From Bdellovibrionales bacterium RIFCSPHIGHO2_01_FULL_40_29 (GTDB lineage: Bacteria; Bdellovibrionota; Bdellovibrionia; Bdellovibrionales; Bdellovibrionaceae): a DNA stretch of 64,000 nucleotides. The translations under genes were made by a program, and so were the position numbers. A model generated the notes under the pieces. The model did no database searches and had not been told where the DNA came from. It was given only the letters and a program-made list of their open reading frames with translations. The DNA lies in NCBI GenBank assembly GCA_001771815.1, contig MEPU01000007.1, positions 1 through 64,000 of the forward strand. The letters are read 5' to 3'. Below, in pieces: positions 1 to 64,000 of the stretch (positions are counted from its first letter, which is position 1; each line of letters starts with the position of its first letter).

Positions 1-83
1 ATACTGATGCTGTTGTCCGTGTCCATCCGTTTTACCCGAAATCAAATGGTGAGTTTGAATTACCTGTGGAGCTGTCCAGATAA
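1..83 (+). CDS. C-terminal end of an unidentified protein (partial)
   Basis: An open frame enters from the left edge and ends at a TAA at 81-83, leaving about 26 codons that end in the residues ELPVELSR. A good Rho-independent terminator follows 30 bases later, which supports this being a real gene end. Too little is present to name a family. Confidence 0.55.
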   Translation, partial: TDAVVRVHPFYPKSNGEFELPVELSR

Positions 84-114
84 CACTTCCAATTCTACAA
101 AAATAAATTCATCA

Positions 115-144
115 AAGCCTGCTTTAAAAAAGCAGGCTTTTTTT
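115..144 (+). terminator. Rho-independent terminator of the partial gene
   Basis: A perfect 10-bp stem (AAGCCTGCTT at 115-124 with AAGCAGGCTT at 130-139) with a 5-base loop is followed by a run of T to 144. It closes the gene that enters from the left edge. Confidence 0.85.
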
Positions 145-190
145 AAGTAATTCAAAGCTAGCTATATTGACCAACTATGGGCCGACGTCA

Positions 191-520
191 TTATCTTGAT
201 GGGTTAGTAGGAGTTGTTTCAGTAAGCAAAATAAGATCTGACTTTATATTCGAAATAAATTCAGGTGAAATTGAATCAAGGTCTACAAGATCTACCTTGA
301 AAGGTAAATCAGACGCCGAAAAATCTTCTGAAGCTTTTGCTAGACTAGGGTCATTCAGTCGAGTGGTTGATTGAATGGCGATGTCTAAATCAGAAAACGG
401 TTTTAGTTTTTTTCCAGTCGCCCGCGACCCGAAAATAAAATATTTTTGATTTGGGAAGTGCCTAGTTAGAATTTCTAAAACAATTTTCTTTTGAGCGTCA
501 TTGAGGTAAATAGTTTTCAT
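191..520 (-). CDS. mntA: MNT-type nucleotidyltransferase antitoxin
   Basis: A 109-residue minimal nucleotidyltransferase. The family signature is clear: GSRATG followed by SDLDIAI (about residues 32-50), the GSx10DxD motif that binds NTP and metal. MntA-like proteins neutralise HEPN toxins by adenylylating a tyrosine of the toxin. The gene starts 3 bases after the stop of the HEPN gene upstream on the same strand, so the two are one operon in the order HEPN then MNT, as in the HI0074/HI0073 and HepT/MntA pairs. Antitoxin function is inferred from family and context; it could also be a non-toxic nucleotidyltransferase pair. Confidence 0.85.
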   Translation of the reverse strand: MKTIYLNDAQKKIVLEILTRHFPNQKYFIFGSRATGKKLKPFSDLDIAIQSTTRLNDPSLAKASEDFSASDLPFKVDLVDLDSISPEFISNIKSDLILLTETTPTNPSR

Positions 521-523
521 CGG

Positions 524-931
524 TTATTTTGTTATGGCGGCTAAGAGAAATTTGGATTCGATCAACAAATCTGAAGCTTTCGCATAAACTTGTTCAGCTT
601 TTGCTTTGTCATAAGCATGAGATGACAAATTTCTTAAACGTCTGAATTCAAACCAAAGTTCAGGGGTTTGGATATAGCCCCGTTGGGCACCTTCGCGAAT
701 TAAATCTTTAAACTCAAGTTCGTCGATAATCTGCGGATTTGGGTGAACCTGCTCTAGCTTTCGCTGTAAGAATTTCCATGCCAGCTCGTAAGTGTATTCA
801 AAACATTGAACGGTTGAGTTTCTAAACTGTTCGAACAGATTTACATCTTTGGCTAAATCGGAAGTTGAATACTTAAGAGCTTTTTCTAGCTGATTTGCTG
901 CGCTTTCAAGAGCTGAGAAATCTAAAATCAA
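524..931 (-). CDS. hepT: HEPN-domain toxin, HI0074/HepT family
   Basis: A 135-residue, largely helical protein of the nucleotidyltransferase-substrate-binding (HI0074) family. The HEPN RNase motif Rx4HxY is visible as RNLSSHAY near residue 104-111, with the family's FRNSTVQCFEY and AWKFLQ helices upstream. HEPN toxins cleave RNA or tRNA; the tyrosine of the motif is the usual target of the cognate MNT protein. The start is a TTG at 929-931 with a GGAG Shine-Dalgarno sequence 8-9 bases ahead. It is the first gene of a two-gene operon beside a tRNA gene, a common landing place for accessory modules. Confidence 0.83.
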   Translation of the reverse strand: MILDFSALESAANQLEKALKYSTSDLAKDVNLFEQFRNSTVQCFEYTYELAWKFLQRKLEQVHPNPQIIDELEFKDLIREGAQRGYIQTPELWFEFRRLRNLSSHAYDKAKAEQVYAKASDLLIESKFLLAAITK

Positions 932-955
932 GATAGCTCCTACGAAAAAGAAAAA

Positions 956-1032
<77 letters not shown>

Positions 1033-1225
1033 ACATGAGGAAAATCGAAGGTTTAGATTTAGATTTCCTCTACAATATTGTCAACAGTCCCTGTTAAAAT
1101 GCTCAAATCCTATTCAGAAATATCGGTTAGAATGCCTTTAGGTGTCTTAATACAATCCTAACACGACCTTTTGCTGAACATTGGTCATAGTGTGTGAGTG
1201 TCCGTAACCCTTTAAAGGAGAATAT

Positions 1226-2233
1226 ATGAGTCGAGTGGTTTTTGCATTGTGGGTCGCATTTATGGTTGTTGGCGTTTACGTGAACGCTGCTGAATCAACG
1301 TTGATTAAGTCGGATGGTTCCAGCACGGTTTATCCTATCACGGAAGCCATGGCTGAAGAGTTTCAAGCACTGAAAAAGAATACAGTTAAAGTGACTGCCG
1401 GTATTTCTGGAACGGGTGGCGGTTTTAAAAAGTTTTGTCGTGCTGAAACGGATATGCAAAATGCATCTCGTCCAATCACGACTTCTGAAATGGCAGATTG
1501 TAAAAAAACAGGCGTGAAGTATTTTGAATTGCCGATTGCTTACGATGCAACAGTGGTTGCAGTAAATATGAAAAACAATTGGGTGAGCGAAATTTCAGTG
1601 GCCGATTTGAAAAAGATTTGGGAGCCGGCAGCTCAAGGTAAAATTATGAAATGGAATCAAATCAATCCAGCTTGGCCAGATGCTGAATTTAAGTTATATG
1701 GTGCGGGTTCTGATTCTGGAACGTTTGATTATTTTACTGAAGCCATCGTTGGTAAATCTAAATCATCACGTGGTGATTACACGGCTTCTGAAGATGACAA
1801 CACCCTGATCAAAGGGATCGCTGGCGATAAGTTTGCGATTGGTTATGTGCCGATGAGCTATTATATGGAAAATAAGAAAACCTTGAAGGCATTGGCTATC
1901 ATTGGTGGCGAAAAAGCGCCTTCAAAAACAGGTGTGCTTCCATCTAAAGAAACTGTTGAAAATAGCACGTATTATCCATTGTCGCGTCCGCTATTTATAT
2001 ATGTGAATGAGGCTTCTGCAAAACGCCCTGAAGTGAAAGAATTTGTTCAGTTCTACTTGGCAAACTCAGCAAAGCTTGTTCCTGAGGTCAAGTATGTGGC
2101 GCTTCCACCGAAGGCTTATGAGATGGCAAAAGGTCATTTCAATAAAGGTCGGTTAGGATCTGTTTTTAACTCTAAGGAATCTCATGTTGGGTTGAAAATT
2201 GAAGATCTTTTGAAAAAAGAAACTGCAATGTAA
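1226..2233 (+). CDS. pstS: Periplasmic phosphate-binding protein PstS
   Basis: A 335-residue solute-binding protein with an N-terminal signal peptide (hydrophobic residues 4-21, cleavage near VNAAE). Phosphate-contacting segments of the PstS family are present: SDGSSTVYPI near residue 29, SGTGGGFKKF near 60, NASRPI near 78 and GSDSGTFDYF near 164. It captures phosphate in the periplasm for the PstCAB transporter. The start has AAAGGAG 6 bases upstream. No pstC, pstA, pstB or phoU lies nearby, so the permease must be elsewhere. No convincing Pho box was found in the 190-base leader. Confidence 0.93.
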   Translation: MSRVVFALWVAFMVVGVYVNAAESTLIKSDGSSTVYPITEAMAEEFQALKKNTVKVTAGISGTGGGFKKFCRAETDMQNASRPITTSEMADCKKTGVKYFELPIAYDATVVAVNMKNNWVSEISVADLKKIWEPAAQGKIMKWNQINPAWPDAEFKLYGAGSDSGTFDYFTEAIVGKSKSSRGDYTASEDDNTLIKGIAGDKFAIGYVPMSYYMENKKTLKALAIIGGEKAPSKTGVLPSKETVENSTYYPLSRPLFIYVNEASAKRPEVKEFVQFYLANSAKLVPEVKYVALPPKAYEMAKGHFNKGRLGSVFNSKESHVGLKIEDLLKKETAM

Positions 2234-2234
2234 T

Positions 2235-3626
2235 TTACGAGTTCTGACTGTTAATGATGTGGCGCTGCAAAGTCCACAAACGGATGGATTTCAAAAATTC
2301 ATCCTTCATTCCAAATAAAATCAACTGGTGATAAAATGTTTTATCACCACGAGGTTTTTCATCCACAAAGTGAACTTTGGCCTTCATTTCTTTGAGTAAG
2401 CCTTCGTCCTCCTGAGTGAGTGCAATATCCATCATGGTATCCAGCGGGATTTGACTCATCAGTTTAAAGCCAATTGCAGCCTCGGAGTACTCGTCAATTT
2501 CAATAAGAGTTGAAAGTAGTAGTGGTTCTTCAAATGCGATTGTGATCATTGGTGCTGGATCTTTTTCTTTCATCAGTGGAAAGAGTTCTTTTACAAATTT
2601 AACTAAGATGGCCTTATCAAGAGGCTTTTCCAGGCGCACGGTATCGAATGCAAAGCGTTCTTCAAGCTCTGAACGTTTGATGGGCTTGTTCGTGATAAAG
2701 TGAATAATGGTCATGCCAGATTCAAACTGATTGTCTAATTGGCGCTTGTCCATGGGAACATCGGTGATTAGCAAGTCGACTTTGGCGCGACCTTTCAGAT
2801 CTTTTTTTTCAACGAAAGAGATGTCTTCAAAATTTCGCTGTAAAAGATCAGTAACAATGGCATTTTGACCTTCATCGGTCAGGTTGATGCAAATCACAAG
2901 TTTCATGAGGGGGGAAGTGCTGCGTCCTGTCCAGACTGCATTTCGAATTTTAGTTTGGGCCGCAACAATTTTTTTGCGAATTGAACCCAATGTTACTGGA
3001 TTGAGCTGTGCAAATAAAAGTTCGTACGAAGACTCATTCTCTGAAACCACGCGACCCCAGATGTGCTGCTGTTTATTGTTGGAAAATAGGGGGTGATAGA
3101 ATTTGTAAACCTCACCCAGTGTCAGTGGTAAGGTCTTGTCAATTTTTAATCCAAATTCCGTTAGTTGTAGAGATTTTAATTTTTTAAGTGATTCGATTTC
3201 CGCTTTGGCTGCAGTGGTGTGGACGTACTCGGTTTGAACTTTTTGATTTTTTAAAATGGCAAAACGAGTATGTTCTTTTAAAATAGTATTATCAAAGGGT
3301 TTGAACAATAAATTTTGAACGGGCCAGGTGTCGGCTATTTTCGTGTATCGTGGATCATCAAAAAGGGTCACCAAGACATCACACGAGTACTTTTCTTTGA
3401 GGGCATTGATTGTATCTACAGGGTTGGTTGAAATGGCCTCAGCTTGAATGATCAGTAGAGCTACGACTTGGTTGAGTTTATCGGGTTTGTCCCATTCGGT
3501 TTTAAATGACTTGAGATCATTGAAGATGAGTAATTTATGACTAATGGACTTCGACAAATCGCCCCATGCCTCATTAATGTCTTTAATGGTCTTTGGGTCA
3601 GATTCAATAGCTATGATATAACTCAT
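2235..3626 (-). CDS. Degenerate receiver-domain protein
   Basis: A 463-residue cytoplasmic protein without signal peptide. Residues 1-120 look like a response-regulator receiver fold: an acidic pair after the first strand (IAIESD), a late LFKPFD strand holding the conserved lysine, and alternating strands and helices. The phospho-acceptor aspartate is missing where expected (VVALLIIQAEA), so this is probably a pseudo-receiver. The middle (about 240-350) again has a strand-helix pattern with LLITDVPMDK and may be a second receiver-like unit. The last 100 residues are unassigned; a PilZ-like fold is possible but not demonstrated. It is convergent with pstS, one base apart. Confidence 0.6.
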   Translation of the reverse strand: MSYIIAIESDPKTIKDINEAWGDLSKSISHKLLIFNDLKSFKTEWDKPDKLNQVVALLIIQAEAISTNPVDTINALKEKYSCDVLVTLFDDPRYTKIADTWPVQNLLFKPFDNTILKEHTRFAILKNQKVQTEYVHTTAAKAEIESLKKLKSLQLTEFGLKIDKTLPLTLGEVYKFYHPLFSNNKQQHIWGRVVSENESSYELLFAQLNPVTLGSIRKKIVAAQTKIRNAVWTGRSTSPLMKLVICINLTDEGQNAIVTDLLQRNFEDISFVEKKDLKGRAKVDLLITDVPMDKRQLDNQFESGMTIIHFITNKPIKRSELEERFAFDTVRLEKPLDKAILVKFVKELFPLMKEKDPAPMITIAFEEPLLLSTLIEIDEYSEAAIGFKLMSQIPLDTMMDIALTQEDEGLLKEMKAKVHFVDEKPRGDKTFYHQLILFGMKDEFLKSIRLWTLQRHIINSQNS

Positions 3627-3655
3627 GTCTTAAAGTTTACATGAGTCGTAAACAT

Positions 3656-3760
3656 CTACCAACCAGTTTTTCGTCTCTTTTTACGACGAGACAAATCCAG
3701 TGTTATTGCTGTCGATGGTGTCTCAACTGTCTCACTGTTTTTCTTTAGATTTGCGTCCAT
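3656..3760 (-). CDS. Small basic protein of 34 residues (unannotated small ORF)
   Basis: The reverse strand holds a 34-codon ORF beginning MDANLKKNSE and ending in a strongly basic tail (SRRKKRRKTGW), stop TAG. An AAGGAC Shine-Dalgarno sequence sits 6-7 bases before the ATG. It lies 29 bases upstream of the pseudo-receiver gene on the same strand, so the two may be cotranscribed. The charge pattern suggests nucleic-acid or membrane binding, but the function is unknown. Evidence for translation is only the ribosome-binding site and composition. Confidence 0.5.
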   Translation of the reverse strand: MDANLKKNSETVETPSTAITLDLSRRKKRRKTGW

Positions 3761-4086
3761 ATTTTGTCCTTTTTAGGGGGTGTCTAGCAACTTCTGCAAC
3801 TTACTACGAGGGCCTTTTGAGGACTAGGCTAGTTTTGGAAAATTAAGAAGATACATAAAAACTTTCAGGGCAAGCATTTTAGAAAAGAAGAGCTACGTGT
3901 TATATTTTTGCGCAGCGGCAATAGCCACTAAGTTTGGCACTGTCAATTTATTTTGACGTCATATTTGGCGATTTTGTGATTCCGCCATTATTCATAACAG
4001 AATCTTCATTATTTAATTCTTGCATGATTCCCCCAAGCTAGGATGAAATGGATTCAAGTTTTAGTTTACGATTCTTGGAGGGGTCC
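3761..4086. other. Intergenic region, divergent promoters
   Basis: About 325 bases without a gene between the small ORF (left) and the secreted HNH nuclease (right). It holds short symmetric stretches such as GTCAATTTATTTTGAC near 3940-3955 and TGACGTCA next to it. It presumably carries the promoters of both neighbours; no repeat, RNA gene or recognisable riboswitch was seen. Confidence 0.4.
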
Positions 4087-4902
4087 TTGATCCGTTACTT
4101 TTTGTATTTCACATTTGTATTTCAGTCCGTCTGCCTAGCCAGTTCGGTTCCTGTTTCAGATGTGTTGGCTACTGTTACCGCCGCAGATAGGGTGTTGGGG
4201 CGCGAAGATTTTAATTATTCTGATTATTATCAAATTAAAGATTTTATCGAGGGGAGCACTGTTAATTTACTGAACCTTGAGCATGTCCGGCAGAAGTTTC
4301 CGCAACCGAGTGTTCCCTATAATCGCCGAGCCCAATTTGGAACATGGATTGACCCCACACATGATGATTCGTGTTTAAATACTCGAGATTTGGTTTTAGC
4401 GCGCGATTCAGAATCCAATGTGACTTATAAGCCTTCGGGGTGTTCGGTTCAGGAAGGGGTTTGGGAAGATCCCTATTCGGCGACAACATTTCAATCTCCA
4501 ACGGAGCTTCATATCGATCATTTTGTTCCATTAAAGAATGCCTATATGACTGGAGCCCATTCATGGTCTGCAAAGAAGCGATGTCTTTACACGAATTACA
4601 TGGGAAATAATTTTCATCTGATCGCCGTAAGTAGTCGCGAAAATATGTCCAAAGGGGACGGATCGCCGTTTAAGTATATCCCAAAAAATGAAAAGTACGT
4701 TTGTCAGTATATCAAACAGTGGCTTCAGGTAAAAATCATTTGGAGCCTGCTGCTGACGCCGAAAGAGGTTGATGCAATTCAAAAAGTTTCTGAAGCCCAT
4801 AAGTGCAACCCCAAGCAATTTAAGATGTCAGCAACTGATTTAGCAGCTCAGCGTCGCTATATGTACGAAAATGAGAACTACTGTTCACATCTTGCCAACT
4901 AG
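4087..4902 (+). CDS. Secreted HNH endonuclease (DUF1524-like)
   Basis: A secreted nuclease of the HNH/DUF1524 type. The metal-finger motif is clear: ELHIDHFVPLKNA, then the GNNFHLIAVS strand, then ENMSKGD, giving the H-D-H...N...H/N...N-K-D order of this family. Such proteins cut DNA outside the cytoplasm. The longest ATG frame begins at 4048, but a TTG at 4087 is preceded by GGAGGGG at 5 bases and places a hydrophobic signal peptide (IRYFLYFTFVFQSVCLAS) right at the N terminus, so I prefer 4087 (271 residues). It fits a secreted nucleic-acid-degrading set together with the EEP nuclease near 14-15.7 kb. Confidence 0.8.
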   Translation: MIRYFLYFTFVFQSVCLASSVPVSDVLATVTAADRVLGREDFNYSDYYQIKDFIEGSTVNLLNLEHVRQKFPQPSVPYNRRAQFGTWIDPTHDDSCLNTRDLVLARDSESNVTYKPSGCSVQEGVWEDPYSATTFQSPTELHIDHFVPLKNAYMTGAHSWSAKKRCLYTNYMGNNFHLIAVSSRENMSKGDGSPFKYIPKNEKYVCQYIKQWLQVKIIWSLLLTPKEVDAIQKVSEAHKCNPKQFKMSATDLAAQRRYMYENENYCSHLAN

Positions 4903-4933
4903 TCTTCACAGTGAGTGAGAAGACATTCCAAAT

Positions 4934-5818
4934 TCAATGAAATCTTTCGATGTACTGACAGCGCTGACAAAGGTTTTCGGTCAGTTTGTGAGTCTTAAAT
5001 CCTTGCAACATTGCTGTGGCTCGAGGACCAGCGAGAATTGTTTCAATAGATTCAGTCTGAACATTTCCCAGTGGAATGGCTCCTTCTTTATCCAGGCAGC
5101 AGGGCACCACCGTGCCATCCACAAGAATGCCAAAGTGGGATGTTAGGCCATAGCAGGTTCCTGCAGTCCCGAGCACCGGAAGATGGATATCCGGCCAAAT
5201 AAATTCAGTATCAAAATGCAAATAAAGTCGATCCTGAATGCGCACGCTTTTTTGTTTTCTCACGTCAACTAGCGAAGGCACTTTGAATTCAAACGCTGTT
5301 TCAATTCGTTGGAGCATGTCGTGATTTTCAGTAAAGCCTCCACGAGTATCCTGTAAATTCCATAATCGATAATTGATATATAAATCGGGGCGTAGTGACT
5401 GTGCTGTTTTGGTCCAATGAAATATTTTATTTAAATAAATGGAAGGGTCCTTGCCTGGGTGGTTGTCAAAGAAACTGTGCAGAGAAAAATTAACCTGATA
5501 CATCGCGGGACTGAGCAATAATGACTGGTGAATTTCCTTAAGAAGCACTCCATTTGTAACAAAGAAAATTTTGGCCTGATACTTTTCGCAGATGCGGATC
5601 AGTTCAGACAGCATGGGGTGAACAAGTGGATCCCCCATCAAATGAAAACATATCAATTCAGTGAGTGGAGCAATCTGGCGCACGATATTTTCGAATAAAT
5701 TTAAGTCAATGAGTTTCTTTGTGCGAATAACTTCGGGGCAGAAACTGCATTGAAGATTGCAGATATTGCTGATCTCGACATTGATTTTCGAAAACTTTTT
5801 CCGAGTGGGTTTGAGCAT
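4934..5818 (-). CDS. Radical SAM protein with SPASM domain
   Basis: A 294-residue radical SAM enzyme. The CNLQCSFC motif (CX3CX2C, near residue 18-25) binds the SAM-cleaving 4Fe-4S cluster; HLMGDPL is the GGE-like SAM motif. The C-terminal third is a SPASM/twitch region with cysteines in TCYGL, VPCCLDKEG and CQRCQ that bind auxiliary clusters. Such proteins modify peptides or small molecules; no partner peptide is visible nearby. It is divergent from hflX with only 28 bases between the starts, so its promoter must be very compact or lie inside hflX. Confidence 0.85.
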   Translation of the reverse strand: MLKPTRKKFSKINVEISNICNLQCSFCPEVIRTKKLIDLNLFENIVRQIAPLTELICFHLMGDPLVHPMLSELIRICEKYQAKIFFVTNGVLLKEIHQSLLLSPAMYQVNFSLHSFFDNHPGKDPSIYLNKIFHWTKTAQSLRPDLYINYRLWNLQDTRGGFTENHDMLQRIETAFEFKVPSLVDVRKQKSVRIQDRLYLHFDTEFIWPDIHLPVLGTAGTCYGLTSHFGILVDGTVVPCCLDKEGAIPLGNVQTESIETILAGPRATAMLQGFKTHKLTENLCQRCQYIERFH

Positions 5819-5846
5819 TGTCTTTATTTAGCGCAGTTTCTAGTGT

Positions 5847-7280
5847 ATGAAAAGGACTATGTCCATTCATTCAGTTACTAAAAATGCAGTTCTTGTCGGT
5901 ATTCAACTTTCGTCTGTTCGTGATGAGGAACTGCAGAGTTCGCTTCAGGAATTGAAGCGTCTGGTGACAACATTGGGGTACTCAGTGGTGGGTCAGGTTA
6001 CTCAGCGACGGAGTTCTGATAAATCAGCGTCTGTTTTGGGTGAAGGCAAGCTAAAGGAATTGGCCGAGTGGACTGGTGGACCTGGTGTCATTGGGAAACT
6101 TTTCGAGAAAAAAAAATCAAAAGCCGCGCTGAAGTGGGATCAAGAATCTGATGAGGAAACTGCAGAAGATCTCGAAGATGAAATCGAGAGTATTGATGGC
6201 GAAGACTCCGAAAATTTACACGAACTTTCAACGCAAGATAAAAAATCGGCTCAGATTGTTATTGTCGATACAGAACTTTCGCCATCACAGTTGCGCAATT
6301 TAGAAAAAGCGGCGGGCGTTCCAGTTTTGGATCGCACTGGGGTTATTATTGAAATTTTCTCTCGCCATGCACGGACCAAGGCGGCTCGATTGCAAGTTGA
6401 AATTGCGCGATTGGCGTATGTGGCTCCGCGACTGAGAGAAACGGGTGGGAATGAAGATCGTGGGGGCGGAGGCGTCGGCGGCAAAGGTGCCGGCGAGACC
6501 AGCCTTGAATTGGACAAACGCCGCATTCGTGATCGGATCAAAGAATTAAAATTGGAACTGGCTTCTATCGGCAATGAGCATCAGCAGCGTCGGGCCCGTC
6601 GTGAACAAGAAATCAGTGTGGCTTTAGTGGGTTATACAAATGCCGGAAAATCCTCGTTGATGCGTGCCATGACTGGAAGTGAAGTGCTTGTGGCAGATAA
6701 ATTATTTGCCACCTTAGACACGACAGTGCGGCCGATGTATCCAGAATCACGTCCAAAAGTACTTATTTCTGATACTGTGGGTTTTATTAAAAAGTTACCG
6801 CATGATTTAGTGGCCTCATTTAAATCCACATTGGATGAAGCTCTGCAAGCATCACTATTATTATTTGTTGTGGATGCATCGGATCCCGCATTCCGATCTC
6901 ATCTTGAAGTCACGCAAAGTGTTTTGTCCGAAGTGGGAGCCACGGATGTTCCACGATTAATGGTTCTGAATAAACGTGATCAGCTTTCAGCAGAAGATCA
7001 GCAAAAACTGAGTGTTGAGTTTCCAGAAGCCATATTTTTATCGACTCGTAACAAAGAGGATCTGCAGGCACTTCGAAACAGAATAATGAGTTATTTTGAA
7101 TCCAATATGGTGGATGAAGATTTATTTATACCCTACACGGTACAAGGTGCAATTGGCGAGGTGCGCAGCAAATTGCGCGTTTTAAGTGAAAGTTACAATG
7201 AGATGGGTGTGATTCTTAAAGTTCGTAGTACTCCAGAAAATCTTGAAATCATTCGTAAGAAATTCATTTTGAAAAAATAA
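5847..7280 (+). CDS. hflX: Ribosome-associated GTPase HflX
   Basis: A 477-residue HflX GTPase, which splits stalled or hibernating ribosomes. Seen: the N-terminal HflX fold, the linker with GPGE-like glycine-rich segment RGGGGVGGKGAGE, a helical pair, and the G domain with GYTNAGKSS (P loop), DTTVRP (switch I), DTVGFIKKLP (G3) and NKRD (G4). Unusual is an acidic insertion at about residues 85-130 rich in E and D, not typical of the family. A second ATG at 5859 follows AAAAGGAC very closely; either start is possible. The stop is followed by a weak hairpin only. Confidence 0.93.
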   Translation: MKRTMSIHSVTKNAVLVGIQLSSVRDEELQSSLQELKRLVTTLGYSVVGQVTQRRSSDKSASVLGEGKLKELAEWTGGPGVIGKLFEKKKSKAALKWDQESDEETAEDLEDEIESIDGEDSENLHELSTQDKKSAQIVIVDTELSPSQLRNLEKAAGVPVLDRTGVIIEIFSRHARTKAARLQVEIARLAYVAPRLRETGGNEDRGGGGVGGKGAGETSLELDKRRIRDRIKELKLELASIGNEHQQRRARREQEISVALVGYTNAGKSSLMRAMTGSEVLVADKLFATLDTTVRPMYPESRPKVLISDTVGFIKKLPHDLVASFKSTLDEALQASLLLFVVDASDPAFRSHLEVTQSVLSEVGATDVPRLMVLNKRDQLSAEDQQKLSVEFPEAIFLSTRNKEDLQALRNRIMSYFESNMVDEDLFIPYTVQGAIGEVRSKLRVLSESYNEMGVILKVRSTPENLEIIRKKFILKK

Positions 7281-7430
7281 AAAACGCCCCAATGTTTTTT
7301 TAATGATGGGGAAAACTGTCGCAGGTTTTTGGCTTGTGGGTTTGTATACTGACAGATGATCTTGGAATGGTCTCTGCAATGCTTTCTTTAAATTGAGATT
7401 CGATGCTGCTTTCAATTTAAAGGGGAATGT

Positions 7431-8831
7431 ATGATTTCAAGATACTGTTTATATCCGTTGGGATTAGCTGTCATCACTGTGTTTTTATTCACAGCAAATC
7501 TCGAAGCTCGTCCGCCAGCAGATTCATTCATGCAGGTGAGACCATTCTCTGCCCCAACTGTCGAAGATAATTTTCTAGTATTTCTTGAAAACTTAACAAC
7601 CGTGACAAATATTTATCAATTGGAAGCACACGGACTGAATCAAGGACGATCTGCATTTGAACCGTGGGCTGGATCGTACTGGCCTATTCATCAAGGAATT
7701 CTTGGATTGCGCTATGCGGACAGTGCTTTTCCAAAATCAAAATCCTTCATCGAAAATTATTCTGCAGTTCAATCACGGCCCTCGAATTTTATGATTGAAA
7801 ATGGCGAAATCAATAAGCTATCACCGTCTGAAAAATATGATTTGCTGATTGGTGATCGAAATTTTACGTTGACCCATCACATGTGGAACAAAGGACTTAC
7901 GGGGTTTCAAACTGATGGATTTGTGGCAACGTGGACTGGAATATGTCATGGTTGGTCTGCCGCCACACATATGGGAGTGCCGTCTTCAGAAAAATCTGTC
8001 ACTGTCAAAGATGTCACTGGAAATTTTAAAATTTCATTTTATCCGCAAGATATAAAAGGTTTGCAATCATTCTTATGGGCAAACTCAGCACCAACAAGCG
8101 TTCGATCTGGTGATCGATGTCGTCAGTCAGTTATTGATCGGGATCCATTTTTACGACCCATTGATCCGACCTGTTTGGATTCAAATCCTATGTCATGGCA
8201 TTTGGCAGTCACAAATAAGGTTGGTCTTCATCAAAGTAGTTTCGTCATGGATTCTAGTGCGGGGACAGAAGTTTGGAACTACCCTGTCATGTCTTATGAT
8301 TCCAGTTACTTTAATCCACGCACTTTTATCAGCTCACATTCTTTGTTGGCATCCATGGAGTCTGTCGAAAATCTTAAGACTGATAAGTACGCCAGTTTCC
8401 GTCATCCGAGCACTAAGTATGTTGTTGGGGTTGCGATGGATGTCTTCCATCCAGCATTGGTTTCGCCGCGAGTGGGGACATCTCAGGGAAATGTAATTCA
8501 GTATAAATCTTTTATCTATGATCTGGAGTTGGATGAAAACTATATGATTATTGGCGGCGAGTGGTACTCCAAAGAGCGTCCCGATTTTTTATGGTCATTT
8601 CCCGCAGGCAGCCAAGCTGGAAATAGCGAAGATTCACTGATTGAAGATGTTGAATGGGATTTAAATTCTGCATTACCTGAAGCGATTGCTGATAAAGCAC
8701 GAATGGCAACGGGGCGTGGGAAAGTTCTAAGAAAAATTGCCAATGCACTTTTAGCTGCCAGTATTTCTATCCCCGAAAGTGATGATGAGGTTACGCCCGA
8801 AGAACCCATTGCGATTCCGACGCCCGAATAG
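7431..8831 (+). CDS. Secreted transglutaminase-elicitor-like protein
   Basis: A 466-residue exported protein (signal peptide through about residue 26, LEARPPA). The segments PWAGSYWPIHQG (about 79-89) and TGICHGWSAATHMGV (about 169-183) match the pattern of the transglutaminase-elicitor family (M81/GP42-like), whose catalytic cysteine is expected in GICHGW (Cys172). Family members crosslink proteins through glutamine and lysine. A long central region and an acidic, proline-rich C terminus follow. The start has AAGGGG 5 bases upstream. The family call rests on motif memory, so the enzyme activity is provisional. Confidence 0.68.
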   Translation: MISRYCLYPLGLAVITVFLFTANLEARPPADSFMQVRPFSAPTVEDNFLVFLENLTTVTNIYQLEAHGLNQGRSAFEPWAGSYWPIHQGILGLRYADSAFPKSKSFIENYSAVQSRPSNFMIENGEINKLSPSEKYDLLIGDRNFTLTHHMWNKGLTGFQTDGFVATWTGICHGWSAATHMGVPSSEKSVTVKDVTGNFKISFYPQDIKGLQSFLWANSAPTSVRSGDRCRQSVIDRDPFLRPIDPTCLDSNPMSWHLAVTNKVGLHQSSFVMDSSAGTEVWNYPVMSYDSSYFNPRTFISSHSLLASMESVENLKTDKYASFRHPSTKYVVGVAMDVFHPALVSPRVGTSQGNVIQYKSFIYDLELDENYMIIGGEWYSKERPDFLWSFPAGSQAGNSEDSLIEDVEWDLNSALPEAIADKARMATGRGKVLRKIANALLAASISIPESDDEVTPEEPIAIPTPE

Positions 8832-8858
8832 AGTATAAAATTATTAGTCCTACAATTT

Positions 8859-8899
8859 AAAAGACTGTCACAGGTGTGTGTGCAGTCTTTTTTTTTATT
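8859..8899 (+). terminator. Rho-independent terminator
   Basis: AAAGACTG at 8860-8867 pairs with CAGTCTTT at 8883-8890 and is followed by an unbroken run of T. It ends the transglutaminase-elicitor-like transcription unit. Confidence 0.75.
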
Positions 8900-9072
8900 T
8901 TAATCAACATACTTTTCATTTTTAAAAACTGTTATCGCACAATGAAGAAGCGGTGAGACAAATATTTTTTGTTTCGTATTGCTTTTTATTTTGAATACAG
9001 AATTTTCTTAATATTTCAGGGTTGGGAATTCTTAACATTCGCCGCATACTTGTCAGCAAAGCGGAGGTTAAG

Positions 9073-10548
9073 ATGAAAAGAATTCTATTTGCGGTCACTG
9101 CAGCAATCCTAACAGGTTGTGCCGAGGGCGGTGGAAGCAACAGCAGTAGTTTACCAAAGAGTGCTACTGGTTCAGTGTCGTGCGAAATTCCATCTCGAGA
9201 AAGTATAATTGCAAGCACAAGTGAAACAGAAACCAACATGCTCGTTAACAGTAATGAAGATATCTCAACATATCAAAATTTTATTGTGAAGTATAAGTCG
9301 GAACAAACAGAGGGGTTGGTGCCATCAGGAAATCCAGTACGTGAATATGTTGTTCGCGGAGTGACTTTTAAAGCATTGGCTAAAGATTCATTTACATTTG
9401 AATTGACCGGATCAGCCGATGAACGAAAGCAAATAATCGATGAATTGCGTGCCGATCAGTCTGTCGAGTACGTGGAGCCTGATTATCCGATCTACACGAT
9501 TGATTCCATGGAAGCAAATGATGCTGATGTTGGAGATGATATTTCGGAGACAACCAATGACACTTATTTCTCGAGTCAGTGGATGCATCAGAATGTTCAA
9601 TCTGAAAAAGCATGGACAGTGACAACAGGTTCAAAAAATGTTGTCGTCGCTGTTCTTGATTCAGGTATTGATTACACTCATAAAGATCTTAAGAATAACA
9701 TGTGGATAAATCCACAAGAAACAGTGAATGGAAAAGATGATGATAAAAATGGTTACATTGATGATATTTATGGTTGGAATTTCGTATCTAATAATGCAAA
9801 TCCGAAGACGACAAGCAGTTCAAATCATGGCTCTCACGTCGCAGGAATTATTGGCGCGACGGGATCGAACAACCTTGGAGTCGTAGGAATGTCGCCCACT
9901 GTGCGGTTGATGGCACTTCGATTTATTGGTGAATCTGGTTCTGGAACGACTTCTGGAGCCATCAAAGGAATTGATTATGCTGTTTCTAAAAAAGTTTTTG
10001 CAATCAATAATTCTTGGGGATCTGGTGGAACTTCTAAAGCTTTACAAGAAGCCATCACACGAGCTGAAAAAGCTGGCGTCCTATTTCTAGTTGCGGCAGG
10101 GAACGGGTCAAATCATGTGGGATTTAATATTGATAAAACTGGTTATTATCCAGCGGCTTATCCAAACTCAAATATCATGGCAGTGGCGGCAACGAAGACG
10201 AATGATTACTTGACGACATTTTCTAATTTTGGTCTGACCCGAGTTGATGTGGCTGCACCAGGGGCTTCGATTTTATCAACGGTCAGTAATCAGGGATATC
10301 AAAAAATGAGTGGAACATCGATGGCCACTCCGTTGGTGACGGGCTTGGCAGCGTTAGTAAAAGCGGCTAATCCAAAATTGACATACAAAGAAGTTATTCA
10401 AATTATTCGAGGAACTGTCGATAAGACGGCCAGTCTTGCGGGTAAGGTGGCTTCTGGTGGTCGGGTGAATGCTTACAAGGCTGTTTCACTGGCTGCCAAA
10501 AATGTAGAGACTCCACCCGGAGAAAAAATTGAAATTCCGTGTCCTTAG
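9073..10548 (+). CDS. Subtilisin-like serine protease, lipoprotein
   Basis: An S8 peptidase of 491 residues. The chosen ATG at 9073 has GGAGG 7 bases upstream and begins a lipoprotein signal (MKRILFAVTAAILTGC, lipidated Cys16); the frame is open from 9022 but without these signals. An I9-like propeptide spans about residues 65-145. The catalytic triad is complete: Asp196 in VLDSGID, His252 in NHGSHVAG, Ser416 in SGTSMATP, with oxyanion Asn344 in AAGNG. It should be a membrane-tethered protease on the cell surface or periplasmic face. It is convergent with a second subtilisin, two bases apart. Confidence 0.95.
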   Translation: MKRILFAVTAAILTGCAEGGGSNSSSLPKSATGSVSCEIPSRESIIASTSETETNMLVNSNEDISTYQNFIVKYKSEQTEGLVPSGNPVREYVVRGVTFKALAKDSFTFELTGSADERKQIIDELRADQSVEYVEPDYPIYTIDSMEANDADVGDDISETTNDTYFSSQWMHQNVQSEKAWTVTTGSKNVVVAVLDSGIDYTHKDLKNNMWINPQETVNGKDDDKNGYIDDIYGWNFVSNNANPKTTSSSNHGSHVAGIIGATGSNNLGVVGMSPTVRLMALRFIGESGSGTTSGAIKGIDYAVSKKVFAINNSWGSGGTSKALQEAITRAEKAGVLFLVAAGNGSNHVGFNIDKTGYYPAAYPNSNIMAVAATKTNDYLTTFSNFGLTRVDVAAPGASILSTVSNQGYQKMSGTSMATPLVTGLAALVKAANPKLTYKEVIQIIRGTVDKTASLAGKVASGGRVNAYKAVSLAAKNVETPPGEKIEIPCP

Positions 10549-10550
10549 AT

Positions 10551-11780
10551 TCATTCGTGTTGATTGAATCTTGAGTTTCCAAGTGCCATAGCTTTTCTCA
10601 GATCAAGAACTCTTTGTGAAGAAGGTTCTTGATCTGCACTTTCAATTATGATCTGAATAATTTCTGTGGCCTTGGCTTGAGGATAGGCACTCCAAAGTAA
10701 AGCGGCAGCACCGGATACAACGGCTGCAGAAACGCTGGTCCCCGAAGTGGGCACACTGTGATTCCAGCCCGAGGATGGATAAATAGTTGGAATATATTCT
10801 CCAGGCGCAAAAATTTTTACAGTGTCACCAAATCCGCTAAAACTCGAGCGCTGACCAAATTCATCCAATGAACCGACATTCAAATTGTTTGGTAAATTCA
10901 AAGATGAAGGGATGATGCCATTCATCACCACATCCACAGGACTGTTTCCAGAGGCATTGACAAAAATAACATTTTCTTGATTCCAGTTTATAAAAGCTTG
11001 TTTTAAAAGTTGCGAGCAATTGATCGACCAACTGTTGTTGATAATATGGACTTGTCGTGAAATAGCGTATTCCATGGCTTGGCGGGCATGAAATTCTGTC
11101 CCCCCAGTTTCATTCATAAAATCCACAGGAAGAATTTTAGCTTCCGGAGCCATGCTCAAGCTGGGGCGATTGAACGAAGACCCTGTAATCACTCCAGCCA
11201 TGGCTGTTCCATGTCCGTGTTCATCAATGGCATCTGCTCTGGAGTCGACAAAATTCCATCCAAAAATATCATCAACAAAGCCATTGTTATCGTCATCAAT
11301 TCCATTTTCACCAAACTGACTTTCAATTTCATTCAAGGCAAGTCGATTGCGAAGCTGGGGATGATTTAGATTGATTCCTGTATCGATAATGGCAACGACA
11401 ATGCCCTGACCACGAAACCCGGCTTGCCAAGCGGCGGTTGTGTGAATCATGTCGTGCGCACTTCGGTTTTGTAGGCGAATGGGGGGCGAGTAAAAATCAG
11501 AAATGAAATTTTGTTTTTGCGCGATTCGATAATTGGGTTCGATAAAATCAATTGAATTTTTATGATCAATTTTGAATTTTTTAAGATTTTCGTATGGTGA
11601 ATTCAAAAGAGTGGGTTTTTTATTTTTCCAATGCACGATAAATTGATTTTCTAACTTGGTGCGCTGGCACTCATAGGTTTGGGATTCCACAAGGGGTGGC
11701 TCGTCCTTGGCACAGCCAATAACTATCATTAAATTGCAAATCAGCAGATAAAATAGTCGGTGATGCCTTGAAGATTTCAT
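10551..11780 (-). CDS. Second subtilisin-like serine protease, lipoprotein
   Basis: An S8 peptidase of about 409 residues with a lipoprotein signal ending IVIGC (Cys23). The triad is Asp133 (IIDTGIN), His190 (HGHGTAMAG) and Ser349 (SGTSVSA), with Asn279 in NASGN. The histidine motif is unusual in having A-M-A in place of H-V-A after HGT. The propeptide is much shorter than that of its convergent neighbour. The frame is open to a TTG at 11813 that overlaps the upstream gene; the ATG at 11780 gives a normal signal peptide and is preferred. It follows the lipoprotein gene 11804-12616 closely and is likely cotranscribed with it. Confidence 0.92.
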   Translation of the reverse strand: MKSSRHHRLFYLLICNLMIVIGCAKDEPPLVESQTYECQRTKLENQFIVHWKNKKPTLLNSPYENLKKFKIDHKNSIDFIEPNYRIAQKQNFISDFYSPPIRLQNRSAHDMIHTTAAWQAGFRGQGIVVAIIDTGINLNHPQLRNRLALNEIESQFGENGIDDDNNGFVDDIFGWNFVDSRADAIDEHGHGTAMAGVITGSSFNRPSLSMAPEAKILPVDFMNETGGTEFHARQAMEYAISRQVHIINNSWSINCSQLLKQAFINWNQENVIFVNASGNSPVDVVMNGIIPSSLNLPNNLNVGSLDEFGQRSSFSGFGDTVKIFAPGEYIPTIYPSSGWNHSVPTSGTSVSAAVVSGAAALLWSAYPQAKATEIIQIIIESADQEPSSQRVLDLRKAMALGNSRFNQHE

Positions 11781-11803
11781 ACGGCTGCTCGTCCCCGTGT
11801 TCC

Positions 11804-12616
11804 TTAATTGCAATACTTCAGTTCATTGCGAATAGGTAAGCTCATCATATGTCGTATTTCATCAACAGAAAGTGTTCCCACTGAATCCAAGACTGGTAAC
11901 GAGTCTATCGCATCCGTCAAAGCAGCACTGCGGACATCAGCGAAGTAGGTGCTGTTGATTTGATATCGGCTAGGCAGTTCGGCTTCTGTTTGAGCCCAAG
12001 TGATACTTTTTGTAACTTCTAGTTTGATCGTGTTCTTGGATTCACAAAGGGGATCCACGCTTTTATATTTTTCGATAATTTTTAGGTTGTTCTTGGATGC
12101 GTAAATCACTGTGTACTCGAAAGGTTGAATGCGCTCTAAGAAAGCTTCTTTCTGTTTTTTCTGAAGAGATTCTTGCGCCATTCCAACCAGTTGAAATCGA
12201 ATATGCAGCTCTGAGTTTTCGATGATTTTAAAAAGAATAGGTTCTCGAGAGGCAGACTGAATTTCAAGGGTGTCGCAAGCATTTTGTTTAACCTGATTGA
12301 AAAGGGCTAATTCGTTGGCTTTACGTTGTTTATAGTAGAATGTCGAAAAGGCAAAATAATGAGATTTGTGAAGGGGTATGTTGGTGATCGTTTTAAAGTC
12401 GGTGTGCATGACTGCTGCGGGAAAAGAAAATTGTGGACTATCGAGTTGTTGCATGAGTTTTTCTAGGTTCAAACATTTATCCGAAGAAATATCTGATATG
12501 AGAATTTCAGCTTTGGGTGTGTTGAGAATCTCCGGAACGATTTCCTCTTCAGGAGGATTTGATTTCTGACATCCCAAACTCAGAACTAGAACGATACTCA
12601 TTAATGTAAATTTCAT
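11804..12616 (-). CDS. Lipoprotein of unknown function
   Basis: A 270-residue lipoprotein with signal MKFTLMSIVLVLSLGC (Cys16) and GAGG 6 bases before the start. The mature part is mixed alpha/beta with several cysteines (KCLNL, ACDTL, LCESK, KYCN) that could form disulfides. No family was recognised. It sits 23 bases ahead of the second subtilisin on the same strand, so it may be a partner, inhibitor or chaperone of that protease; this is inference from position only. Confidence 0.75.
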   Translation of the reverse strand: MKFTLMSIVLVLSLGCQKSNPPEEEIVPEILNTPKAEILISDISSDKCLNLEKLMQQLDSPQFSFPAAVMHTDFKTITNIPLHKSHYFAFSTFYYKQRKANELALFNQVKQNACDTLEIQSASREPILFKIIENSELHIRFQLVGMAQESLQKKQKEAFLERIQPFEYTVIYASKNNLKIIEKYKSVDPLCESKNTIKLEVTKSITWAQTEAELPSRYQINSTYFADVRSAALTDAIDSLPVLDSVGTLSVDEIRHMMSLPIRNELKYCN

Positions 12617-12655
12617 AGAATCCTCATTTATAAAATTGGAATGAATACTTTGTTT

Positions 12656-12692
12656 ATAAAAAAAGCGGGCAGCATTGAATGTGCGCCCGCTT
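12656..12692 (-). terminator. Rho-independent terminator of the repeat lipoprotein gene
   Basis: AAGCGGGC at 12663-12670 pairs with GCCCGCTT at 12685-12692. On the reverse strand the stem is followed by a run of seven or eight T. It separates the repeat lipoprotein from the next lipoprotein gene. Confidence 0.85.
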
Positions 12693-12724
12693 GAATTGAT
12701 TCAGATCTTCAACCAGGTTTTTAA

Positions 12725-13891
12725 CTAACCTTGGCCATTTTGATCTTGATCTTGCTTAGGTTCCTCTTTATCAGGCTCCTGCTCTTGATCTTGTTTAGGC
12801 TCTTCTTTGTCTTGTTCTTGATCTTGCTTAGGCTCTTCTTTAGTAGGTTCTTCTTTGTCTTGATCTTGATCTTGTTTAGGTTCTTCTTTAGTAGGTTCTT
12901 CTTTGTCTTGATCTTGATCTTGCTTAGGTTCTTCTTTATCTGGTGTTTGATCTTGATCCTGCTTAGGCTCTTCTTTGTCTTGCTCTTGATCTTGCTTAGG
13001 TTCTTCTTTAGTAGGTTCTTGATCTTGTTCTTGCTTTTGATCAACTTCTTCTAACCAAAGAGTTCCCTCGATAGCAGCGCAATCTTCTTCTTTAGTAGGT
13101 TCTTCTTTGTCTTGTTCTTGATCTTGCTTAGGTTCTTCTTTGTCTGGTGTTTGATCTTGATCTTGCTTAGGTTCTTCTTTATCTGGTGTTTGATCTTGAT
13201 CTTGCTTAGGCTCTTCTTTGTCTGGTGTTTGATCTTGATCTTGTTTAGGCTCTTCTTTGTCTGGTGTTTGATCTTGATCTTGTTTAGGTTCTTCTTTGTC
13301 TGGTGTTTGATCTTGATCCTGCTTAGGCTCTTCTTTGTCTTGCTCTTGATCTTGCTTAGGTTCTTCAGCTCGACAAGAAGACATGACAAACTTTATTCCT
13401 GAAGTTGACTTGCCTTGATCTTGATCGCCATTTCCAGAAACTAGCATCACAGAATCAGCTGTGAATCCACCAGTTGCACTGACAACATGAAGGCCACCAG
13501 ATCCATTATTGGCTAATGTCATCACAAGGGTTCCGCCGGCATACAGATCCCAAGTGCCTGCGTCCGTTTCAACTACGCGGTCAATAGATGATAGCATAGA
13601 TGCACGATCTGCTAAGACTGGGAAAGCCGCAAGGATTTGCTCGAGAGTCATTGAATCACCACCGGAAGAAGTTTCTCCAGCTGCGAACTCGTGGGAAGTT
13701 ACAGCGGATTCGCTTCGCATAGCTCCTGAGGCTGCAATGCCGGCATTTGCTTCAGCAGAACTTTCAGTAGCTAAAGTATTGGGTGCAGGTGCTGCTGGTG
13801 AATCTGAAGTGCCATTGCTACATGCAACGAATGCCAAGCACAGAGCCGACAGCGTTAGTTTTTTCCATAAGCGTGCGTGATTCTTTTTCAT
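12725..13891 (-). CDS. Tandem-repeat lipoprotein rich in Lys, Glu, Gln and Asp
   Basis: A 388-residue lipoprotein: signal ending CLAFVAC (Cys24), an Ala/Ser-rich stretch, a small globular part (about 80-172), then a low-complexity tail. In the tail a 13-residue unit, QDQDQTPDKEEPK, occurs five times in tandem (residues 191-255), flanked by shorter variants. A short non-repeat insert with a cysteine (DCAAIEGTLWLEE) breaks the tail before a second repeat block to residue 384. Such highly charged extended tails often act as stalks or spacers at the cell surface. Start: strong GGAGG. No enzymatic domain was recognised. Confidence 0.85.
   Translation of the reverse strand: MKKNHARLWKKLTLSALCLAFVACSNGTSDSPAAPAPNTLATESSAEANAGIAASGAMRSESAVTSHEFAAGETSSGGDSMTLEQILAAFPVLADRASMLSSIDRVVETDAGTWDLYAGGTLVMTLANNGSGGLHVVSATGGFTADSVMLVSGNGDQDQGKSTSGIKFVMSSCRAEEPKQDQEQDKEEPKQDQDQTPDKEEPKQDQDQTPDKEEPKQDQDQTPDKEEPKQDQDQTPDKEEPKQDQDQTPDKEEPKQDQEQDKEEPTKEEDCAAIEGTLWLEEVDQKQEQDQEPTKEEPKQDQEQDKEEPKQDQDQTPDKEEPKQDQDQDKEEPTKEEPKQDQDQDKEEPTKEEPKQDQEQDKEEPKQDQEQEPDKEEPKQDQDQNGQG
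12740..13030 (-). repeat. Second block of K/E/Q/D repeats
   Basis: Imperfect repeats with units KEEPKQDQDQD and TKEEPKQDQ encode residues 288-384 of the repeat lipoprotein. The units vary in length between 8 and 13 codons, unlike the regular first block. Confidence 0.8.
13127..13321 (-). repeat. Five 39-bp tandem repeats
   Basis: Five consecutive near-identical 39-bp units, each coding 13 residues (QDQDQTPDKEEPK), span 195 bases. Differences between units are mostly synonymous (T/C, G/A at third positions). Unit length is a multiple of three, so gain or loss by slippage would keep the frame. Confidence 0.9.
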
Positions 13892-13912
13892 AAATTTCCT
13901 CCGTTAGGGTTT

Positions 13913-13925
13913 TGTGTGTGTGTGT
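13913..13925. repeat. Dinucleotide TG run in the leader of the repeat lipoprotein
   Basis: A 13-base TG run lies 21 bases upstream of the ATG of the repeat lipoprotein, just ahead of its ribosome-binding site (AC on the transcribed strand). Length change here could alter promoter or leader spacing. Confidence 0.6.
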
Positions 13926-14010
13926 CCGGTGTCAAAGCAACGCGTATGCCATGGAAAATCTAGCTGGCAGCTTGTTTTGAATGATTTGGAAAAAAAGTGA
14001 AGGGGCTTAA

Positions 14011-14040
14011 TTTCCCGTATATGGACTATCGTACGGGAAA
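14011..14040. promoter_or_regulatory. Perfect inverted repeat between divergent genes
   Basis: TTTCCCGTA at 14011-14019 and TACGGGAAA at 14032-14040 are perfectly complementary, 12 bases apart. The repeat lies between the repeat lipoprotein and the EEP nuclease. It is not a terminator on either strand, because no T run follows it, so an operator or leader hairpin is likelier. Confidence 0.5.
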
Positions 14041-14157
14041 AAAACCCGACAAATGACATACTTTTTATGGTGCTCATTTCGCAAGCGATCCTCGACGAAA
14101 CACCAGGATATGGAAAGTCTGTGACGTAAAATAAGTGAAGATCAGATAAGATACAGC

Positions 14158-15726
14158 ATGAGGAAAACAATTTTCTTAGCGGGACTTATCGGCTTTTTTT
14201 TATTGCTGATAGTGGTAGTCACGTCTCAACGACAATCAACGGCAGAAATCGCATTCAAAACAGAGTTGTCGAGTCAAAGTGTGATTCCGGACGTGTCTCC
14301 AAGTGCAATTCAAAAAAGCACTTACAGAGGTCCTCTGGATGATTGTTTATTAGCAAAAACTTTGTATTTGCGGGATATTTCTATGCAAACAGAATGCACT
14401 GAAAATTATGTGCATTTTTTTCCGATTGAAAATCTTAAGTTGTCACAAATCGAAGAACGGTCGACATCCAATTTGCGAGTGGGCTCGTTTAATCTTTTTC
14501 ATTTAGGAGATAACCAGGCTCCGATGAAAAGTTTTTCGGTGATAGCAAGTATTATCAATCAGTGGGATATACTGGCCGCTCAAGAAATAATGCCATTGGG
14601 TGTAGATGTGTCTCGTGATAATCAAGCTCTTGGAGATCTGTTGCGTTTGGCCACACCTGAAAAACCGATCCCATTTCCAATTGAAAACTGGACAGTTATT
14701 GTTCCCGGATATTTGCGCCTTCTGATTGAATTACAAAAATTAGATTCCAGTTGGTCGTTGATTTTACAGTCGTTCCCTGAGGGAGAAAGTAGCGGCGGAG
14801 AAATGGCGGGATTTTTTTACCGCTCCAGTGTTGTTCAATTGAAAGAATGGGACTACTGTCCATTGACGAGTTCTATTTCACTTGTGGATTCAAAGCCATT
14901 GCAAAATTTAGCCTGTCTTACGCAATTAACTCCGGAAGTGAAAAAGTTAACATCGCGAACGGCGTTTGCAGCCTACTTTCAAAGTGGTCAGTTTGATTTT
15001 ATTGGGTTGTCTTTGCATAGTCGATTTAGACCAGCCTCGGAAGTAAGTGATATCGAAGAGCAGAAACAACAGTTGTGTCGGGGTTTTGCTTCCCCAGATA
15101 AGTGTAAAGTTTCGCAGCGTCATGCAGGTCGATATTATGAAGTTTTTGCCGTTGCTGAACAAATTCCGGTGATGAAAGAAAAGGCGCATGATGCCGATGT
15201 TATTTTTATGGGTGATTTCAACTTAGAAATCACAGAGACATCCATGTCGATCTGGGAAGCGGCCTTAAAACCGGCTCCATTTTTGCGACCATTTCAATTG
15301 GCACCATCAACTTTAGGTGTGAAGCATTCTAAAATGGTCAGCAGTTATGATCATTTTATTTTAGATACAAAGTTAACATCTGAATGCGATATGGAATCGG
15401 TAAAAATTTTTGATTTTATGAATGTGGCAAAGATAAAATCCAATCGAGCCGCGGAAGATATTGCGCGCGCCACTCAACCGGAGGAATTGCTAGCTTTGGC
15501 AGAAGAAAAACGTATGGGTTTGAACTCTTTAGTTAAAGTACAGACGGATGCGGCAGGATCAGTGATTCGCGTTCTTACCGAAAAGGAAAAAGAAGATATT
15601 TTTGCAAGTATCCCGATAAGACTCGAGAACATGAAGAAAAATTCATACTCGATGATGCTTGAGTTGATCAGCGATCATACGCCGATTGAAATGAATTGTA
15701 TCAAAAGTTTAGCTGATGATGATTGA
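14158..15726 (+). CDS. Exported endonuclease/exonuclease/phosphatase-family protein
   Basis: A 522-residue protein with an N-terminal membrane or signal segment (residues 4-22). The EEP fold motifs are all present: GSFNLF (Asn112), AAQEI (Glu143), LSLHSRF, MGDFNLE and the terminal SDHTPIE. These are the metal and phosphate ligands of the DNase I/sphingomyelinase superfamily. The substrate could be DNA, RNA or a phospholipid head group; the sequence does not decide. A long extension sits between the MGDFNLE and SDH motifs. With the secreted HNH protein it suggests extracellular or periplasmic phosphoester hydrolysis. Confidence 0.85.
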   Translation: MRKTIFLAGLIGFFLLLIVVVTSQRQSTAEIAFKTELSSQSVIPDVSPSAIQKSTYRGPLDDCLLAKTLYLRDISMQTECTENYVHFFPIENLKLSQIEERSTSNLRVGSFNLFHLGDNQAPMKSFSVIASIINQWDILAAQEIMPLGVDVSRDNQALGDLLRLATPEKPIPFPIENWTVIVPGYLRLLIELQKLDSSWSLILQSFPEGESSGGEMAGFFYRSSVVQLKEWDYCPLTSSISLVDSKPLQNLACLTQLTPEVKKLTSRTAFAAYFQSGQFDFIGLSLHSRFRPASEVSDIEEQKQQLCRGFASPDKCKVSQRHAGRYYEVFAVAEQIPVMKEKAHDADVIFMGDFNLEITETSMSIWEAALKPAPFLRPFQLAPSTLGVKHSKMVSSYDHFILDTKLTSECDMESVKIFDFMNVAKIKSNRAAEDIARATQPEELLALAEEKRMGLNSLVKVQTDAAGSVIRVLTEKEKEDIFASIPIRLENMKKNSYSMMLELISDHTPIEMNCIKSLADDD

Positions 15727-15733
15727 TAAGTCT

Positions 15734-16066
15734 TTAGAGGCCACATTCCAAATCAACTAAAATATCGCGACCCCATAGGCTGGCAGCGACCTTATCTGCT
15801 GTATTTTTCAAATGGCCTTCAGCATAAATACGAGCGTCATACGAGGGTAAAAAAGCTTCAATCGTGAAAAATTGTTTTGATTTTTCAGTCACATGGGCTG
15901 TGAGCTCAGGTCGTTGAGTTATATTGGATTTTGTATCCAATTCAGAGTGAATTACTTTTTGTGAGATCAGGGCACCATTAATTTTCACCTGACAGGTGAT
16001 GGTGGCCGCTTTCGCTATATTGAGCGTAAGGGAAATAATTAAGGTTAAAAATAATGACTTGAACAT
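15734..16066 (-). CDS. Small secreted protein of unknown function
   Basis: A 110-residue protein with a clear signal peptide (cleavage near AKAATI) and GGGAGG 6 bases before the start. The mature part is beta-rich with two cysteines (TITCQ and LECGL) likely to form a disulfide joining the ends. No family was recognised. It is convergent with the EEP nuclease. Confidence 0.7.
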   Translation of the reverse strand: MFKSLFLTLIISLTLNIAKAATITCQVKINGALISQKVIHSELDTKSNITQRPELTAHVTEKSKQFFTIEAFLPSYDARIYAEGHLKNTADKVAASLWGRDILVDLECGL

Positions 16067-16189
16067 AGGTGCCTCCCAGGGATGGATTTGTAAAATAGAG
16101 TCATCAGTTTGACCGGATTTTTTCGTGATGACAATGACGTTTTAGGGCACTTTTTAAGATTTTAACCTTGAGGACAAATAGGATGTTTT

Positions 16190-16214
16190 AAAGTGTCGAG
16201 GAGTTTAACACTTT
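16190..16214. promoter_or_regulatory. Inverted repeat upstream of the lysozyme-fold gene
   Basis: AAAGTGT (16190-16196) and ACACTTT (16208-16214) form a 7-bp inverted repeat with an 11-base spacer, 86 bases upstream of the next start codon. It may be an operator; it is in a 234-base gap that otherwise shows nothing. Confidence 0.35.
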
Positions 16215-16300
16215 GATTTTGAAATCGTCTAAATCATTACATCTATTCATTTTTTTAAAGATCAGTTACATTGATTGTCACTCAATAAAGGACATAGGGA

Positions 16301-17011
16301 ATGAAGAAAAATATATTTGTGATTGCGATGTTGATGTTTTTTCAGAGTCTTGCAATGGCCCAAATGCCTGTTGCTAATGAAAAATCGAATGCCATAACAT
16401 ATTATGCTAATGAGTTTGCTGATATTATCAATCGTGTTCAATTAGAAAAAGATACAGCGTACATGGTTTCAACTGTTAAGGTAGCTGATGCCTGTGTGAC
16501 AATGATGAATAAAAATCAAATTTTAGGAAAAGTGGGCGAAACTATTTTTAAAGAGCTCACGAAAAATTCCAGCAAGTACCCCAATTTATTAGATGGTGGT
16601 AAAGTAAAGAAATCCTGCCGTAAGTATGAAGAAATGAATGATAATCAACGGGCATTGGTGTGGGTTTTAGTCATGACCACAATGGCTCATTTCGAAAGCT
16701 CATGCAGTGACAAAGCTAAAGCAAAAGGTCCTAATGGAATGGCCTATGGATACTTTCAATTGCATAAAGGCAAAGAAAATTTATACGTTAAAGGCAAAGG
16801 TTCTTGTGTTAAAAATGCCAGCGGAAATGCAGCGCTTGCCAGCAAGTGCGCCTTGGGAATGTTAGAGAAACAAATGGAGCGTTCTTCAGGAGTGCTTTTT
16901 GATAACAAATCTTACTGGGAAGTCTTACGACCAATAGGTCCGGCTCAAAAGTCTCAGCATATCGCCAAAGCTCTCGCAAAATCATCGTTGTGTAATCCAG
17001 CGGTTATGTAA
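16301..17011 (+). CDS. Secreted lysozyme-fold (lytic-transglycosylase-like) protein
   Basis: A 236-residue exported protein (signal cleaved near AMAQMP). The segment MAHFESSCSDKAKA followed by GPNGMAYGYFQLH resembles the catalytic-glutamate helix and the G-x-G-x-FQ motif of lytic transglycosylases and goose-type lysozymes, with Glu about residue 131 as the candidate catalytic residue. Cysteines around it suggest disulfides. A peptidoglycan-cleaving role, in the cell's own wall or in prey, is inferred. The family assignment is by motif only. Confidence 0.65.
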   Translation: MKKNIFVIAMLMFFQSLAMAQMPVANEKSNAITYYANEFADIINRVQLEKDTAYMVSTVKVADACVTMMNKNQILGKVGETIFKELTKNSSKYPNLLDGGKVKKSCRKYEEMNDNQRALVWVLVMTTMAHFESSCSDKAKAKGPNGMAYGYFQLHKGKENLYVKGKGSCVKNASGNAALASKCALGMLEKQMERSSGVLFDNKSYWEVLRPIGPAQKSQHIAKALAKSSLCNPAVM

Positions 17012-17360
17012 AATGAATACGATCGGCTATTTTTAACCAATTTTTTTCTGAAAAGAAAATACAAAGTGCGGTCAGCGGGATCAGAAATAAGATCCCGAAG
17101 GCCATCATCAGTAAAATCAATTTGGTCTGCAAATCATCAGTGGGATAAATCCAAATACTGGTGACCAGTAGGCCAACAAATCCCAATGACATCATCTGCA
17201 AGGCAATAAAAACAAATACGGTAGCTAGCAGACTTTTACGCATCACGCGCAGTGTTTTGAGAAGGATGAGAATCATTCTTTTTTCAAGTTGACGGATGGC
17301 ATATTGATAGGCCACCTGTCCGATCAGGTGCGAGAAAATCGTATTTATCCAGCTTTTCAT
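17004..17360 (-). CDS. Two-helix membrane protein, holin/DUF1469-like
   Basis: A 118-residue protein with a basic N-terminal helix and two long hydrophobic segments (about 43-68 and 80-105). It resembles the YqjE/DUF1469 (phage-holin-superfamily-3-like) proteins that usually accompany DUF883 proteins, and here it overlaps the DUF883 gene by 4 bases (ATGA). Its role is unknown; related pairs are stress-induced and membrane-associated. The 3' end overlaps the convergent lysozyme-fold gene by 8 bases. Confidence 0.65.
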   Translation of the reverse strand: MKSWINTIFSHLIGQVAYQYAIRQLEKRMILILLKTLRVMRKSLLATVFVFIALQMMSLGFVGLLVTSIWIYPTDDLQTKLILLMMAFGILFLIPLTALCIFFSEKNWLKIADRIHFT

Positions 17361-17614
17361 TTTGAATCATCCTTGGATTGACGTCCAAAAATCAATCCAA
17401 TAACAAAGGCGATAACTCCAACAGTGATTAAAGTCGTCCAGGGGCTTTGTTTCAGTTTTTCTTCAACTTCATGTTTAGTTTGACTGACTTGAGACTCGGC
17501 GGTGTCTTTGAGCTCTTGAAGGTGAGGCTTTAGATCATCAAGGGCATTTTTACCTAATTTTTCAAGTTTTTCGATGGCCTCAGTCAAAGACTTTGAATTT
17601 CGAATATCTGACAT
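17357..17614 (-). CDS. DUF883-like membrane-anchored protein (YqjD/ElaB type)
   Basis: An 85-residue protein: an amphipathic, coiled-coil-prone N-terminal part (residues 5-55) and a C-terminal transmembrane helix with the family ending GLIFGRQ. YqjD/ElaB proteins anchor in the inner membrane and bind ribosomes in stationary phase. AAGGA lies 9 bases before the start. First gene of a two-gene operon with the holin-like gene. Confidence 0.75.
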   Translation of the reverse strand: MSDIRNSKSLTEAIEKLEKLGKNALDDLKPHLQELKDTAESQVSQTKHEVEEKLKQSPWTTLITVGVIAFVIGLIFGRQSKDDSK

Positions 17615-17754
17615 GGTGGTGATCCTTTGTGGTCTTATAGTAACCTATCGGTTGAATTTTATGAATAATTCATGGTTAGAGGCTGCTGAATAAAATCAAG
17701 TTGCCCGACCTTGGGATAGTCTATATATAAGGCCTTCTGAATAAGGAGATTTGT

Positions 17755-18366
17755 ATGATTCCATTTATGTCTGTTTTGGTGATGACTTTGATTCTGGGGA
17801 TTTCAGCTTATGCGGAAGAGACTCCATCCATACAATCGTTAGATGAACTGAATCCCTTTGCAGAAAATATAGAAAGCCTTTTAAATGAAATGGATCAAGA
17901 TTACGAACTTGAAACCGGAAGGTCTGCTTTTGAAATTACAATTCCCAATTTTACAGAAGCGAGCTGTAAGCAAAAGGGTTGCGAGATTTATGCTCAAATT
18001 GTAAAATCCGAACAAAAACTATATCTTTATATTCAAGGAATTTTACAGACCTCATGGAGTGTTTCAACAGGACTTCCAAAATATGAAACTCCTCATTTAA
18101 ACACTCATCCGAATGGCCGTATTTATGATGCCTATACTTCGAAAAAGTTTCCAGGTGGAGATTACAAAGGACTGGGAAACATGCCCTATGCCGTTTTTAT
18201 TGAAGGTGGATTTGCGATTCATGGAACAGCTGAATCAAATTGGCCAAAGTTAGGTCGAAAGGCATCTCATGGTTGTATACGGATTCATCCAGACAATGCC
18301 CTTTATTTTAACCGCTTGGTTCGTGAAGCGGGTGTTAGAAACACATGGGTCTCTGTTCAAGAGTAG
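17755..18366 (+). CDS. L,D-transpeptidase (YkuD domain)
   Basis: A 203-residue exported enzyme (signal cleaved after AYA near residue 20). The YkuD active-site motif is complete: His156 in AIHGTAES, then SHGCIRIH with His172 and catalytic Cys174. These enzymes make 3-3 crosslinks in peptidoglycan or attach proteins to it. A YIQG strand at about 92 begins the domain. The start has AAGGAG 7 bases upstream. An extra pair of cysteines (SCKQKGCE, 71 and 76) before the domain may form a disulfide. Confidence 0.92.
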   Translation: MIPFMSVLVMTLILGISAYAEETPSIQSLDELNPFAENIESLLNEMDQDYELETGRSAFEITIPNFTEASCKQKGCEIYAQIVKSEQKLYLYIQGILQTSWSVSTGLPKYETPHLNTHPNGRIYDAYTSKKFPGGDYKGLGNMPYAVFIEGGFAIHGTAESNWPKLGRKASHGCIRIHPDNALYFNRLVREAGVRNTWVSVQE

Positions 18367-18496
18367 TCATATTAGAAATTAATAAATGATTTTTTGCCCC
18401 ATGTTTTTTTTTACAAGGCTTTAAATGATTTTGAATCATGGTCTTGCCCTTGCAATTTCTAACTCGGTAGCCAGTCGGGCTGCTGAGGAGAATAAA

Positions 18497-18682
18497 ATGA
18501 TTGATTCAGAGCAAATCCCACCTGAAGTCCATAAAAAAGTACCCCATTACGTTGTTAAGAAACAACTTTCTGAACATGATAAGTTTCAAGACTCAAACTC
18601 TGCACGTTCGGATGATCTTGATGTTTTGATGACAGAAACATTCGAAGAATCGCCGGCTCCAGGCGAGGAGCAGGCACCATGA
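18497..18682 (+). CDS. Small hydrophilic protein
   Basis: A 61-residue acidic protein without hydrophobic segments. The frame is open from 18425, but the ATG at 18497 has GAGGAG 6 bases upstream and is preferred. It overlaps the next gene by 4 bases (ATGA), so the two are translationally coupled. No family was recognised. Confidence 0.55.
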   Translation: MIDSEQIPPEVHKKVPHYVVKKQLSEHDKFQDSNSARSDDLDVLMTETFEESPAPGEEQAP

Positions 18683-19032
18683 AGTCTGGTAAGCGCCAAG
18701 ATATTATTTCAGAGCAAGAATTTAATAAAAGAGTAAGAAATTTTTCACAAATGCCTCGCCGGGATAGCCCAGGCGATTCTGAAGTTGATACACGCGCTGA
18801 GTATCTTTTGGGTGTCAATTTTGATCCTGAAGAGACAGAAGAATCAAATCGCGATGAGAGTGGTGAAAAAATTTATGCTGATGACAGGTCAACAGCACCC
18901 AGCGAGGTTCCCAGTGATATCAATCAAGCTGATGATGATCCCGAAGCTCGCGTTCCAAGTTCTGCTCAGGTGGTATCGGCACAAAAACCATCCCCTCGTG
19001 GGGATTTTGATAAGCGTTCTGATACCAATTAA
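18679..19032 (+). CDS. Hydrophilic, probably disordered protein
   Basis: A 117-residue protein rich in D, E, S, R and P, with no predicted globular core or membrane segment. It is coupled to the preceding 61-residue gene by an ATGA overlap. The function is unknown; both may be intrinsically disordered stress or structural proteins. Confidence 0.5.
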   Translation: MKSGKRQDIISEQEFNKRVRNFSQMPRRDSPGDSEVDTRAEYLLGVNFDPEETEESNRDESGEKIYADDRSTAPSEVPSDINQADDDPEARVPSSAQVVSAQKPSPRGDFDKRSDTN

Positions 19033-19041
19033 TTAATGAAA

Positions 19042-19437
19042 TTATTGTAACTGAGATGCGATGGCTGTTTCTAGGGCTAGCATAGCCTTTCGAAGCTCAC
19101 CTAACGGGAGCATAATGGAAGAGTCTGCTTTGATGGCTCCAAGTAAACCATGTGAGTGCTCTGCATCCAGGCGCACTAAGTTTTTTACGGCTGCATTTAT
19201 GGCAGAAGCATCAAATGGCGTATTTTTTTTATCATCGACAATAGTGTCAATTTGAATAATCAACTCTGAAAATTGTCGAAGCCACATAAAGCGCGGATCA
19301 TTTAATGATAAATTTAAAAGCTCATACGGAGGATACTTTCGACCATCTTGTTTTTCAGCTAATTCGGCCTGAAATAATAAAAGCCCACGGTGAAATTTCA
19401 CTAATGCCAAACTGAGGTCTCGCAATATGGGCTTCAT
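19042..19437 (-). CDS. Helical protein of unknown function
   Basis: A 131-residue all-helical cytoplasmic protein with leucine-rich amphipathic helices and a short loop DAEHSHG. AAAGGA lies 6 bases before the ATG. It is convergent with the 117-residue gene. No family was recognised. Confidence 0.6.
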   Translation of the reverse strand: MKPILRDLSLALVKFHRGLLLFQAELAEKQDGRKYPPYELLNLSLNDPRFMWLRQFSELIIQIDTIVDDKKNTPFDASAINAAVKNLVRLDAEHSHGLLGAIKADSSIMLPLGELRKAMLALETAIASQLQ

Positions 19438-19536
19438 AGAATTCCTTTCAAGGTGAGTCTAGAGATTATAATAATCGAACCAGATCAAAAAATTCAATGG
19501 CAATTCCTTATCAAGGCATGCTAACTTTTTATCCAC

Positions 19537-21786
19537 GTGGGACATCTTTCTGATTTAATTCTTGATTTGGGTTTAATATTAATGGCTGCCGCCATTGTGA
19601 CACTGATTTTTAAAAAGCTTAAACAGCCCGTTGTTCTGGGTTATTTGATTGCGGGATTTTTTGTTGGGCCTCACTTTGGTTGGTTGCCTTCCGTTAAAGA
19701 TATTTCCAGTATTACGATCTGGGCTGAGATTGGTGTTATTTTTATGCTTTTTGGTTTGGGCTTAGAGTTTAGTTTTAAAAAACTATCTCAAGTCGGGAAA
19801 AGTGCTTCGATTACAGCCAGCTATGAAATTCTTTTTATGTTGGGTGCGGGTTATTCGGTCGGTCAAATTTTAGATTGGTCCAAAATGGACAGCTTGTTTT
19901 TGGGGGGAATTCTTTCTATTTCTTCGACGACAATTATCGTGCGGGCGTTTGAAGAATTGAATCTGAAAGGCAAGGGTTTTGTTTCTTTAGTTTTTGGAGT
20001 TTTGATTGTCGAAGATTTGTTGGCTATTTTGCTTTTGGTTTTACTTTCGTCTGTTGCTGTGACACAGACCTTGTCCGGAGCTGAGTTGGGTTTTTCAGCT
20101 CTGCGATTGGCTTTTTTCTTGGTGGTTTGGTTTTTACTAGGGATTTATATTTTACCGGTTTTTTTACGTCAGTTTAAGGATTATCTTTCGGATGAAACCA
20201 TGTTGATCGTGTCATTGGGGTTGTGTCTGATGATGGTTATCATTGCCAGTAAAGTGGGATTTTCTCCGGCACTCGGTGCCTTTATCATGGGATCCATTCT
20301 AGCAGAAACACCAAAAGGCCATCGTGTCGAACAGTTGATTCTGCCGGTGAAGAATTTATTTTCAGCAGTCTTTTTTGTTTCGGTGGGAATGATGTTGGAT
20401 ATGAAGGTGATGGCCGAGTATTATCCCATTATTTTGTTGTTAACTGTGGTGACGATTATCGGTAAATTCCTGAGCACGACAGTGGGGTCAATAATTTCTG
20501 GTCGTAGTTTAAAAAACTCTGTTCAAGCGGGTATGAGTTTAGCCCAAATTGGTGAGTTCTCTTTTATCATTGCAACACTGGGGATGACTTTAAAAGTCAC
20601 CAGTGGATTTCTTTATCCGATCGCAGTGGCTGTGTCAGCATTAACAACTTTGACAACTCCTTATTTGATTCAGCTCTCGGATCCTTTTTATAGTTGGATC
20701 GAAAAAAAATTGCCATCATCAGTCAAGGACACTTTGGCTGTTTATGAAACGGCAATGTCGACGAATTCAGAAGAAAATGTATTATCCCTTTTGTGGCGTG
20801 AGTATGGAATTAAAATTGTGCTTAATTCAATTGTTGTGATAGCTATTACATTGGGTATCTATCATTTTATTTTGCCAATCATCGGTGGAAGAATTGGTAT
20901 TGAGGCTCCGATTGATTTGATTGCTTGCGGGTTGGCTTTGATTCTGACGGCTCCTTTTTTGTGGGCTGTTGCGGTAGGGGGGCCGGCGCATACAGCTGTA
21001 TACCGAGTCACAACGGCTGAACAATTGCGTAAATTGCAAATTGGGATATCAATTTTTCGTTTTATTTTGGGGACGCTGCTTGTTGGATTTATTGTGATGC
21101 GATTCACCTCAATCTTGGCCATTTCAGGAATTGTTTTAGTTGCATTTGCCGGTCTTGGAGCCTTGATCTTTAGTCGTTTTTCAGAACCTATATACCACCG
21201 TATTGAAAGTCGATTTATTTCGAATCTCACTCAGAATGAACGCGACGCTATGGCAAAAAATAAACCTGTTGCTAAACTGGCTCCATGGAATGCCGTATTG
21301 GCAGAGTATACGATGACGGCTTATTCTCCATTAATTGCAAAAACATTACAGCAATCTCAAATCAAAGAAGAGTATGGGATTACTGTGGCTATGATTGAGC
21401 GCGGTGAGCAACGTATTTTAGCTCCGACCCGTGATGTGCTTTTGCTACCTAATGATAAATTATTTTTAATTGGAACTGATGAACAGTTGATGCAAATCAA
21501 AGAGGTCATAGAACGTCAAGCGACTGCGGAGGCCCTGCCTCCGGTTTTGGGATCATTTGGTTTAACCTCGTTGACGTTGCTTCCCACAGATCCCTTTGTA
21601 AATAAACCCATCCGCGAGTGTGGCCTGCGAGAGGCCGTGAATGGGTTGATCGTCGGTATCGAGCGCGAGGGCGAACGTATTTTAAGTCCAGACTCGGCCA
21701 TGCACTTGTTGCCACGGGATTTAGTTTGGATTGTGGGCGATAAAGATCTTATTCGTGATCTTCACTCGACCGTGGTTTCGAGTTAG
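19537..21786 (+). CDS. KefB-like monovalent cation:proton antiporter with two TrkA-C domains
   Basis: A 749-residue CPA2-family antiporter. The first about 400 residues hold 12-13 membrane segments with family motifs (KKLKQPVVLGYLIAGFFVGP, GLGLEFS, FSPALGAFIMG). Further membrane helices follow around 420-560, and two RCK_C/TrkA-C ligand-binding domains end the protein (about 575-660 and 670-749, each with an LLPxD turn). There is no RCK_N nucleotide-binding domain, unlike classic KefB/KefC. It exchanges K+ or Na+ for protons across the inner membrane. Translation starts at GTG without a strong Shine-Dalgarno sequence. The stop overlaps the convergent ROK gene by 4 bases. Confidence 0.9.
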   Translation: MGHLSDLILDLGLILMAAAIVTLIFKKLKQPVVLGYLIAGFFVGPHFGWLPSVKDISSITIWAEIGVIFMLFGLGLEFSFKKLSQVGKSASITASYEILFMLGAGYSVGQILDWSKMDSLFLGGILSISSTTIIVRAFEELNLKGKGFVSLVFGVLIVEDLLAILLLVLLSSVAVTQTLSGAELGFSALRLAFFLVVWFLLGIYILPVFLRQFKDYLSDETMLIVSLGLCLMMVIIASKVGFSPALGAFIMGSILAETPKGHRVEQLILPVKNLFSAVFFVSVGMMLDMKVMAEYYPIILLLTVVTIIGKFLSTTVGSIISGRSLKNSVQAGMSLAQIGEFSFIIATLGMTLKVTSGFLYPIAVAVSALTTLTTPYLIQLSDPFYSWIEKKLPSSVKDTLAVYETAMSTNSEENVLSLLWREYGIKIVLNSIVVIAITLGIYHFILPIIGGRIGIEAPIDLIACGLALILTAPFLWAVAVGGPAHTAVYRVTTAEQLRKLQIGISIFRFILGTLLVGFIVMRFTSILAISGIVLVAFAGLGALIFSRFSEPIYHRIESRFISNLTQNERDAMAKNKPVAKLAPWNAVLAEYTMTAYSPLIAKTLQQSQIKEEYGITVAMIERGEQRILAPTRDVLLLPNDKLFLIGTDEQLMQIKEVIERQATAEALPPVLGSFGLTSLTLLPTDPFVNKPIRECGLREAVNGLIVGIEREGERILSPDSAMHLLPRDLVWIVGDKDLIRDLHSTVVSS

Positions 21787-22688
21787 TCAGTTATTGTTTC
21801 TTGCGCAAGAGCCCAAGCTCCATACAAAGCTGGATTTGAAAGAGTCGTCAGAGCTATTTGAGGCACAGGTTGCTTCCGTTCAGTGCACCATTTTGAAAGC
21901 AGACTGAAAGTGTTATCAAGAAAATAGGAAGCTGCATTTGTGAAACCTCCGGCGAGTACAAAATTTTGAGATTCAAAAACTAAATTTAAATTATAAATAA
22001 ATTGAGCTAAATGAAGTGAATACAAGTTGAACTGTTTCATAACGATAGGGTCCTGTAAGGAAGCCATTTTTAAAATATCTAACATGGAGATTTCGGGTTG
22101 AAAAAGCAGTTCACGGGTTTTAGTTAAAAAATGTGAGCCTGCAATATAACCCTCTGCACACCCTGCGTTTCCACAAGCGCACCAGGTTTCAAGGGCCTGT
22201 GAATTTAAAATCTGATGTCCGATTTCGGGGTGTTGATTTTGACTCGTTCGAAATATTTTTCCATTATTAATAATTCCAACACCTAAACCTGTGCCCAGAG
22301 CAATCATAGCAAGTGATTGTTTGCCTTTGAATTGACCGACTTTGAATTCGCCCATCACGGCACTTGCGGCATCATTTTCTAGAGCGACTGGAATATTCAG
22401 AAGTTTGCTCATTTCTTCTTGAATGGGAGCATGGCCCCAATTTAAATTTGTTGGATTTTGAAGTTTTCCAGATTGGGTGTCTAGCGGTCCAGCGCAAGCA
22501 ATTCCGCAAGACTGAATATTAGGATAGAGACGAAGATAATCGTTCGCCAAAATTTCCAAAGCGGCTTTCCCATGGTTCCAAGAACTTGTTGGTGTTGGAA
22601 CAGTTTTTTGATTTAGGAGGGTTCCTGTGGCATCAATGACTGCAGCTTGAATTTTTGTGCCACCAATATCAAAACAAAGAGTCTGCAT
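21783..22688 (-). CDS. ROK-family sugar kinase
   Basis: A roughly 300-residue ROK kinase. Seen: the N-terminal ATP-binding FDIGGTKIQ, the catalytic ENDAAS loop, GTGLGVGII, EIGHQIL, and the zinc motif CACGNAGC. The zinc motif and lack of a DNA-binding domain favour a glucokinase or fructokinase. In the trehalose operon the probable role is to phosphorylate glucose released by trehalase. The frame is open to a TTG at 22736 inside the MarR gene; possible ATG starts are 22727, 22703 and 22688, none with a strong ribosome-binding site, and a 7-bp hairpin lies just ahead. Confidence 0.88.
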   Translation of the reverse strand: MQTLCFDIGGTKIQAAVIDATGTLLNQKTVPTPTSSWNHGKAALEILANDYLRLYPNIQSCGIACAGPLDTQSGKLQNPTNLNWGHAPIQEEMSKLLNIPVALENDAASAVMGEFKVGQFKGKQSLAMIALGTGLGVGIINNGKIFRTSQNQHPEIGHQILNSQALETWCACGNAGCAEGYIAGSHFLTKTRELLFQPEISMLDILKMASLQDPIVMKQFNLYSLHLAQFIYNLNLVFESQNFVLAGGFTNAASYFLDNTFSLLSKWCTERKQPVPQIALTTLSNPALYGAWALAQETITD

Positions 22689-23097
22689 TAAAAGAGCTTT
22701 CATTGTGCGTTTGGTTGAGACTTTCATAAATCTCAACTAATGGTCCAAAATTAAGTCCTCCAAAATTTTTTTCTAAAATGGGAATCAAATTATCCAAGCG
22801 TTTTTTTCCTTCACGCGAGAGCATCAGAATTTTTTTTCTAAGATCCTTGGGATCTGATGCAATAAAAATACACTTCTTTTTTTCTAGTCGCTTTAGTATT
22901 TGAGTCAGCGAGCTTGGTTGCATCGAAAGAGAATTGGCTAAAGTCTGAGCTGTACACCCTGGAAGATCTTTGAGCTTTCCCAATACCACCCACTGCATTA
23001 AACTCAGATCATAATCTTTTTCAAACTCTAGGTTAAGATCTTGAAGTTTGCGTGCAATCGAAATCAAATTAGACAGGCCGGTTGAGTCAAAGTTCAC
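22669..23097 (-). CDS. MarR-family transcriptional regulator
   Basis: A 142-residue winged-helix protein. Helices LMQWVVLGKLKDLPG and CTAQTLANSLSMQPSSLTQILKRLEKK give the helix-turn-helix, followed by the wing DPKDLRKKILMLS. It lies inside the otsA-otsB-ROK operon, overlapping otsB by 4 bases (ATGA), so it probably autoregulates this operon. The ligand is unknown. Confidence 0.88.
   Translation of the reverse strand: MNFDSTGLSNLISIARKLQDLNLEFEKDYDLSLMQWVVLGKLKDLPGCTAQTLANSLSMQPSSLTQILKRLEKKKCIFIASDPKDLRKKILMLSREGKKRLDNLIPILEKNFGGLNFGPLVEIYESLNQTHNESSFNADSLF
22714..22737 (-). promoter_or_regulatory. Hairpin near the ROK kinase start
   Basis: GTTGAGA (22714-22720) and TCTCAAC (22731-22737) form a 7-bp stem with a 10-base loop. 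On the reverse strand it lies 11 bases ahead of the ATG at 22703, at the end of the marR coding region, and could tune translation of the kinase. Confidence 0.35.
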
Positions 23098-23861
23098 TTG
23101 TTTTTCTCCGCATTGAGTTGGACTATTTTTTTTAATAGCAAAGTGATTTCACTTTGACGTTCTAAAAAATACTTTGCATGTGAAAGTTTCTTTTTTCCAA
23201 TTCGAACACTAAAAATACGTTCATCAGGCAAACTAAAAATATCTTCATCAGTATCATCATCGCCAACATACAATGCTCGAGTGGCGCCGGTTTCAAGCAT
23301 CAATTCCATTAATGCAATACCCTTATGAGGTGCTCCCATGGGAATCAAATTCAATACCGATTTACCCATAATTAGTCGCGGTGAATTCTCGAGTGTGCTG
23401 ACTATTTGAAGGAGCTGACTTTTGGCTTCTTTTTTGCGTCGACACTTACGATAGTGAAGGGCTAAAGAAAATATTTTATCCTCAACTTCAATTCCATCGA
23501 TAGGGTTGCTTTCAAGTATTGATTCAAAATGCTCTTTCCATTGGGCGGTAATTCCTTGAGCTTTTTTTATTCTGTTGGCTTGAGATTTTAATCCTTCGAG
23601 TCCATGGTTTCCGACAGTAAACTTCACTGAATCGGGAAGTCGTGTATTCAAATCATCACGGCTTCGGCCAGAAATAACAGCAACAGGGACTAGTGCGCAA
23701 ATTTTTTTCAATAGACTTTCAGTCTGTGAATTCATGTTTGCGGCACCCGGATCTCGAACAATCTTTGCCAGTGTCCCATCAAAATCAAAAGCATAAAGAG
23801 TCTTTGTGAATGAAAGAGCTTCTAAAAGTTTAAGTGGTGTTGTTCCTAAAAAATGTTTCAT
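23094..23861 (-). CDS. otsB: Trehalose-6-phosphate phosphatase
   Basis: A 255-residue HAD-superfamily phosphatase. Motif I is DFDGTLA (Asp26 nucleophile, Asp28), motif II VISGRS, and the last motif GDDDTDEDIF binds Mg2+. These are diagnostic of OtsB, which removes phosphate from trehalose-6-phosphate. It overlaps otsA by 4 bases upstream and marR by 4 bases downstream, so synthesis is coupled. Confidence 0.95.
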   Translation of the reverse strand: MKHFLGTTPLKLLEALSFTKTLYAFDFDGTLAKIVRDPGAANMNSQTESLLKKICALVPVAVISGRSRDDLNTRLPDSVKFTVGNHGLEGLKSQANRIKKAQGITAQWKEHFESILESNPIDGIEVEDKIFSLALHYRKCRRKKEAKSQLLQIVSTLENSPRLIMGKSVLNLIPMGAPHKGIALMELMLETGATRALYVGDDDTDEDIFSLPDERIFSVRIGKKKLSHAKYFLERQSEITLLLKKIVQLNAEKNK

Positions 23862-26062
23862 AGCGAGGGGAATAATGGGTTAGAGAATTTTCCGCGCTTG
23901 CGCATACGAGCGGCATCAAGCAGCATGCGTCCAGCCCAGCGAAAGACATTGTACTCTTGAATATAGAATCGCATGCTTTTCATGCGAGCCACTTGTTCAG
24001 GTACAGGCATCACTAAGGCCAGTCGAATTGCTTCAGCACATTGATCAATATTATAAGGATTGACCACAATGGATTCAACAAGCTCTTTTGCAGCGCCAGC
24101 AAATTGACTGAGAATAAGAACGCCATTGTTATCATCTCTTGCAGCAATAAATTCTTTAGCGACAAGATTCATTCCATCGTGAAGGCTGCTGACAAAGCAA
24201 AAATCAGCAGCTCTGAAGTAGGTTGTAACTTCGAAAGGTTGATGATGTCGCACGCGAAGGGTAATCGGCTTGTATGTTTTGCTGCCAAATTTTTGATTGA
24301 TTCGAGCGGCTTCTTTTCGAACAATGTTTTCGAAATTTTGGTACTCAGCAATCGACGAACGAGACGGGGCACCAATTTGAACAAAGCAGAGTTTCCCGAG
24401 GAGTGTTGAATCAATTTCTAAAAGTCGTTCCACAGCATAAAATCGCTCAAGAATACCTTTTGTGTAATCCAAACGATCAACACCGATTCCAATTTTAGCA
24501 TCAAAGGGCAGTTGATTGTCTTGGCAGACCTGCAGGCGGCAAAGTGGTATAGTGGGTTGTTTGTTTAAATCTTTAAGCGGCCATTCGATAGAGATGGGGT
24601 AATTGCGAACAGCTGTTTTTGAACCGTTATAAGAAATAGTTGAAGTGTCGCGATCAATTCGACTTTCTAAGAAACGATCAACTGTGTCAGTAAAATTATT
24701 GCAATGAAAACGAGTGTGAAATCCCAGAATATCGCTTCCAAGAAGTCCATCTAGAATACGTTCTCGCCATGGACAAATTCCAAAGGCTTCGGGATTAGGC
24801 CAGGGAATATGCCAAAAAGTAATGACTGTTGCATTGGGTAATTTTTCTTTGATGAGGCGAGGAACCATTGCTAGGTGGTAGTCTTGGACCAAAATGACAG
24901 GGTCTTCTGTTTTACACTCTTCGATGACGGCATTGGCAAATTTTTCATTAACTGCTAAATAACATTTCCAATCATCGCTCCGAAAAATAGGACGTGTGTG
25001 AGCGATGTGACAAAGTGGCCATAGACCTTCATTTGAAAAACCATAATAGTAGCCAAGCTCTTCTTCTTTAGTTAGCCAAACTCGCTTTAAATTATAAGAT
25101 GGATTTTCGGGAGGCACTTGAACAATTTGCGAACTGTCTACGACGTCAGCGTCAGCAGTGCCACTGCCATGCGCAACCCATGTTCCGCTGCAAGCGCGCA
25201 TGACGGGTTCAAGTGCTGTGACTAAACCGCTTGCGGGACTTTGAATTTCAATTTTGTTGTCGTGATGCATGTGAATATAGGGTTCTCGGTTTGAAACAAT
25301 AATGACTTCTTCGCCGGCAAGATCATTTTTTAGAACGTCACGCAGTGTTTGAGCTGACCAACTGATTTGGGCTTCATCGCGACTGAAGTGTTCACGATCA
25401 CGAAATAATGTACGAATTTCGCGAACAATGGGGCGTAGTTCGGGTGCAACATTTCGAATATCTGGTCGATGTATTGTGAGCATAGAACGAATTCCTTTGA
25501 TCCACCCCAACCAACTCAGTTGTGCAATAAGAACTGTTAGGACTGAGATCACTAAAGCAAGAAGAATAAAAAATAGAAACACGTAGTTCTTGGTATCTGC
25601 GGTTCGTCGTTGTACAAAACTCATGTCATGAACTAAAATAAGATAGGACCCTTGAGAGCCAATCAAGGCATATGAAACATGCAGCGGACCAGAGGCGAAT
25701 TCTAAAATTTTTGGACGGAGTTCTGATGTTTGTACCAAAGTAACACAGCGGATAGTTGTAGGCATTTGTGGAGAAGCAATCATTTCTGAATTATTAGCAC
25801 CACAATACGCAATGGCAAAAAGTCGTTCATCTTGTGTTGCTCGCGAAAATAAGTCCTTTAAGCGTAACTTTTGCTGCGCTGAGTTTTGTATTTCTGTTGA
25901 GAGGACTGCTTCGCTGAGAGTATTGGCGACTAAAGAGGAGCGAATTTCCAAATCTCGTGAAAACCATTTAAGGGTTAATTTATCTATAAGAGGCACTGTG
26001 AAATAGGCAACAAAACTCAGGGTTAGAATTAAGGGCAAAATAAAACGTAATGATAATCGCAT
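23858..26062 (-). CDS. otsA: Membrane-anchored trehalose-6-phosphate synthase
   Basis: A 734-residue fusion. Residues 1-28 and 160-181 are membrane helices flanking a 130-residue extracytoplasmic loop, followed by a HAMP-like linker, as in sensor kinases. Residues about 252-730 form a GT20 synthase: VSNREPY, GSGTAD, QDYHLAMVP, FWHIPWPNPE, GVDRLDYTKGI (UDP-glucose site) and DGMNLVAKEF. The usual WxGW motif is replaced by WVAHGSGTAD. OtsA joins UDP-glucose and glucose-6-phosphate. The N-terminal part suggests control by a periplasmic signal such as osmolarity. First gene of the operon otsA-otsB-marR-ROK. Confidence 0.9.
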   Translation of the reverse strand: MRLSLRFILPLILTLSFVAYFTVPLIDKLTLKWFSRDLEIRSSLVANTLSEAVLSTEIQNSAQQKLRLKDLFSRATQDERLFAIAYCGANNSEMIASPQMPTTIRCVTLVQTSELRPKILEFASGPLHVSYALIGSQGSYLILVHDMSFVQRRTADTKNYVFLFFILLALVISVLTVLIAQLSWLGWIKGIRSMLTIHRPDIRNVAPELRPIVREIRTLFRDREHFSRDEAQISWSAQTLRDVLKNDLAGEEVIIVSNREPYIHMHHDNKIEIQSPASGLVTALEPVMRACSGTWVAHGSGTADADVVDSSQIVQVPPENPSYNLKRVWLTKEEELGYYYGFSNEGLWPLCHIAHTRPIFRSDDWKCYLAVNEKFANAVIEECKTEDPVILVQDYHLAMVPRLIKEKLPNATVITFWHIPWPNPEAFGICPWRERILDGLLGSDILGFHTRFHCNNFTDTVDRFLESRIDRDTSTISYNGSKTAVRNYPISIEWPLKDLNKQPTIPLCRLQVCQDNQLPFDAKIGIGVDRLDYTKGILERFYAVERLLEIDSTLLGKLCFVQIGAPSRSSIAEYQNFENIVRKEAARINQKFGSKTYKPITLRVRHHQPFEVTTYFRAADFCFVSSLHDGMNLVAKEFIAARDDNNGVLILSQFAGAAKELVESIVVNPYNIDQCAEAIRLALVMPVPEQVARMKSMRFYIQEYNVFRWAGRMLLDAARMRKRGKFSNPLFPSL

Positions 26063-26120
26063 GGCAACAACATAGCAGAAACAACTTTGATATTAAACTA
26101 AATTCCGCTAGAATGTTTTA

Positions 26121-27899
26121 ATGTATAATTATGGACTTATCGGAAACTGTCAAATCGCTGCTTTAGTTAACAAAAGTGCCTCGATCGATTGGCTTTGCTT
26201 GCCGCGTCCAGATAGCCCTCCGGTATTTGGAAAATTGCTTGATCCCGATGGTGGAGAGTTCTCGCTGACGTTGGATAATCAACAAAGTGCTGAGCAACGA
26301 TACTTGCCGAATACAAATATTTTAGAAACTATTTTGAAGGATCAATCAGGAGCTTCCGTACGAATTTTGGATTTTTGTCCGAGATTTTCGCAGTATGGCA
26401 GGACCTTTCGCCCACAATCTTTATTTCGAATTGTTGAACCGCTATTAGGGACGGCAATGCTTAAAGTGCGATGTGTTCCGATCTCTGGATGGGATAAGCA
26501 AGCAGCTCGAATGGTGCGAGGGAATAGTCATTTGCGTTTTGATATTCGTGGTGAGAGTTTACGCCTGACAACAAATATGTCGCTGACTTATTTGATTGAT
26601 CAAATTTCAATTCCAGTCAGCGAAAAAATTTATTTTGCTCTGACTTGGGGCGGAGGTATTGACGAAGATCTGAGTGAAGTCAGCGAACGCTTTTATAGAA
26701 ATACTTTACAGTACTGGCGGCATTGGGTGCAGCACTGCTCTATTCCGACTTTGAATCAGAAACAAACCATTCGTTCAGCACTTATTTTAAAATTGCATTG
26801 CTATGAAGATACCGGAGCGATCCTGGCAGGTCTTACAACCAGTTTACCTGAAGAGTTCGGGGGCGAGCGCAATTGGGATTATCGATTGTGTTGGCTTAGA
26901 GACTCCTATTTTGTTTTATCGGCATTTCATCAGCTGGGTCATTTTGAAGAGATGGAAGGGTTTTTAAAGTATTTGACTCAATTGGCTCTCAAAATTTCAC
27001 CTGAAGATGATCGATTGCGGCCGGTGTATAAATTGGATCAGTCATGGTCACTTCCTGAAGAGAGCTTAGAGAATTGGGAGGGGTATCGAAACTCAAAACC
27101 TGTTCGACAAGGGAATCAGGCGGCGGAGCATGTGCAGAACGACGTTTATGGTGAAATGATTTTGACATTGGCACCTATATTTTTTGATGAGCGTTTTGAT
27201 CATTTACGAACTCAAGAAACGCAAAATTTAATGATACGCTTGGCGGCATTAGCTGCAGCCAGCATCAGTAAACCAGATGCTGGCTTATGGGAATTGCGCA
27301 ACGGTTGGAAGGAGCATTCTTTTACAAACTTAATGTCTTGGGCGGGACTTGAGCGCATTACACGCATTCAAAATTTGGGTTATTTAAAAGACTCGACATT
27401 TCCATTTCAAGAGCATCTTGATCGAGCTGAAAAATCAATTTATGCATCCGTGGTTGATGGTTCATTGCGAAATGGACCCAAGGATTCGAGTTTTGACTCT
27501 GCATTGCTTCAGCTTCCTCTTATTCGTTTTCCTGATAAAGAGCTTGCCTTGAAGACTGTTCATTCAGTTTCTGAAAGTTTAATTTTTAAATCTAAAGACG
27601 AGGAGTTTCCATCATTTTTATATAGGTATTCCCGCAAGGATGATTTTGGTGAACCCAAGTCCTCATTTCTAATTTGTTCTTTTTGGTTGGTGCAAGCATT
27701 TGTCGAAGTTGGTGAACTCGAAAAAGCCAAACAGGTCATGGCAGATTTGCAAAAATCAGCCAATAATTTGGGGTTGTATTCTGAACATTTTTGCCCACGA
27801 ACAAATACGCAAAGTGGAAATTTTCCACAAGCGTATTCGCATGTTGGTCAAATTTTAGGAGCATTTGCGATTAGCCCTCCATGGAAGGAAATCCTTTAA
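26121..27899 (+). CDS. GH15-family glycoside hydrolase, trehalase-like
   Basis: A 592-residue protein of glycoside hydrolase family 15. The N-terminal trehalase-type domain begins YNYGLIGNC and SIDWLCLPRPDSPPVFG; the catalytic barrel carries GGERNWDYRLCWLRD (about 247-261), the hallmark of this family. Close relatives hydrolyse trehalose or alpha-glucans. No signal peptide, so it acts in the cytoplasm. It is divergent from the trehalose synthesis operon with 58 bases between, which favours trehalose as substrate and suggests shared control. Confidence 0.9.
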   Translation: MYNYGLIGNCQIAALVNKSASIDWLCLPRPDSPPVFGKLLDPDGGEFSLTLDNQQSAEQRYLPNTNILETILKDQSGASVRILDFCPRFSQYGRTFRPQSLFRIVEPLLGTAMLKVRCVPISGWDKQAARMVRGNSHLRFDIRGESLRLTTNMSLTYLIDQISIPVSEKIYFALTWGGGIDEDLSEVSERFYRNTLQYWRHWVQHCSIPTLNQKQTIRSALILKLHCYEDTGAILAGLTTSLPEEFGGERNWDYRLCWLRDSYFVLSAFHQLGHFEEMEGFLKYLTQLALKISPEDDRLRPVYKLDQSWSLPEESLENWEGYRNSKPVRQGNQAAEHVQNDVYGEMILTLAPIFFDERFDHLRTQETQNLMIRLAALAAASISKPDAGLWELRNGWKEHSFTNLMSWAGLERITRIQNLGYLKDSTFPFQEHLDRAEKSIYASVVDGSLRNGPKDSSFDSALLQLPLIRFPDKELALKTVHSVSESLIFKSKDEEFPSFLYRYSRKDDFGEPKSSFLICSFWLVQAFVEVGELEKAKQVMADLQKSANNLGLYSEHFCPRTNTQSGNFPQAYSHVGQILGAFAISPPWKEIL

Positions 27900-28342
27900 T
27901 GAGGGTGAATCGCTTCGCGCTCATTGGCTGGTTTAGAAATATCAGAGAGAGCTTTTTCAATTTGAATCGGATTGGCGCTGGATTGAGCTAAATCCCCCAG
28001 TGAAAGAATTCCCACCAAGCGTTTTTGTCGATTCAGTACGGGAAGCCTGCGCACTTGATTCTCGCCCAAGTTGTGACTGACCTCGTCCGTGGATTGGTCT
28101 TCGTAGCAATACAGAACATCTTTTGACATGACATCACGAGCATAAGTGGTGTTTGGATTTTTTCCTTCTGCTGTGGCGCGCACGGCAATATCACGATCAG
28201 TCACCATACCGATCAAGCGATCATTCTCGGCAATAGGCATCATACCAAAATCTCTATCCCGCATTCTTTTTGCGATTTCAGTTAACGTCATTGTTGGATT
28301 ACCAAGCTCTACGTTTTGGGACATGCATTCTTTTACTAACAT
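27896..28342 (-). CDS. CBS-domain pair protein
   Basis: A 148-residue stand-alone protein with two CBS motifs (MTLTEIAKRMRDRDFGMMPI...MVTDRDI and QSTDEVSHNLGENQVRRLPV...GILSLGDL). CBS pairs bind adenosine nucleotides and modulate partner proteins. The frame is open from 28408, but the ATG at 28342 has GGAGGA 7 bases upstream. It overlaps the convergent GH15 gene by 4 bases. Confidence 0.9.
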   Translation of the reverse strand: MLVKECMSQNVELGNPTMTLTEIAKRMRDRDFGMMPIAENDRLIGMVTDRDIAVRATAEGKNPNTTYARDVMSKDVLYCYEDQSTDEVSHNLGENQVRRLPVLNRQKRLVGILSLGDLAQSSANPIQIEKALSDISKPANEREAIHPH

Positions 28343-28454
28343 GAGTTCCTCCGTTGTCGTTAAATTTTGATTTAGCAATAAATAGACCTTGTTATTTATT
28401 GCCAGCATCCCGTGAATTGCATTTGATTCACTGAAACTAAAAAAAGATGGGGGA

Positions 28455-28477
28455 AAATGTCTCGTTTTAAGACATTT
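28455..28477. promoter_or_regulatory. Inverted repeat with core TGTCTCGTTTTAAGACA
   Basis: AAATGTCT (28455-28462) and AGACATTT (28470-28477) flank CGTTTTA, 37 bases ahead of the start at 28514. Closely similar elements lie upstream of the genes at 40613 and 41976, so it may be a shared operator or promoter element. Confidence 0.45.
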
Positions 28478-28513
28478 GTTTCAGATGGATTGGGGCTTAA
28501 CCGATAGTGTTTT

Positions 28514-29242
28514 ATGCGTCGACTGATTTTTTTTACACTTCTTATAATTACAAATATGTCAGTGGCCACTTCGTCGATACCAGATGATATCTGCAGCTCT
28601 CGAAATGATCCTGCTCGTAATTTGAATATGTATGAAAAAGTAGTTCATTGGTTTTTTGAACCAAAAGGTATCAGTGTTCAGGAGGCCAAGTTTATTGCGA
28701 ATCATCCGCAAATTGCCAAAGAGTTAAAAGAATTTGGTGAAATTTCAAGTGCTCATGCCCATATTTTTTGTCAACCGCGACTTCGTAAAAATAAATCTGA
28801 TCTTGAAAATTCAGAAGCCGATGCTTTGAGGCATTTTGTATTTTCAACATTGGCCGTGTATTTTCACGGTGAAAAGGGATCTCAATTTTTGATGGCTCAC
28901 GAGATCAAGGGCGGACACACATTAACTCGAGATGATGCGATGGATTTTACAAATAATCGACACGGAGAGCAATTCGCGAATGAGCTTCTTCAGCAGAAGA
29001 ACAAACTCACTAAAGAAGAGGTCAGTTATCGTGCCCTTGACAGAGGTGTGCAGTTACTGCGGAAAGGTCAGTTATCTTTGATTGAGAAAGTGCGGGCTGG
29101 GCCTTGTAAAAACCTAACCTCAAAAAAAGGGTCTGATCTTCGGAATCTTATCGAATCGCATCGAAAAAGTTTCGATAAAACTCTTCAAGTATGCCTTGAA
29201 AAAGGCCGCGGTTACGCCATGTGTGGCGTTCGTTCGCGTTGA
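28514..29242 (+). CDS. Secreted protein of unknown function
   Basis: A 242-residue exported protein (signal cleaved near VATSS). The core has ADALRHFVFSTL, MAHEIKGGHT and AMDFTNNRHGEQFA; this arrangement of D-x-x-R-H, A-H-E and M-D-x-x-N-N-x-x-G resembles domains listed as DUF6973 and hints at a metal or active-site cluster. I cannot assign an activity. An inverted repeat shared with two other secreted orphans of the window lies upstream. Confidence 0.65.
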   Translation: MRRLIFFTLLIITNMSVATSSIPDDICSSRNDPARNLNMYEKVVHWFFEPKGISVQEAKFIANHPQIAKELKEFGEISSAHAHIFCQPRLRKNKSDLENSEADALRHFVFSTLAVYFHGEKGSQFLMAHEIKGGHTLTRDDAMDFTNNRHGEQFANELLQQKNKLTKEEVSYRALDRGVQLLRKGQLSLIEKVRAGPCKNLTSKKGSDLRNLIESHRKSFDKTLQVCLEKGRGYAMCGVRSR

Positions 29243-29363
29243 ATTTTAGCCCCAAAAAAAATAGAACTTTGGGGTGAAATGGAAAATGTCATTTTATTTT
29301 AACCGAACAATTTCATTGTATAAGCTTGGCAGACTAGACTTTTAGTTTAACTGGCATTGCTGT

Positions 29364-29380
29364 TGCTATCGAGGATAGCA
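29364..29380 (+). promoter_or_regulatory. Leader hairpin upstream of hsp20
   Basis: TGCTATC (29364-29370) and GATAGCA (29374-29380) form a perfect 7-bp stem with a GAG loop, 35 bases ahead of the hsp20 start. It does not cover the Shine-Dalgarno sequence, so it is not a classic ROSE thermometer; it may be an operator or stabilise the leader. Confidence 0.4.
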
Positions 29381-29415
29381 GAAGAAAAAGACAATCCAAA
29401 AATAAGGAGGATATT

Positions 29416-29877
29416 ATGTCTAATGCAATAGAGCGTTGGTTCGATCGAAAAAGTGTGGGTCCATTTCGTGATTTTTCTGATATTCAAGAATCTTTTGATC
29501 GGCTGTTTTCAGAAGTGTCCAATTTGAAGCGATCTAGTGGAATGCCGAGCATGTCGTTTGTTCCTTCTTGTGATATCACAGAAGATGGAAATAAGTTTAT
29601 CATGAAATTTGATATGCCCGGAGTGACGCGGGATCAGATTCGTGTCGAAGCGGATAAGGACATACTAACGATTCATGCTGAGCGTAAAGAAGAAAAAAAA
29701 TCAGAATCTAAGAAAAAGTATCTTTCAGAAGTTTACTATGGATCGTACACACGCAGTTTTAATTTGCCGGGATTGGTTGATGAAAAACAAATTGATGCTA
29801 AATTTGAAAATGGAGTTCTGACTGTTGTGGTTCCCCGAACGGATATCGCACAAGCAAAGCAAATTCCAGTTCATTAG
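29416..29877 (+). CDS. Small heat-shock protein, Hsp20 family
   Basis: A 153-residue alpha-crystallin-domain chaperone. The N-terminal part has the W-F-D-R and FDRLFSEV segments of class A bacterial sHsps; the domain runs from SCDITEDGNKF to the closing motif FENGVLTVVVPR (G-V-L) with MPGVTRDQI in the middle. It holds unfolding proteins for refolding. A strong AAGGAGG lies 6 bases before the start. No CIRCE element was found upstream. Confidence 0.94.
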   Translation: MSNAIERWFDRKSVGPFRDFSDIQESFDRLFSEVSNLKRSSGMPSMSFVPSCDITEDGNKFIMKFDMPGVTRDQIRVEADKDILTIHAERKEEKKSESKKKYLSEVYYGSYTRSFNLPGLVDEKQIDAKFENGVLTVVVPRTDIAQAKQIPVH

Positions 29878-29902
29878 ATATTCAAGTAGGTAACAACCTC
29901 AG

Positions 29903-31159
29903 TTAATTCCAAAATGACCACATATAAGAATTGGCATCAAAATCAGTGGGTGGTGTGTCACTGGCCGTAGAGAGCGATCGAACTCCACCGGGCCAGGAGT
30001 GACCACCACCAAAAACAATTTCATTTACAGAATCAAAAATATCTATTGGAGACACCACGCAATTAGTAACTGGAGCACTAGGATTGCCCCCATTTGAAAC
30101 CGTTGTGTACTTGTAACATGTCGTCGTTGGCGTCACAATTTCGGTTGTTGCTGCAGCTGTTAAATTATTTCTCGCTAGCCAATCTGAAATGGTGGAAGCG
30201 ACAGAATAGAATGGAGTCTCTGATATTCCGGTACCAAGCCCACCGCCAATGGGATAATTACGATCATTGTTAATATGAATATGCAATATCGGGATGGGAT
30301 TGGTTGGCGAGCATGTATAATACTGATTCGAGTTGGAATCAAATTCTCCGGAGGCTCCGCCCACAGCGGCAATTCCATCAATGCGATCAGATAAAGCGCA
30401 GGCTAAACGATGAGACATAATTCCACCGTTTGAAAAACCGGTGGCAAATATTTTTGAGGTATCAATTGAAAAGTTAGCTTCTAAATCATCCAAAACATGG
30501 CGGGTGAAATAAACATCGTCCGTGTTATTGGTTTTAGCAGCCCCACAGCAAGCGCCGCCATTAAATGTTTGAATAACGCCACTGCCTTCGGGGTAAGCCA
30601 CATAAAATTTTTGAGCTTGCGCCAGCTTATTTAACATGCTGATCGATGCATGATTCATGGCTGATCCACCACCGCCATGAAAAGCCAGAACCACAGGGTG
30701 TGGACCAGTGGTTGAGCCAAAATTAGGAGTGTACAAACCATAACTTCGGGTGCCCTGACCACTGACGGTTAAGCTTCTGTTGATCATCGTTCCACTGACT
30801 TGAACTGTTATTTGACTTGAGTGGGTCAAATACGTTCCAGTAATAACTGTCGCGCCTTCAGAAACTCCAACAACTGTGGCATTGCTCACCGTGGCCACTG
30901 AAGATTGCGATGATGTCCATGTGATAGCTGTCGGGGCAACATAACTGGGGAAGAGATCAGAGGTTGAGGCCTTCAATGCAGTAAAAATATTAATTGTCTG
31001 ACCGACGCCAATCAGAGTGCTGGTTGTGGGTTCAAACCAAAACAGAGTTGAATTGCTGTTATCAGTCCCTGTGGTCTCCGTATCGGCATTTTTACAAGCA
31101 CCGAGACACATCACCAAAATACATAAATAAAGGCGAGCCCGAGTTTTCATAAAATGCAT
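29903..31159 (-). CDS. Lipoprotein esterase, PHB-depolymerase/feruloyl-esterase type, with Ig-like domain
   Basis: A 418-residue lipoprotein (signal ending MCLGAC, Cys22). Residues about 40-125 form a bacterial Ig-like (BIG2) domain (ITWTSSQSSVATVSN...). The rest is an alpha/beta hydrolase of the CE1/LpqC type: HGGGGS oxyanion motif, nucleophile Ser in GFSNGG, and the late histidine in GGGHSWPGG. It should hydrolyse polyhydroxybutyrate or phenolic sugar esters outside the cytoplasm. The start TAAATG overlaps the end of the upstream gene; an ATG nine bases later is an alternative. Confidence 0.85.
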   Translation of the reverse strand: MHFMKTRARLYLCILVMCLGACKNADTETTGTDNSNSTLFWFEPTTSTLIGVGQTINIFTALKASTSDLFPSYVAPTAITWTSSQSSVATVSNATVVGVSEGATVITGTYLTHSSQITVQVSGTMINRSLTVSGQGTRSYGLYTPNFGSTTGPHPVVLAFHGGGGSAMNHASISMLNKLAQAQKFYVAYPEGSGVIQTFNGGACCGAAKTNNTDDVYFTRHVLDDLEANFSIDTSKIFATGFSNGGIMSHRLACALSDRIDGIAAVGGASGEFDSNSNQYYTCSPTNPIPILHIHINNDRNYPIGGGLGTGISETPFYSVASTISDWLARNNLTAAATTEIVTPTTTCYKYTTVSNGGNPSAPVTNCVVSPIDIFDSVNEIVFGGGHSWPGGVRSLSTASDTPPTDFDANSYMWSFWN

Positions 31160-31411
31160 TTACCGTCGGTGTTTGAGTTGTTTTGGAGGAGGTTCATCCA
31201 TATCATCGTCGTCATCCATCACGGGCTCAATTAATTCCAAACCCATTTGCTGACGCAGATCATTCAACAGGGCGATACCAATATCTTCGATATTCAAATC
31301 TTTGCCATCAAGCCCCTCGGCAATCTGTTGTTTGGTCACCATTTCTTCGGTTACTTTTCCAGTTATAATGTTTCGGGCACGGACTTTGAATTTTTCATTT
31401 GGTGTTGTCAT
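31160..31411 (-). CDS. Small acidic protein of unknown function
   Basis: An 83-residue cytoplasmic protein. The first half looks folded (KVRARNIITGKVTEEMV), followed by an acidic run DDDDDMDE and a basic proline-rich tail. GAGGA lies 10-11 bases before the ATG. Its stop abuts the start of the esterase gene, so they are likely one operon. No family was recognised. Confidence 0.6.
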   Translation of the reverse strand: MTTPNEKFKVRARNIITGKVTEEMVTKQQIAEGLDGKDLNIEDIGIALLNDLRQQMGLELIEPVMDDDDDMDEPPPKQLKHRR

Positions 31412-31447
31412 AGATGTTCAATCCTCTGCTTTGATGTTCAGTGTATT

Positions 31448-33037
31448 TCATGACCTGGTCAATGTCGAAATGCGTACAGTAGTTATTAAAAAGGACTTCA
31501 ACTGTGCTGTTTCATTAGGTAGTTCGAAATCTAATGATGGCAGGATACAATTTACACCTAATTTTATTCTTGGATTTTTTTTCTGAATAGTTGTTAAAAT
31601 AGTATGAATATCCCCAATACGAATATTTTCTGCAATGGTGGAAAATAAAATTTCACCGTTCGGGCTTAAGCATTGAACGCAATTATTCAAAAAATCTGTT
31701 AAATCATTTTCAATTTTAAAAACAGATTTTTCTCTTCTGTAAAAAGAAGGAATATCGCAAATAATTAAGTCATACTTTATGTTTTTGCTGACGGATTGTT
31801 CAATAAAATGAGGGCTATCGCGACATAGAAATTTCGTATTGCGAGTGTCCAGAGCGTTTAAATCAAAATTAATTTTAGCTATTTTGAGTTGCTTTTGATT
31901 ATTCTCTACAATTGTCACTTGATTAGCGTTCCCCGAAACAGATGATAATGCGGCACTAGAATAGCCTGCGAACAAAATTAAAACATTTTTGGCATCTGTG
32001 TTTTTTAAAATCCAATTTCTTTGAAGTCTTTGATTTAAATGAACAGTAGGAATGATTTTTTCGTTCAGGGTTAATGCAAACTGAATGTTACCTTCCCTGG
32101 CTTCATTTTCGATGCTTGGTATTTTTATATTAATACAGAGTTGTTGTTTGTTTGCTCCATTTAAATTGATAACTAAGGGCTTATTGTATATTTCTGAAAG
32201 CCTTGTGAACCTTTTGAGTTTTTCTTGATCCCAATTATCTTTAAACCAATTTAAAACGAGAATGTCTCCATATTTATCAATGCTGTAGTCTAATTTGTTT
32301 TTTTCATCCAGCACGTTGGCGAGTCTAAAACATTGGTGCCTATCCGCATTTGAAAATAATCGCATTCTGCGATCCCATTCAAAAAAAACGCGTGCCAGTT
32401 GACTGTCTTCAAGAATTTCTAAATTTTCAAAGTAAATTGGGGGTTTTGATTCAATTATGGTTCCATTTGGAAATTCAATGGATCTATTATGAAGGCATAG
32501 AAATGGGTATCCAGCGCCCTCATACAAACTATCGCCGAGAATGGGAATTTCTGCTTGTTTTGCATGAATTCGAATTTGATGATTTCGACCCGTATGAGGT
32601 TTTGCAATCCAGAGCTCAAAATGACTTCTTTTTTTCGAAAATACCAAATCAGTAGAAGCTTCTAATTCCTTCCCCTTATGAATGATCGTTTTATCAATAT
32701 AAAAGGAATCTTTTTTAGATTTAGATTTTGTAATAAACCAATATGTTTTAAAGACTTGTCTGTTGAAAAAATACTCTGCATATTTTTTTGCAGATTGGAC
32801 AGATTTTCCAAAAATCATAACTCCGGTGGTCGTTTGATCTAATCGATGAATGATATGTAATTTTCTATTGAGTTGTTTTTCAAATATTTCAATAAGTCCA
32901 TCTTGAATAGCCGTAGAATGTTCTATTTTAGAGTCATTGGTATGAGCATTAAATCCATAGCATTTATCAATAGCAATAATATCATCATCTTCAAACAGAA
33001 TCGAAAGCAGAGGATCTGGTAACCTCAGAAAGTTCAT
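31448..33037 (-). CDS. RluA-type pseudouridine synthase fused to an RlmI-like methyltransferase
   Basis: A 529-residue fusion. Residues 1-210 are an RluA-family pseudouridine synthase with catalytic Asp67 in HRLDQTTTG and the GRNHQIRIH strand. The second half matches the RlmI/RlmK organisation: an SxDxYGD segment (DYSIDKYGDILVL), then a class I SAM-dependent methyltransferase with motif I VLILFAGYSSAAL, VTIVENN, and motif IV CDIPSF in place of DPPxF. It probably modifies rRNA twice in one place. The ATG at 33037 (CGGAG 6 bases ahead) is preferred to the longer frame from 33061. The stop lies 36 bases from the next gene on the same strand. Confidence 0.82.
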   Translation of the reverse strand: MNFLRLPDPLLSILFEDDDIIAIDKCYGFNAHTNDSKIEHSTAIQDGLIEIFEKQLNRKLHIIHRLDQTTTGVMIFGKSVQSAKKYAEYFFNRQVFKTYWFITKSKSKKDSFYIDKTIIHKGKELEASTDLVFSKKRSHFELWIAKPHTGRNHQIRIHAKQAEIPILGDSLYEGAGYPFLCLHNRSIEFPNGTIIESKPPIYFENLEILEDSQLARVFFEWDRRMRLFSNADRHQCFRLANVLDEKNKLDYSIDKYGDILVLNWFKDNWDQEKLKRFTRLSEIYNKPLVINLNGANKQQLCINIKIPSIENEAREGNIQFALTLNEKIIPTVHLNQRLQRNWILKNTDAKNVLILFAGYSSAALSSVSGNANQVTIVENNQKQLKIAKINFDLNALDTRNTKFLCRDSPHFIEQSVSKNIKYDLIICDIPSFYRREKSVFKIENDLTDFLNNCVQCLSPNGEILFSTIAENIRIGDIHTILTTIQKKNPRIKLGVNCILPSLDFELPNETAQLKSFLITTVRISTLTRS

Positions 33038-33126
33038 TAATTCTCCGTTAAGCGGGTACAACTATTGACTGCATGTCATTGAAAGTATGTAATAGATTTT
33101 ATGAAAACTCTAGTCATTCTCATCAT

Positions 33127-33576
33127 ATGATTCAAATTTACATAGATGCTGACGCCTGCCCGGTGAAAGAAGAAACCTATAAGGTGGCTGCTCGTTACCA
33201 AATTAAAACCTATGTTGTCGCTAACCAATATCAAAAAGTACCCCTTGATTCTTTGGTTGAAATGAAAGTCGTGTCTAATGACTTCGATGCCACTGATGAT
33301 TGGATTGTAAGTCAGGTCACGAACAGGGATATTGTGATCACCACTGATATTTTATTGGCTGAACGTTGTGTAAATAAACAGGCACGAGTTATTAGCCCCA
33401 AAGGCACCGAGTTTACTGAAGATAATATTGGATCAGCTGTTTCAAATCGCGAACTGATGCAAAACTTAAGATATACAGGTGATGTACGAGGCGGCCCGGC
33501 AGCGATGGATAAAAAAGCTCGCTCGCAATTTTTAGGCAAGCTGGATCAGGTTATTCAGTCTCTGAAAAAAAAATAG
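33127..33576 (+). CDS. yaiI: YaiI/YqxD family protein (DUF188)
   Basis: A 149-residue protein beginning [11 protein letters not shown], the signature of the YaiI/YqxD family, with [11 protein letters not shown] and the terminal [14 protein letters not shown] motif. The fold is PIN-like and a nuclease role has been suspected but not proved. The frame is open from 33073; family length supports the ATG at 33127, though no clear Shine-Dalgarno sequence is seen. Confidence 0.88.
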
Positions 33577-33619
33577 TTATTTAGCTCGTAAACATTCTCA
33601 TTTCGTTTTCATCTTCATC

Positions 33620-33634
33620 TGATTTTCATTCAGA
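33620..33634 (+). promoter_or_regulatory. Possible Fur-like box
   Basis: TGATTTTCATTCAGA matches 9 of 14 defined positions of the 7-1-7 Fur consensus, 91 bases ahead of the iron-binding-protein gene. The match is weak and offered only because the downstream genes are iron-uptake genes. Confidence 0.25.
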
Positions 33635-33724
33635 ACAAAAAAAATCAACTTGCTTTACAATTTTTTGTCGAAAAATTAGATTCGCTGCAATTGATTAACC
33701 ATTAACAGGTGAGGAAGAATAGAC

Positions 33725-34714
33725 ATGAAAAAAATAATGACTCTAGCAGCATTGGTTTTTGTTTCGGCATTGGCTCAAGCGGCAACATTTACGATTTATA
33801 CGGATCGTCCAACAGCTCGTGTACAACATGTAGCAGATCTGTTTAAGGCTCAAACAGGATTAAGTTCAGTAATAGTAGAATTGCCTTATAAGGATCTTTT
33901 ACAAAAATTGAAGACCGAGGGGGATTCATCACCGGCGGATGTGATTTTTACAAAAGATATCGTGTATCAGGCTGAATTGGCTAAGTTGGGTTTTTATCAA
34001 CCGATGAATATGAATAAGATTTCTTCTGTTGTGGATCGTTCTATGCGAGACACCAATAACCTTTGGACTGCCGTGACATTCCGGGCGCGGACATTGGTAT
34101 ATGATCCCAATGTGACAGACGTTAGTTCGATTGAAAAATATGAAGATTTGGCAAAACCCGAGTGGGCTGGGCGACTGTGCCTTCGCACATCGAATAATAG
34201 CTACAATGAGACTTTGGTGGCGAGCTTTATTCATCGTTTAGGCTATAACGAAGCGCGATCGGTGTTGACAGGTATGGTTGCGAATTTAGCGACTGATGTG
34301 AGCAAGAGTGATACGGCTCTGTTAGAGAATATTGCTAATGGTATTTGTGATGTGGGTTTGGCGAATCACTATTATTTAGCGCAATTGGTTGCTCAAAAAC
34401 CAAATTTTCCAGTGCGCTTGAAGTTCTTGGATCAAAATGGTCGTGGCGTTCATGTGAATGGTTCTGGAGTTGGTATTGCAAAAACATCAAAGAGCGTGGC
34501 AGCTTCTCAGAAGTTTATTGAATTGTTGATGACGGATAGCGTGCAAATTTATTTATCAGAAGCTCACTTTGAGTATCCCGCAGCGACGCACTTGTTGCCA
34601 ACATCTTTAATTAAAGAGTGGGGAACATTCAAGTCGGATAAAGCAAACTGGACTGAAATTGGTTTAGAAGCTGAAAAAGCAAAGAAATTGGTAAAAGAAG
34701 TTGGATACCTCTAG
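33725..34714 (+). CDS. Periplasmic iron(III)-binding protein (FbpA/FutA type)
   Basis: A 329-residue solute-binding protein with signal peptide (cleaved near AQAATF). The features VELPYKDLLQKLKTEG, ADVIFTKD, RARTLVYDP and ANHYYLAQL match ferric-iron-binding ABC proteins; the YY pair is typical of the iron site. It should carry Fe3+ to an inner-membrane permease, but no permease or ATPase gene follows. Instead the gene overlaps a TonB-like gene by 14 bases and is followed by a receptor gene, coupling outer-membrane uptake with periplasmic capture. Confidence 0.85.
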   Translation: MKKIMTLAALVFVSALAQAATFTIYTDRPTARVQHVADLFKAQTGLSSVIVELPYKDLLQKLKTEGDSSPADVIFTKDIVYQAELAKLGFYQPMNMNKISSVVDRSMRDTNNLWTAVTFRARTLVYDPNVTDVSSIEKYEDLAKPEWAGRLCLRTSNNSYNETLVASFIHRLGYNEARSVLTGMVANLATDVSKSDTALLENIANGICDVGLANHYYLAQLVAQKPNFPVRLKFLDQNGRGVHVNGSGVGIAKTSKSVAASQKFIELLMTDSVQIYLSEAHFEYPAATHLLPTSLIKEWGTFKSDKANWTEIGLEAEKAKKLVKEVGYL

Positions 34715-35324
34715 TTCCCTGCGAACGAATTTTAATTTTAGCAAATCTATTTTGACCTCAGTGCTTTTGCATGGAGGTCTTTTTGCTTTTTTTATTTTTC
34801 AGATTCATCAGACATCTCAGCAATCTGAATTACCGATTGGTATCGAAGTTTTCTTTCCCCAAGAGTCAAATCCTATTTTTGAAGTTCAGCAGAAACCGGA
34901 TCGTCACATTCAAAAGGTGAAAAAAATAGAATCAGAGAAGGTCGTAGTACCCACACCCGCAGAACAAAATCAAGTCGCAAGGACCAGTGAACAAGTGGTG
35001 ACAGGGCGTGAAGGTGTTGCTAACGGCATCGAAGTCACTGCTGAGGTTCGATATATTTATGAATTGAAAAAAATGCTGGAGCGAAAAAAGATGTATCCGC
35101 AAATGGCAAAATCCATGGGACATCAGGGAGTAGTTCAGGTGCAGTTTGTGATAGATCGCGCTGGAAAAATTCTAAGTCACGAGTTGCTTAAAACATCGCA
35201 TCCATTGTTGAATAAGGCGGCCTTGGATTTGATTCGAGCCATTGATGGTCAAAAACCGTTCCCAACCGAAATCAGTAAATTGACGTGGAAGATTTCTGTT
35301 CCTATAGAGTATTCCCTTCACTAA
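34701..35324 (+). CDS. TonB-like energy-transducing protein
   Basis: A 207-residue protein with one N-terminal membrane helix (ILTSVLLHGGLFAFFIF), a periplasmic linker rich in K, E, P and Q, and a C-terminal TonB domain (MYPQMAKSMGHQGVVQVQFVIDRAGKI, then HPLLNKAALDLIR). TonB spans the periplasm to drive outer-membrane receptors. The proline linker is shorter than in enterobacterial TonB. It starts with TTG inside the end of the iron-binding-protein gene. It is dedicated, by position, to the receptor gene 9 bases downstream. Confidence 0.85.
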   Translation: MDTSSSLRTNFNFSKSILTSVLLHGGLFAFFIFQIHQTSQQSELPIGIEVFFPQESNPIFEVQQKPDRHIQKVKKIESEKVVVPTPAEQNQVARTSEQVVTGREGVANGIEVTAEVRYIYELKKMLERKKMYPQMAKSMGHQGVVQVQFVIDRAGKILSHELLKTSHPLLNKAALDLIRAIDGQKPFPTEISKLTWKISVPIEYSLH

Positions 35325-35333
35325 GAGGCTTCC

Positions 35334-37496
35334 ATGTTTTATCAGTTGTATTTGACAATTATTTTTTTTACCGGGATTTATAGTTTTGCACAAACTGAAA
35401 TGGATACTGTGCGCATTCTGGGAACAACCTCACAGAATGAAATTTCAAAGCCCCATTCCGCTCATATTGTTTCGAAGGATACAGTCGAGCAGCAGCAGCA
35501 AACGGATGTGAATCGGGTTCTGAAACAAGTTCCTGGCGTTTATGTTCAAGAAGAAGACGGGTTAGGATTACGTCCTAATATTGGTCTTCGGGGAACTCAT
35601 CCCCATCGCAGTCGTAAGGTTGTCATTCTGGAAGATGGTGTGTTGATTGGTCCAGCTCCGTACTCGGCACCTGCAGCGTACTACACTCCATTTATGAGTA
35701 AAATAGAATCATTAGAAATTTTTAAAGGATTAGCCAGCGTCTCTTATGGACCGAATTCTATTGGTGGAGCGATCAATTACATCACGCGCAGCATTCCGGC
35801 CGATTCTTCTCGAGAATTTGAATTTTCAGTGGGAACTTTTGATTTTAAAAAAATACGAGCGCTTATCAGCCAAGTATGGACAGGTAATTCATTTTTGTTG
35901 GATGCCACATCGATTCGAACAGAAGGGTTTAAAAAAATTGATTTTGGCGATTCCAGTGGTTTTAAGAAAAATGATATTCTATTCAAAGGAAAACATATTC
36001 TAAGCGATCATCTTCAGCAGCAACTCAGTTGGAAGATCAGTTTTGCTGATGAAAATTCAGATGAAACGTACTTGGGATTATCGCTAGAAGATTTTGAAAT
36101 AAATCCCTATCGGCGTTATGCAGCGTCGCAAAAAGACAATATGGTTTGGGATCACAAGCAGGTCGAATTGACCTATCAGCTCAACCCTTCTGATAATTTG
36201 GGTTTGTGGACGACATTGTATTACCATTCGTTTCATCGTAATTGGTCCAGATTAAATCAATTTGCAGGGGCGGGAGCGCCTAGTATTTCCGATGTTTTGC
36301 AAAACACTGAAACTCCGGCTAATCAATTGTATTATGGTGTTCTAACTGGCCAAGCAGATTCGTCAGGGGCGGATGATCTGATTCGAGCCAATAACAATCG
36401 TTATTTTTATTCAACGGGATTGCAAGTGGGGTCCGTGTGGTTTTCAGAGACTAAAAATTGGTCCCATCAAATCAAGCCTGGATTTCGGTTGCATGAAGAT
36501 CAAATCAAGCGGCGGCACACTGAGGATCGATTTTTAATGCGTTCTGGAAAAATGATTTCAGATGGAAATGGTTCTGCGGCATCCACAACCAATACCGATA
36601 CATCAACGGCTCAGACACTGACCTTTGAAGATGAAATTAGCCGTGGTGATTCCAAGGTCAAGATTGCCTTTCGGTATGAAAATGTTAGCTATAAAACCTG
36701 GGATGAGGTGACCGATATCCAAACCCAACGAAGTGAATCAGCATTTGTACCCGGCATTGGATATTTTCATCAGATTTCAGATCGATATTCAGTATTCAGT
36801 GGTTTGAATCAAGGTGTAACTTTGGTTGGACCCAATGATCAAGAAAGTCAAATACCAGAAAAATCCATCAATCTGGAAGTTGGACTTCGTCATCAAAATA
36901 ACGATCAGGACTTTTTTGCAGAGCTGATCTATTTTCAATCGGACTATGAAAATATTAAAGGGACGTGTTCTTTTTCATCAGGATGTAATTCTTTGCAATT
37001 GGATTCGGAATTTGACGGTGGCCGAGCAAAAGTTTCTGGTTTTGAAAGTCGCTTAGCTAAATTATACTCGTGGGACAACATTCATTTTCCGTTGGCTTTT
37101 AATTGGACAGTCACTCGGGCTAACTTTGATTCGGAATCAGTTTCAGCAAATCCAGAGTGGGGAATTGGAACAATAAAAAAAGGGGATCCACTGCCTTATG
37201 TTCCCAAAGCCAATTACAGTTTTAGTTTGGGAACTCAGTACAAGCGTTATTCACAAGAGTTTATTTTCAACTGGACCGGAGAAATGTATGATCAGTCGGT
37301 TGAAGCAAATCGTCAGATGATACCTTCGCAGGGTGTTGTGGATTGGTCTGGAAAATTTCAATTCCAAGTCAACAGTCAGATTTATGCCCGAATTGATAAT
37401 ATATTGAATCGTCAGTATCTGGTTTCACTGCGCCCCTTTGGAGCTCGTCCCGGAAAAGAGAGATCCTTTCAAGTGGGAATTAAGCACAGTTTTTAA
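35334..37496 (+). CDS. TonB-dependent outer-membrane receptor, FecA-like
   Basis: A 720-residue receptor with signal peptide (cleaved near SFAQTE). The plug domain has VLKQVPGVYVQEEDGLGLRP, NIGLRGT and YGPNSIGGAINYITR; the barrel ends with KHSF, an aromatic C terminus as required for outer-membrane insertion. The GLRPNIGLRG plug resembles FecA, the ferric citrate receptor. Operon order is iron-binding protein, TonB, receptor. No FecR/FecI-type signalling extension is visible at the N terminus. Confidence 0.93.
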   Translation: MFYQLYLTIIFFTGIYSFAQTEMDTVRILGTTSQNEISKPHSAHIVSKDTVEQQQQTDVNRVLKQVPGVYVQEEDGLGLRPNIGLRGTHPHRSRKVVILEDGVLIGPAPYSAPAAYYTPFMSKIESLEIFKGLASVSYGPNSIGGAINYITRSIPADSSREFEFSVGTFDFKKIRALISQVWTGNSFLLDATSIRTEGFKKIDFGDSSGFKKNDILFKGKHILSDHLQQQLSWKISFADENSDETYLGLSLEDFEINPYRRYAASQKDNMVWDHKQVELTYQLNPSDNLGLWTTLYYHSFHRNWSRLNQFAGAGAPSISDVLQNTETPANQLYYGVLTGQADSSGADDLIRANNNRYFYSTGLQVGSVWFSETKNWSHQIKPGFRLHEDQIKRRHTEDRFLMRSGKMISDGNGSAASTTNTDTSTAQTLTFEDEISRGDSKVKIAFRYENVSYKTWDEVTDIQTQRSESAFVPGIGYFHQISDRYSVFSGLNQGVTLVGPNDQESQIPEKSINLEVGLRHQNNDQDFFAELIYFQSDYENIKGTCSFSSGCNSLQLDSEFDGGRAKVSGFESRLAKLYSWDNIHFPLAFNWTVTRANFDSESVSANPEWGIGTIKKGDPLPYVPKANYSFSLGTQYKRYSQEFIFNWTGEMYDQSVEANRQMIPSQGVVDWSGKFQFQVNSQIYARIDNILNRQYLVSLRPFGARPGKERSFQVGIKHSF

Positions 37497-38434
37497 CGTG
37501 ATCGTTGAAATGGATGGGACAGCATCTTTAGAAATGATTTATTAAAAGGATCACTTAGGCCAAATTTCAGATTCGGGATATTTTTTGACAGCATCAAAGT
37601 CCCCCCAAGCTGATCCCAAATAGCCAAGGTCACACCAAAATTTTTATCATAATGTTCGCTTTTCTTTGAGTGATGAATCTGATGTTGCAAGGGGCTTATA
37701 ACGATGTGTTCTAGCCAACCAAAGCCTAAACGAATATGACTGTGTCGTAAATTGGCGCCGATCAAGTTAAAAGTGAACCCCAAGCCATTCACACCCAGAA
37801 TTGTCCAAATACTCATAACACTGCCAAATAAAAAAATAAAAACTCCAGAAGAAATTCCTAAACTAAGACTATTTCTGAGAACGGCTAAAACTGATTCGAC
37901 AGGATGGGCTCGATAAAGCGTGATGGGGGTCAGAATGCGAGCACTGTGATGAGTCTGATGGAATTTCCACAATAAGGGAATCCGGTGCATCAGAAGATGT
38001 TGTAGAAATCGTAAAAGATCATCAAAAATAAAGGCCGCTACTGAGAAAATAAGAATACTCCAGTAGCCGGTTGAAAAATACTGAGATGAATAGTCATCTG
38101 TGCTTTTGAATAAGGTTTGAGATGTCCATCGTGAAATCAGAAAGCTGCATTCAATTAACGGAACCACTAAAACCGTTTTAAAGACACCATTAAAAATATA
38201 AATAAAATAGTCTTGTTTGGTTGAGCGATTCCACCAATAGTTTTTTTTAAAAATCCAGGATTTTATTAAAGCCCATGTTGGGCGGCCTGGAGAGCGCGAT
38301 AGAAAAGCAAAAATAAATAGAACCAGCAGGTTCGATAGAATATTAATATGATACAAGCGGGATGTGGGCTCATCAAACTGAAATAGAAAATCAAAACTTT
38401 TTAAAAACGGGTTCATAAAATGCAACATAACCAT
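37493..38434 (-). CDS. Sterol desaturase/fatty acid hydroxylase family membrane protein
   Basis: A 313-residue protein with several membrane helices and the di-iron histidine clusters of this superfamily: HLLMH, HQTHH and HQIHH. Members hydroxylate or desaturate lipids using oxygen. Convergent with the receptor gene (4-base overlap) and set among iron genes, which may be coincidence or reflect its iron need. Start choice (38434 or the ATG at 38416) is uncertain. Confidence 0.87.
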   Translation of the reverse strand: MVMLHFMNPFLKSFDFLFQFDEPTSRLYHINILSNLLVLFIFAFLSRSPGRPTWALIKSWIFKKNYWWNRSTKQDYFIYIFNGVFKTVLVVPLIECSFLISRWTSQTLFKSTDDYSSQYFSTGYWSILIFSVAAFIFDDLLRFLQHLLMHRIPLLWKFHQTHHSARILTPITLYRAHPVESVLAVLRNSLSLGISSGVFIFLFGSVMSIWTILGVNGLGFTFNLIGANLRHSHIRLGFGWLEHIVISPLQHQIHHSKKSEHYDKNFGVTLAIWDQLGGTLMLSKNIPNLKFGLSDPFNKSFLKMLSHPFQRSR

Positions 38435-38561
38435 TCTTCGCTGGATCGGCTATGATTTTTGCAAAATTATCAATTCGCTTTCATTTTGCCCCTATTTCTA
38501 ATGGAAACTTGTCAGCTCTTGGGTTCTTCATTAAAAAGAATTTTCAAACTAGGAGATTAAG

Positions 38562-39857
38562 ATGACTCTAAGATTTCAAATTGTGATTCTGATATCGACG
38601 GCCATTCTTTTTTTTACAGGGTGCAGTGATTTTTTCAGTTCGGATAAGACATCAAATTCTCCACAGACTCCAAGCGCTCCCAGCGGACAAAGTTTACCCG
38701 AGGATTTACTCCATCCAAACGAAGGTGAGTTTTCCGAGAAAAAATTACTGGCGAATTTGGGATTGAATGTTTTTGCAAAACAGGCACAAAACCTTGCAGT
38801 GCAAGTTCCGGCATTGAAGTACTCACTAGAGGCCTACTGTACAGCTCTGGAAAGTGGTGAAGAAGCAGTCCCTCAAAAATCTGATGTTGTGCGTGACTGG
38901 CAACGGGTTATGATTGCATTGCACACTATTGAGGGCGCACCATTTGGTCCTTATATTAATCGGGGGCGTTTTATTGCGGATTATTTATATTCGTGGCCAT
39001 TTCTGAATACCTGCGGAATCGATCAGAATGTTTACAGTTGGTTCCATCAACAAAAACCCAAGGCACAAGAATTATTTTATAATTTACGCGGTCTTGCTGC
39101 GATTGAGTATCTTCTTTTCGAAGACTCCTTGATGAGTCGTTGCAATATCGTGGCACAGCCTCAGATGCAGCAGTGGAATAATCAGACAACCGCCCAGAAA
39201 AAACGCCAACGCTGTGAGTGGAGCTTACAGCTGATGACAGATATTGATGAAAAAGCAAAAATCTTGTATTCCGATTGGTCCACCAGTGGAGGCCATTACA
39301 CAGCACAAATGGTTTCAGCTCAAATTTTTACAAATGAAAAAGAAGCTCTTAATGCCATCACGGATGCGCTTTCAAATATCGAAAAATTGAAAGACCTGAA
39401 ATTAGGACGTCCATTGGGACGCCATAAGGACTGTGATGATGTCAGTTGCGCTAAAGATGTGGAGCATATTTATTCGGGATTCTCGCTTCAGGCGGGTGAA
39501 GCTCAGTTACTGGGTTTTAAAGCCATTTTTTTTGGTTCTTCCAGTTCGAGTGCCAAAGCATTTGGATTTGATGACATGCTGATTCAACATGGCCGACAGG
39601 ATGTCGTGACAAGAATGGATTTGGCTTTAGATAAAGCCATCGCTTCAATCAAGAATGCTCAAAATAATGGTCATCTTAAAGATCAAATTGAAAACATGAA
39701 TCCGATGGATTGCAAAGAATCAACCAGTGATCGTCGGTTAGTTGAGATTTGTGCGGTACATGCGGATATTCGAGATGTGGCTTTTATTTTTAAAACTGAA
39801 GTGCTCACGGCGCTGTCATTACGAGCTCCACCGTTGCAACAAGGTGACAACGATTAG
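38562..39857 (+). CDS. Imelysin-family lipoprotein
   Basis: A 431-residue lipoprotein (signal ending FFTGC, Cys21). The helical body carries GLAAIEYLLF (residues 177-186), which corresponds to the GxHxxE motif of imelysins with alanine in place of histidine, and a second RGxxLG-like region near the end. Imelysin-like proteins are iron-regulated surface or periplasmic proteins of the iron-uptake system. The start has AGGAG 6 bases upstream. The context beside an iron receptor operon supports the assignment. Confidence 0.85.
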   Translation: MTLRFQIVILISTAILFFTGCSDFFSSDKTSNSPQTPSAPSGQSLPEDLLHPNEGEFSEKKLLANLGLNVFAKQAQNLAVQVPALKYSLEAYCTALESGEEAVPQKSDVVRDWQRVMIALHTIEGAPFGPYINRGRFIADYLYSWPFLNTCGIDQNVYSWFHQQKPKAQELFYNLRGLAAIEYLLFEDSLMSRCNIVAQPQMQQWNNQTTAQKKRQRCEWSLQLMTDIDEKAKILYSDWSTSGGHYTAQMVSAQIFTNEKEALNAITDALSNIEKLKDLKLGRPLGRHKDCDDVSCAKDVEHIYSGFSLQAGEAQLLGFKAIFFGSSSSSAKAFGFDDMLIQHGRQDVVTRMDLALDKAIASIKNAQNNGHLKDQIENMNPMDCKESTSDRRLVEICAVHADIRDVAFIFKTEVLTALSLRAPPLQQGDND

Positions 39858-39870
39858 TATTTAAAAGTTT

Positions 39871-40395
39871 TTAGGGTCCCTTGTGCAGATAGCAGTGGAA
39901 TCTTAATTGATCGGATTCATTCTCGGTATAACCATACGAGTTTAAATCCATAAAAACCTCCTGAATATTTTTATCATGATATAGAATATTCATATTAAAA
40001 TTAAGTTTTTGAGAAGGCCCGTTCTTCACCAGTGGTCTGACGTGTCTATAAAAAGTATAGACCTCTTCATTGGGATCTTCACTTGATGTTTTAAGCAAAT
40101 AGGGTTTGTAGTTGTCGTTAGCAAGCGTCATCAATTGTTTAAAAGAGCTTTCCTTTTCGGTCACAAATATCTGTTCGTATTCAGTGCGATTATTTTTACG
40201 GTAGTGTCGTGAATGAAGAACAGTTCCTGTTAATTGAAAATCTACTAAGATGCCAAGTTGATCCATCTGAAATGCAACCTGGCAGGCCTGCCCGAGGTGC
40301 CCAATACCTTCAAACTTGACTGTTGTCATACCTGAGGCGTCAGCCTGAAAACTGGATAAAAAAAGAACGACGGTAGAAACTAAGAATAGATTCAT
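39871..40395 (-). CDS. Secreted protein of unknown function
   Basis: A 174-residue exported protein (signal cleaved near ADASGM), beta-rich, with two cysteines (QACQV and HCYLH). GAGG lies before the ATG. It is convergent with the imelysin gene. No family was recognised. Confidence 0.65.
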   Translation of the reverse strand: MNLFLVSTVVLFLSSFQADASGMTTVKFEGIGHLGQACQVAFQMDQLGILVDFQLTGTVLHSRHYRKNNRTEYEQIFVTEKESSFKQLMTLANDNYKPYLLKTSSEDPNEEVYTFYRHVRPLVKNGPSQKLNFNMNILYHDKNIQEVFMDLNSYGYTENESDQLRFHCYLHKGP

Positions 40396-40531
40396 TTTGA
40401 CCTCTGAGTGTTCTTTATCAAAGCCAGTGCCACAAAAAACGGCCCAAATCTGAATGTGATTGCACTTAGATCATTTAGCTGATGAGTTTATAAGTAGATC
40501 GTCAGTCAGCTGTCTATCAGATGGACGTTTG

Positions 40532-40546
40532 GTCTCGTTTTGAGAC
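40532..40546. promoter_or_regulatory. Inverted repeat GTCTCGTTTTGAGAC
   Basis: GTCTC and GAGAC flank GTTTT, 66 bases ahead of the next start. It is nearly identical to the element upstream of the gene at 28514 and similar to one at 41901-41918. Confidence 0.45.
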
Positions 40547-40612
40547 GCCTGCAATCATTCAGATTCACATTAAAATGGCACTCAAGTTGAATTACAAAAT
40601 TCGAGGTATTTT

Positions 40613-41890
40613 ATGAAGACCATGATCTTTGGGACTTTGATGATTTTGAGTGTTTCTTTATTTGCGGAGACTTCAAAACCAATCGTTATTCACTTTATAG
40701 ATTATAAAAATATGAATTTTTCAGAGAAAACAACTGTTTGCAATCAGTTGAAAGATCACTTTCAGCGACAAGAAGAGCTAATCTGTCTGGAATCAAATCC
40801 ATTGATCACTTCACGGTTTAATTACCAAGAGCTTCAAGCGAAATATCACTTTAAAACACTTATCGATGTGGCTCGATTAAATAATAATGAAAGAACATTC
40901 GAAATTTCATATTATGGTGTCAAATCCGAGAGACATGTTCATCAACTGACAACGAAAGAAAGTGAACAGTATCTGCATTTTGAGATCATCAACAACATGA
41001 GCAAAATCAATGATCAGAATGTTTTGCATTTGAAAGGTCAAAAAATAGTTGTGGACACTCAGGATCGTGAAGCGTGTCAGAACGTTATTGAGTCTATTAA
41101 AAATTCTTCAATTCAGAGGTCCGAAAAATCGTCCCCCATTGATCAGTTGTGTGAAGCCTCCGGTCAAGTTGAAGATCGGTACAAAACGATTACTGTTTTA
41201 TCACCAACTTCTGAATCTTATATTACAGAGTTTAGTCATAAAAATTTTAAAAGTACCGAAATGAGTTTGATCAATGAGACTCGGAATTTAACGTATTCTA
41301 TGGTGGGTGGAATGCTTTTTTTGCTGGCGACGCCGGAATCATTTAGTCATTGGGATCGCAAAAGCATGAAAGAAGAAGGCTTTAATAAATGGAAGAACAA
41401 TATCAAAGGTGGCGCTGTTGTTGATAAAGACGACGCTTTTGTTAATTATGTTGGTCATCCAGTTTCGGGTGCGGCTTATTATATGATTTCAAGGAATTTG
41501 GGTTATTCAAAACTCCAATCGTTTGGGTACTCAGTCATCATGTCGACATTTTTCTGGGAATATGGCTTTGAGGCTTTGGCAGAAAAACCTTCTATTCAAG
41601 ATTTATTGAGCACTCCCATCTTAGGTTCTATTCTAGGAGAGTTTTTCTATCAGTGGTCTTTAAAAATTCATGACAATGATAAAAAACTGTGGGGTTCAAA
41701 AAAATTAGGACGGATCGCACTGGTGATGATGAATCCCGCGGGTGAATTGTCAAAAAAAATAAATAAATTTTTAAACAAACCTGCTATTAAGAACGCAAAA
41801 TCTGAGATTGTTTTGAAAAAACAAAGATCGCAAGGTTTATCCAAAACTCAAAGTGGCTATATGGGATTGCAAATGAGTTTGAGTTGGTAG
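40613..41890 (+). CDS. DUF3943-like exported membrane-associated protein
   Basis: A 425-residue exported protein (signal cleaved near LFAETS). After a 200-residue N-terminal part, the C-terminal half has the features NYVGHPVSGAAYYMISR, STFFWEYGFEALAEKPSIQDLLSTP and LGEFFYQWSL, typical of DUF3943, a family of probable outer-membrane or periplasmic-membrane proteins of unknown role. It is followed 85 bases later by another secreted orphan with a similar upstream element. Confidence 0.7.
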   Translation: MKTMIFGTLMILSVSLFAETSKPIVIHFIDYKNMNFSEKTTVCNQLKDHFQRQEELICLESNPLITSRFNYQELQAKYHFKTLIDVARLNNNERTFEISYYGVKSERHVHQLTTKESEQYLHFEIINNMSKINDQNVLHLKGQKIVVDTQDREACQNVIESIKNSSIQRSEKSSPIDQLCEASGQVEDRYKTITVLSPTSESYITEFSHKNFKSTEMSLINETRNLTYSMVGGMLFLLATPESFSHWDRKSMKEEGFNKWKNNIKGGAVVDKDDAFVNYVGHPVSGAAYYMISRNLGYSKLQSFGYSVIMSTFFWEYGFEALAEKPSIQDLLSTPILGSILGEFFYQWSLKIHDNDKKLWGSKKLGRIALVMMNPAGELSKKINKFLNKPAIKNAKSEIVLKKQRSQGLSKTQSGYMGLQMSLSW

Positions 41891-41900
41891 TTTGGTCATC

Positions 41901-41918
41901 TGTTCTATTTTGAGACAA
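41901..41918. promoter_or_regulatory. Third copy of the GTTTTGAGAC-type element
   Basis: TGTTCTATTTTGAGACAA matches the two elements near 28458 and 40532 at most positions and lies 57 bases ahead of the next start codon. The left arm is degenerate. Confidence 0.35.
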
Positions 41919-41975
41919 CTCTTAGAATTGTGTTTTTTATTTTAATATTGAATTCACACTGACCGAAAGGACAGT

Positions 41976-42887
41976 ATGAAAAAGAGTTTTTACTTAAAAA
42001 TCATGCTGGGCATTTTATTCGTACCGACAGTTTCAATGGCAAAAATCAGCGATTACTTGCCAAAAGAAGTCAAACTCAGTTCAGACGGGCTTATTACCGA
42101 TACAGCAGCACTTTCTGCGAATGGATATTCTTTTGATAAAAAAGAGGGTCTTGTTGGCAAGGGAAATTTGACCTTTAAGGTTTCTAAAACGAATGAAAAT
42201 GGCGATTTAGCCCTTTCAGTTATAGAAAAACAAACAGAAGTTTTTGATGAAAAGAATAAACTTCGTGATGTGCTTAATCGGGATTTGAAAATAACTCATT
42301 TCTTTTTTGATTCAAATCAAGACTTAAAATCTGTTGTTGAATGCAGTTCTAAGGCCCAGTACGAAGAGCTCAGAACTTTGGTTGTCGTGTCTGTTTATAA
42401 ACGGACTCAGGACACATCTTGTATCGTAGCAACTCCTAAAGCTTGTCAGGCCTTTACGGCTAGTTTTGCAAAGAACTTTTCTGAACCCAATTTAGCAAAA
42501 TTGGAAGTGAATAATGAAACATTTAATAAACTCACTCGTGTGAATCAGGAGTTTTCAAAACATGCGAACATCAATGACAACGAGTTAGATGAATTGAATT
42601 CGCGACTTTTAAACACGCACTCTGGTCGAAGTTTAATGGGGCGGTTTGTCGGGTCGCACTTTACTAATCGGACAACTCAGAAGCCATCTCATAATATGGA
42701 TGGACTTATGAAAACCATGGATCAGGTTTATGATTCACATCGACTTTGTTATCAGTATAAAAATGAATTGAGTTCAAAGTACATTGAATCCAGTGCGCAT
42801 GATCTCATTTTAAATCGAAAAGCAAGAGATGCTCAAACCTCGTCTATTCCTACGGCCACTCAATCTAAAGTGAAATCATCGAGATAG
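41976..42887 (+). CDS. Secreted protein of unknown function
   Basis: A 303-residue exported protein (signal cleaved near SMAKIS). Three cysteines lie close together (VECSSK, TSCIVA, KACQAF). The C-terminal part is helical and charged. AAGGAC lies 4-5 bases before the ATG. No family was recognised; the gene follows the DUF3943-like gene and could be cotranscribed or independently expressed. Confidence 0.65.
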   Translation: MKKSFYLKIMLGILFVPTVSMAKISDYLPKEVKLSSDGLITDTAALSANGYSFDKKEGLVGKGNLTFKVSKTNENGDLALSVIEKQTEVFDEKNKLRDVLNRDLKITHFFFDSNQDLKSVVECSSKAQYEELRTLVVVSVYKRTQDTSCIVATPKACQAFTASFAKNFSEPNLAKLEVNNETFNKLTRVNQEFSKHANINDNELDELNSRLLNTHSGRSLMGRFVGSHFTNRTTQKPSHNMDGLMKTMDQVYDSHRLCYQYKNELSSKYIESSAHDLILNRKARDAQTSSIPTATQSKVKSSR

Positions 42888-42969
42888 TTAAGGAATGTCT
42901 ATTTGATATCCGCGGATTTTCGATGTTACATAGAGGTAGCAGTTCTGAAAAAGACGGAGTTTGTAATTT

Positions 42970-43923
42970 ATGCTTAAAGTTGAAATCACTCGGGGTGACT
43001 ATGTTGAAAGCACGCATCAAGTGCATGCTCGTGTCGAATCCGCAAATGGCACAGTGCTGCTGAATACTTCTAAGGATTTTGATTTTTTCCCACGATCCGC
43101 CATCAAGCCCATTCAATCCTACTTATTACTGAAGTCCGGCGCTTATGAAGGGCTTAATTTAGATTTACGTCATCTGGCATTGGCCTCATCGTCCCATATC
43201 GGAGAAAAGCAGCACACCGATTTGGTATTGTCTTGGCTTGAAAAATTAGAATTGGATCAGGCTGCATTGCGCTGTGGTGCTCATGCGCCAGGAGATGCGG
43301 ACAGTTCTTTTTTGCTGCGTCAGAATAATCAACAACCACGAGCTATTCATAACAACTGTTCTGGAAAACACACCGGATTTCTTTCAGTTTGTAAGCATTT
43401 GAAGTTTCCCATCGAGAACTATCATCATATCGAGCATCCTTTGCAGCAAAAGTTGAAACAAGTTTTAGAAAATGAATTAGAATGTGAGCTTAAGCATTTT
43501 GGAATTGACGGGTGTTCGATTCCGGCCTTTTACATGAGTTTTCATCAAATGAGTCGTGCTTTTGCCAAAATGGCGGGGAGGGCTTATGCTGATTCCAACT
43601 CTGCGGCGGGAATGGTATTTCAAGCCTTTGCGCGATTTCCAGAGCTGACATCTGGAAAAGATCAATACTACACACAAGTTATGGTGAAAAATTCTGGACG
43701 AATTTTATCAAAGGGTGGCGCCGAAGGAATTGTTGCTGGCATTATTCCGGAAAAGAAAATTTCCATTTTGGTAAAGTCCAGTGATGGCTCGCATCGCGGC
43801 GCTCAAAGTGCATTTGATTATTTGGTTCATGCATTTGGTGGCCTGGAGATGGCCTTGTCTCCCTTGATAACAAATTGGGTGGGAACTCATGTCGGAGTTG
43901 TGCGGGTGGCTTTACCCCTCTAG
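42970..43923 (+). CDS. L-asparaginase II family protein
   Basis: A 317-residue protein of the asparaginase II (Rhizobium etli AII-like) family, unrelated to the classic AnsA/AnsB type. Motifs: FPRSAIKPIQ, CGAHAPGD, NNCSGKHTGFL and DGCSIPAFYM, which hold the cysteine, serine and lysine residues of the active site. It should hydrolyse asparagine to aspartate and ammonia. No signal peptide. It overlaps the convergent small gene by 12 bases. Confidence 0.88.
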   Translation: MLKVEITRGDYVESTHQVHARVESANGTVLLNTSKDFDFFPRSAIKPIQSYLLLKSGAYEGLNLDLRHLALASSSHIGEKQHTDLVLSWLEKLELDQAALRCGAHAPGDADSSFLLRQNNQQPRAIHNNCSGKHTGFLSVCKHLKFPIENYHHIEHPLQQKLKQVLENELECELKHFGIDGCSIPAFYMSFHQMSRAFAKMAGRAYADSNSAAGMVFQAFARFPELTSGKDQYYTQVMVKNSGRILSKGGAEGIVAGIIPEKKISILVKSSDGSHRGAQSAFDYLVHAFGGLEMALSPLITNWVGTHVGVVRVALPL

Positions 43924-44334
43924 TGAGGCTAGGCGCTTTCGGATTTTTAGCAAAACAATCAACAAGGAAATGGAAAGCAATTCGCTAGAGACAAAATAAA
44001 CTTTGTTATTACTCTTGAGATTTGGAATTTTTTTTAAGAGAAAGCTTTTTTCAGATTTTGAGCTAAAAATATTTACAATCAAAACTTTTTTTCGGGCCTT
44101 GGCTTCAACCAGACATTTATAAAGAGAATTGTACTTATCTTGTAAGCTCCAATCCAAAATAAGGATTTGAGTGGCTTCACTGGATTTGAAAATGACTTTT
44201 GCATCCGGCGCTGAATTCATAACGAGGCAAAATATTTTATCTTTAAGAACCAATCGAGACAAGGATGAGATGTCGCGGTTTCTGGTGATGATCAAGGCTT
44301 TTTTAAACTTCTTATGTTTTACAGGAACTGGCAT
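43912..44334 (-). CDS. Receiver-like small protein
   Basis: A 140-residue lysine-rich protein. Strand-helix alternation with LILDWS after about residue 55 and KVLIVNIFSSKS later resembles a receiver domain with the aspartate kept, but the acidic pair near the N terminus is absent. No output domain. The N terminus is highly basic (VKHKKFKKALIITRNRD). Start and function are uncertain. Confidence 0.5.
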   Translation of the reverse strand: MPVPVKHKKFKKALIITRNRDISSLSRLVLKDKIFCLVMNSAPDAKVIFKSSEATQILILDWSLQDKYNSLYKCLVEAKARKKVLIVNIFSSKSEKSFLLKKIPNLKSNNKVYFVSSELLSISLLIVLLKIRKRLASLEG

Positions 44335-44577
44335 TTTTTTAGTTTAATTGGGACCCATCAGTTTGCACAAGGCGTGGAGCAGCGATTTAAATCCCGTGTG
44401 ATGGATTTAAATCTTCTTTAAACTGTTCAATACATTTACACAAATATGTTGAATTCCAGTTCTAAAAATAAAAAATATCAATGTAAATGCACAAATCTGA
44501 TTCATAGTGTATCTGATGTGATTTATCTTAAGACCCAGTCATTTTATTACGATAGGATAAATGCAGGAGAAAAATTT

Positions 44578-45954
44578 ATGAACAGTACGACATCAAGATT
44601 ATTACTCAGAGTGTTGTTGCCAATTTTATTTATTCAACCAGTGATGGCTCAAGCGGCTGCTCTATATAATGAGTCTTGTTATCTTCAGCGCAACCCCGAT
44701 GTTGTTACGGGATGGGTTCAAAAAGGTAAATCAGCATATGATCACTGGATTCAATACGGTCAAAAAGAAGGAAGAATTCCAGGGTGTGACGGCACGGCAT
44801 TTCATGAAGGGTGTTATCTTCAGCGCAACCCCGATGTTGTTACGGGATGGGTTCAAAAAGGTAAATCAGCTTATGACCATTGGATGCAGTATGGTCATAA
44901 AGAAGGTCGGATTCCTGATTGTCGAGGGATGACACCGCCACCAATTGGTAGTGCTCCGCCAGGACACTCGCAACCCGTTTCACCGGCTCCTCCATCATCA
45001 CCATCTCCATCGCCAGTGCCATCTGGATCAGAGAATACAATAGTTGGTCCGGGTGGAAATCCAGTTCAAATTTCTGTAGATTCGGATCGATTTGGGGGTG
45101 CAGTTGCCAGCTTAAGATGGAATAATGTTGAATTTATCAATTCGCATGATCACGGTCGACAATTGCAAACTGCAGTTCAGTACGATGGATATGCTGAGTG
45201 CAACAACCCGACAGAAGCGGGTTCTTCGCATGATCGATCAAAAAGTACATCGCGATTGCTATCGCAATCAAAAACATCAGCATCACAACTGTCGAACCAA
45301 ATTCAAATGGCATACTGGTCTTATGGTAAAGTCACAGGAGCCTGTCAAAAGGGTTTAGACCCGCGTATAAAGTCTCCGCTTTCAAATACTATTTTAAGTA
45401 AAAAAATAACAATAGGGGCTTTTGGAGATCCGCAAATTGTGGACTACAGCATCAGCATTGCCTACGCCAAAGGGGATGCAACCAGTCAGGTTATTTATGA
45501 ATTATTAACAGGTTACTTAAACAGTGAATTCAAAAGATTTTTCTTCGTGACTCAGAAAACAGGAAAGCTCAATGAGTATCTTGGTTCGGAATTGCGAGAC
45601 ATTTCTGGAAATGGATTTCCGGCAGGTTCATATCTTGGCCAATCTCCACGCAAACAAAAATTTGATCCTGTTATTTTATCGAATCCATCAGGAAGTCATG
45701 CTATGGGGGCTTACATTTCTCCAGGTCAAATCACAGCCTGTGGCAGTGATTTTGGTTATGGTATTTTTCATTTTAATTTGGGTGGTAGTGGGCCCAAGGG
45801 CGCTGGTACAAATAAATGGAATATGGCGGCCTATGATTCAGCGAATAATCGTTGCATCGTCAATGGCAAGCGTTCATTTAAAGTATTTCTAGCAGTTGGA
45901 ACACTTGCAGATGTTCATGCTAAGATTGCAAGACTTATTAAAGTTGCTCCGTAA
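44578..45954 (+). CDS. Secreted protein with duplicated NPDV repeats and an unknown C-terminal domain
   Basis: A 458-residue exported protein; the ATG at 44578 has AGGAG 8 bases upstream and starts a signal peptide (cleaved near MAQAAA), whereas the longer frame from 44446 has neither. Two 45-residue repeats (CYLQRNPDVVTGWVQKGKSA, then YDHW, QYG and EGRIP) are followed by a proline/serine linker and a domain of about 300 residues with FGGAVASLRWNNVEFIN and ECNNPTEAGSSHD. The repeats resemble NPDV...A..H...G..EGR modules found in extracellular proteins. The C-terminal domain was not assigned. Confidence 0.75.
   Translation: MNSTTSRLLLRVLLPILFIQPVMAQAAALYNESCYLQRNPDVVTGWVQKGKSAYDHWIQYGQKEGRIPGCDGTAFHEGCYLQRNPDVVTGWVQKGKSAYDHWMQYGHKEGRIPDCRGMTPPPIGSAPPGHSQPVSPAPPSSPSPSPVPSGSENTIVGPGGNPVQISVDSDRFGGAVASLRWNNVEFINSHDHGRQLQTAVQYDGYAECNNPTEAGSSHDRSKSTSRLLSQSKTSASQLSNQIQMAYWSYGKVTGACQKGLDPRIKSPLSNTILSKKITIGAFGDPQIVDYSISIAYAKGDATSQVIYELLTGYLNSEFKRFFFVTQKTGKLNEYLGSELRDISGNGFPAGSYLGQSPRKQKFDPVILSNPSGSHAMGAYISPGQITACGSDFGYGIFHFNLGGSGPKGAGTNKWNMAAYDSANNRCIVNGKRSFKVFLAVGTLADVHAKIARLIKVAP
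44677..44735 (+). repeat. Direct repeat copy 1
   Basis: 59 bases identical, with no mismatch, to 44812-44870; spacing between copies is 135 bases, exactly 45 codons. Perfect identity at synonymous sites indicates a very recent or gene-converted duplication. Confidence 0.92.
44812..44870 (+). repeat. Direct repeat copy 2
   Basis: Second copy of the 59-base identical block of 44677-44735. Sequence after both copies stays similar at protein level (YDHW, QYG, KEGRIP) but diverges in DNA. Confidence 0.92.
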
Positions 45955-45977
45955 TTTGAACGATGCTAGCATAACTC

Positions 45978-47252
45978 ATGATTTCTGACACAACTATTCA
46001 GTATGCGGCGACCTTGTGTTTTGCTTTAGCTATTCTTCATACATTCTCTGTTAAAATTTTTCAGGGGTGGTCTCATAAATATGATGAAGGAACTGTTGGA
46101 GAAAACCTTTTTCATTTATTAGGAGAAGTGGAAGTCGTATTTGGTATTTGGGCGGGAATTTTTATCGCCTTTTTTATGTTATTCGCAGGAACTCAACCTG
46201 CTATTACCTATCTTGAAGGAAGAAATTTCACAGAGCCGATGTTTGTTTTTGTGATTATGGTTATCTGTGCGTCTCGTCCAATTTTATCTCTTTGTGAAAA
46301 AGCCATTCGGTTGGTTGGAAAAATCTTGCCGATCAATAAAAATATTGGATTTTATGCGGCGACGCTTATTGTTGGCCCACTGTTGGGAAGTTTTATTACG
46401 GAACCTGCGGCAATGACAGTGACAGCGATTATTCTGCTGAATAATTTTTATCAGAAAGATATTTCAGAGAAATTGAAGTATGCAACGATTGGACTTTTAT
46501 TTGTTAATATTTCAATTGGTGGAACATTGACTCCCTATGCGGCGCCACCGGTTTTGATGGTGGCGCCCAAGTGGAATTGGGATTTGATGTTTATGCTGAC
46601 TCATTTTGGTTGGAAAGCATTGATTGCCGTGGTTCTTTCAACAGCCATTGTAGCTTATCGTTTTCGCGAAGAATTGGCGCTGATTGAAAAAGAAGAGATT
46701 GCCGATGCCGGTGTTTTGGATATTCCAAAATGGGTGACGGGACTTCATCTTCTTGTTCTGGTCGCCATTGTGGCGGCAGCTCATTACATCGTTTTATTTA
46801 CAGGAATATTTTTACTATTTCTGGGAATGGCCTCAGTAACAAAAGAGTATCAAGAGAGCCTTAAGATTAAAGAATCCCTATTGGTGGGTTTTTTCTTGGG
46901 TGGGTTGGTTATTTTAGGTGGTTACCAGGCGTGGTGGTTAGAACCCATACTCAGCCGACTGACAGCATTGCCGCTTTATTTGGGCTCCATGACTTTAACA
47001 GCATTTACGGACAACGCGGCGATTACGTATCTGGGTAGTCAGGTCGCAGGATTATCAGATATTTCAAAGTATGCCTTAGTTGCAGGAAGTGTTGTTGGGG
47101 GTGGATTAACGGTGATTGCCAATGCGCCCAATCCAGCGGGATACAGCACGCTTAATTTTTCGTTTGGTGAGGACGGAATTAGTCCGGCATTATTATTTCG
47201 AAGTGCTTTGGTTCCAACGCTTATTGCGGGACTTTGTTTTTGGTTTTTATGA
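45978..47252 (+). CDS. Putative Na+/H+ antiporter
   Basis: A 424-residue membrane protein with about 10-12 hydrophobic helices. Motifs SFITEPAAMTVTAIIL, GGTLTPYAAPPVLMVAP and FTDNAAITYLGSQV, and the late NAPNPAGY, match the pfam Na_H_antiport_3 group. The charged or polar residues within helices (E-P-A-A, D-N-A) likely form the ion site. It overlaps the following CLC gene by 4 bases (ATGA), so cation and anion transporters are made together. Confidence 0.85.
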   Translation: MISDTTIQYAATLCFALAILHTFSVKIFQGWSHKYDEGTVGENLFHLLGEVEVVFGIWAGIFIAFFMLFAGTQPAITYLEGRNFTEPMFVFVIMVICASRPILSLCEKAIRLVGKILPINKNIGFYAATLIVGPLLGSFITEPAAMTVTAIILLNNFYQKDISEKLKYATIGLLFVNISIGGTLTPYAAPPVLMVAPKWNWDLMFMLTHFGWKALIAVVLSTAIVAYRFREELALIEKEEIADAGVLDIPKWVTGLHLLVLVAIVAAAHYIVLFTGIFLLFLGMASVTKEYQESLKIKESLLVGFFLGGLVILGGYQAWWLEPILSRLTALPLYLGSMTLTAFTDNAAITYLGSQVAGLSDISKYALVAGSVVGGGLTVIANAPNPAGYSTLNFSFGEDGISPALLFRSALVPTLIAGLCFWFL

Positions 47253-48466
47253 TTAAACGCTATCTGAAGTGGACTGGTTTAAGCTCGTTGAGTGGTCTCT
47301 TCGCCGGGGTGGCAGCAGCGGTATTTCTGATTTCTCTTCAATGGGTAACTCAACTCAGAGATGAAAATCAAATTATCATTTGGGCCTTGCCTTTGGCGGG
47401 TCTTTTGATCGGGTGGATTTATCACCGTTGGGGTGGAGCAGCGGTGCATGGGCACAATTTAATTTTAGATGAGCTTCATAATCCTCAAAATGTTATTCCA
47501 TTAAGAATGTCTCCATTTATTTTGGTGGGGACGCTGATCACTCATCTTTTTGGCGGATCTGCCGGTCGTGAGGGAACAGCCGTGCAAATGGGCGCGTCAC
47601 TGTCAGATCAAATTTCTCGTTTATTTCACATCACAAGTGACGAAAGAAAAATTCTTTTGGCTGCAGGCGCGGGTGCTGGTTTTGGTGCCGCTATTGGGAC
47701 TCCGTGGGCTGGGGCTATTTTTGGAATGGAAGTTATCTCTATCGGAAGAATTCGGTTGTTTGCTTGGTTTGAATGTCTTGTGGCGTCTTTCGTTGGATAT
47801 TACACAACCGTTTTTTTGAGCGCGCCTCATTCTCAATTCCCGAAAATTGAGTTCGAAGGTTTTAGTATTAAAATTCTTTTTTGGATGGCACTTGCGGGAG
47901 TTGCGTTTGGTCTTGTTGCAAAACTTTTCACTATGTTGACTCATGGAGTTGAGCAACTTCATGCTCGATTTGTTTCATATCCTCCATTAAGACCTTTTAT
48001 TGGTGGAGTTATTTTGGTTATTCTTTTCTATATTGAAGGCACGTATCGGTATGCGGGGCTAGGGATTCCATTTATTGGCGAAGCATTGCGGGCACCAGAT
48101 TCATTTCGCGATCCTATTTTGAAAATGTTTTTTACGTCGTTAACGGTAGGGTCTGGATTTAAGGGTGGAGAATTTATTCCGCTAGTTTTTATCGGAACAA
48201 CTTTGGGAAGTGCTCTTTCTATTATTATTCCGATTTCATTTCAACTTTTAGCTGCCGTGGGTTTTGCCGCTGTGTTTGCGGGAGCTGCGAATACACCCAT
48301 TGCCTGCACGCTGATGGCTATGGAAATTTTTGGCCCGCAAATAGGTCCTTATGCTTTGGTGGCATGTTTCATGAGTTATTATTTTTCAGGTCATCAAGGA
48401 ATTTACAAGGCCCAAAAAGTTCATGCAAAGAAGCATCAAAGATTAATATCTTTATTTAAGCGCTAG
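47249..48466 (+). CDS. CLC-family chloride channel/transporter
   Basis: A 405-residue CLC protein. The anion-pathway segments are GSAGREGTAVQMGASL (the GREGP motif with T for P), GAAIGTPWAGAIFGMEV and SGFKGGEFIPLVFIG. There are no C-terminal CBS domains. CLC proteins move Cl-, F- or nitrate, some in exchange for protons. The ATG at 47249 overlaps the antiporter stop codon; the longer frame from 47234 starts inside that gene. Confidence 0.87.
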   Translation: MIKRYLKWTGLSSLSGLFAGVAAAVFLISLQWVTQLRDENQIIIWALPLAGLLIGWIYHRWGGAAVHGHNLILDELHNPQNVIPLRMSPFILVGTLITHLFGGSAGREGTAVQMGASLSDQISRLFHITSDERKILLAAGAGAGFGAAIGTPWAGAIFGMEVISIGRIRLFAWFECLVASFVGYYTTVFLSAPHSQFPKIEFEGFSIKILFWMALAGVAFGLVAKLFTMLTHGVEQLHARFVSYPPLRPFIGGVILVILFYIEGTYRYAGLGIPFIGEALRAPDSFRDPILKMFFTSLTVGSGFKGGEFIPLVFIGTTLGSALSIIIPISFQLLAAVGFAAVFAGAANTPIACTLMAMEIFGPQIGPYALVACFMSYYFSGHQGIYKAQKVHAKKHQRLISLFKR

Positions 48467-48559
48467 TCAGATCATTGTCAGTTTTTGCTCTTTACACCTC
48501 TATTTTAACAGATTATTATGCTTCAAAATGATTACAGTTTCTAACCAGAAAGAGGATTT

Positions 48560-48754
48560 ATGAAAAAAAATATTCATCCAATTGAGCGCATAATCAGAGT
48601 TGTTCTTGGGTTGGGACTCGTCTCACTTGCATTTGTGGGGCCTGCAAATTTGTGGTTTCTTCTTGGGTTGATTCCACTTTTAACTGGTCTTATCGGCTGG
48701 TGTCCGCCATATGCAATGTTGGGTATCAATACTTGTAATATCGGTAAAAAGTAA
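48560..48754 (+). CDS. DUF2892/YgaP-type small membrane protein
   Basis: A 64-residue protein with two membrane helices and the pattern of the YgaP inner-membrane domain (N-terminal R-I-I-R-V-V-L-G, then TGLIGWCPPYAMLGINTC). The two cysteines are conserved in the family and often accompany sulfur-handling genes. AGAGGA lies 6 bases before the ATG. A second, different DUF2892 gene ends the RND operon at 55.5 kb. Confidence 0.85.
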   Translation: MKKNIHPIERIIRVVLGLGLVSLAFVGPANLWFLLGLIPLLTGLIGWCPPYAMLGINTCNIGKK

Positions 48755-48758
48755 ATCA

Positions 48759-48956
48759 TTACGATGGGCTTGTTGACTTTTGATCGACTGGCCTTTTCGT
48801 TTCAAGATGTCGACCGTGAGATTTTGCAATCATCACGGTCATTCTTAGATTAATAATTAGAAATCTCAGAATTTGCCACGGCAGAAACGAGCGCAGGAAT
48901 AGCGTCATCTTTGTCGGAACTGGCGCTAAATAAGATTTTGCTTCGGTGACTGACAT
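48759..48956 (-). CDS. Small basic protein downstream of the SQR-like gene
   Basis: A 65-residue protein with an amphipathic or partly hydrophobic middle (TLFLRSFLPWQILRFLIINLRM) and a basic tail. GGAGG lies 4-5 bases before the ATG, and the gene starts 15 bases after the SQR-like gene, so it is probably translated in that operon. It could help attach the flavoprotein to the membrane; no family was recognised. Confidence 0.65.
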   Translation of the reverse strand: MSVTEAKSYLAPVPTKMTLFLRSFLPWQILRFLIINLRMTVMIAKSHGRHLETKRPVDQKSTSPS

Positions 48957-48971
48957 ATTTCCTCCATTTAA

Positions 48972-50435
48972 TTATTCTGGAATAATCCACCAAAATGGCA
49001 GAGCTTTAGCTTTATAAATAAACGCATAATGAAGTAACTTTTTAATCCAATGCCCGGCGATTCCAAGTTCTCCGGTAGTATGAACAAGGCTTCGACCAGT
49101 TTTTGGGTACGTTTTAAAATTTGGAACAATAGGATACATTGTCATTGAGACAGCACTTCCAGCAAATGCATTTGCACCCGCAGAAGCAACGCAAGCAGCG
49201 CCAATCTCAGTCATCGATGCGGCATTTGTGGGGTGACTGGAAACACCATTAATCATATCAACAATTGAATTGGCAACGACTCGACCCATTATGGCCGAGG
49301 GCATTCCCGTTCTTGGAGGTGCCGGAGCTATGGGTGTTCCGTTTTTACTTTTTCTTGGTTTTGAAATTTGATGAGGAGGTGCAAAGGCAATTCCGATGGC
49401 AAAAATATTGGGATAGGTGGTTTGATATGTTTGCGGCCAATCCTCGGGCGACCACTGTTCATAAGTTTTTGCAGTGTAATCCGCATCCACCTTCATAAAC
49501 CCAGCCGGATTAAAAAGTTGGGTGGAGATGTCTTCTCCAGTCTTATTGAAGGCTTTTAAAGGCACTCCAGTGAATGGAGGAAGCAGCATTGCAAAATCAA
49601 AATCAAGGAAGCTGTGCTCGCCATCAAGTGTTTCGTACTCAAGTTTGTTTTTTTCAACTCTGTGAACATGGGCACCCGTGATCCAGTTGACATCGCGTTC
49701 AACAAACATGGATTCGGCAAATACTTTGCTTGGGGTGACAAAGCCGCCATTTTTTAATTGAAGACCGCCTACGCCAAAATCACCGAGTTCAGCTTCGTTG
49801 GTTAAAAAGATAAGTCGGGCTTTGTCACGGACTCCTTTTTGTTGAAGTTCAAATTCAAGATTAAAAATATATTCGAAGGCGGCGCCTTCGCATGTGCATA
49901 GGCCGTGACCTGTGCCAACGACAAGGGTTTTTTGAGCGCCAGCCTTCATTTCCAGAATCAATTGATCCAGCTCAAGTGCGGTGTCGCGTGCGTGATCAAC
50001 GGTGCAGACGGAGTGAGTGAAACCGTCTGGGCCAAGCCCAGGCGTTGCTCCAAAGTTTAAGCGCGGGCCTGTTGCGTTGATCAGGTAATCGTATTCAATT
50101 TTTATTTTGGTTCCGAGTTTTGCATCAGGATTGGAATCGCTCGTTGATTCGATAAGAACATGGGGGCGGGGCAAATCTGAAGAACCTTCGGGGTAAATTT
50201 CAGTGGCTTTTGCCTGGTGAAATTTAATTCGGGCCCTATTATAGACGGCCCTTAAATTGAATGTGACATCTGCGGGCATCATTTTGCCCACGCCGACCCA
50301 GATATTCGAGGGGATCCAATTCCATAGACTATTTGGACTGATGACGATCACTTCGTGCTTGCGGGAAAGTTTGCGCCGCAGCAACAAAGCTGCGGTGTGA
50401 CCAGATATGCCGGCTCCTAGAATGACGACTCTCAT
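48972..50435 (-). CDS. Sulfide:quinone oxidoreductase-like FAD flavoprotein
   Basis: A 487-residue flavoprotein beginning with the FAD-binding VVILGAGISGHTAALLL. SQR-like features: SLWNWIPSNIWVGVG, the N-A-T-G-P motif, TGHGLCTCEGAAFEYIF (redox cysteines), FAIGIAF, and an amphipathic hydrophobic C terminus (LLHYAFIYKAKALPFWW) that would dip into the membrane to meet quinone. SQR oxidises sulfide to polysulfide. It is divergent from an ArsR gene with two palindromes between. AGGAGG precedes the start. A nitrite- or NADH-linked relative is an alternative. Confidence 0.82.
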   Translation of the reverse strand: MRVVILGAGISGHTAALLLRRKLSRKHEVIVISPNSLWNWIPSNIWVGVGKMMPADVTFNLRAVYNRARIKFHQAKATEIYPEGSSDLPRPHVLIESTSDSNPDAKLGTKIKIEYDYLINATGPRLNFGATPGLGPDGFTHSVCTVDHARDTALELDQLILEMKAGAQKTLVVGTGHGLCTCEGAAFEYIFNLEFELQQKGVRDKARLIFLTNEAELGDFGVGGLQLKNGGFVTPSKVFAESMFVERDVNWITGAHVHRVEKNKLEYETLDGEHSFLDFDFAMLLPPFTGVPLKAFNKTGEDISTQLFNPAGFMKVDADYTAKTYEQWSPEDWPQTYQTTYPNIFAIGIAFAPPHQISKPRKSKNGTPIAPAPPRTGMPSAIMGRVVANSIVDMINGVSSHPTNAASMTEIGAACVASAGANAFAGSAVSMTMYPIVPNFKTYPKTGRSLVHTTGELGIAGHWIKKLLHYAFIYKAKALPFWWIIPE

Positions 50436-50493
50436 TTAGACCTCCTGCGTGGTTTAGCCTTATGACTTCATCTTAGGCTTTTATAATTCATCT

Positions 50494-50514
50494 TGCAATT
50501 AAAATATAATTGTA
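50494..50514. promoter_or_regulatory. Operator-like imperfect palindrome (SQR side)
   Basis: TGCAATTAAAATATAATTGTA has 8-bp arms with one mismatch, between the SQR-like gene and arsR. A candidate binding site of the ArsR protein. Confidence 0.45.
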
Positions 50515-50529
50515 TTAGTATATAAATAT

Positions 50530-50547
50530 ATAAACTTATAAGTTTAT
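50530..50547. promoter_or_regulatory. Operator-like perfect palindrome (ArsR side)
   Basis: ATAAACTTATAAGTTTAT is a perfect 18-bp palindrome, 22 bases before the ArsR start codon. Its size and position fit an ArsR-family operator that autoregulates the efflux operon. Confidence 0.6.
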
Positions 50548-50569
50548 CTAACTAAATGGAGCGTACGCT

Positions 50570-50941
50570 ATGTCAAAGAAGAAAGATAAAAAATCGCCTC
50601 AAACTAAGACAATATATGACATGCAGGCGGAAATTTGCTCGGCCTTAGCCAGTCCTGTTCGCTTGCAGATTCTAGACCTGATTTCTGAAAGTGAAAAAAC
50701 CGCAACTGAACTACTGGATGTGTTGTCAATTCCCAAAGCCAATCTTTCGCAACATTTAGCGGTCCTTAAAGATGCAGGTATTATTCATGCACGTAAAGAG
50801 GGATTGTTTCAGTACATGAGTTTATCAATTCCCAAAATTAAAGAGGCGTGTGCTCTAGTACGATCTGTCCTTCGCGATAGAATTGCTATGGAAGAAAAAC
50901 ACAACGCTGAATTGATTAAAGAACTACGAGCACAGAGGTAA
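50570..50941 (+). CDS. ArsR-family repressor
   Basis: A 123-residue winged-helix regulator. The segment LASPVRLQILDLISESEKTATELLD and the recognition helix PKANLSQHLAVLKDAGII are typical of ArsR/SmtB proteins. It lacks the classic ELCVCDL metal box of ArsR/CadC, but has exactly two cysteines, Cys23 in the first helix and Cys94 in the last, which could form a thiol switch across the dimer as in BigR/SqrR-type sulfide sensors, although in those the first cysteine is elsewhere. It is first in the operon with tolC-like and RND genes and divergent from the SQR-like gene. Confidence 0.88.
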   Translation: MSKKKDKKSPQTKTIYDMQAEICSALASPVRLQILDLISESEKTATELLDVLSIPKANLSQHLAVLKDAGIIHARKEGLFQYMSLSIPKIKEACALVRSVLRDRIAMEEKHNAELIKELRAQR

Positions 50942-50943
50942 AA

Positions 50944-52302
50944 ATGAAAAAAATAGCGATTATCATAACAGTTCTTTCTTTCATCATCACCAGTGAGGCC
51001 GTTGAGAGTCAAGGGCCGATGCTTTCATTTGCGTCAGTATGGAATAAAATCAACCAAGATTCTGCGGCTCAGGAATCTTCACGTTTGCAAACGGAATCGC
51101 TGACAGAATCTCAAAAGAAAGCTTCCCATCATTGGTTGCCGAAGATCTATATTGATGCAAAGACGTATCAAACGAATGCTCCAGGGGCCTCTTTTTTTGG
51201 ACTTCTTGAGCAACGTGCTGTGCAGGCAAGTGATTTTAATCCGGACTTGATCAATCAACCTGAAGCGAAAAGCTACGCCAGAGGCGCATTAGGAATTGAT
51301 TTGCCTCTTTATGAGGGAGGAATGAAATCCTCGCAAGTCGATTTGTTTAAGCATTCTGTAGCCGCGCAAAAAAATGCAACGTCACAGGTTCAAATTGAGC
51401 AGTATTCCAGTGTAGGTCTTTCTTATGGATCTATTTCCGTTTTGGAACAACAAAAAAATAAACTTCAAGCCTTGAGTTCAGAAGTATCTCGTATGATCAA
51501 AGGCTATCAGTTGGGTAGCAAGTCTAATCCGGTGGGCTACTCGGGATTGCTCGGCATGAAATCACTAGCGAATCGTCTGAGTGGTCTGATCAGTCAGCAC
51601 GAGGCTCAAAGTCGGTCTTACTATGCAGCTCTCAGCGAAATGGGTTTAAAGGATCAACAGTGGTCGCCCGAAATTATAGATTCAAGTCTTTTTGTAAGTC
51701 GTTACTTTCCAGTATCTGATCAACCAGAAGCCATTTCGTCATCTTACAAAATCGAATCTGCAAAAGAAAATGTGAAAGCCAGTGCAGAGATGGCCAATAT
51801 GGAAAAAGCAAAATTTTTACCTCGAGTCGGGGCTTTTGCGGAAACCGCTGTTTTTAATGGATCGCGTGATACGGCAAATGCCTATACTGCAGGACTTTAT
51901 TTGCAATGGAATCTTTTTGATCCTTCTGCGTATGGTAGTCTTAAAGAAGCCAAACTGAAATCGATGTCTGCTACAAAATATTCCGAAGCATTAGATCAGC
52001 AAGAACGGGCTGAGCGATCAGCATTGAGCGAGCAATTCAAATCATTGAAGCAAAATATTGATTTGTTGAATGATAGTTACAAATTATTGGCAGAGCAATC
52101 CAAGATGACCGAGACTCTTTTTAAAAATGGTTCGATCAATGCACTGCAAATTGTTGAAATCTTAAGTCGTCGTGCAGATCTTATTTCACAACAGGGCGAG
52201 GCTGAGTTGGGTTTGATCAAGACGGCTTCGCAGATCGTGACAAAGCAAAAGTTTGATGTTGAAGCACCTATCCAAGCAGGAGTTAAAAATGAAAAACAAT
52301 AA
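50944..52302 (+). CDS. TolC-family outer-membrane efflux protein
   Basis: A 452-residue protein with signal peptide (cleaved near SEAVES). Long helical segments and the two-fold repeated OEP pattern (SSRLQTESLTESQKKASHHWLPKI, ASAEMANMEKAKFLPRVG) plus YLQWNLFDPSAYGS are typical of outer-membrane efflux channels. It starts 2 bases after ArsR and overlaps the RND gene by 14 bases, so the channel and pump are coupled. No adaptor domain is fused to it. Confidence 0.87.
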   Translation: MKKIAIIITVLSFIITSEAVESQGPMLSFASVWNKINQDSAAQESSRLQTESLTESQKKASHHWLPKIYIDAKTYQTNAPGASFFGLLEQRAVQASDFNPDLINQPEAKSYARGALGIDLPLYEGGMKSSQVDLFKHSVAAQKNATSQVQIEQYSSVGLSYGSISVLEQQKNKLQALSSEVSRMIKGYQLGSKSNPVGYSGLLGMKSLANRLSGLISQHEAQSRSYYAALSEMGLKDQQWSPEIIDSSLFVSRYFPVSDQPEAISSSYKIESAKENVKASAEMANMEKAKFLPRVGAFAETAVFNGSRDTANAYTAGLYLQWNLFDPSAYGSLKEAKLKSMSATKYSEALDQQERAERSALSEQFKSLKQNIDLLNDSYKLLAEQSKMTETLFKNGSINALQIVEILSRRADLISQQGEAELGLIKTASQIVTKQKFDVEAPIQAGVKNEKQ

Positions 52303-55300
52303 ACTAGGTTTTGCCGGAAAACTGGCGCAAACATTTGTGCATTCAAAACTGACGCCAGTCATTGCGATTTCGAGTCTGCTATTGGGATTGATGGCTGTCT
52401 ATTTAACACCAAAAGAAGAAGAGCCACAGATTTCCGTACCCATGATTGATATCCGAACAGCAGCTCCGGGATTTACAGCCGAAGAGGCTGAGAGAAAGGT
52501 TACCGAACCTATCGAGCGCGCCGTTTGGGGTCTTGATGGCGTCGAGTATGTTTATTCAACCAGTCAACCGCATGGTAGCTTGGTGACAGTCAGATTTAAA
52601 GTGGGCGAACCCATGGAGCCAAGCCTAGTTAAAATTCATCATAAATTGATGACGATTCAGAATGAATTGCCAGGGAATGTTTTACCGTCCCAGGTAAAAT
52701 CATTTTCAATTGATGATGTTCCCTTTTTAGTTCTGACGTTCACCTCAAAAAAAATGGATGAATTTGCACTGAGAAGTGCAGTGGCCCCACTAGCGCGTGA
52801 GCTTTCCAGTACTCCGGATCTATCTAAGGTTGAATTACTGGGTGGGCAAAAAAGAGCCATTCGTGTGATCGCAGACCCACAGAAAATGCAAGCTCATGGA
52901 GTGTCATTGTTGGCACTTATGCAGTCACTGAAAACAAATGATGCATTAGCACCTTCGGGTAAAAATTGGAGTCAGACAGAAATCTTTGATGTCGAAGTTG
53001 GTGGACGTTTACATTCTGGAGATGAAGTCGGAAATTTAGCTATTGGTCAACGGGCTGGTCGAGTTGTTTTTATAAAAGATGTCGCTCAGGTTTTGGACGG
53101 TCCTGAAGAAATTGTTCGCAGCTCCGTTTTACTCGAAAAGAATCAAGAACCCGAAAAAGCGGTATCAATTGTTTTTTCAAAACGCAAAGGGACAAATGTT
53201 GTAACTTTGTCGCGTGAAATTCTTGAGCGAGCAGATACTTTTTTGAAAAAACAATCCGAGGGAAACGATCTACGAATGACTGTCGTCAGGGATTACGGAT
53301 CAACTGCAGCTGATAAATCAAATGAATTGATCGAGCATCTTCTGCTAGCCACTTTGTCGGTATCCGCTTTGATCGCATTATTTATGGGAATCCGAGCCTC
53401 GCTTGTTGTGGCAACAGCTATTCCGGTGACGTTGGCGTTGACCCTGGCCATCTATTATTTCATGGGTTACACGCTGAATCGTGTGACATTATTCGCGTTG
53501 ATATTTTCTATTGGTATTCTGGTTGATGATGCCATTGTTGTTGTAGAAAATATCGAACGGCATCTTAAAGAAAATATGAAGGACGGTTTGCTTCGAGCCA
53601 CTATCAAAGCTGTCAACGAGGTTGGTAATCCCACCATATTAGCCACGTTCACAGTGATCGCGGCTATTCTGCCAATGGCATTTGTTCGTGGATTGATGGG
53701 GCCTTACATGAAACCGATTCCTGTCGGTGCCAGTTTTGCTATGATGCTTTCACTTTTTGTCGCGTTTATTGTGACTCCGTGGGCTGCTGTTAAATTATTA
53801 AAGGCCCATCATCATGATGATTCTCAAACGGAAGCAAAAGTTAGTCGTCTTGACCAGCTTTATCAAAAAGTGATGGAAACGTTATTGGGAACAAAAAAAT
53901 ATGCACTTTTGCTGGGAGCTTTTACCATCACGTTACTTTTGGCAGCCAGCAGTTTGGTTTACTTCAAGTCAGTCAAAGTTAAAATGCTTCCATTTGATAA
54001 TAAGCAAGAATTTCAAGTGCTGATTGATTATCCGGTGGCAACACCGCTTTTGATCGGTAAGGACTGGTCGATTGAGCTTGCTCGTGAAATTTTGAAAAAT
54101 AAAGAGGTTGAATCGGTTCAGGTTTTTGCCGGAGAGGCCTCGCCATATTCTTTTTCTGGAATGGTTAAGCACACGTTCCTGCGAGGTTCTGATTATCAGA
54201 ATGATCTGCAAATCGTATTGACAGAAAAAGGAAATCGAAAAATTTCAAGTCATGAAATTATCGAAAGCTTACGACCATTGATTAAGAATTTTGCGATTGA
54301 GAAAAAAGCCATCACAAAAGTTCTGGAAATTCCACCGGGGCCGCCAGTATTAGCAACCATGATGGCTGAGATTTATGGACCCGATGTTCACACGCGGGAA
54401 AAAGTCACAAAGGAAATTGAAGCTATTTTTGCAAACGAGCCCAGCGTTGTCGATCTGGATACAACGTTAAGATTGGGACGATCTCGTAAGGTCTATGAGT
54501 ATGACCAAGCTCAAGGTGGTCTTTTCGGCACCAATTCGAGTGAGTTGATGGCCTTAGGGCGTTTGGCATTTTCTGAAACTCCTGTGACGACTTTGGCGAA
54601 CGTGAATTCTCCGGAAGATGTGAGTGTCGATTTGTCATTGGCACAATCTGCGCGTTCGAGTGAGCATCCATTTGTAGGACTTCGAATCCCTTCATTTGAA
54701 ACAGGAACAGTCGAAGCTAATCAAGTTTTGAAACCGGTACACGAGATCACGACTAAGGCTTTGTATAGAAAAAATTTAAAACCAGTATCCTATGTGATGA
54801 GTGAACTGTCCGGAAGCGAGGAAGCGCCGGTTTATGGAATTTTCAAGCTGGCTCCGCAAATTAAGTATCCATTGCAAACAGCAGACGTTCCATGGAATAC
54901 AGTTTCACCGGTTGTGAAGTGGGACGGCGAGTGGTTTATCACTTACGAAGTTTTCCGAGATTTAGGCGGAGCTTTTGCGGTGGTCATGGTTTTAATTTAT
55001 ATTCTGGTTCTGGGGTGGTTTAAAAGCTTTACAGTTCCGTTGATAATTATGGCTCCCATTCCGATCAGTTTGATTGGTATTCTGCCTGGGCACGCCATTA
55101 TGGGATCGTATTTTACAGCCACCTCGATGATCGGTTTTATTGCGGGTGCTGGTATTATCGTACGAAATTCGATTATCCTGGTCGACTTTATCGAGCATCA
55201 ACTAGGGTTGGGTATGAGTTTAAAGAAAGCCGTTGTCAGTGCGGGTGTACTCAGATTTCGTCCAATGCTGTTGACAGCGGCGGCTGTTGTGGTTGGAAGT

Positions 55301-55471
55301 TCTGTGATGTTGGCTGATCCTATTTTTCAAGGTTTAGCAGTCAGTTTGATCTTCGGAGAAATTGCGGCGACGATATTAAGTCGTTTTGCCGTTCCGGTTC
55401 TTTATTATTGGTTTGTTGGAAAAAGTCGTGTGAGTGCCATTCGGGCCGAAATAAACAATGGAGGAGAGTAG
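52289..55471 (+). CDS. RND-family efflux transporter permease
   Basis: A 1060-residue RND pump. Full-length architecture is visible: TM1 (SKLTPVIAISSLLLGLMAVYL), the first periplasmic porter loop, TM2-6 with the proton-relay GILVDDAIVVVENIERHL, a hydrophilic middle, TM7, a second loop, and TM8-12 with GAGIIVRNSIILVDFIE. The ATG at 52289 (AGGAG 7 bases ahead) is preferred to the longer frame from 52253. Tripartite pumps need a membrane-fusion adaptor, but none lies in this operon. The substrate is unknown; the neighbours suggest thiol, sulfide or metalloid stress. Confidence 0.92.
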   Translation: MKNNKLGFAGKLAQTFVHSKLTPVIAISSLLLGLMAVYLTPKEEEPQISVPMIDIRTAAPGFTAEEAERKVTEPIERAVWGLDGVEYVYSTSQPHGSLVTVRFKVGEPMEPSLVKIHHKLMTIQNELPGNVLPSQVKSFSIDDVPFLVLTFTSKKMDEFALRSAVAPLARELSSTPDLSKVELLGGQKRAIRVIADPQKMQAHGVSLLALMQSLKTNDALAPSGKNWSQTEIFDVEVGGRLHSGDEVGNLAIGQRAGRVVFIKDVAQVLDGPEEIVRSSVLLEKNQEPEKAVSIVFSKRKGTNVVTLSREILERADTFLKKQSEGNDLRMTVVRDYGSTAADKSNELIEHLLLATLSVSALIALFMGIRASLVVATAIPVTLALTLAIYYFMGYTLNRVTLFALIFSIGILVDDAIVVVENIERHLKENMKDGLLRATIKAVNEVGNPTILATFTVIAAILPMAFVRGLMGPYMKPIPVGASFAMMLSLFVAFIVTPWAAVKLLKAHHHDDSQTEAKVSRLDQLYQKVMETLLGTKKYALLLGAFTITLLLAASSLVYFKSVKVKMLPFDNKQEFQVLIDYPVATPLLIGKDWSIELAREILKNKEVESVQVFAGEASPYSFSGMVKHTFLRGSDYQNDLQIVLTEKGNRKISSHEIIESLRPLIKNFAIEKKAITKVLEIPPGPPVLATMMAEIYGPDVHTREKVTKEIEAIFANEPSVVDLDTTLRLGRSRKVYEYDQAQGGLFGTNSSELMALGRLAFSETPVTTLANVNSPEDVSVDLSLAQSARSSEHPFVGLRIPSFETGTVEANQVLKPVHEITTKALYRKNLKPVSYVMSELSGSEEAPVYGIFKLAPQIKYPLQTADVPWNTVSPVVKWDGEWFITYEVFRDLGGAFAVVMVLIYILVLGWFKSFTVPLIIMAPIPISLIGILPGHAIMGSYFTATSMIGFIAGAGIIVRNSIILVDFIEHQLGLGMSLKKAVVSAGVLRFRPMLLTAAAVVVGSSVMLADPIFQGLAVSLIFGEIAATILSRFAVPVLYYWFVGKSRVSAIRAEINNGGE

Positions 55472-55472
55472 T

Positions 55473-55661
55473 ATGTCGATCGAAAATCAAATCCGAGCTT
55501 TTGCAGGATCATTTATTTTACTCAGTCTTATGCTAGCACATTATCACTCTGTGAATTGGTTGTGGTTTACAGCCTTTGTTGGAGCGAATCTTTTACAGTC
55601 TAGTTTTACGCATTTTTGTCCGCTTGAAAAAATTCTGCTTAAAATACAAAAAACCCGATGA
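55473..55661 (+). CDS. DUF2892 small membrane protein at the end of the RND operon
   Basis: A 62-residue protein with two membrane helices and the family ending LLQSSFTHFCPLEKIL. It is preceded by GGAGGAG and starts one base after the RND stop. DUF2892 proteins often close efflux or rhodanese operons of sulfur-linked clusters. Its TGA stop lies within the stem of the terminator that follows. Confidence 0.85.
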   Translation: MSIENQIRAFAGSFILLSLMLAHYHSVNWLWFTAFVGANLLQSSFTHFCPLEKILLKIQKTR

Positions 55662-55686
55662 GAATTCTCATCGGGTTTTTATTTTT
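55649..55686. terminator. Bidirectional terminator
   Basis: AAACCCGATGAGAA (55651-55664) and TTCTCATCGGGTTT (55665-55678) form a perfect 28-bp palindrome with T runs on both strands. It serves the RND operon on the right-going strand and the 660-residue lipoprotein gene on the other. Confidence 0.92.
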
Positions 55687-55708
55687 ACGTGAAGTCAGAG
55701 TTTAGATC

Positions 55709-57691
55709 TTAATCCGCATTCAATTGCTTGATGATCAAACCACTGAGATGCGGATCGCATCCTGTAGCTTGATAAGGATTTTTGGCATTATAAATGGTGA
55801 GATTTAATTCTCCATCGGAAACTTTGACATTGTATGGACCTGAAACTTCACCATTATTAAGTGGCAGATATGAACGTCCAGTGGCGATCGTAGTCCCTTC
55901 AACGATATAGTTCAGAGTTCGGCTTCGCGCTTGCGTCAGCTCGCTCTGATAAAAATAAAGTTGATACGTTCCATTCATGAGTGGTTTTTTAAAACTAATT
56001 TTATGCTCTGTTGTTTTATGACTGTCGTACAACCACATCACGCTATTGAACAGTTTTGCCTTGTCGCCACTGTGACCCACGATGGCCCCGGTGCGATTGG
56101 CTGAATAAATAAATGGACCGGCTGAACTTGGTTTCAAAACAGACATTCCTGAAGCGGCAAGTGGTTTAAAGACCCAGCCATCGACCGTCACCGGAGCCGG
56201 TAATGCAGGACCTACAGCCACGGAGTCTGAACCCATGGTGTGCCATTGATTTCCATTACACCATTCTCCACGATTTCCGCGTGCAGGATTTGTTCGTATA
56301 GCACCGGGTACAGTGCAAGGTGCATTGTTGACAGGAACTCCAGCATAGCAATTTCCCCATGCGGTACCGGCTCCGTTACAATACTGATCTCCTGGACCAT
56401 AAATTCCAGTACAAGATCGATTTGCATAGGGTGTACAAGCTTGAATCAGTGTACAAACTCCACCAACATTGGCATAACCGGCATTACAAGCCGTTGTATT
56501 ACAAGATCCCCAAGCAGTTCCTTCGGCATTACATGTTTGAGACCCTGTTCCATTTGGTACAGAACACGATTGTGTCGAATTCGGAGTGCACAGAAATGGA
56601 ATACACGCGGCTCCTGATTTGTAAGTTCCAACTGGGCACTCTGGCTCAGCATCGTTAAGGGTTTCAGGGCCTGGTCCAGGGCCAGGTCCTGGCGGAGGCG
56701 GCTGTGACGGAGGCGGACCTTGAGGGCCTGGTGGAGGAGGGTTCAGTGTACAAACACCACCCACATTTGAGTAACCTTCAGAACATACTAGTGCCCCTTG
56801 GCCATTATTATTTTCACAATCTGTTTCGTTGTTGGGAACACATGCCGGAGGAGCAACACATGATGAATCTGATTTGAACGCACGAACACTGGCAGCAGTT
56901 TTTCCAGCAACAGAGCCTTCAGAGACCATTAAAATTTCAGCGTTACCATTTCCATCAACATCGGCAAAAATTGGGGATGGCTTACTGACAGCCACAGAAT
57001 GGTGTGGGTTTTGTTGAGTTGTTTTTAGAGTCGGTAACATGTCGACTTCGCTGATAACGAAATCACCGGCAGCGATCTCGAGTCGACCATCTTGATCCAT
57101 ATCCAATGGGCTGAGTTTCCAATTCTGGGCAACCACATTTTTAGGGAATGGGAATGTCCATCGCAAGGTGCCATCATGATTTAAGGCAATCAGTGATTTG
57201 CCAAGATGATGAACATAAACAATTTCAATTTTTAAGTCTGCATCAAGATCAATCAATAAAACGCCAGACGAAATTTGGGGGGCCATTTCTAAAGCGCCTA
57301 TAGATTTTAAGTTAATACCTGTGCTGCCATCAACAATTCGGAGCACGCCGTTGACTTTATTTTTTTCTGAGTCTGTGACAAAAACAATTTTAGGATGAGA
57401 AGTGGCATCCAGATCAGCCACTTGTGGTGTTGCCGCGACGAGGTTGAAATCGGGATACTGATGATCAGGACTTAAAGCAAACTGATCTTGCCAATCCCAG
57501 ATTTGTTGTTGGGCATTCATTTTCTGTGGCATGTTTTCACAAATTGGATCGCCACCGCCAGGATCTGCAGTTTTACTGAGTCCTTCAGAAAGAGTTTGTC
57601 CAAAGTGAACCTTTGAACAGTTTTGAAATAGAATGACCCCAGCGAAAGCCGCTACGATCCAGTAAATATACACGGCACGAATTCTTTTCAT
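55709..57691 (-). CDS. Large exported protein with FG-GAP-like repeats, Cys-rich modules and a C-terminal lectin-like domain
   Basis: A 660-residue protein with an N-terminal membrane helix ending FQNCSK, a lipidation-like site often seen in Bdellovibrio surface proteins. Residues about 75-290 carry FG-GAP/VCBS-like repeats (LDMDQDGRLEIA, ADVDGNGNAEIL). Three Cys-rich modules (CxPNxTxSC...GTxxTC...CNxGYxNVGGVCTL) lie between proline/glycine linkers. The last about 150 residues resemble a malectin/carbohydrate-binding beta-sandwich. This is a plausible surface adhesin. The frame is intact. Confidence 0.75.
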   Translation of the reverse strand: MKRIRAVYIYWIVAAFAGVILFQNCSKVHFGQTLSEGLSKTADPGGGDPICENMPQKMNAQQQIWDWQDQFALSPDHQYPDFNLVAATPQVADLDATSHPKIVFVTDSEKNKVNGVLRIVDGSTGINLKSIGALEMAPQISSGVLLIDLDADLKIEIVYVHHLGKSLIALNHDGTLRWTFPFPKNVVAQNWKLSPLDMDQDGRLEIAAGDFVISEVDMLPTLKTTQQNPHHSVAVSKPSPIFADVDGNGNAEILMVSEGSVAGKTAASVRAFKSDSSCVAPPACVPNNETDCENNNGQGALVCSEGYSNVGGVCTLNPPPPGPQGPPPSQPPPPGPGPGPGPETLNDAEPECPVGTYKSGAACIPFLCTPNSTQSCSVPNGTGSQTCNAEGTAWGSCNTTACNAGYANVGGVCTLIQACTPYANRSCTGIYGPGDQYCNGAGTAWGNCYAGVPVNNAPCTVPGAIRTNPARGNRGEWCNGNQWHTMGSDSVAVGPALPAPVTVDGWVFKPLAASGMSVLKPSSAGPFIYSANRTGAIVGHSGDKAKLFNSVMWLYDSHKTTEHKISFKKPLMNGTYQLYFYQSELTQARSRTLNYIVEGTTIATGRSYLPLNNGEVSGPYNVKVSDGELNLTIYNAKNPYQATGCDPHLSGLIIKQLNAD

Positions 57692-57757
57692 AAGTCCCCC
57701 AAGACGTTCTTATTTATTATTCCTACTTTAGTTAGGAAGAGCAATACCGAGACCAGA

Positions 57758-57807
57758 CCAAATGGGCCGTATTTGGGCCAAGTCGCAAATAATTAGACAC
57801 TGTCTAA
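57758..57807. promoter_or_regulatory. Two inverted repeats upstream of the large surface protein
   Basis: CCAAAT (57758-57763) pairs with ATTTGG (57771-57776), and TTAGACACTGTCTAA (57793-57807) is a perfect palindrome around one central base. Both lie in the 187-base gap between the surface protein and the SelD-type oxidoreductase genes, upstream of the former. Confidence 0.4.
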
Positions 57808-57878
57808 AAATTTATAATCATTTTTTTTACATGCGTATTAGATTGAGACGAGAGAATGATCTCATAATGATAAAAAAG

Positions 57879-58955
57879 TTAATCTTGAAAACTAGATAAA
57901 TAGCGTTGATCGATCCAGTTTTTAATTTTCAAAGCCAGTGCGCCTTCAAAGCTTTGCTGACCCCAAACGAGTCGAGCTGTCTGATCGCTGGTTATCAGAA
58001 TATTCAGTGAGTGTTTTCTGATTTTAAAGTCAACGGGAGAGGCTCCATTCAGAACAGAGCGAAGACAGTTCGCTAAGTGACGTCCTTGATGAACGGCGGT
58101 GACTCCCGATCGAGGCAACGTTGGTTGATTTTTTATAGATGTGCAGTCGCCAACAGCAAAAATATTTGGTGTTAATCGCAAGGTGGCATCCACTGGACCT
58201 GGGATTAAGTCTGGTTTTTTTGTTGCTGTGGCTACAAAAATAGAATCGAATTTTAGTTTTTTTCCATTCTGAAGAAGAATGTGTTTTTCTAAGATTTGGG
58301 TGAGGGGTTCCTGAAGGTGCACCTGAATTCCAAAGGCTATGGCCGAAGCGTGAATAGCCGCTGAAATTTTTTTGGAATAGCTTTCGCAAAGACGATTACC
58401 TTGAGTGACAAGGTGCACTTCGCTTTTTTGTGCTTGATTTCGATTCAGTCGTATTCGTAGAGCGGTCGCCACTTCGACGGCAGCGGCGCCACCGCCAATG
58501 ACAACAAATCGAGGATTCATGCACGCGCTACAAATTCTTTGAACATCGCGCCAGTTTTGAATAAATTCATCAAAGGGTTTTAAGTAAATAGTGTTGAAGG
58601 GGGACTGCGATGGAATTTTTAGGGTATCACCGCCAACATTTAATGAAAGAATATCAAAATGCTCTGTTGCCCCTCCAGCAAGTGTCACAGTACTTTCTTG
58701 TGGATTGAATGCCTGAATTGAATCTTGAATAAACTCAACACCTTTTTTTTCGGCATAATCAGCGGAATGGATTGTCAGTTGAGAGGGCTCAACTTCACCG
58801 GAGATTAATCGTGGAATGAGTCCCGAGTAATAACTTTGTCGATGTGGTGAAATCATCATAAATCGATGAGTTGCAAATTCATTTTTAGAAAATAATTTCA
58901 GGACTTCTAGATGAGCATGCCCGCTGCCAGCCAGAATGATGGTTTTTCGTTTCAT
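57879..58955 (-). CDS. FAD-dependent oxidoreductase of the SelD-associated / NDH-2-like type
   Basis: A 358-residue flavoprotein starting ILAGSGHAHLEVLKLF, the N-terminal motif of the FAD domain often fused to SelD (selenide,water dikinase) in bacteria. Seen also: FVVIGGGAAAVEVA (second dinucleotide fold), FAVGDCTSI (FAD O3' motif) and SGVTAVHQGRHLANCL. No SelD kinase domain is fused. Stand-alone members occur in sulfur, selenium and metalloid clusters. It is divergent from the arsenic operon, 118 bases apart. GGGAG precedes the start. Confidence 0.8.
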   Translation of the reverse strand: MKRKTIILAGSGHAHLEVLKLFSKNEFATHRFMMISPHRQSYYSGLIPRLISGEVEPSQLTIHSADYAEKKGVEFIQDSIQAFNPQESTVTLAGGATEHFDILSLNVGGDTLKIPSQSPFNTIYLKPFDEFIQNWRDVQRICSACMNPRFVVIGGGAAAVEVATALRIRLNRNQAQKSEVHLVTQGNRLCESYSKKISAAIHASAIAFGIQVHLQEPLTQILEKHILLQNGKKLKFDSIFVATATKKPDLIPGPVDATLRLTPNIFAVGDCTSIKNQPTLPRSGVTAVHQGRHLANCLRSVLNGASPVDFKIRKHSLNILITSDQTARLVWGQQSFEGALALKIKNWIDQRYLSSFQD

Positions 58956-59073
58956 CGGGATCTCCCATTTATTTCATACCATGAATCCGCTCAAAATATT
59001 TACATAATAATAAAATCAAGGCAAAGTGTAAGTTTTCATGATCTGATGTCACTTATGATATCAAGGAGAGTTT

Positions 59074-61224
59074 ATGCAGAGACGGTTTGATTGGAGATAC
59101 TTTGTGGTAGCCCTAGTTCTCCTGTTGGTTATTATTTATTTCACGACCGGAGTGGGATCGTATCTGACATTGGCAAGTCTCAAACAGAATCGTGATGCCC
59201 TGGTGACTTATTTTACAAATTATCCGATTGCCGTCAGTCTTGGGTTTGGATTTATTTATATTGTCACAACAGCATTATCGATTCCAGGGGCAACAGTTTT
59301 AACATTGGCAGCCGGTGCCATTTTCGGTGTATTTTATGGGACGATCATCGCTTCGCTGGCCTCCACTGTTGGGGCGACGTTATCTTTTCTAGGAGCACGA
59401 TATTTATTTCGAGAATCAGCAGAAAAAAAATTTCACGAACGCATGATAGCTATTAATCAAGGGATTCAGAAAGAGGGTTCTTTTTATCTTTTCACACTGC
59501 GGTTGATTCCCATTTTCCCATTTTTTTTAGTGAATCTGGTGATGGGGCTTACAAATTTTCCAGCTTTAAGATTTTTTCTCATCAGTCAATTAGGAATGCT
59601 TCCGGGGACTTTGGTTTATGTCAATGCAGGAACAGAGCTTTCAAAGATTGAGACACTTCGGGGAATTCTGAGCCCAGGTCTTTTGCTTTCGTTCGCGTTA
59701 CTGGGAATGATGCCACTTGTTTCAAAATGGATGGTCAGTTATTTTCGATCAAGGAAGCATCTTCGTAATTACAAAAAACCGAAAAAATTTGATTACAATA
59801 TGATTGTTATTGGTGGTGGTTCTGCGGGGCTTGTTTCGGCATATATTGCTTCGGCGGTGAAAGCCAAAGTGGCTTTGATTGAAAAACACAAAATGGGTGG
59901 AGACTGTTTAAATACCGGATGTGTGCCCAGCAAGGCCTTGATTCGATCCGCTAAGATTTTTAACTATTTTCGCCGAGCGAATGAATTTGGTTTAGAGACC
60001 ACCACAAATCCTCAGATTAATTTTTCAAAAGTGATGGAGCGGGTTCAACGGGTGATTCATGAAATTGAACCCCATGATTCTATTGAGCGTTACACGCAGT
60101 TAGGTGTCGAGTGCGTTACCGGTGAAGCAAAAATAATTTCACCATATGAAGTTCAAGTAAATGGTCAAATCCTGACGACAAAAAATATTGTGATTGCAAC
60201 AGGAGCGCGGCCTCTTGTACCAAAAATTCCAGGGTTGGAGTTGGTAAATCCCCTGACTTCAGATACTATTTGGAATCTTCGAGAGCGTCCCTCAAAATTA
60301 GTTGTTTTGGGTGGTGGTCCTATTGGCTGTGAACTGGCGCAATCATTTGCCAGATTAGGGTCACACGTGACGCTGGTGGAAATGTCGAATCGAATTATGA
60401 TCCGAGAAGATGAAGATGTTTCAGACGTTGTTACGACGTCTTTCAAAAGCGAAGGTGTCCGTATTTTAACATCACATAAGGCACTTCGTATTGAGAAGAA
60501 CGAAAATGGCGCACGTCTTATTTGTGAATGTTCCGGACAAGAGGTTGTGATAGAATTTGATCAAATTCTATTGGCGCTTGGTCGTCGAGCCAATGTCACT
60601 GGTTTTGGTTTAGAAGAGTTGGGCGTCGAGATTTCAAATCGCGGAACAGTTGTGGCCAATGAATTTTTACAAACAACAAATTTTCCCAATATTTATACAT
60701 GCGGTGATGTCACAGGCCCTTATCAATTTACTCACACGGCAGCCCACCAGGCTTGGTATGTGGCGGTGAATGCATTATTTAGTCCATTCAAATCATTCAA
60801 AGTCGATTATCGCGTGATTCCATGGTGTACTTTTAGTGATCCTGAAGTCGCACGCGTTGGTTTGAATGAAGCCGAAGCGAATGAAAAAGGAATCAAGTAT
60901 CATGTGACTAAGTATGGAATTGATGATCTGGATCGCGCCATTGCGGATAGTGAAGCCCACGGATTTGTCAAAGTTCTCACGGTGCCAGGACGTGATAAAA
61001 TTCTTGGAGTGACCATTGTTGGTCATCACGCCGGGGATATTATTTCCGAGTACGTAACCGCTATGAAATACGGATTGGGACTGAATAAAATACTGGGAAC
61101 AATACATATTTATCCCACACTCAGCGAAGCGAATAAATATGCGGCAGGTGTTTGGAAAAAACAGAATGCACCTCAGTTTGCACTGAGAATTCTGAAACAA
61201 TTTCATGACTGGCGCAGGCAATAA
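59074..61224 (+). CDS. TVP38/TMEM64 membrane domain fused to a mercuric-reductase-like flavoprotein
   Basis: A 716-residue fusion. Residues 1-225 form a TVP38/DedA-like membrane domain (SIPGATVLTLAAGAIFGVFYG, RLIPIFPFFLVNLVMGLT). Residues 240-716 are a class I pyridine-nucleotide-disulfide oxidoreductase: IGGGSAGLVSAYIA, redox pair Cys278/Cys283 in GGDCLNTGCVPSKAL, VLGGGPIGCELAQSFARLGS (NAD(P)H), TCGDVTGP and terminal HIYPTLSEA with the active-site histidine. It lacks the metal-delivering Cys pair at the C terminus of true MerA. AAGGAG precedes the start. First gene of the arsenic operon; likely a membrane-bound dithiol reductase. Confidence 0.88.
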   Translation: MQRRFDWRYFVVALVLLLVIIYFTTGVGSYLTLASLKQNRDALVTYFTNYPIAVSLGFGFIYIVTTALSIPGATVLTLAAGAIFGVFYGTIIASLASTVGATLSFLGARYLFRESAEKKFHERMIAINQGIQKEGSFYLFTLRLIPIFPFFLVNLVMGLTNFPALRFFLISQLGMLPGTLVYVNAGTELSKIETLRGILSPGLLLSFALLGMMPLVSKWMVSYFRSRKHLRNYKKPKKFDYNMIVIGGGSAGLVSAYIASAVKAKVALIEKHKMGGDCLNTGCVPSKALIRSAKIFNYFRRANEFGLETTTNPQINFSKVMERVQRVIHEIEPHDSIERYTQLGVECVTGEAKIISPYEVQVNGQILTTKNIVIATGARPLVPKIPGLELVNPLTSDTIWNLRERPSKLVVLGGGPIGCELAQSFARLGSHVTLVEMSNRIMIREDEDVSDVVTTSFKSEGVRILTSHKALRIEKNENGARLICECSGQEVVIEFDQILLALGRRANVTGFGLEELGVEISNRGTVVANEFLQTTNFPNIYTCGDVTGPYQFTHTAAHQAWYVAVNALFSPFKSFKVDYRVIPWCTFSDPEVARVGLNEAEANEKGIKYHVTKYGIDDLDRAIADSEAHGFVKVLTVPGRDKILGVTIVGHHAGDIISEYVTAMKYGLGLNKILGTIHIYPTLSEANKYAAGVWKKQNAPQFALRILKQFHDWRRQ

Positions 61225-61226
61225 AG

Positions 61227-62354
61227 ATGGTTGTCGTCATTTTGATAGCCGGACTATTTTTGGCATTTGCTAATGGAGCTAATGATAATTTTAAAGGGGT
61301 TGCAACGCTTCTCGGCAGTCGCACAACGAATTATAAAACGGCGTTGATATGGGCTTCTTTGACAACTTTTGCAGGTTCAATGGCTGCATTTTTTTTAGCT
61401 CAAAAACTTATGATAAACTTTTCAGGAAAGGGTTTGGTTCCTGATCAGATTGTTCAGTTGTCTTCATTTTCTATTTCTGTTGCTTGTGCTGCGGCACTGA
61501 CTGTGTTTTTAGCCACTCAGTTTGGATTTCCAATATCAACAACTCATGCGATCACAGGAGCACTTGTCGGTGCTGGAACATTGGCTTCTGCGGGGAATAT
61601 CAATCTTGGTAATTTAGCATCAACATTTTTTTTACCACTCTTGATCAGTCCAGTGATTGCAATTATTGGAGCCTACGGACTTTATCCAGCTTTCAGTCAC
61701 CTTCGTCGAAAACTGGGTGTGAGCCGAGAAAGCTGTATCTGTATTGGAAATGAAGTGATCATGAAGGCTCCAAAAAATTTAGCTGTGGGATCAGCAGCTG
61801 CTCAAATTCAAGTTGAGTGCTGTCCTCAAATTTCAGTTGGAACTACTGTCAGTTGTGAAGAAAGATATTTGGGGCATGTTTGGGGTTTGAGCGCAAAATC
61901 TGTTATCGACGCTGTTCATTTTTTAAGTGCAGGTCTGGTGGGTTTTGCACGAGGACTTAATGACACTCCAAAAATTGCAGCCATTTTACTTGTTGGAAAT
62001 TTTGTGGATCCACTTATTTCTATTTTTGCTGTTGCAGTCATCATGGGTGTTGGTGGTTTTGTTTCAGCAAAAAAAATTGCTGAAACAATGTCGTATCAGA
62101 TTACGGAACTGAATGATGGACAAGGCTTGTCAGCAAATCTTGTCACAAGTCTTGTGGTCATTGGCGCTTCGCAATTAGGTGTTCCAGTATCGACGACACA
62201 TGTGTCTTGCGGTTCGCTATTTGGTATCGGTGCCGTCACAAAAACGGCGCACTGGGGATCCATCTTAAAAATTGTTCTGGCCTGGTTGATCACGCTTCCT
62301 GTGGCTTGCGTATTTGGTTTTTTGGCCTTCGCTGTTTTTAGAGGAGCTTTTTAA
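61227..62354 (+). CDS. Pit-family inorganic phosphate permease with cysteine-bearing loop
   Basis: A 375-residue permease of the PiT family. The duplicated signature is present: FANGANDNFKGVATLLGSR near the start and GFARGLNDTPKIAAIL in the second half, each followed by FPISTTHAI/VPVSTTHVS. Pit proteins take up phosphate and, less selectively, arsenate. The central loop carries Cys170, Cys172, Cys198, Cys199 and Cys210, uncommon for plain Pit. The gene starts 2 bases after the TVP38 fusion and overlaps arsS (TAATG), so it is firmly in the arsenic operon and may supply arsenate. Confidence 0.88.
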   Translation: MVVVILIAGLFLAFANGANDNFKGVATLLGSRTTNYKTALIWASLTTFAGSMAAFFLAQKLMINFSGKGLVPDQIVQLSSFSISVACAAALTVFLATQFGFPISTTHAITGALVGAGTLASAGNINLGNLASTFFLPLLISPVIAIIGAYGLYPAFSHLRRKLGVSRESCICIGNEVIMKAPKNLAVGSAAAQIQVECCPQISVGTTVSCEERYLGHVWGLSAKSVIDAVHFLSAGLVGFARGLNDTPKIAAILLVGNFVDPLISIFAVAVIMGVGGFVSAKKIAETMSYQITELNDGQGLSANLVTSLVVIGASQLGVPVSTTHVSCGSLFGIGAVTKTAHWGSILKIVLAWLITLPVACVFGFLAFAVFRGAF

Positions 62355-63310
62355 TGAAAACATTTATGGATTCAATAACGGATTCGAATTTAAAGTTGAA
62401 CCGAAAACCTGTTGAAATTTTGCAAATCAATATCGGACGACTTTGTAATTTGGCTTGTCATCACTGTCACGTCGAGGCAGGACCCAAGCGTACTGAGAAT
62501 ATGGATTCGGCAACTGTTGATAAAATTATTGAGCTGCTTGCAGAATCTAAGACCATTCAAACAGTTGATTTGACGGGTGGTGCTCCTGAGTTGAATCCTC
62601 ACTTTCGCCGTTTGGTGACCTCCGCACGAGAATTGAAGAAGACTGTTATTGATCGGTGCAACTTAACAGTTCTTTATGAACCTGGTCAGGAAGAGACCGC
62701 TTTTTTTCTTAAGGAAAATAATGTTCATATTGTGGCGTCACTTCCATGTTATTCTAAAAAGAATGTTGAGCAGCAACGAGGTCGTGGTGTTTTTGATAAA
62801 AGCATCGAAGCGCTGAAGTTATTTAATAAACTGGGATATGGAAAATTTGATTCAAATTTAAAAATGGATCTTGTGTATAACCCGACGGGTCCATTTTTGC
62901 CACCAGCACAAGAAAAATTACAACATGATTACAAGATCGAATTGAAAGAGCTTTTTGATATTGAGTTTAATGAGCTTTTCACAATAACAAATATGCCGAT
63001 CAAACGATTTCTTAACGATCTAGAACGTTCTGGGAAGTGGACCGAGTATATGGAGCTGTTAGCAAATAGCTTTAATCCAACAGCGGCAAAGGGAATCATG
63101 TGTCGCAATTTGGTATCTGTCAGTTGGAATGGCGATGTTTTTGATTGTGATTTTAATCAGATGCTAGAGCTTCCGTTGGGGGCTGGTCGAAAAACACTTT
63201 GGGATTTAACATCTTTTGATGAATTAGAAAATAAACCAATAACTTTTGCAAATCACTGTTATGCCTGCACAGCAGGGGCTGGTAGCTCGTGCGGTGGGGC
63301 ATTGGTGTAA
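62354..63310 (+). CDS. arsS: Radical SAM protein ArsS (arsenosugar biosynthesis)
   Basis: A 318-residue radical SAM protein. The cluster motif CNLACHHCHVEAGP (Cys31, 35, 38) and LTGGAPELNP are followed by the C-terminal DUF3641-type region with KGIMCRNLVSVSWNG, FDCDFNQML and the closing CYACTAGAGSSCGGAL. This is the signature of ArsS, which transfers the 5'-deoxyadenosyl group to dimethylarsenite to make arsenosugar precursors. Some homologues use selenocysteine in place of a cysteine; this one is all cysteine. It is followed 10 bases later by an arsM-like gene, its expected partner. Confidence 0.92.
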   Translation: MKTFMDSITDSNLKLNRKPVEILQINIGRLCNLACHHCHVEAGPKRTENMDSATVDKIIELLAESKTIQTVDLTGGAPELNPHFRRLVTSARELKKTVIDRCNLTVLYEPGQEETAFFLKENNVHIVASLPCYSKKNVEQQRGRGVFDKSIEALKLFNKLGYGKFDSNLKMDLVYNPTGPFLPPAQEKLQHDYKIELKELFDIEFNELFTITNMPIKRFLNDLERSGKWTEYMELLANSFNPTAAKGIMCRNLVSVSWNGDVFDCDFNQMLELPLGAGRKTLWDLTSFDELENKPITFANHCYACTAGAGSSCGGALV

Positions 63311-63320
63311 GGAGAAAAAA

Positions 63321-64000
63321 ATGGAACAACCTCTTCAGGGTCTTGAAAGTGTTAAAGAGTACTATGGCAAGGTCCTTAAATCCAATCAGGATCTTAAAAC
63401 CAGTGCCTGCTGTACGGCTGAAGCGATGCCTGCGCATTTGCGAGATATTCTTCGCGATGTTCATGATGAAGTGAAAGATAAATTCTACGGTTGTGGGTCA
63501 CCAATTCCTCATGCGCTTGAAGGCAAGACCGTTCTTGATCTTGGCAGTGGAACCGGAAGGGATTGCTATATTCTTTCGAAACTTGTTGGCCCTCGGGGGC
63601 AAGTTATTGGTATCGATATGACGGATGAGCAAATTGCTGTTGCTCAAAAACATTTGGATTATCACACCAAAAAATTTGGGTACTCAGTACCAAATGTGAA
63701 ATTCATCAAAGGCTATATCGAAGATCTTGAAACGGCAGGAATAAAAAACTCCTCGATAGATCTTGTTGTTTCCAATTGTGTCATCAATCTGTCGCCCAGT
63801 AAGGAACGTGTTTTTTCAGAGATCTTTCGTGTTTTGAAGCCGGGTGGGGAACTTTATTTTTCTGATGTCTTTGCAGGTCGACGAATTCCTCAAGATCTGG
63901 CTCGGGATTCGGTGTTGGTTGGTGAATGCCTTGGGGGTGCTCTTTATACAGAAGATTTTAGGCGTATGATGGCAAAACTGGGGTCTCTGGATTATCGTTT
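63321..64000 (+). CDS. arsM: Arsenite methyltransferase ArsM-like (3' end outside window)
   Basis: The first 226 residues of a SAM-dependent methyltransferase, starting at ATG 63321 with GGAG 7 bases upstream; the frame is open to the edge. Motif I is VLDLGSGTGRD. The cysteines that bind As(III) in ArsM are at the expected places: Cys30/31 in SACCT, Cys58 in FYGCGS, Cys153 in SNCVINL and Cys203 in GECLGG. It methylates arsenite to mono- and dimethyl forms, the substrate of ArsS. The KTSACC segment is typical of ArsM proteins encoded next to arsS. Confidence 0.9.
   Translation, partial: MEQPLQGLESVKEYYGKVLKSNQDLKTSACCTAEAMPAHLRDILRDVHDEVKDKFYGCGSPIPHALEGKTVLDLGSGTGRDCYILSKLVGPRGQVIGIDMTDEQIAVAQKHLDYHTKKFGYSVPNVKFIKGYIEDLETAGIKNSSIDLVVSNCVINLSPSKERVFSEIFRVLKPGGELYFSDVFAGRRIPQDLARDSVLVGECLGGALYTEDFRRMMAKLGSLDYR

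Follow-up and report, generated by a model that had tools for sequence, protein, structure and literature searches.

Bacterial transmembrane receptors are known whose outputs act by modifying proteins or by producing messengers. In the input half of the kinase WalK (YycG), an extracytoplasmic PAS/Cache domain lies between two membrane helices and is followed by a HAMP domain, while in DgcN/YfiN and other Cache/PAS-HAMP diguanylate cyclases the receptor carries an enzyme instead of a kinase, its product being a second messenger and not a bulk metabolite. Among trehalose enzymes, the OtsA of Arthrobacter is tied to osmotic sensing through trehalose-6-phosphate levels and self-assembly, with no fused receptor domain (PMC5685639). 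The msc-gt-tpsp operon of Thermoproteus tenax ties trehalose synthesis to a putative mechanosensitive channel gene, the proteins being separate and the synthase being activated by a partner glycosyltransferase (PMC3634074). A literature search, which covered few subscription journals, found no published membrane or HAMP-linked trehalose-6-phosphate synthase, and the words transmembrane, HAMP and membrane-bound are absent from the accessible part of a 2024 review covering such enzymes.

The window analysed here (the whole stretch of 64,000 nucleotides from contig MEPU01000007.1 of Bdellovibrionales bacterium RIFCSPHIGHO2_01_FULL_40_29) encodes a protein that resembles WalK in its input half and differs from it in its output, which is a GT20 domain: Pfam found neither HisKA nor HATPase_c in the window synthase, and GT20 alone downstream of the N-terminal part. 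Two invariant periplasmic cysteines in its core family also set it apart from WalK. It shares the GT20 catalytic fold and the listed substrate residues with Escherichia coli OtsA, which has no N-terminal extension, is only ~33% identical and belongs to a separate clade. The fused OtsA-OtsB proteins of Bdellovibrionota relatives (L012-L019, L021) belong to the same GT20 trehalose pathway and occur in the same organism families, but they have no membrane N terminus, carry a C-terminal phosphatase, are ~30% identical and fall in a different clade. We consider it quite likely that the protein described here works as a one-component transmembrane receptor whose output is a biosynthetic enzyme, the GT20 glycosyltransferase.

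Layout of the synthase and its neighbourhood

The open reading frame has the coordinates and length that an earlier note on this DNA had given, and the other elements of that description, namely two membrane helices around a loop of about 130 residues with GT20 after the N-terminal part, were found again by hydropathy (helices at residues 8-26 and 161-179, loop of ~134 residues) and by Pfam (PF00982 over residues 252-716, 390.6 bits against a cut-off of 32.5). The features of the locus are as follows.

23858..26062, minus strand: sensor-GT20 fusion (candidate receptor-type trehalose-6-phosphate synthase), 734 aa; open reading frame, full-length conservation, AlphaFold2 pLDDT 85
25985..26041, minus strand: membrane helix 1, residues 8-26; hydropathy peak 2.19, within a continuous AlphaFold2 helix 2-57
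25583..25984, minus strand: periplasmic sensor domain, residues 27-160, predicted PAS/Cache fold; AlphaFold2 pLDDT 88, structural matches
25802..25804, minus strand: Cys87; conserved in 87/87
25745..25747, minus strand: Cys106, presumed disulfide partner of Cys87; conserved in 87/87
25526..25582, minus strand: membrane helix 2, residues 161-179; hydropathy peak 3.25
25367..25525, minus strand: probable degenerate HAMP-type relay, residues ~180-232; HHalign through divergent members, PF00672 below cut-off in L139
25313..25366, minus strand: connector helix with invariant W235, L240, L244, L248 and G250; conservation and AlphaFold2
23915..25309, minus strand: GT20 catalytic domain, residues 252-716; PF00982 E 1.3e-116, OtsA substrate residues
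23094..23861, minus strand: OtsB-type trehalose-6-phosphate phosphatase; PF02358 E 1.2e-27, TIGR00685 above cut-off
22669..23097, minus strand: MarR-family regulator; PF01047
21783..22736, minus strand: ROK-family sugar kinase, likely a glucokinase; PF00480 E 2e-53
26121..27899, plus strand: GH15/TREH_N trehalase-like enzyme; PF00723, PF19291

The N terminus and the segment after membrane helix 2 are both net positive, which assigns the loop to the outer and the enzyme to the inner side of the membrane, and helices at places equivalent to 8-26 and 161-179 are seen by hydropathy in 86 of 87 aligned sequences. The 2.93-Mb genome has no GT20 gene other than that of the window synthase. Its stop codon overlaps the start of otsB by 4 nt (ATGA), otsB in turn overlaps the MarR gene by 4 nt (GTGA), and the GH15 gene, which matches the archaeal trehalase model with E 1.6e-86 while staying under that model's cut-off, diverges from the synthase gene at 58 bp from its start. 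At 97 loci of the family, many of them shortened by contig ends, otsB-like genes were counted 84 times and GH15 genes 67 times, which makes a role in trehalose metabolism likely. The rarer neighbours (MarR 13, ROK 11, MscS 8 and CPA2 antiporter 3 of the 97, as raw counts with no background comparison) hint at osmotic physiology.

Three further observations concern gene surroundings. A cation/proton antiporter-like gene, so named by its look, lies at 19537-21786 (plus strand) of the window and converges on the trehalose operon, and a similar gene stands beside the divergent member L134. In the divergent subgroup, genes for LysR-like regulators (helix-turn-helix by look) adjoin the sensor-GT20 gene at L133 (1611-2552, minus strand), L136 (4440-5366, minus strand) and L138 (1843-2745, minus strand). 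At 28514-29242 (plus strand) the window encodes a secreted-looking protein of 242 aa in which DUF6973 is just below its cut-off (25.8 against 27 bits).

Conservation and selection

A single-protein search of contigs from one genome per species confirmed at least 583 candidate stretches, and the best 80 of these relatives align with the window protein end to end, from residue 1-3 to residue 709-730, at 50-61% identity; other GT20 proteins with the same N terminus, which the earlier note had suggested looking for, are thus plentiful. As labelled, they come from seven phyla (Pseudomonadota, Bdellovibrionota, Nitrospirota, Acidobacteriota, Gemmatimonadota, Thermodesulfobacteriota and Myxococcota). 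By profile search, the N-terminal module turned up in 49 of 369 genomes of the window's phylum, in 25 of 300 genomes from the order of a Herbaspirillum genome and in 24 of 247 from the phylum of a Geobacter genome; in the latter two sets, a few matches among the weakest are something other than GT20 fusions. The open frames that hold the strong matches measure, with few exceptions, 730-830 aa, which is the size of the fusion.

In 87 aligned sequences, the loop has a median pairwise identity of 41% against 67% for the catalytic part, and 16 of its columns are conserved at 95% or more. W33, D37, R80, C87, C106, D146 and R153 are identical in all 87 and R41 in 86; every loop contains exactly two cysteines, with the C-x18-C spacing in 86/87. 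With omega values of 0.02-0.26 in 14 close pairs, the synthase loop is under purifying selection. The earlier note had held that its reading would fall if the loop were unconserved, or if the fusion were a gene-call artefact with a strong internal start near residue 240; the figures above speak against the former, and as to the latter, the window synthase gene lacks a start-type codon between codons 195 and 256. Codon 194 is indeed an ATG, and AAAGGA precedes it by 9 nt; a start codon with such a motif is present at this position in only 3 of the 87 sequences. On the strength of the full-length alignment of the best 80 relatives, the conservation of helices and loop and this survey of internal starts, we rejected a gene-call artefact.

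The predicted sensor domain

The AlphaFold2 model of the N-terminal part, built from 39 sequences (pLDDT 88), shows helices at residues 2-57 and 62-78, then a sheet (strands 83-87, 94-96, 118-122, 125-134 and 139-146), and then helices at 148-197 and 207-232. A long N-terminal helix and an antiparallel sheet between two membrane helices are what characterizes a PAS/Cache domain, and the structure prediction that had been proposed for this part therefore gives an extracytoplasmic domain of this fold. A Foldseek search of the PDB ranked a WalK model at the top (E 2.3e-5), followed by the domains of McpH and CitA. VIA-align gave a Z score of 13.2 for WalK over 181 residues (residues 1-184, rmsd 3.1), and scores of 11.9 for the WalK crystal domain, 10.5 for DctB and 10.2 for CitA; the top WalK entry is itself an integrative model, and the match to the crystal domain carries more weight.

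Sequence comparisons point to the same receptors, with NCBIfam matches that are all far under the whole-protein cut-offs of the models, as expected for one domain. The WalK kinase model matches the divergent member L175 over residues 3-199 (E 1.3e-6) and L139 over residues 2-234 (E 7.3e-5), running through the HAMP. The leading matches of the 39 core members are to CztS/SilS/CopS kinases in 12 (best 2.4e-4), to DgcN/YfiN in 4 (best 5.2e-6), and to WalK and AtoS in 3 each. No named Pfam Cache or CHASE family exceeded its cut-off in the window protein and 39 relatives, CHASE4 appearing in 6/39 (best E 9e-4); sCache_3_2 reached E 0.034 in L175, below its cut-off, and the N-terminal profile searched against PDB sequences returned a single chance match (E 0.43). 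A weak match to Adeno_E3B in 29/39 spans membrane helix 2 and was set aside as an effect of composition.

Across 916 genomes, the sensor profile was found almost exclusively in GT20 fusions. The other matches were few and weak (E 2e-4 to 7e-3); they comprise a HAMP-PAS-GGDEF protein (L171), a histidine kinase (L172), two dCache-PAS-GGDEF-EAL proteins (L168, L169) and the unrelated-looking L170 and L173. Cys87 and Cys106 probably form a disulfide that staples the sensor, although this would not be essential to the design, since the Thermodesulfobacteriota forms L175-L177 are without the pair. These three (L175 at 2080-4368, plus strand; L176 at 1505-3865, plus strand; L177 at 2080-4464, minus strand) are divergent sensor-GT20 proteins with a more canonical HAMP. 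The N termini of L158 and L160-L163 make up a second divergent GT20 set with two helices and a wider cysteine spacing, mostly missed by profile A1.

Linker and connector helix

The linker was described in the earlier note as HAMP-like, and this holds as homology traced through divergent members, while by Pfam PF00672 was not found above its threshold in the window synthase or in 39 core members. Readable HAMP versions occur in divergent members such as L139 (SRPIEQISHAIRSVLSGDFSKLG...EFAPLVRNIDKVVREL), whose linker reaches E 0.0026 and 18.5 bits against a cut-off of 25, and L175 (VHPIARMADWMKSL...FEPLAREATRMVRSI). When the linkers were compared by HHalign with the HAMP domains of the window's genome and two others, the divergent members aligned over 51 columns, in register behind membrane helix 2, with a probability of 92.3% (E 5.5e-7), and all members pooled gave 15% (E 0.0017); none of 150 column shuffles reached the score in either case. 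The core linker alone gave probabilities of 3-5%, the match becoming convincing only after the divergent members were added, and residues 186-226 are of low confidence in the full-length AlphaFold2 model, which is that of a monomer. We conclude from these comparisons that the linker is a HAMP descendant, degenerate in the window's group.

The connector that follows is conserved, with W235, L240, L244, L248 and G250 invariant in 39/39. Its helix leads, in the AlphaFold2 model, straight into the first GT20 strand, just before R259, the counterpart of OtsA R9. In mycobacterial OtsA, the active-site loop beside the region of this strand moves by up to about 12 Å on closing (PMC6879718), so that a control helix would be well placed at the first strand, if the strand is so used.

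Catalytic domain and its relatives

Using the lists of OtsA substrate residues from PMC1769515 and PMC6879718, we found R9, G22, Y76, W85, D130, H154, R262, K267, R300, D361 and E369 of OtsA (ten published substrate residues and K267) identical in the window protein and in 62/62 clade members. Where OtsA reads WFGWSGE, the clade has WIAHGSG (AHGSG for GWSGE in E. coli OtsA), with OtsA W38 kept as W295 and His298 standing at W41 in 62/62. This histidine is at or beside Trp40, a listed glucose-6-phosphate contact, the published numbering being ambiguous. The protein fell short of the TIGR02400 OtsA equivalog cut-off in NCBIfam (402.5 bits against 564.85), and the glucosylglycerol model, also below its cut-off, gave 291 bits. 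In the catalytic-domain tree, sensor-bearing, one-helix and soluble forms make up one group against OtsA and OtsAB (support 100/99). Judged by sequence, then, the clade is a separate GT20 subfamily outside the curated OtsA equivalog, given its His298 mark, the NCBIfam scores below cut-off and the tree support. The output is likely an osmolyte, in view of the retained OtsA residues and of the otsB and trehalase-like genes next to the synthase gene.

Several relatives have lost the loop and kept one membrane helix (L135, L155, L156 and Aminobacter L178). The losses in L135, L155 and L156 are separate in the tree, L135 lying in the window's own subgroup beside the sensor-bearing L137. Soluble relatives are L151-L154 and L167, with L151-L153 sitting within a sensor-bearing group. 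As some relatives are one-helix or soluble, the sensor can in places be dispensed with. L154/L167 and L165/L166 branch early, which allows the first member to have been with or without the sensor. A GT20 protein of another arrangement, L020 (755 aa), occurs in the window's genus (genome G002); its HAD-type phosphatase-like part comes first and GT20 last, the reverse of the order in the OtsAB of relatives.

Discussion

The reading of this layout as a sensor kinase whose kinase was replaced by a synthase, put forward before, is supported by fold, sequence, HAMP homology and selection on the loop; its further claim of direct control comes from the anatomy, which suggests that an extracytoplasmic signal probably switches trehalose production directly. 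In such a mechanism, the periplasmic PAS/Cache sensor between the two membrane helices would detect an extracytoplasmic condition, and the change would travel through membrane helix 2, the degenerate HAMP relay and the connector helix to the first GT20 strand, which ends at the arginine equivalent to the OtsA glucose-6-phosphate contact, ahead of the mobile active-site loop. Synthesis of trehalose-6-phosphate would be raised or lowered without a transcription step, the co-translated OtsB would complete trehalose, and the divergently encoded GH15 enzyme and the ROK kinase could recycle it. Osmotic or envelope stress is the most plausible signal, a preference that comes from the product alone, and osmotic control of the synthase is a reasonable guess. 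Since the fold matches include sensors of citrate, urea, metals and amino acids, the signal could equally be a chemical ligand, and the invariant loop residues could not be placed in a pocket that would point to one.

Other roles for the N terminus have to be weighed against that of a receptor. It might only hold the synthase to the inner membrane, close to channels or transporters, with a sensor-like domain that no longer signals. The core group has a degenerate HAMP, and L135, L155 and Aminobacter L178 have swapped the loop for a single helix while keeping the connector helix, as an anchor would permit; an anchor would nevertheless have no need of a Cache fold, of two universal cysteines or of a low omega maintained across phyla, and we regard this role as rather unlikely. 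Signalling might also run in reverse, as in LapD, the state of GT20 (with substrate or trehalose-6-phosphate bound) being sent outward to a periplasmic partner. Such a relay is symmetric in principle, the fold matches include the periplasmic domain of a LapD ortholog (4u64, Z 9.2) and the Arthrobacter OtsA moonlights as a stress reporter (PMC5685639). Yet the intact catalytic residues show that the protein is not a dead receptor, and a count of genes at the loci, confined to the listed families, brought no conserved gene for a periplasmic partner to notice, which makes outward signalling improbable.

An alternative of another kind is that the GT20 domain uses a different acceptor and makes a glucosyl phosphate other than trehalose-6-phosphate. 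The clade-wide His298 near a glucose-6-phosphate contact and the scores of both NCBIfam models below cut-off would fit this, but the remaining glucose-6-phosphate contacts R9, Y76, W85 and R300 are kept in 62/62, the OtsA model scores higher, at 402 bits, than the glucosylglycerol model, at 291, and an OtsB-type phosphatase is found at 84/97 loci and GH15 at 67/97, leaving a different product with a very small chance.

For the receptor with a trehalose-6-phosphate synthase as output, the evidence leans, by a little, towards a widespread and undescribed class, in which an extracytoplasmic sensor gates a glycosyltransferase and controls a compatible solute without a kinase, a second messenger or transcription. 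If so, the committed step of compatible-solute synthesis would itself be the receptor output. The cell would have a quick path from its envelope to an osmoprotectant, and outside sensing could be tested directly, with product formation reporting the state of the receptor. The loop-less natural variants, one-helix or soluble, are ready-made controls for such work. L135 (3522-5309, minus strand), a close relative from the same order with one helix and no sensor loop, has kept otsB and GH15 and offers a natural control.
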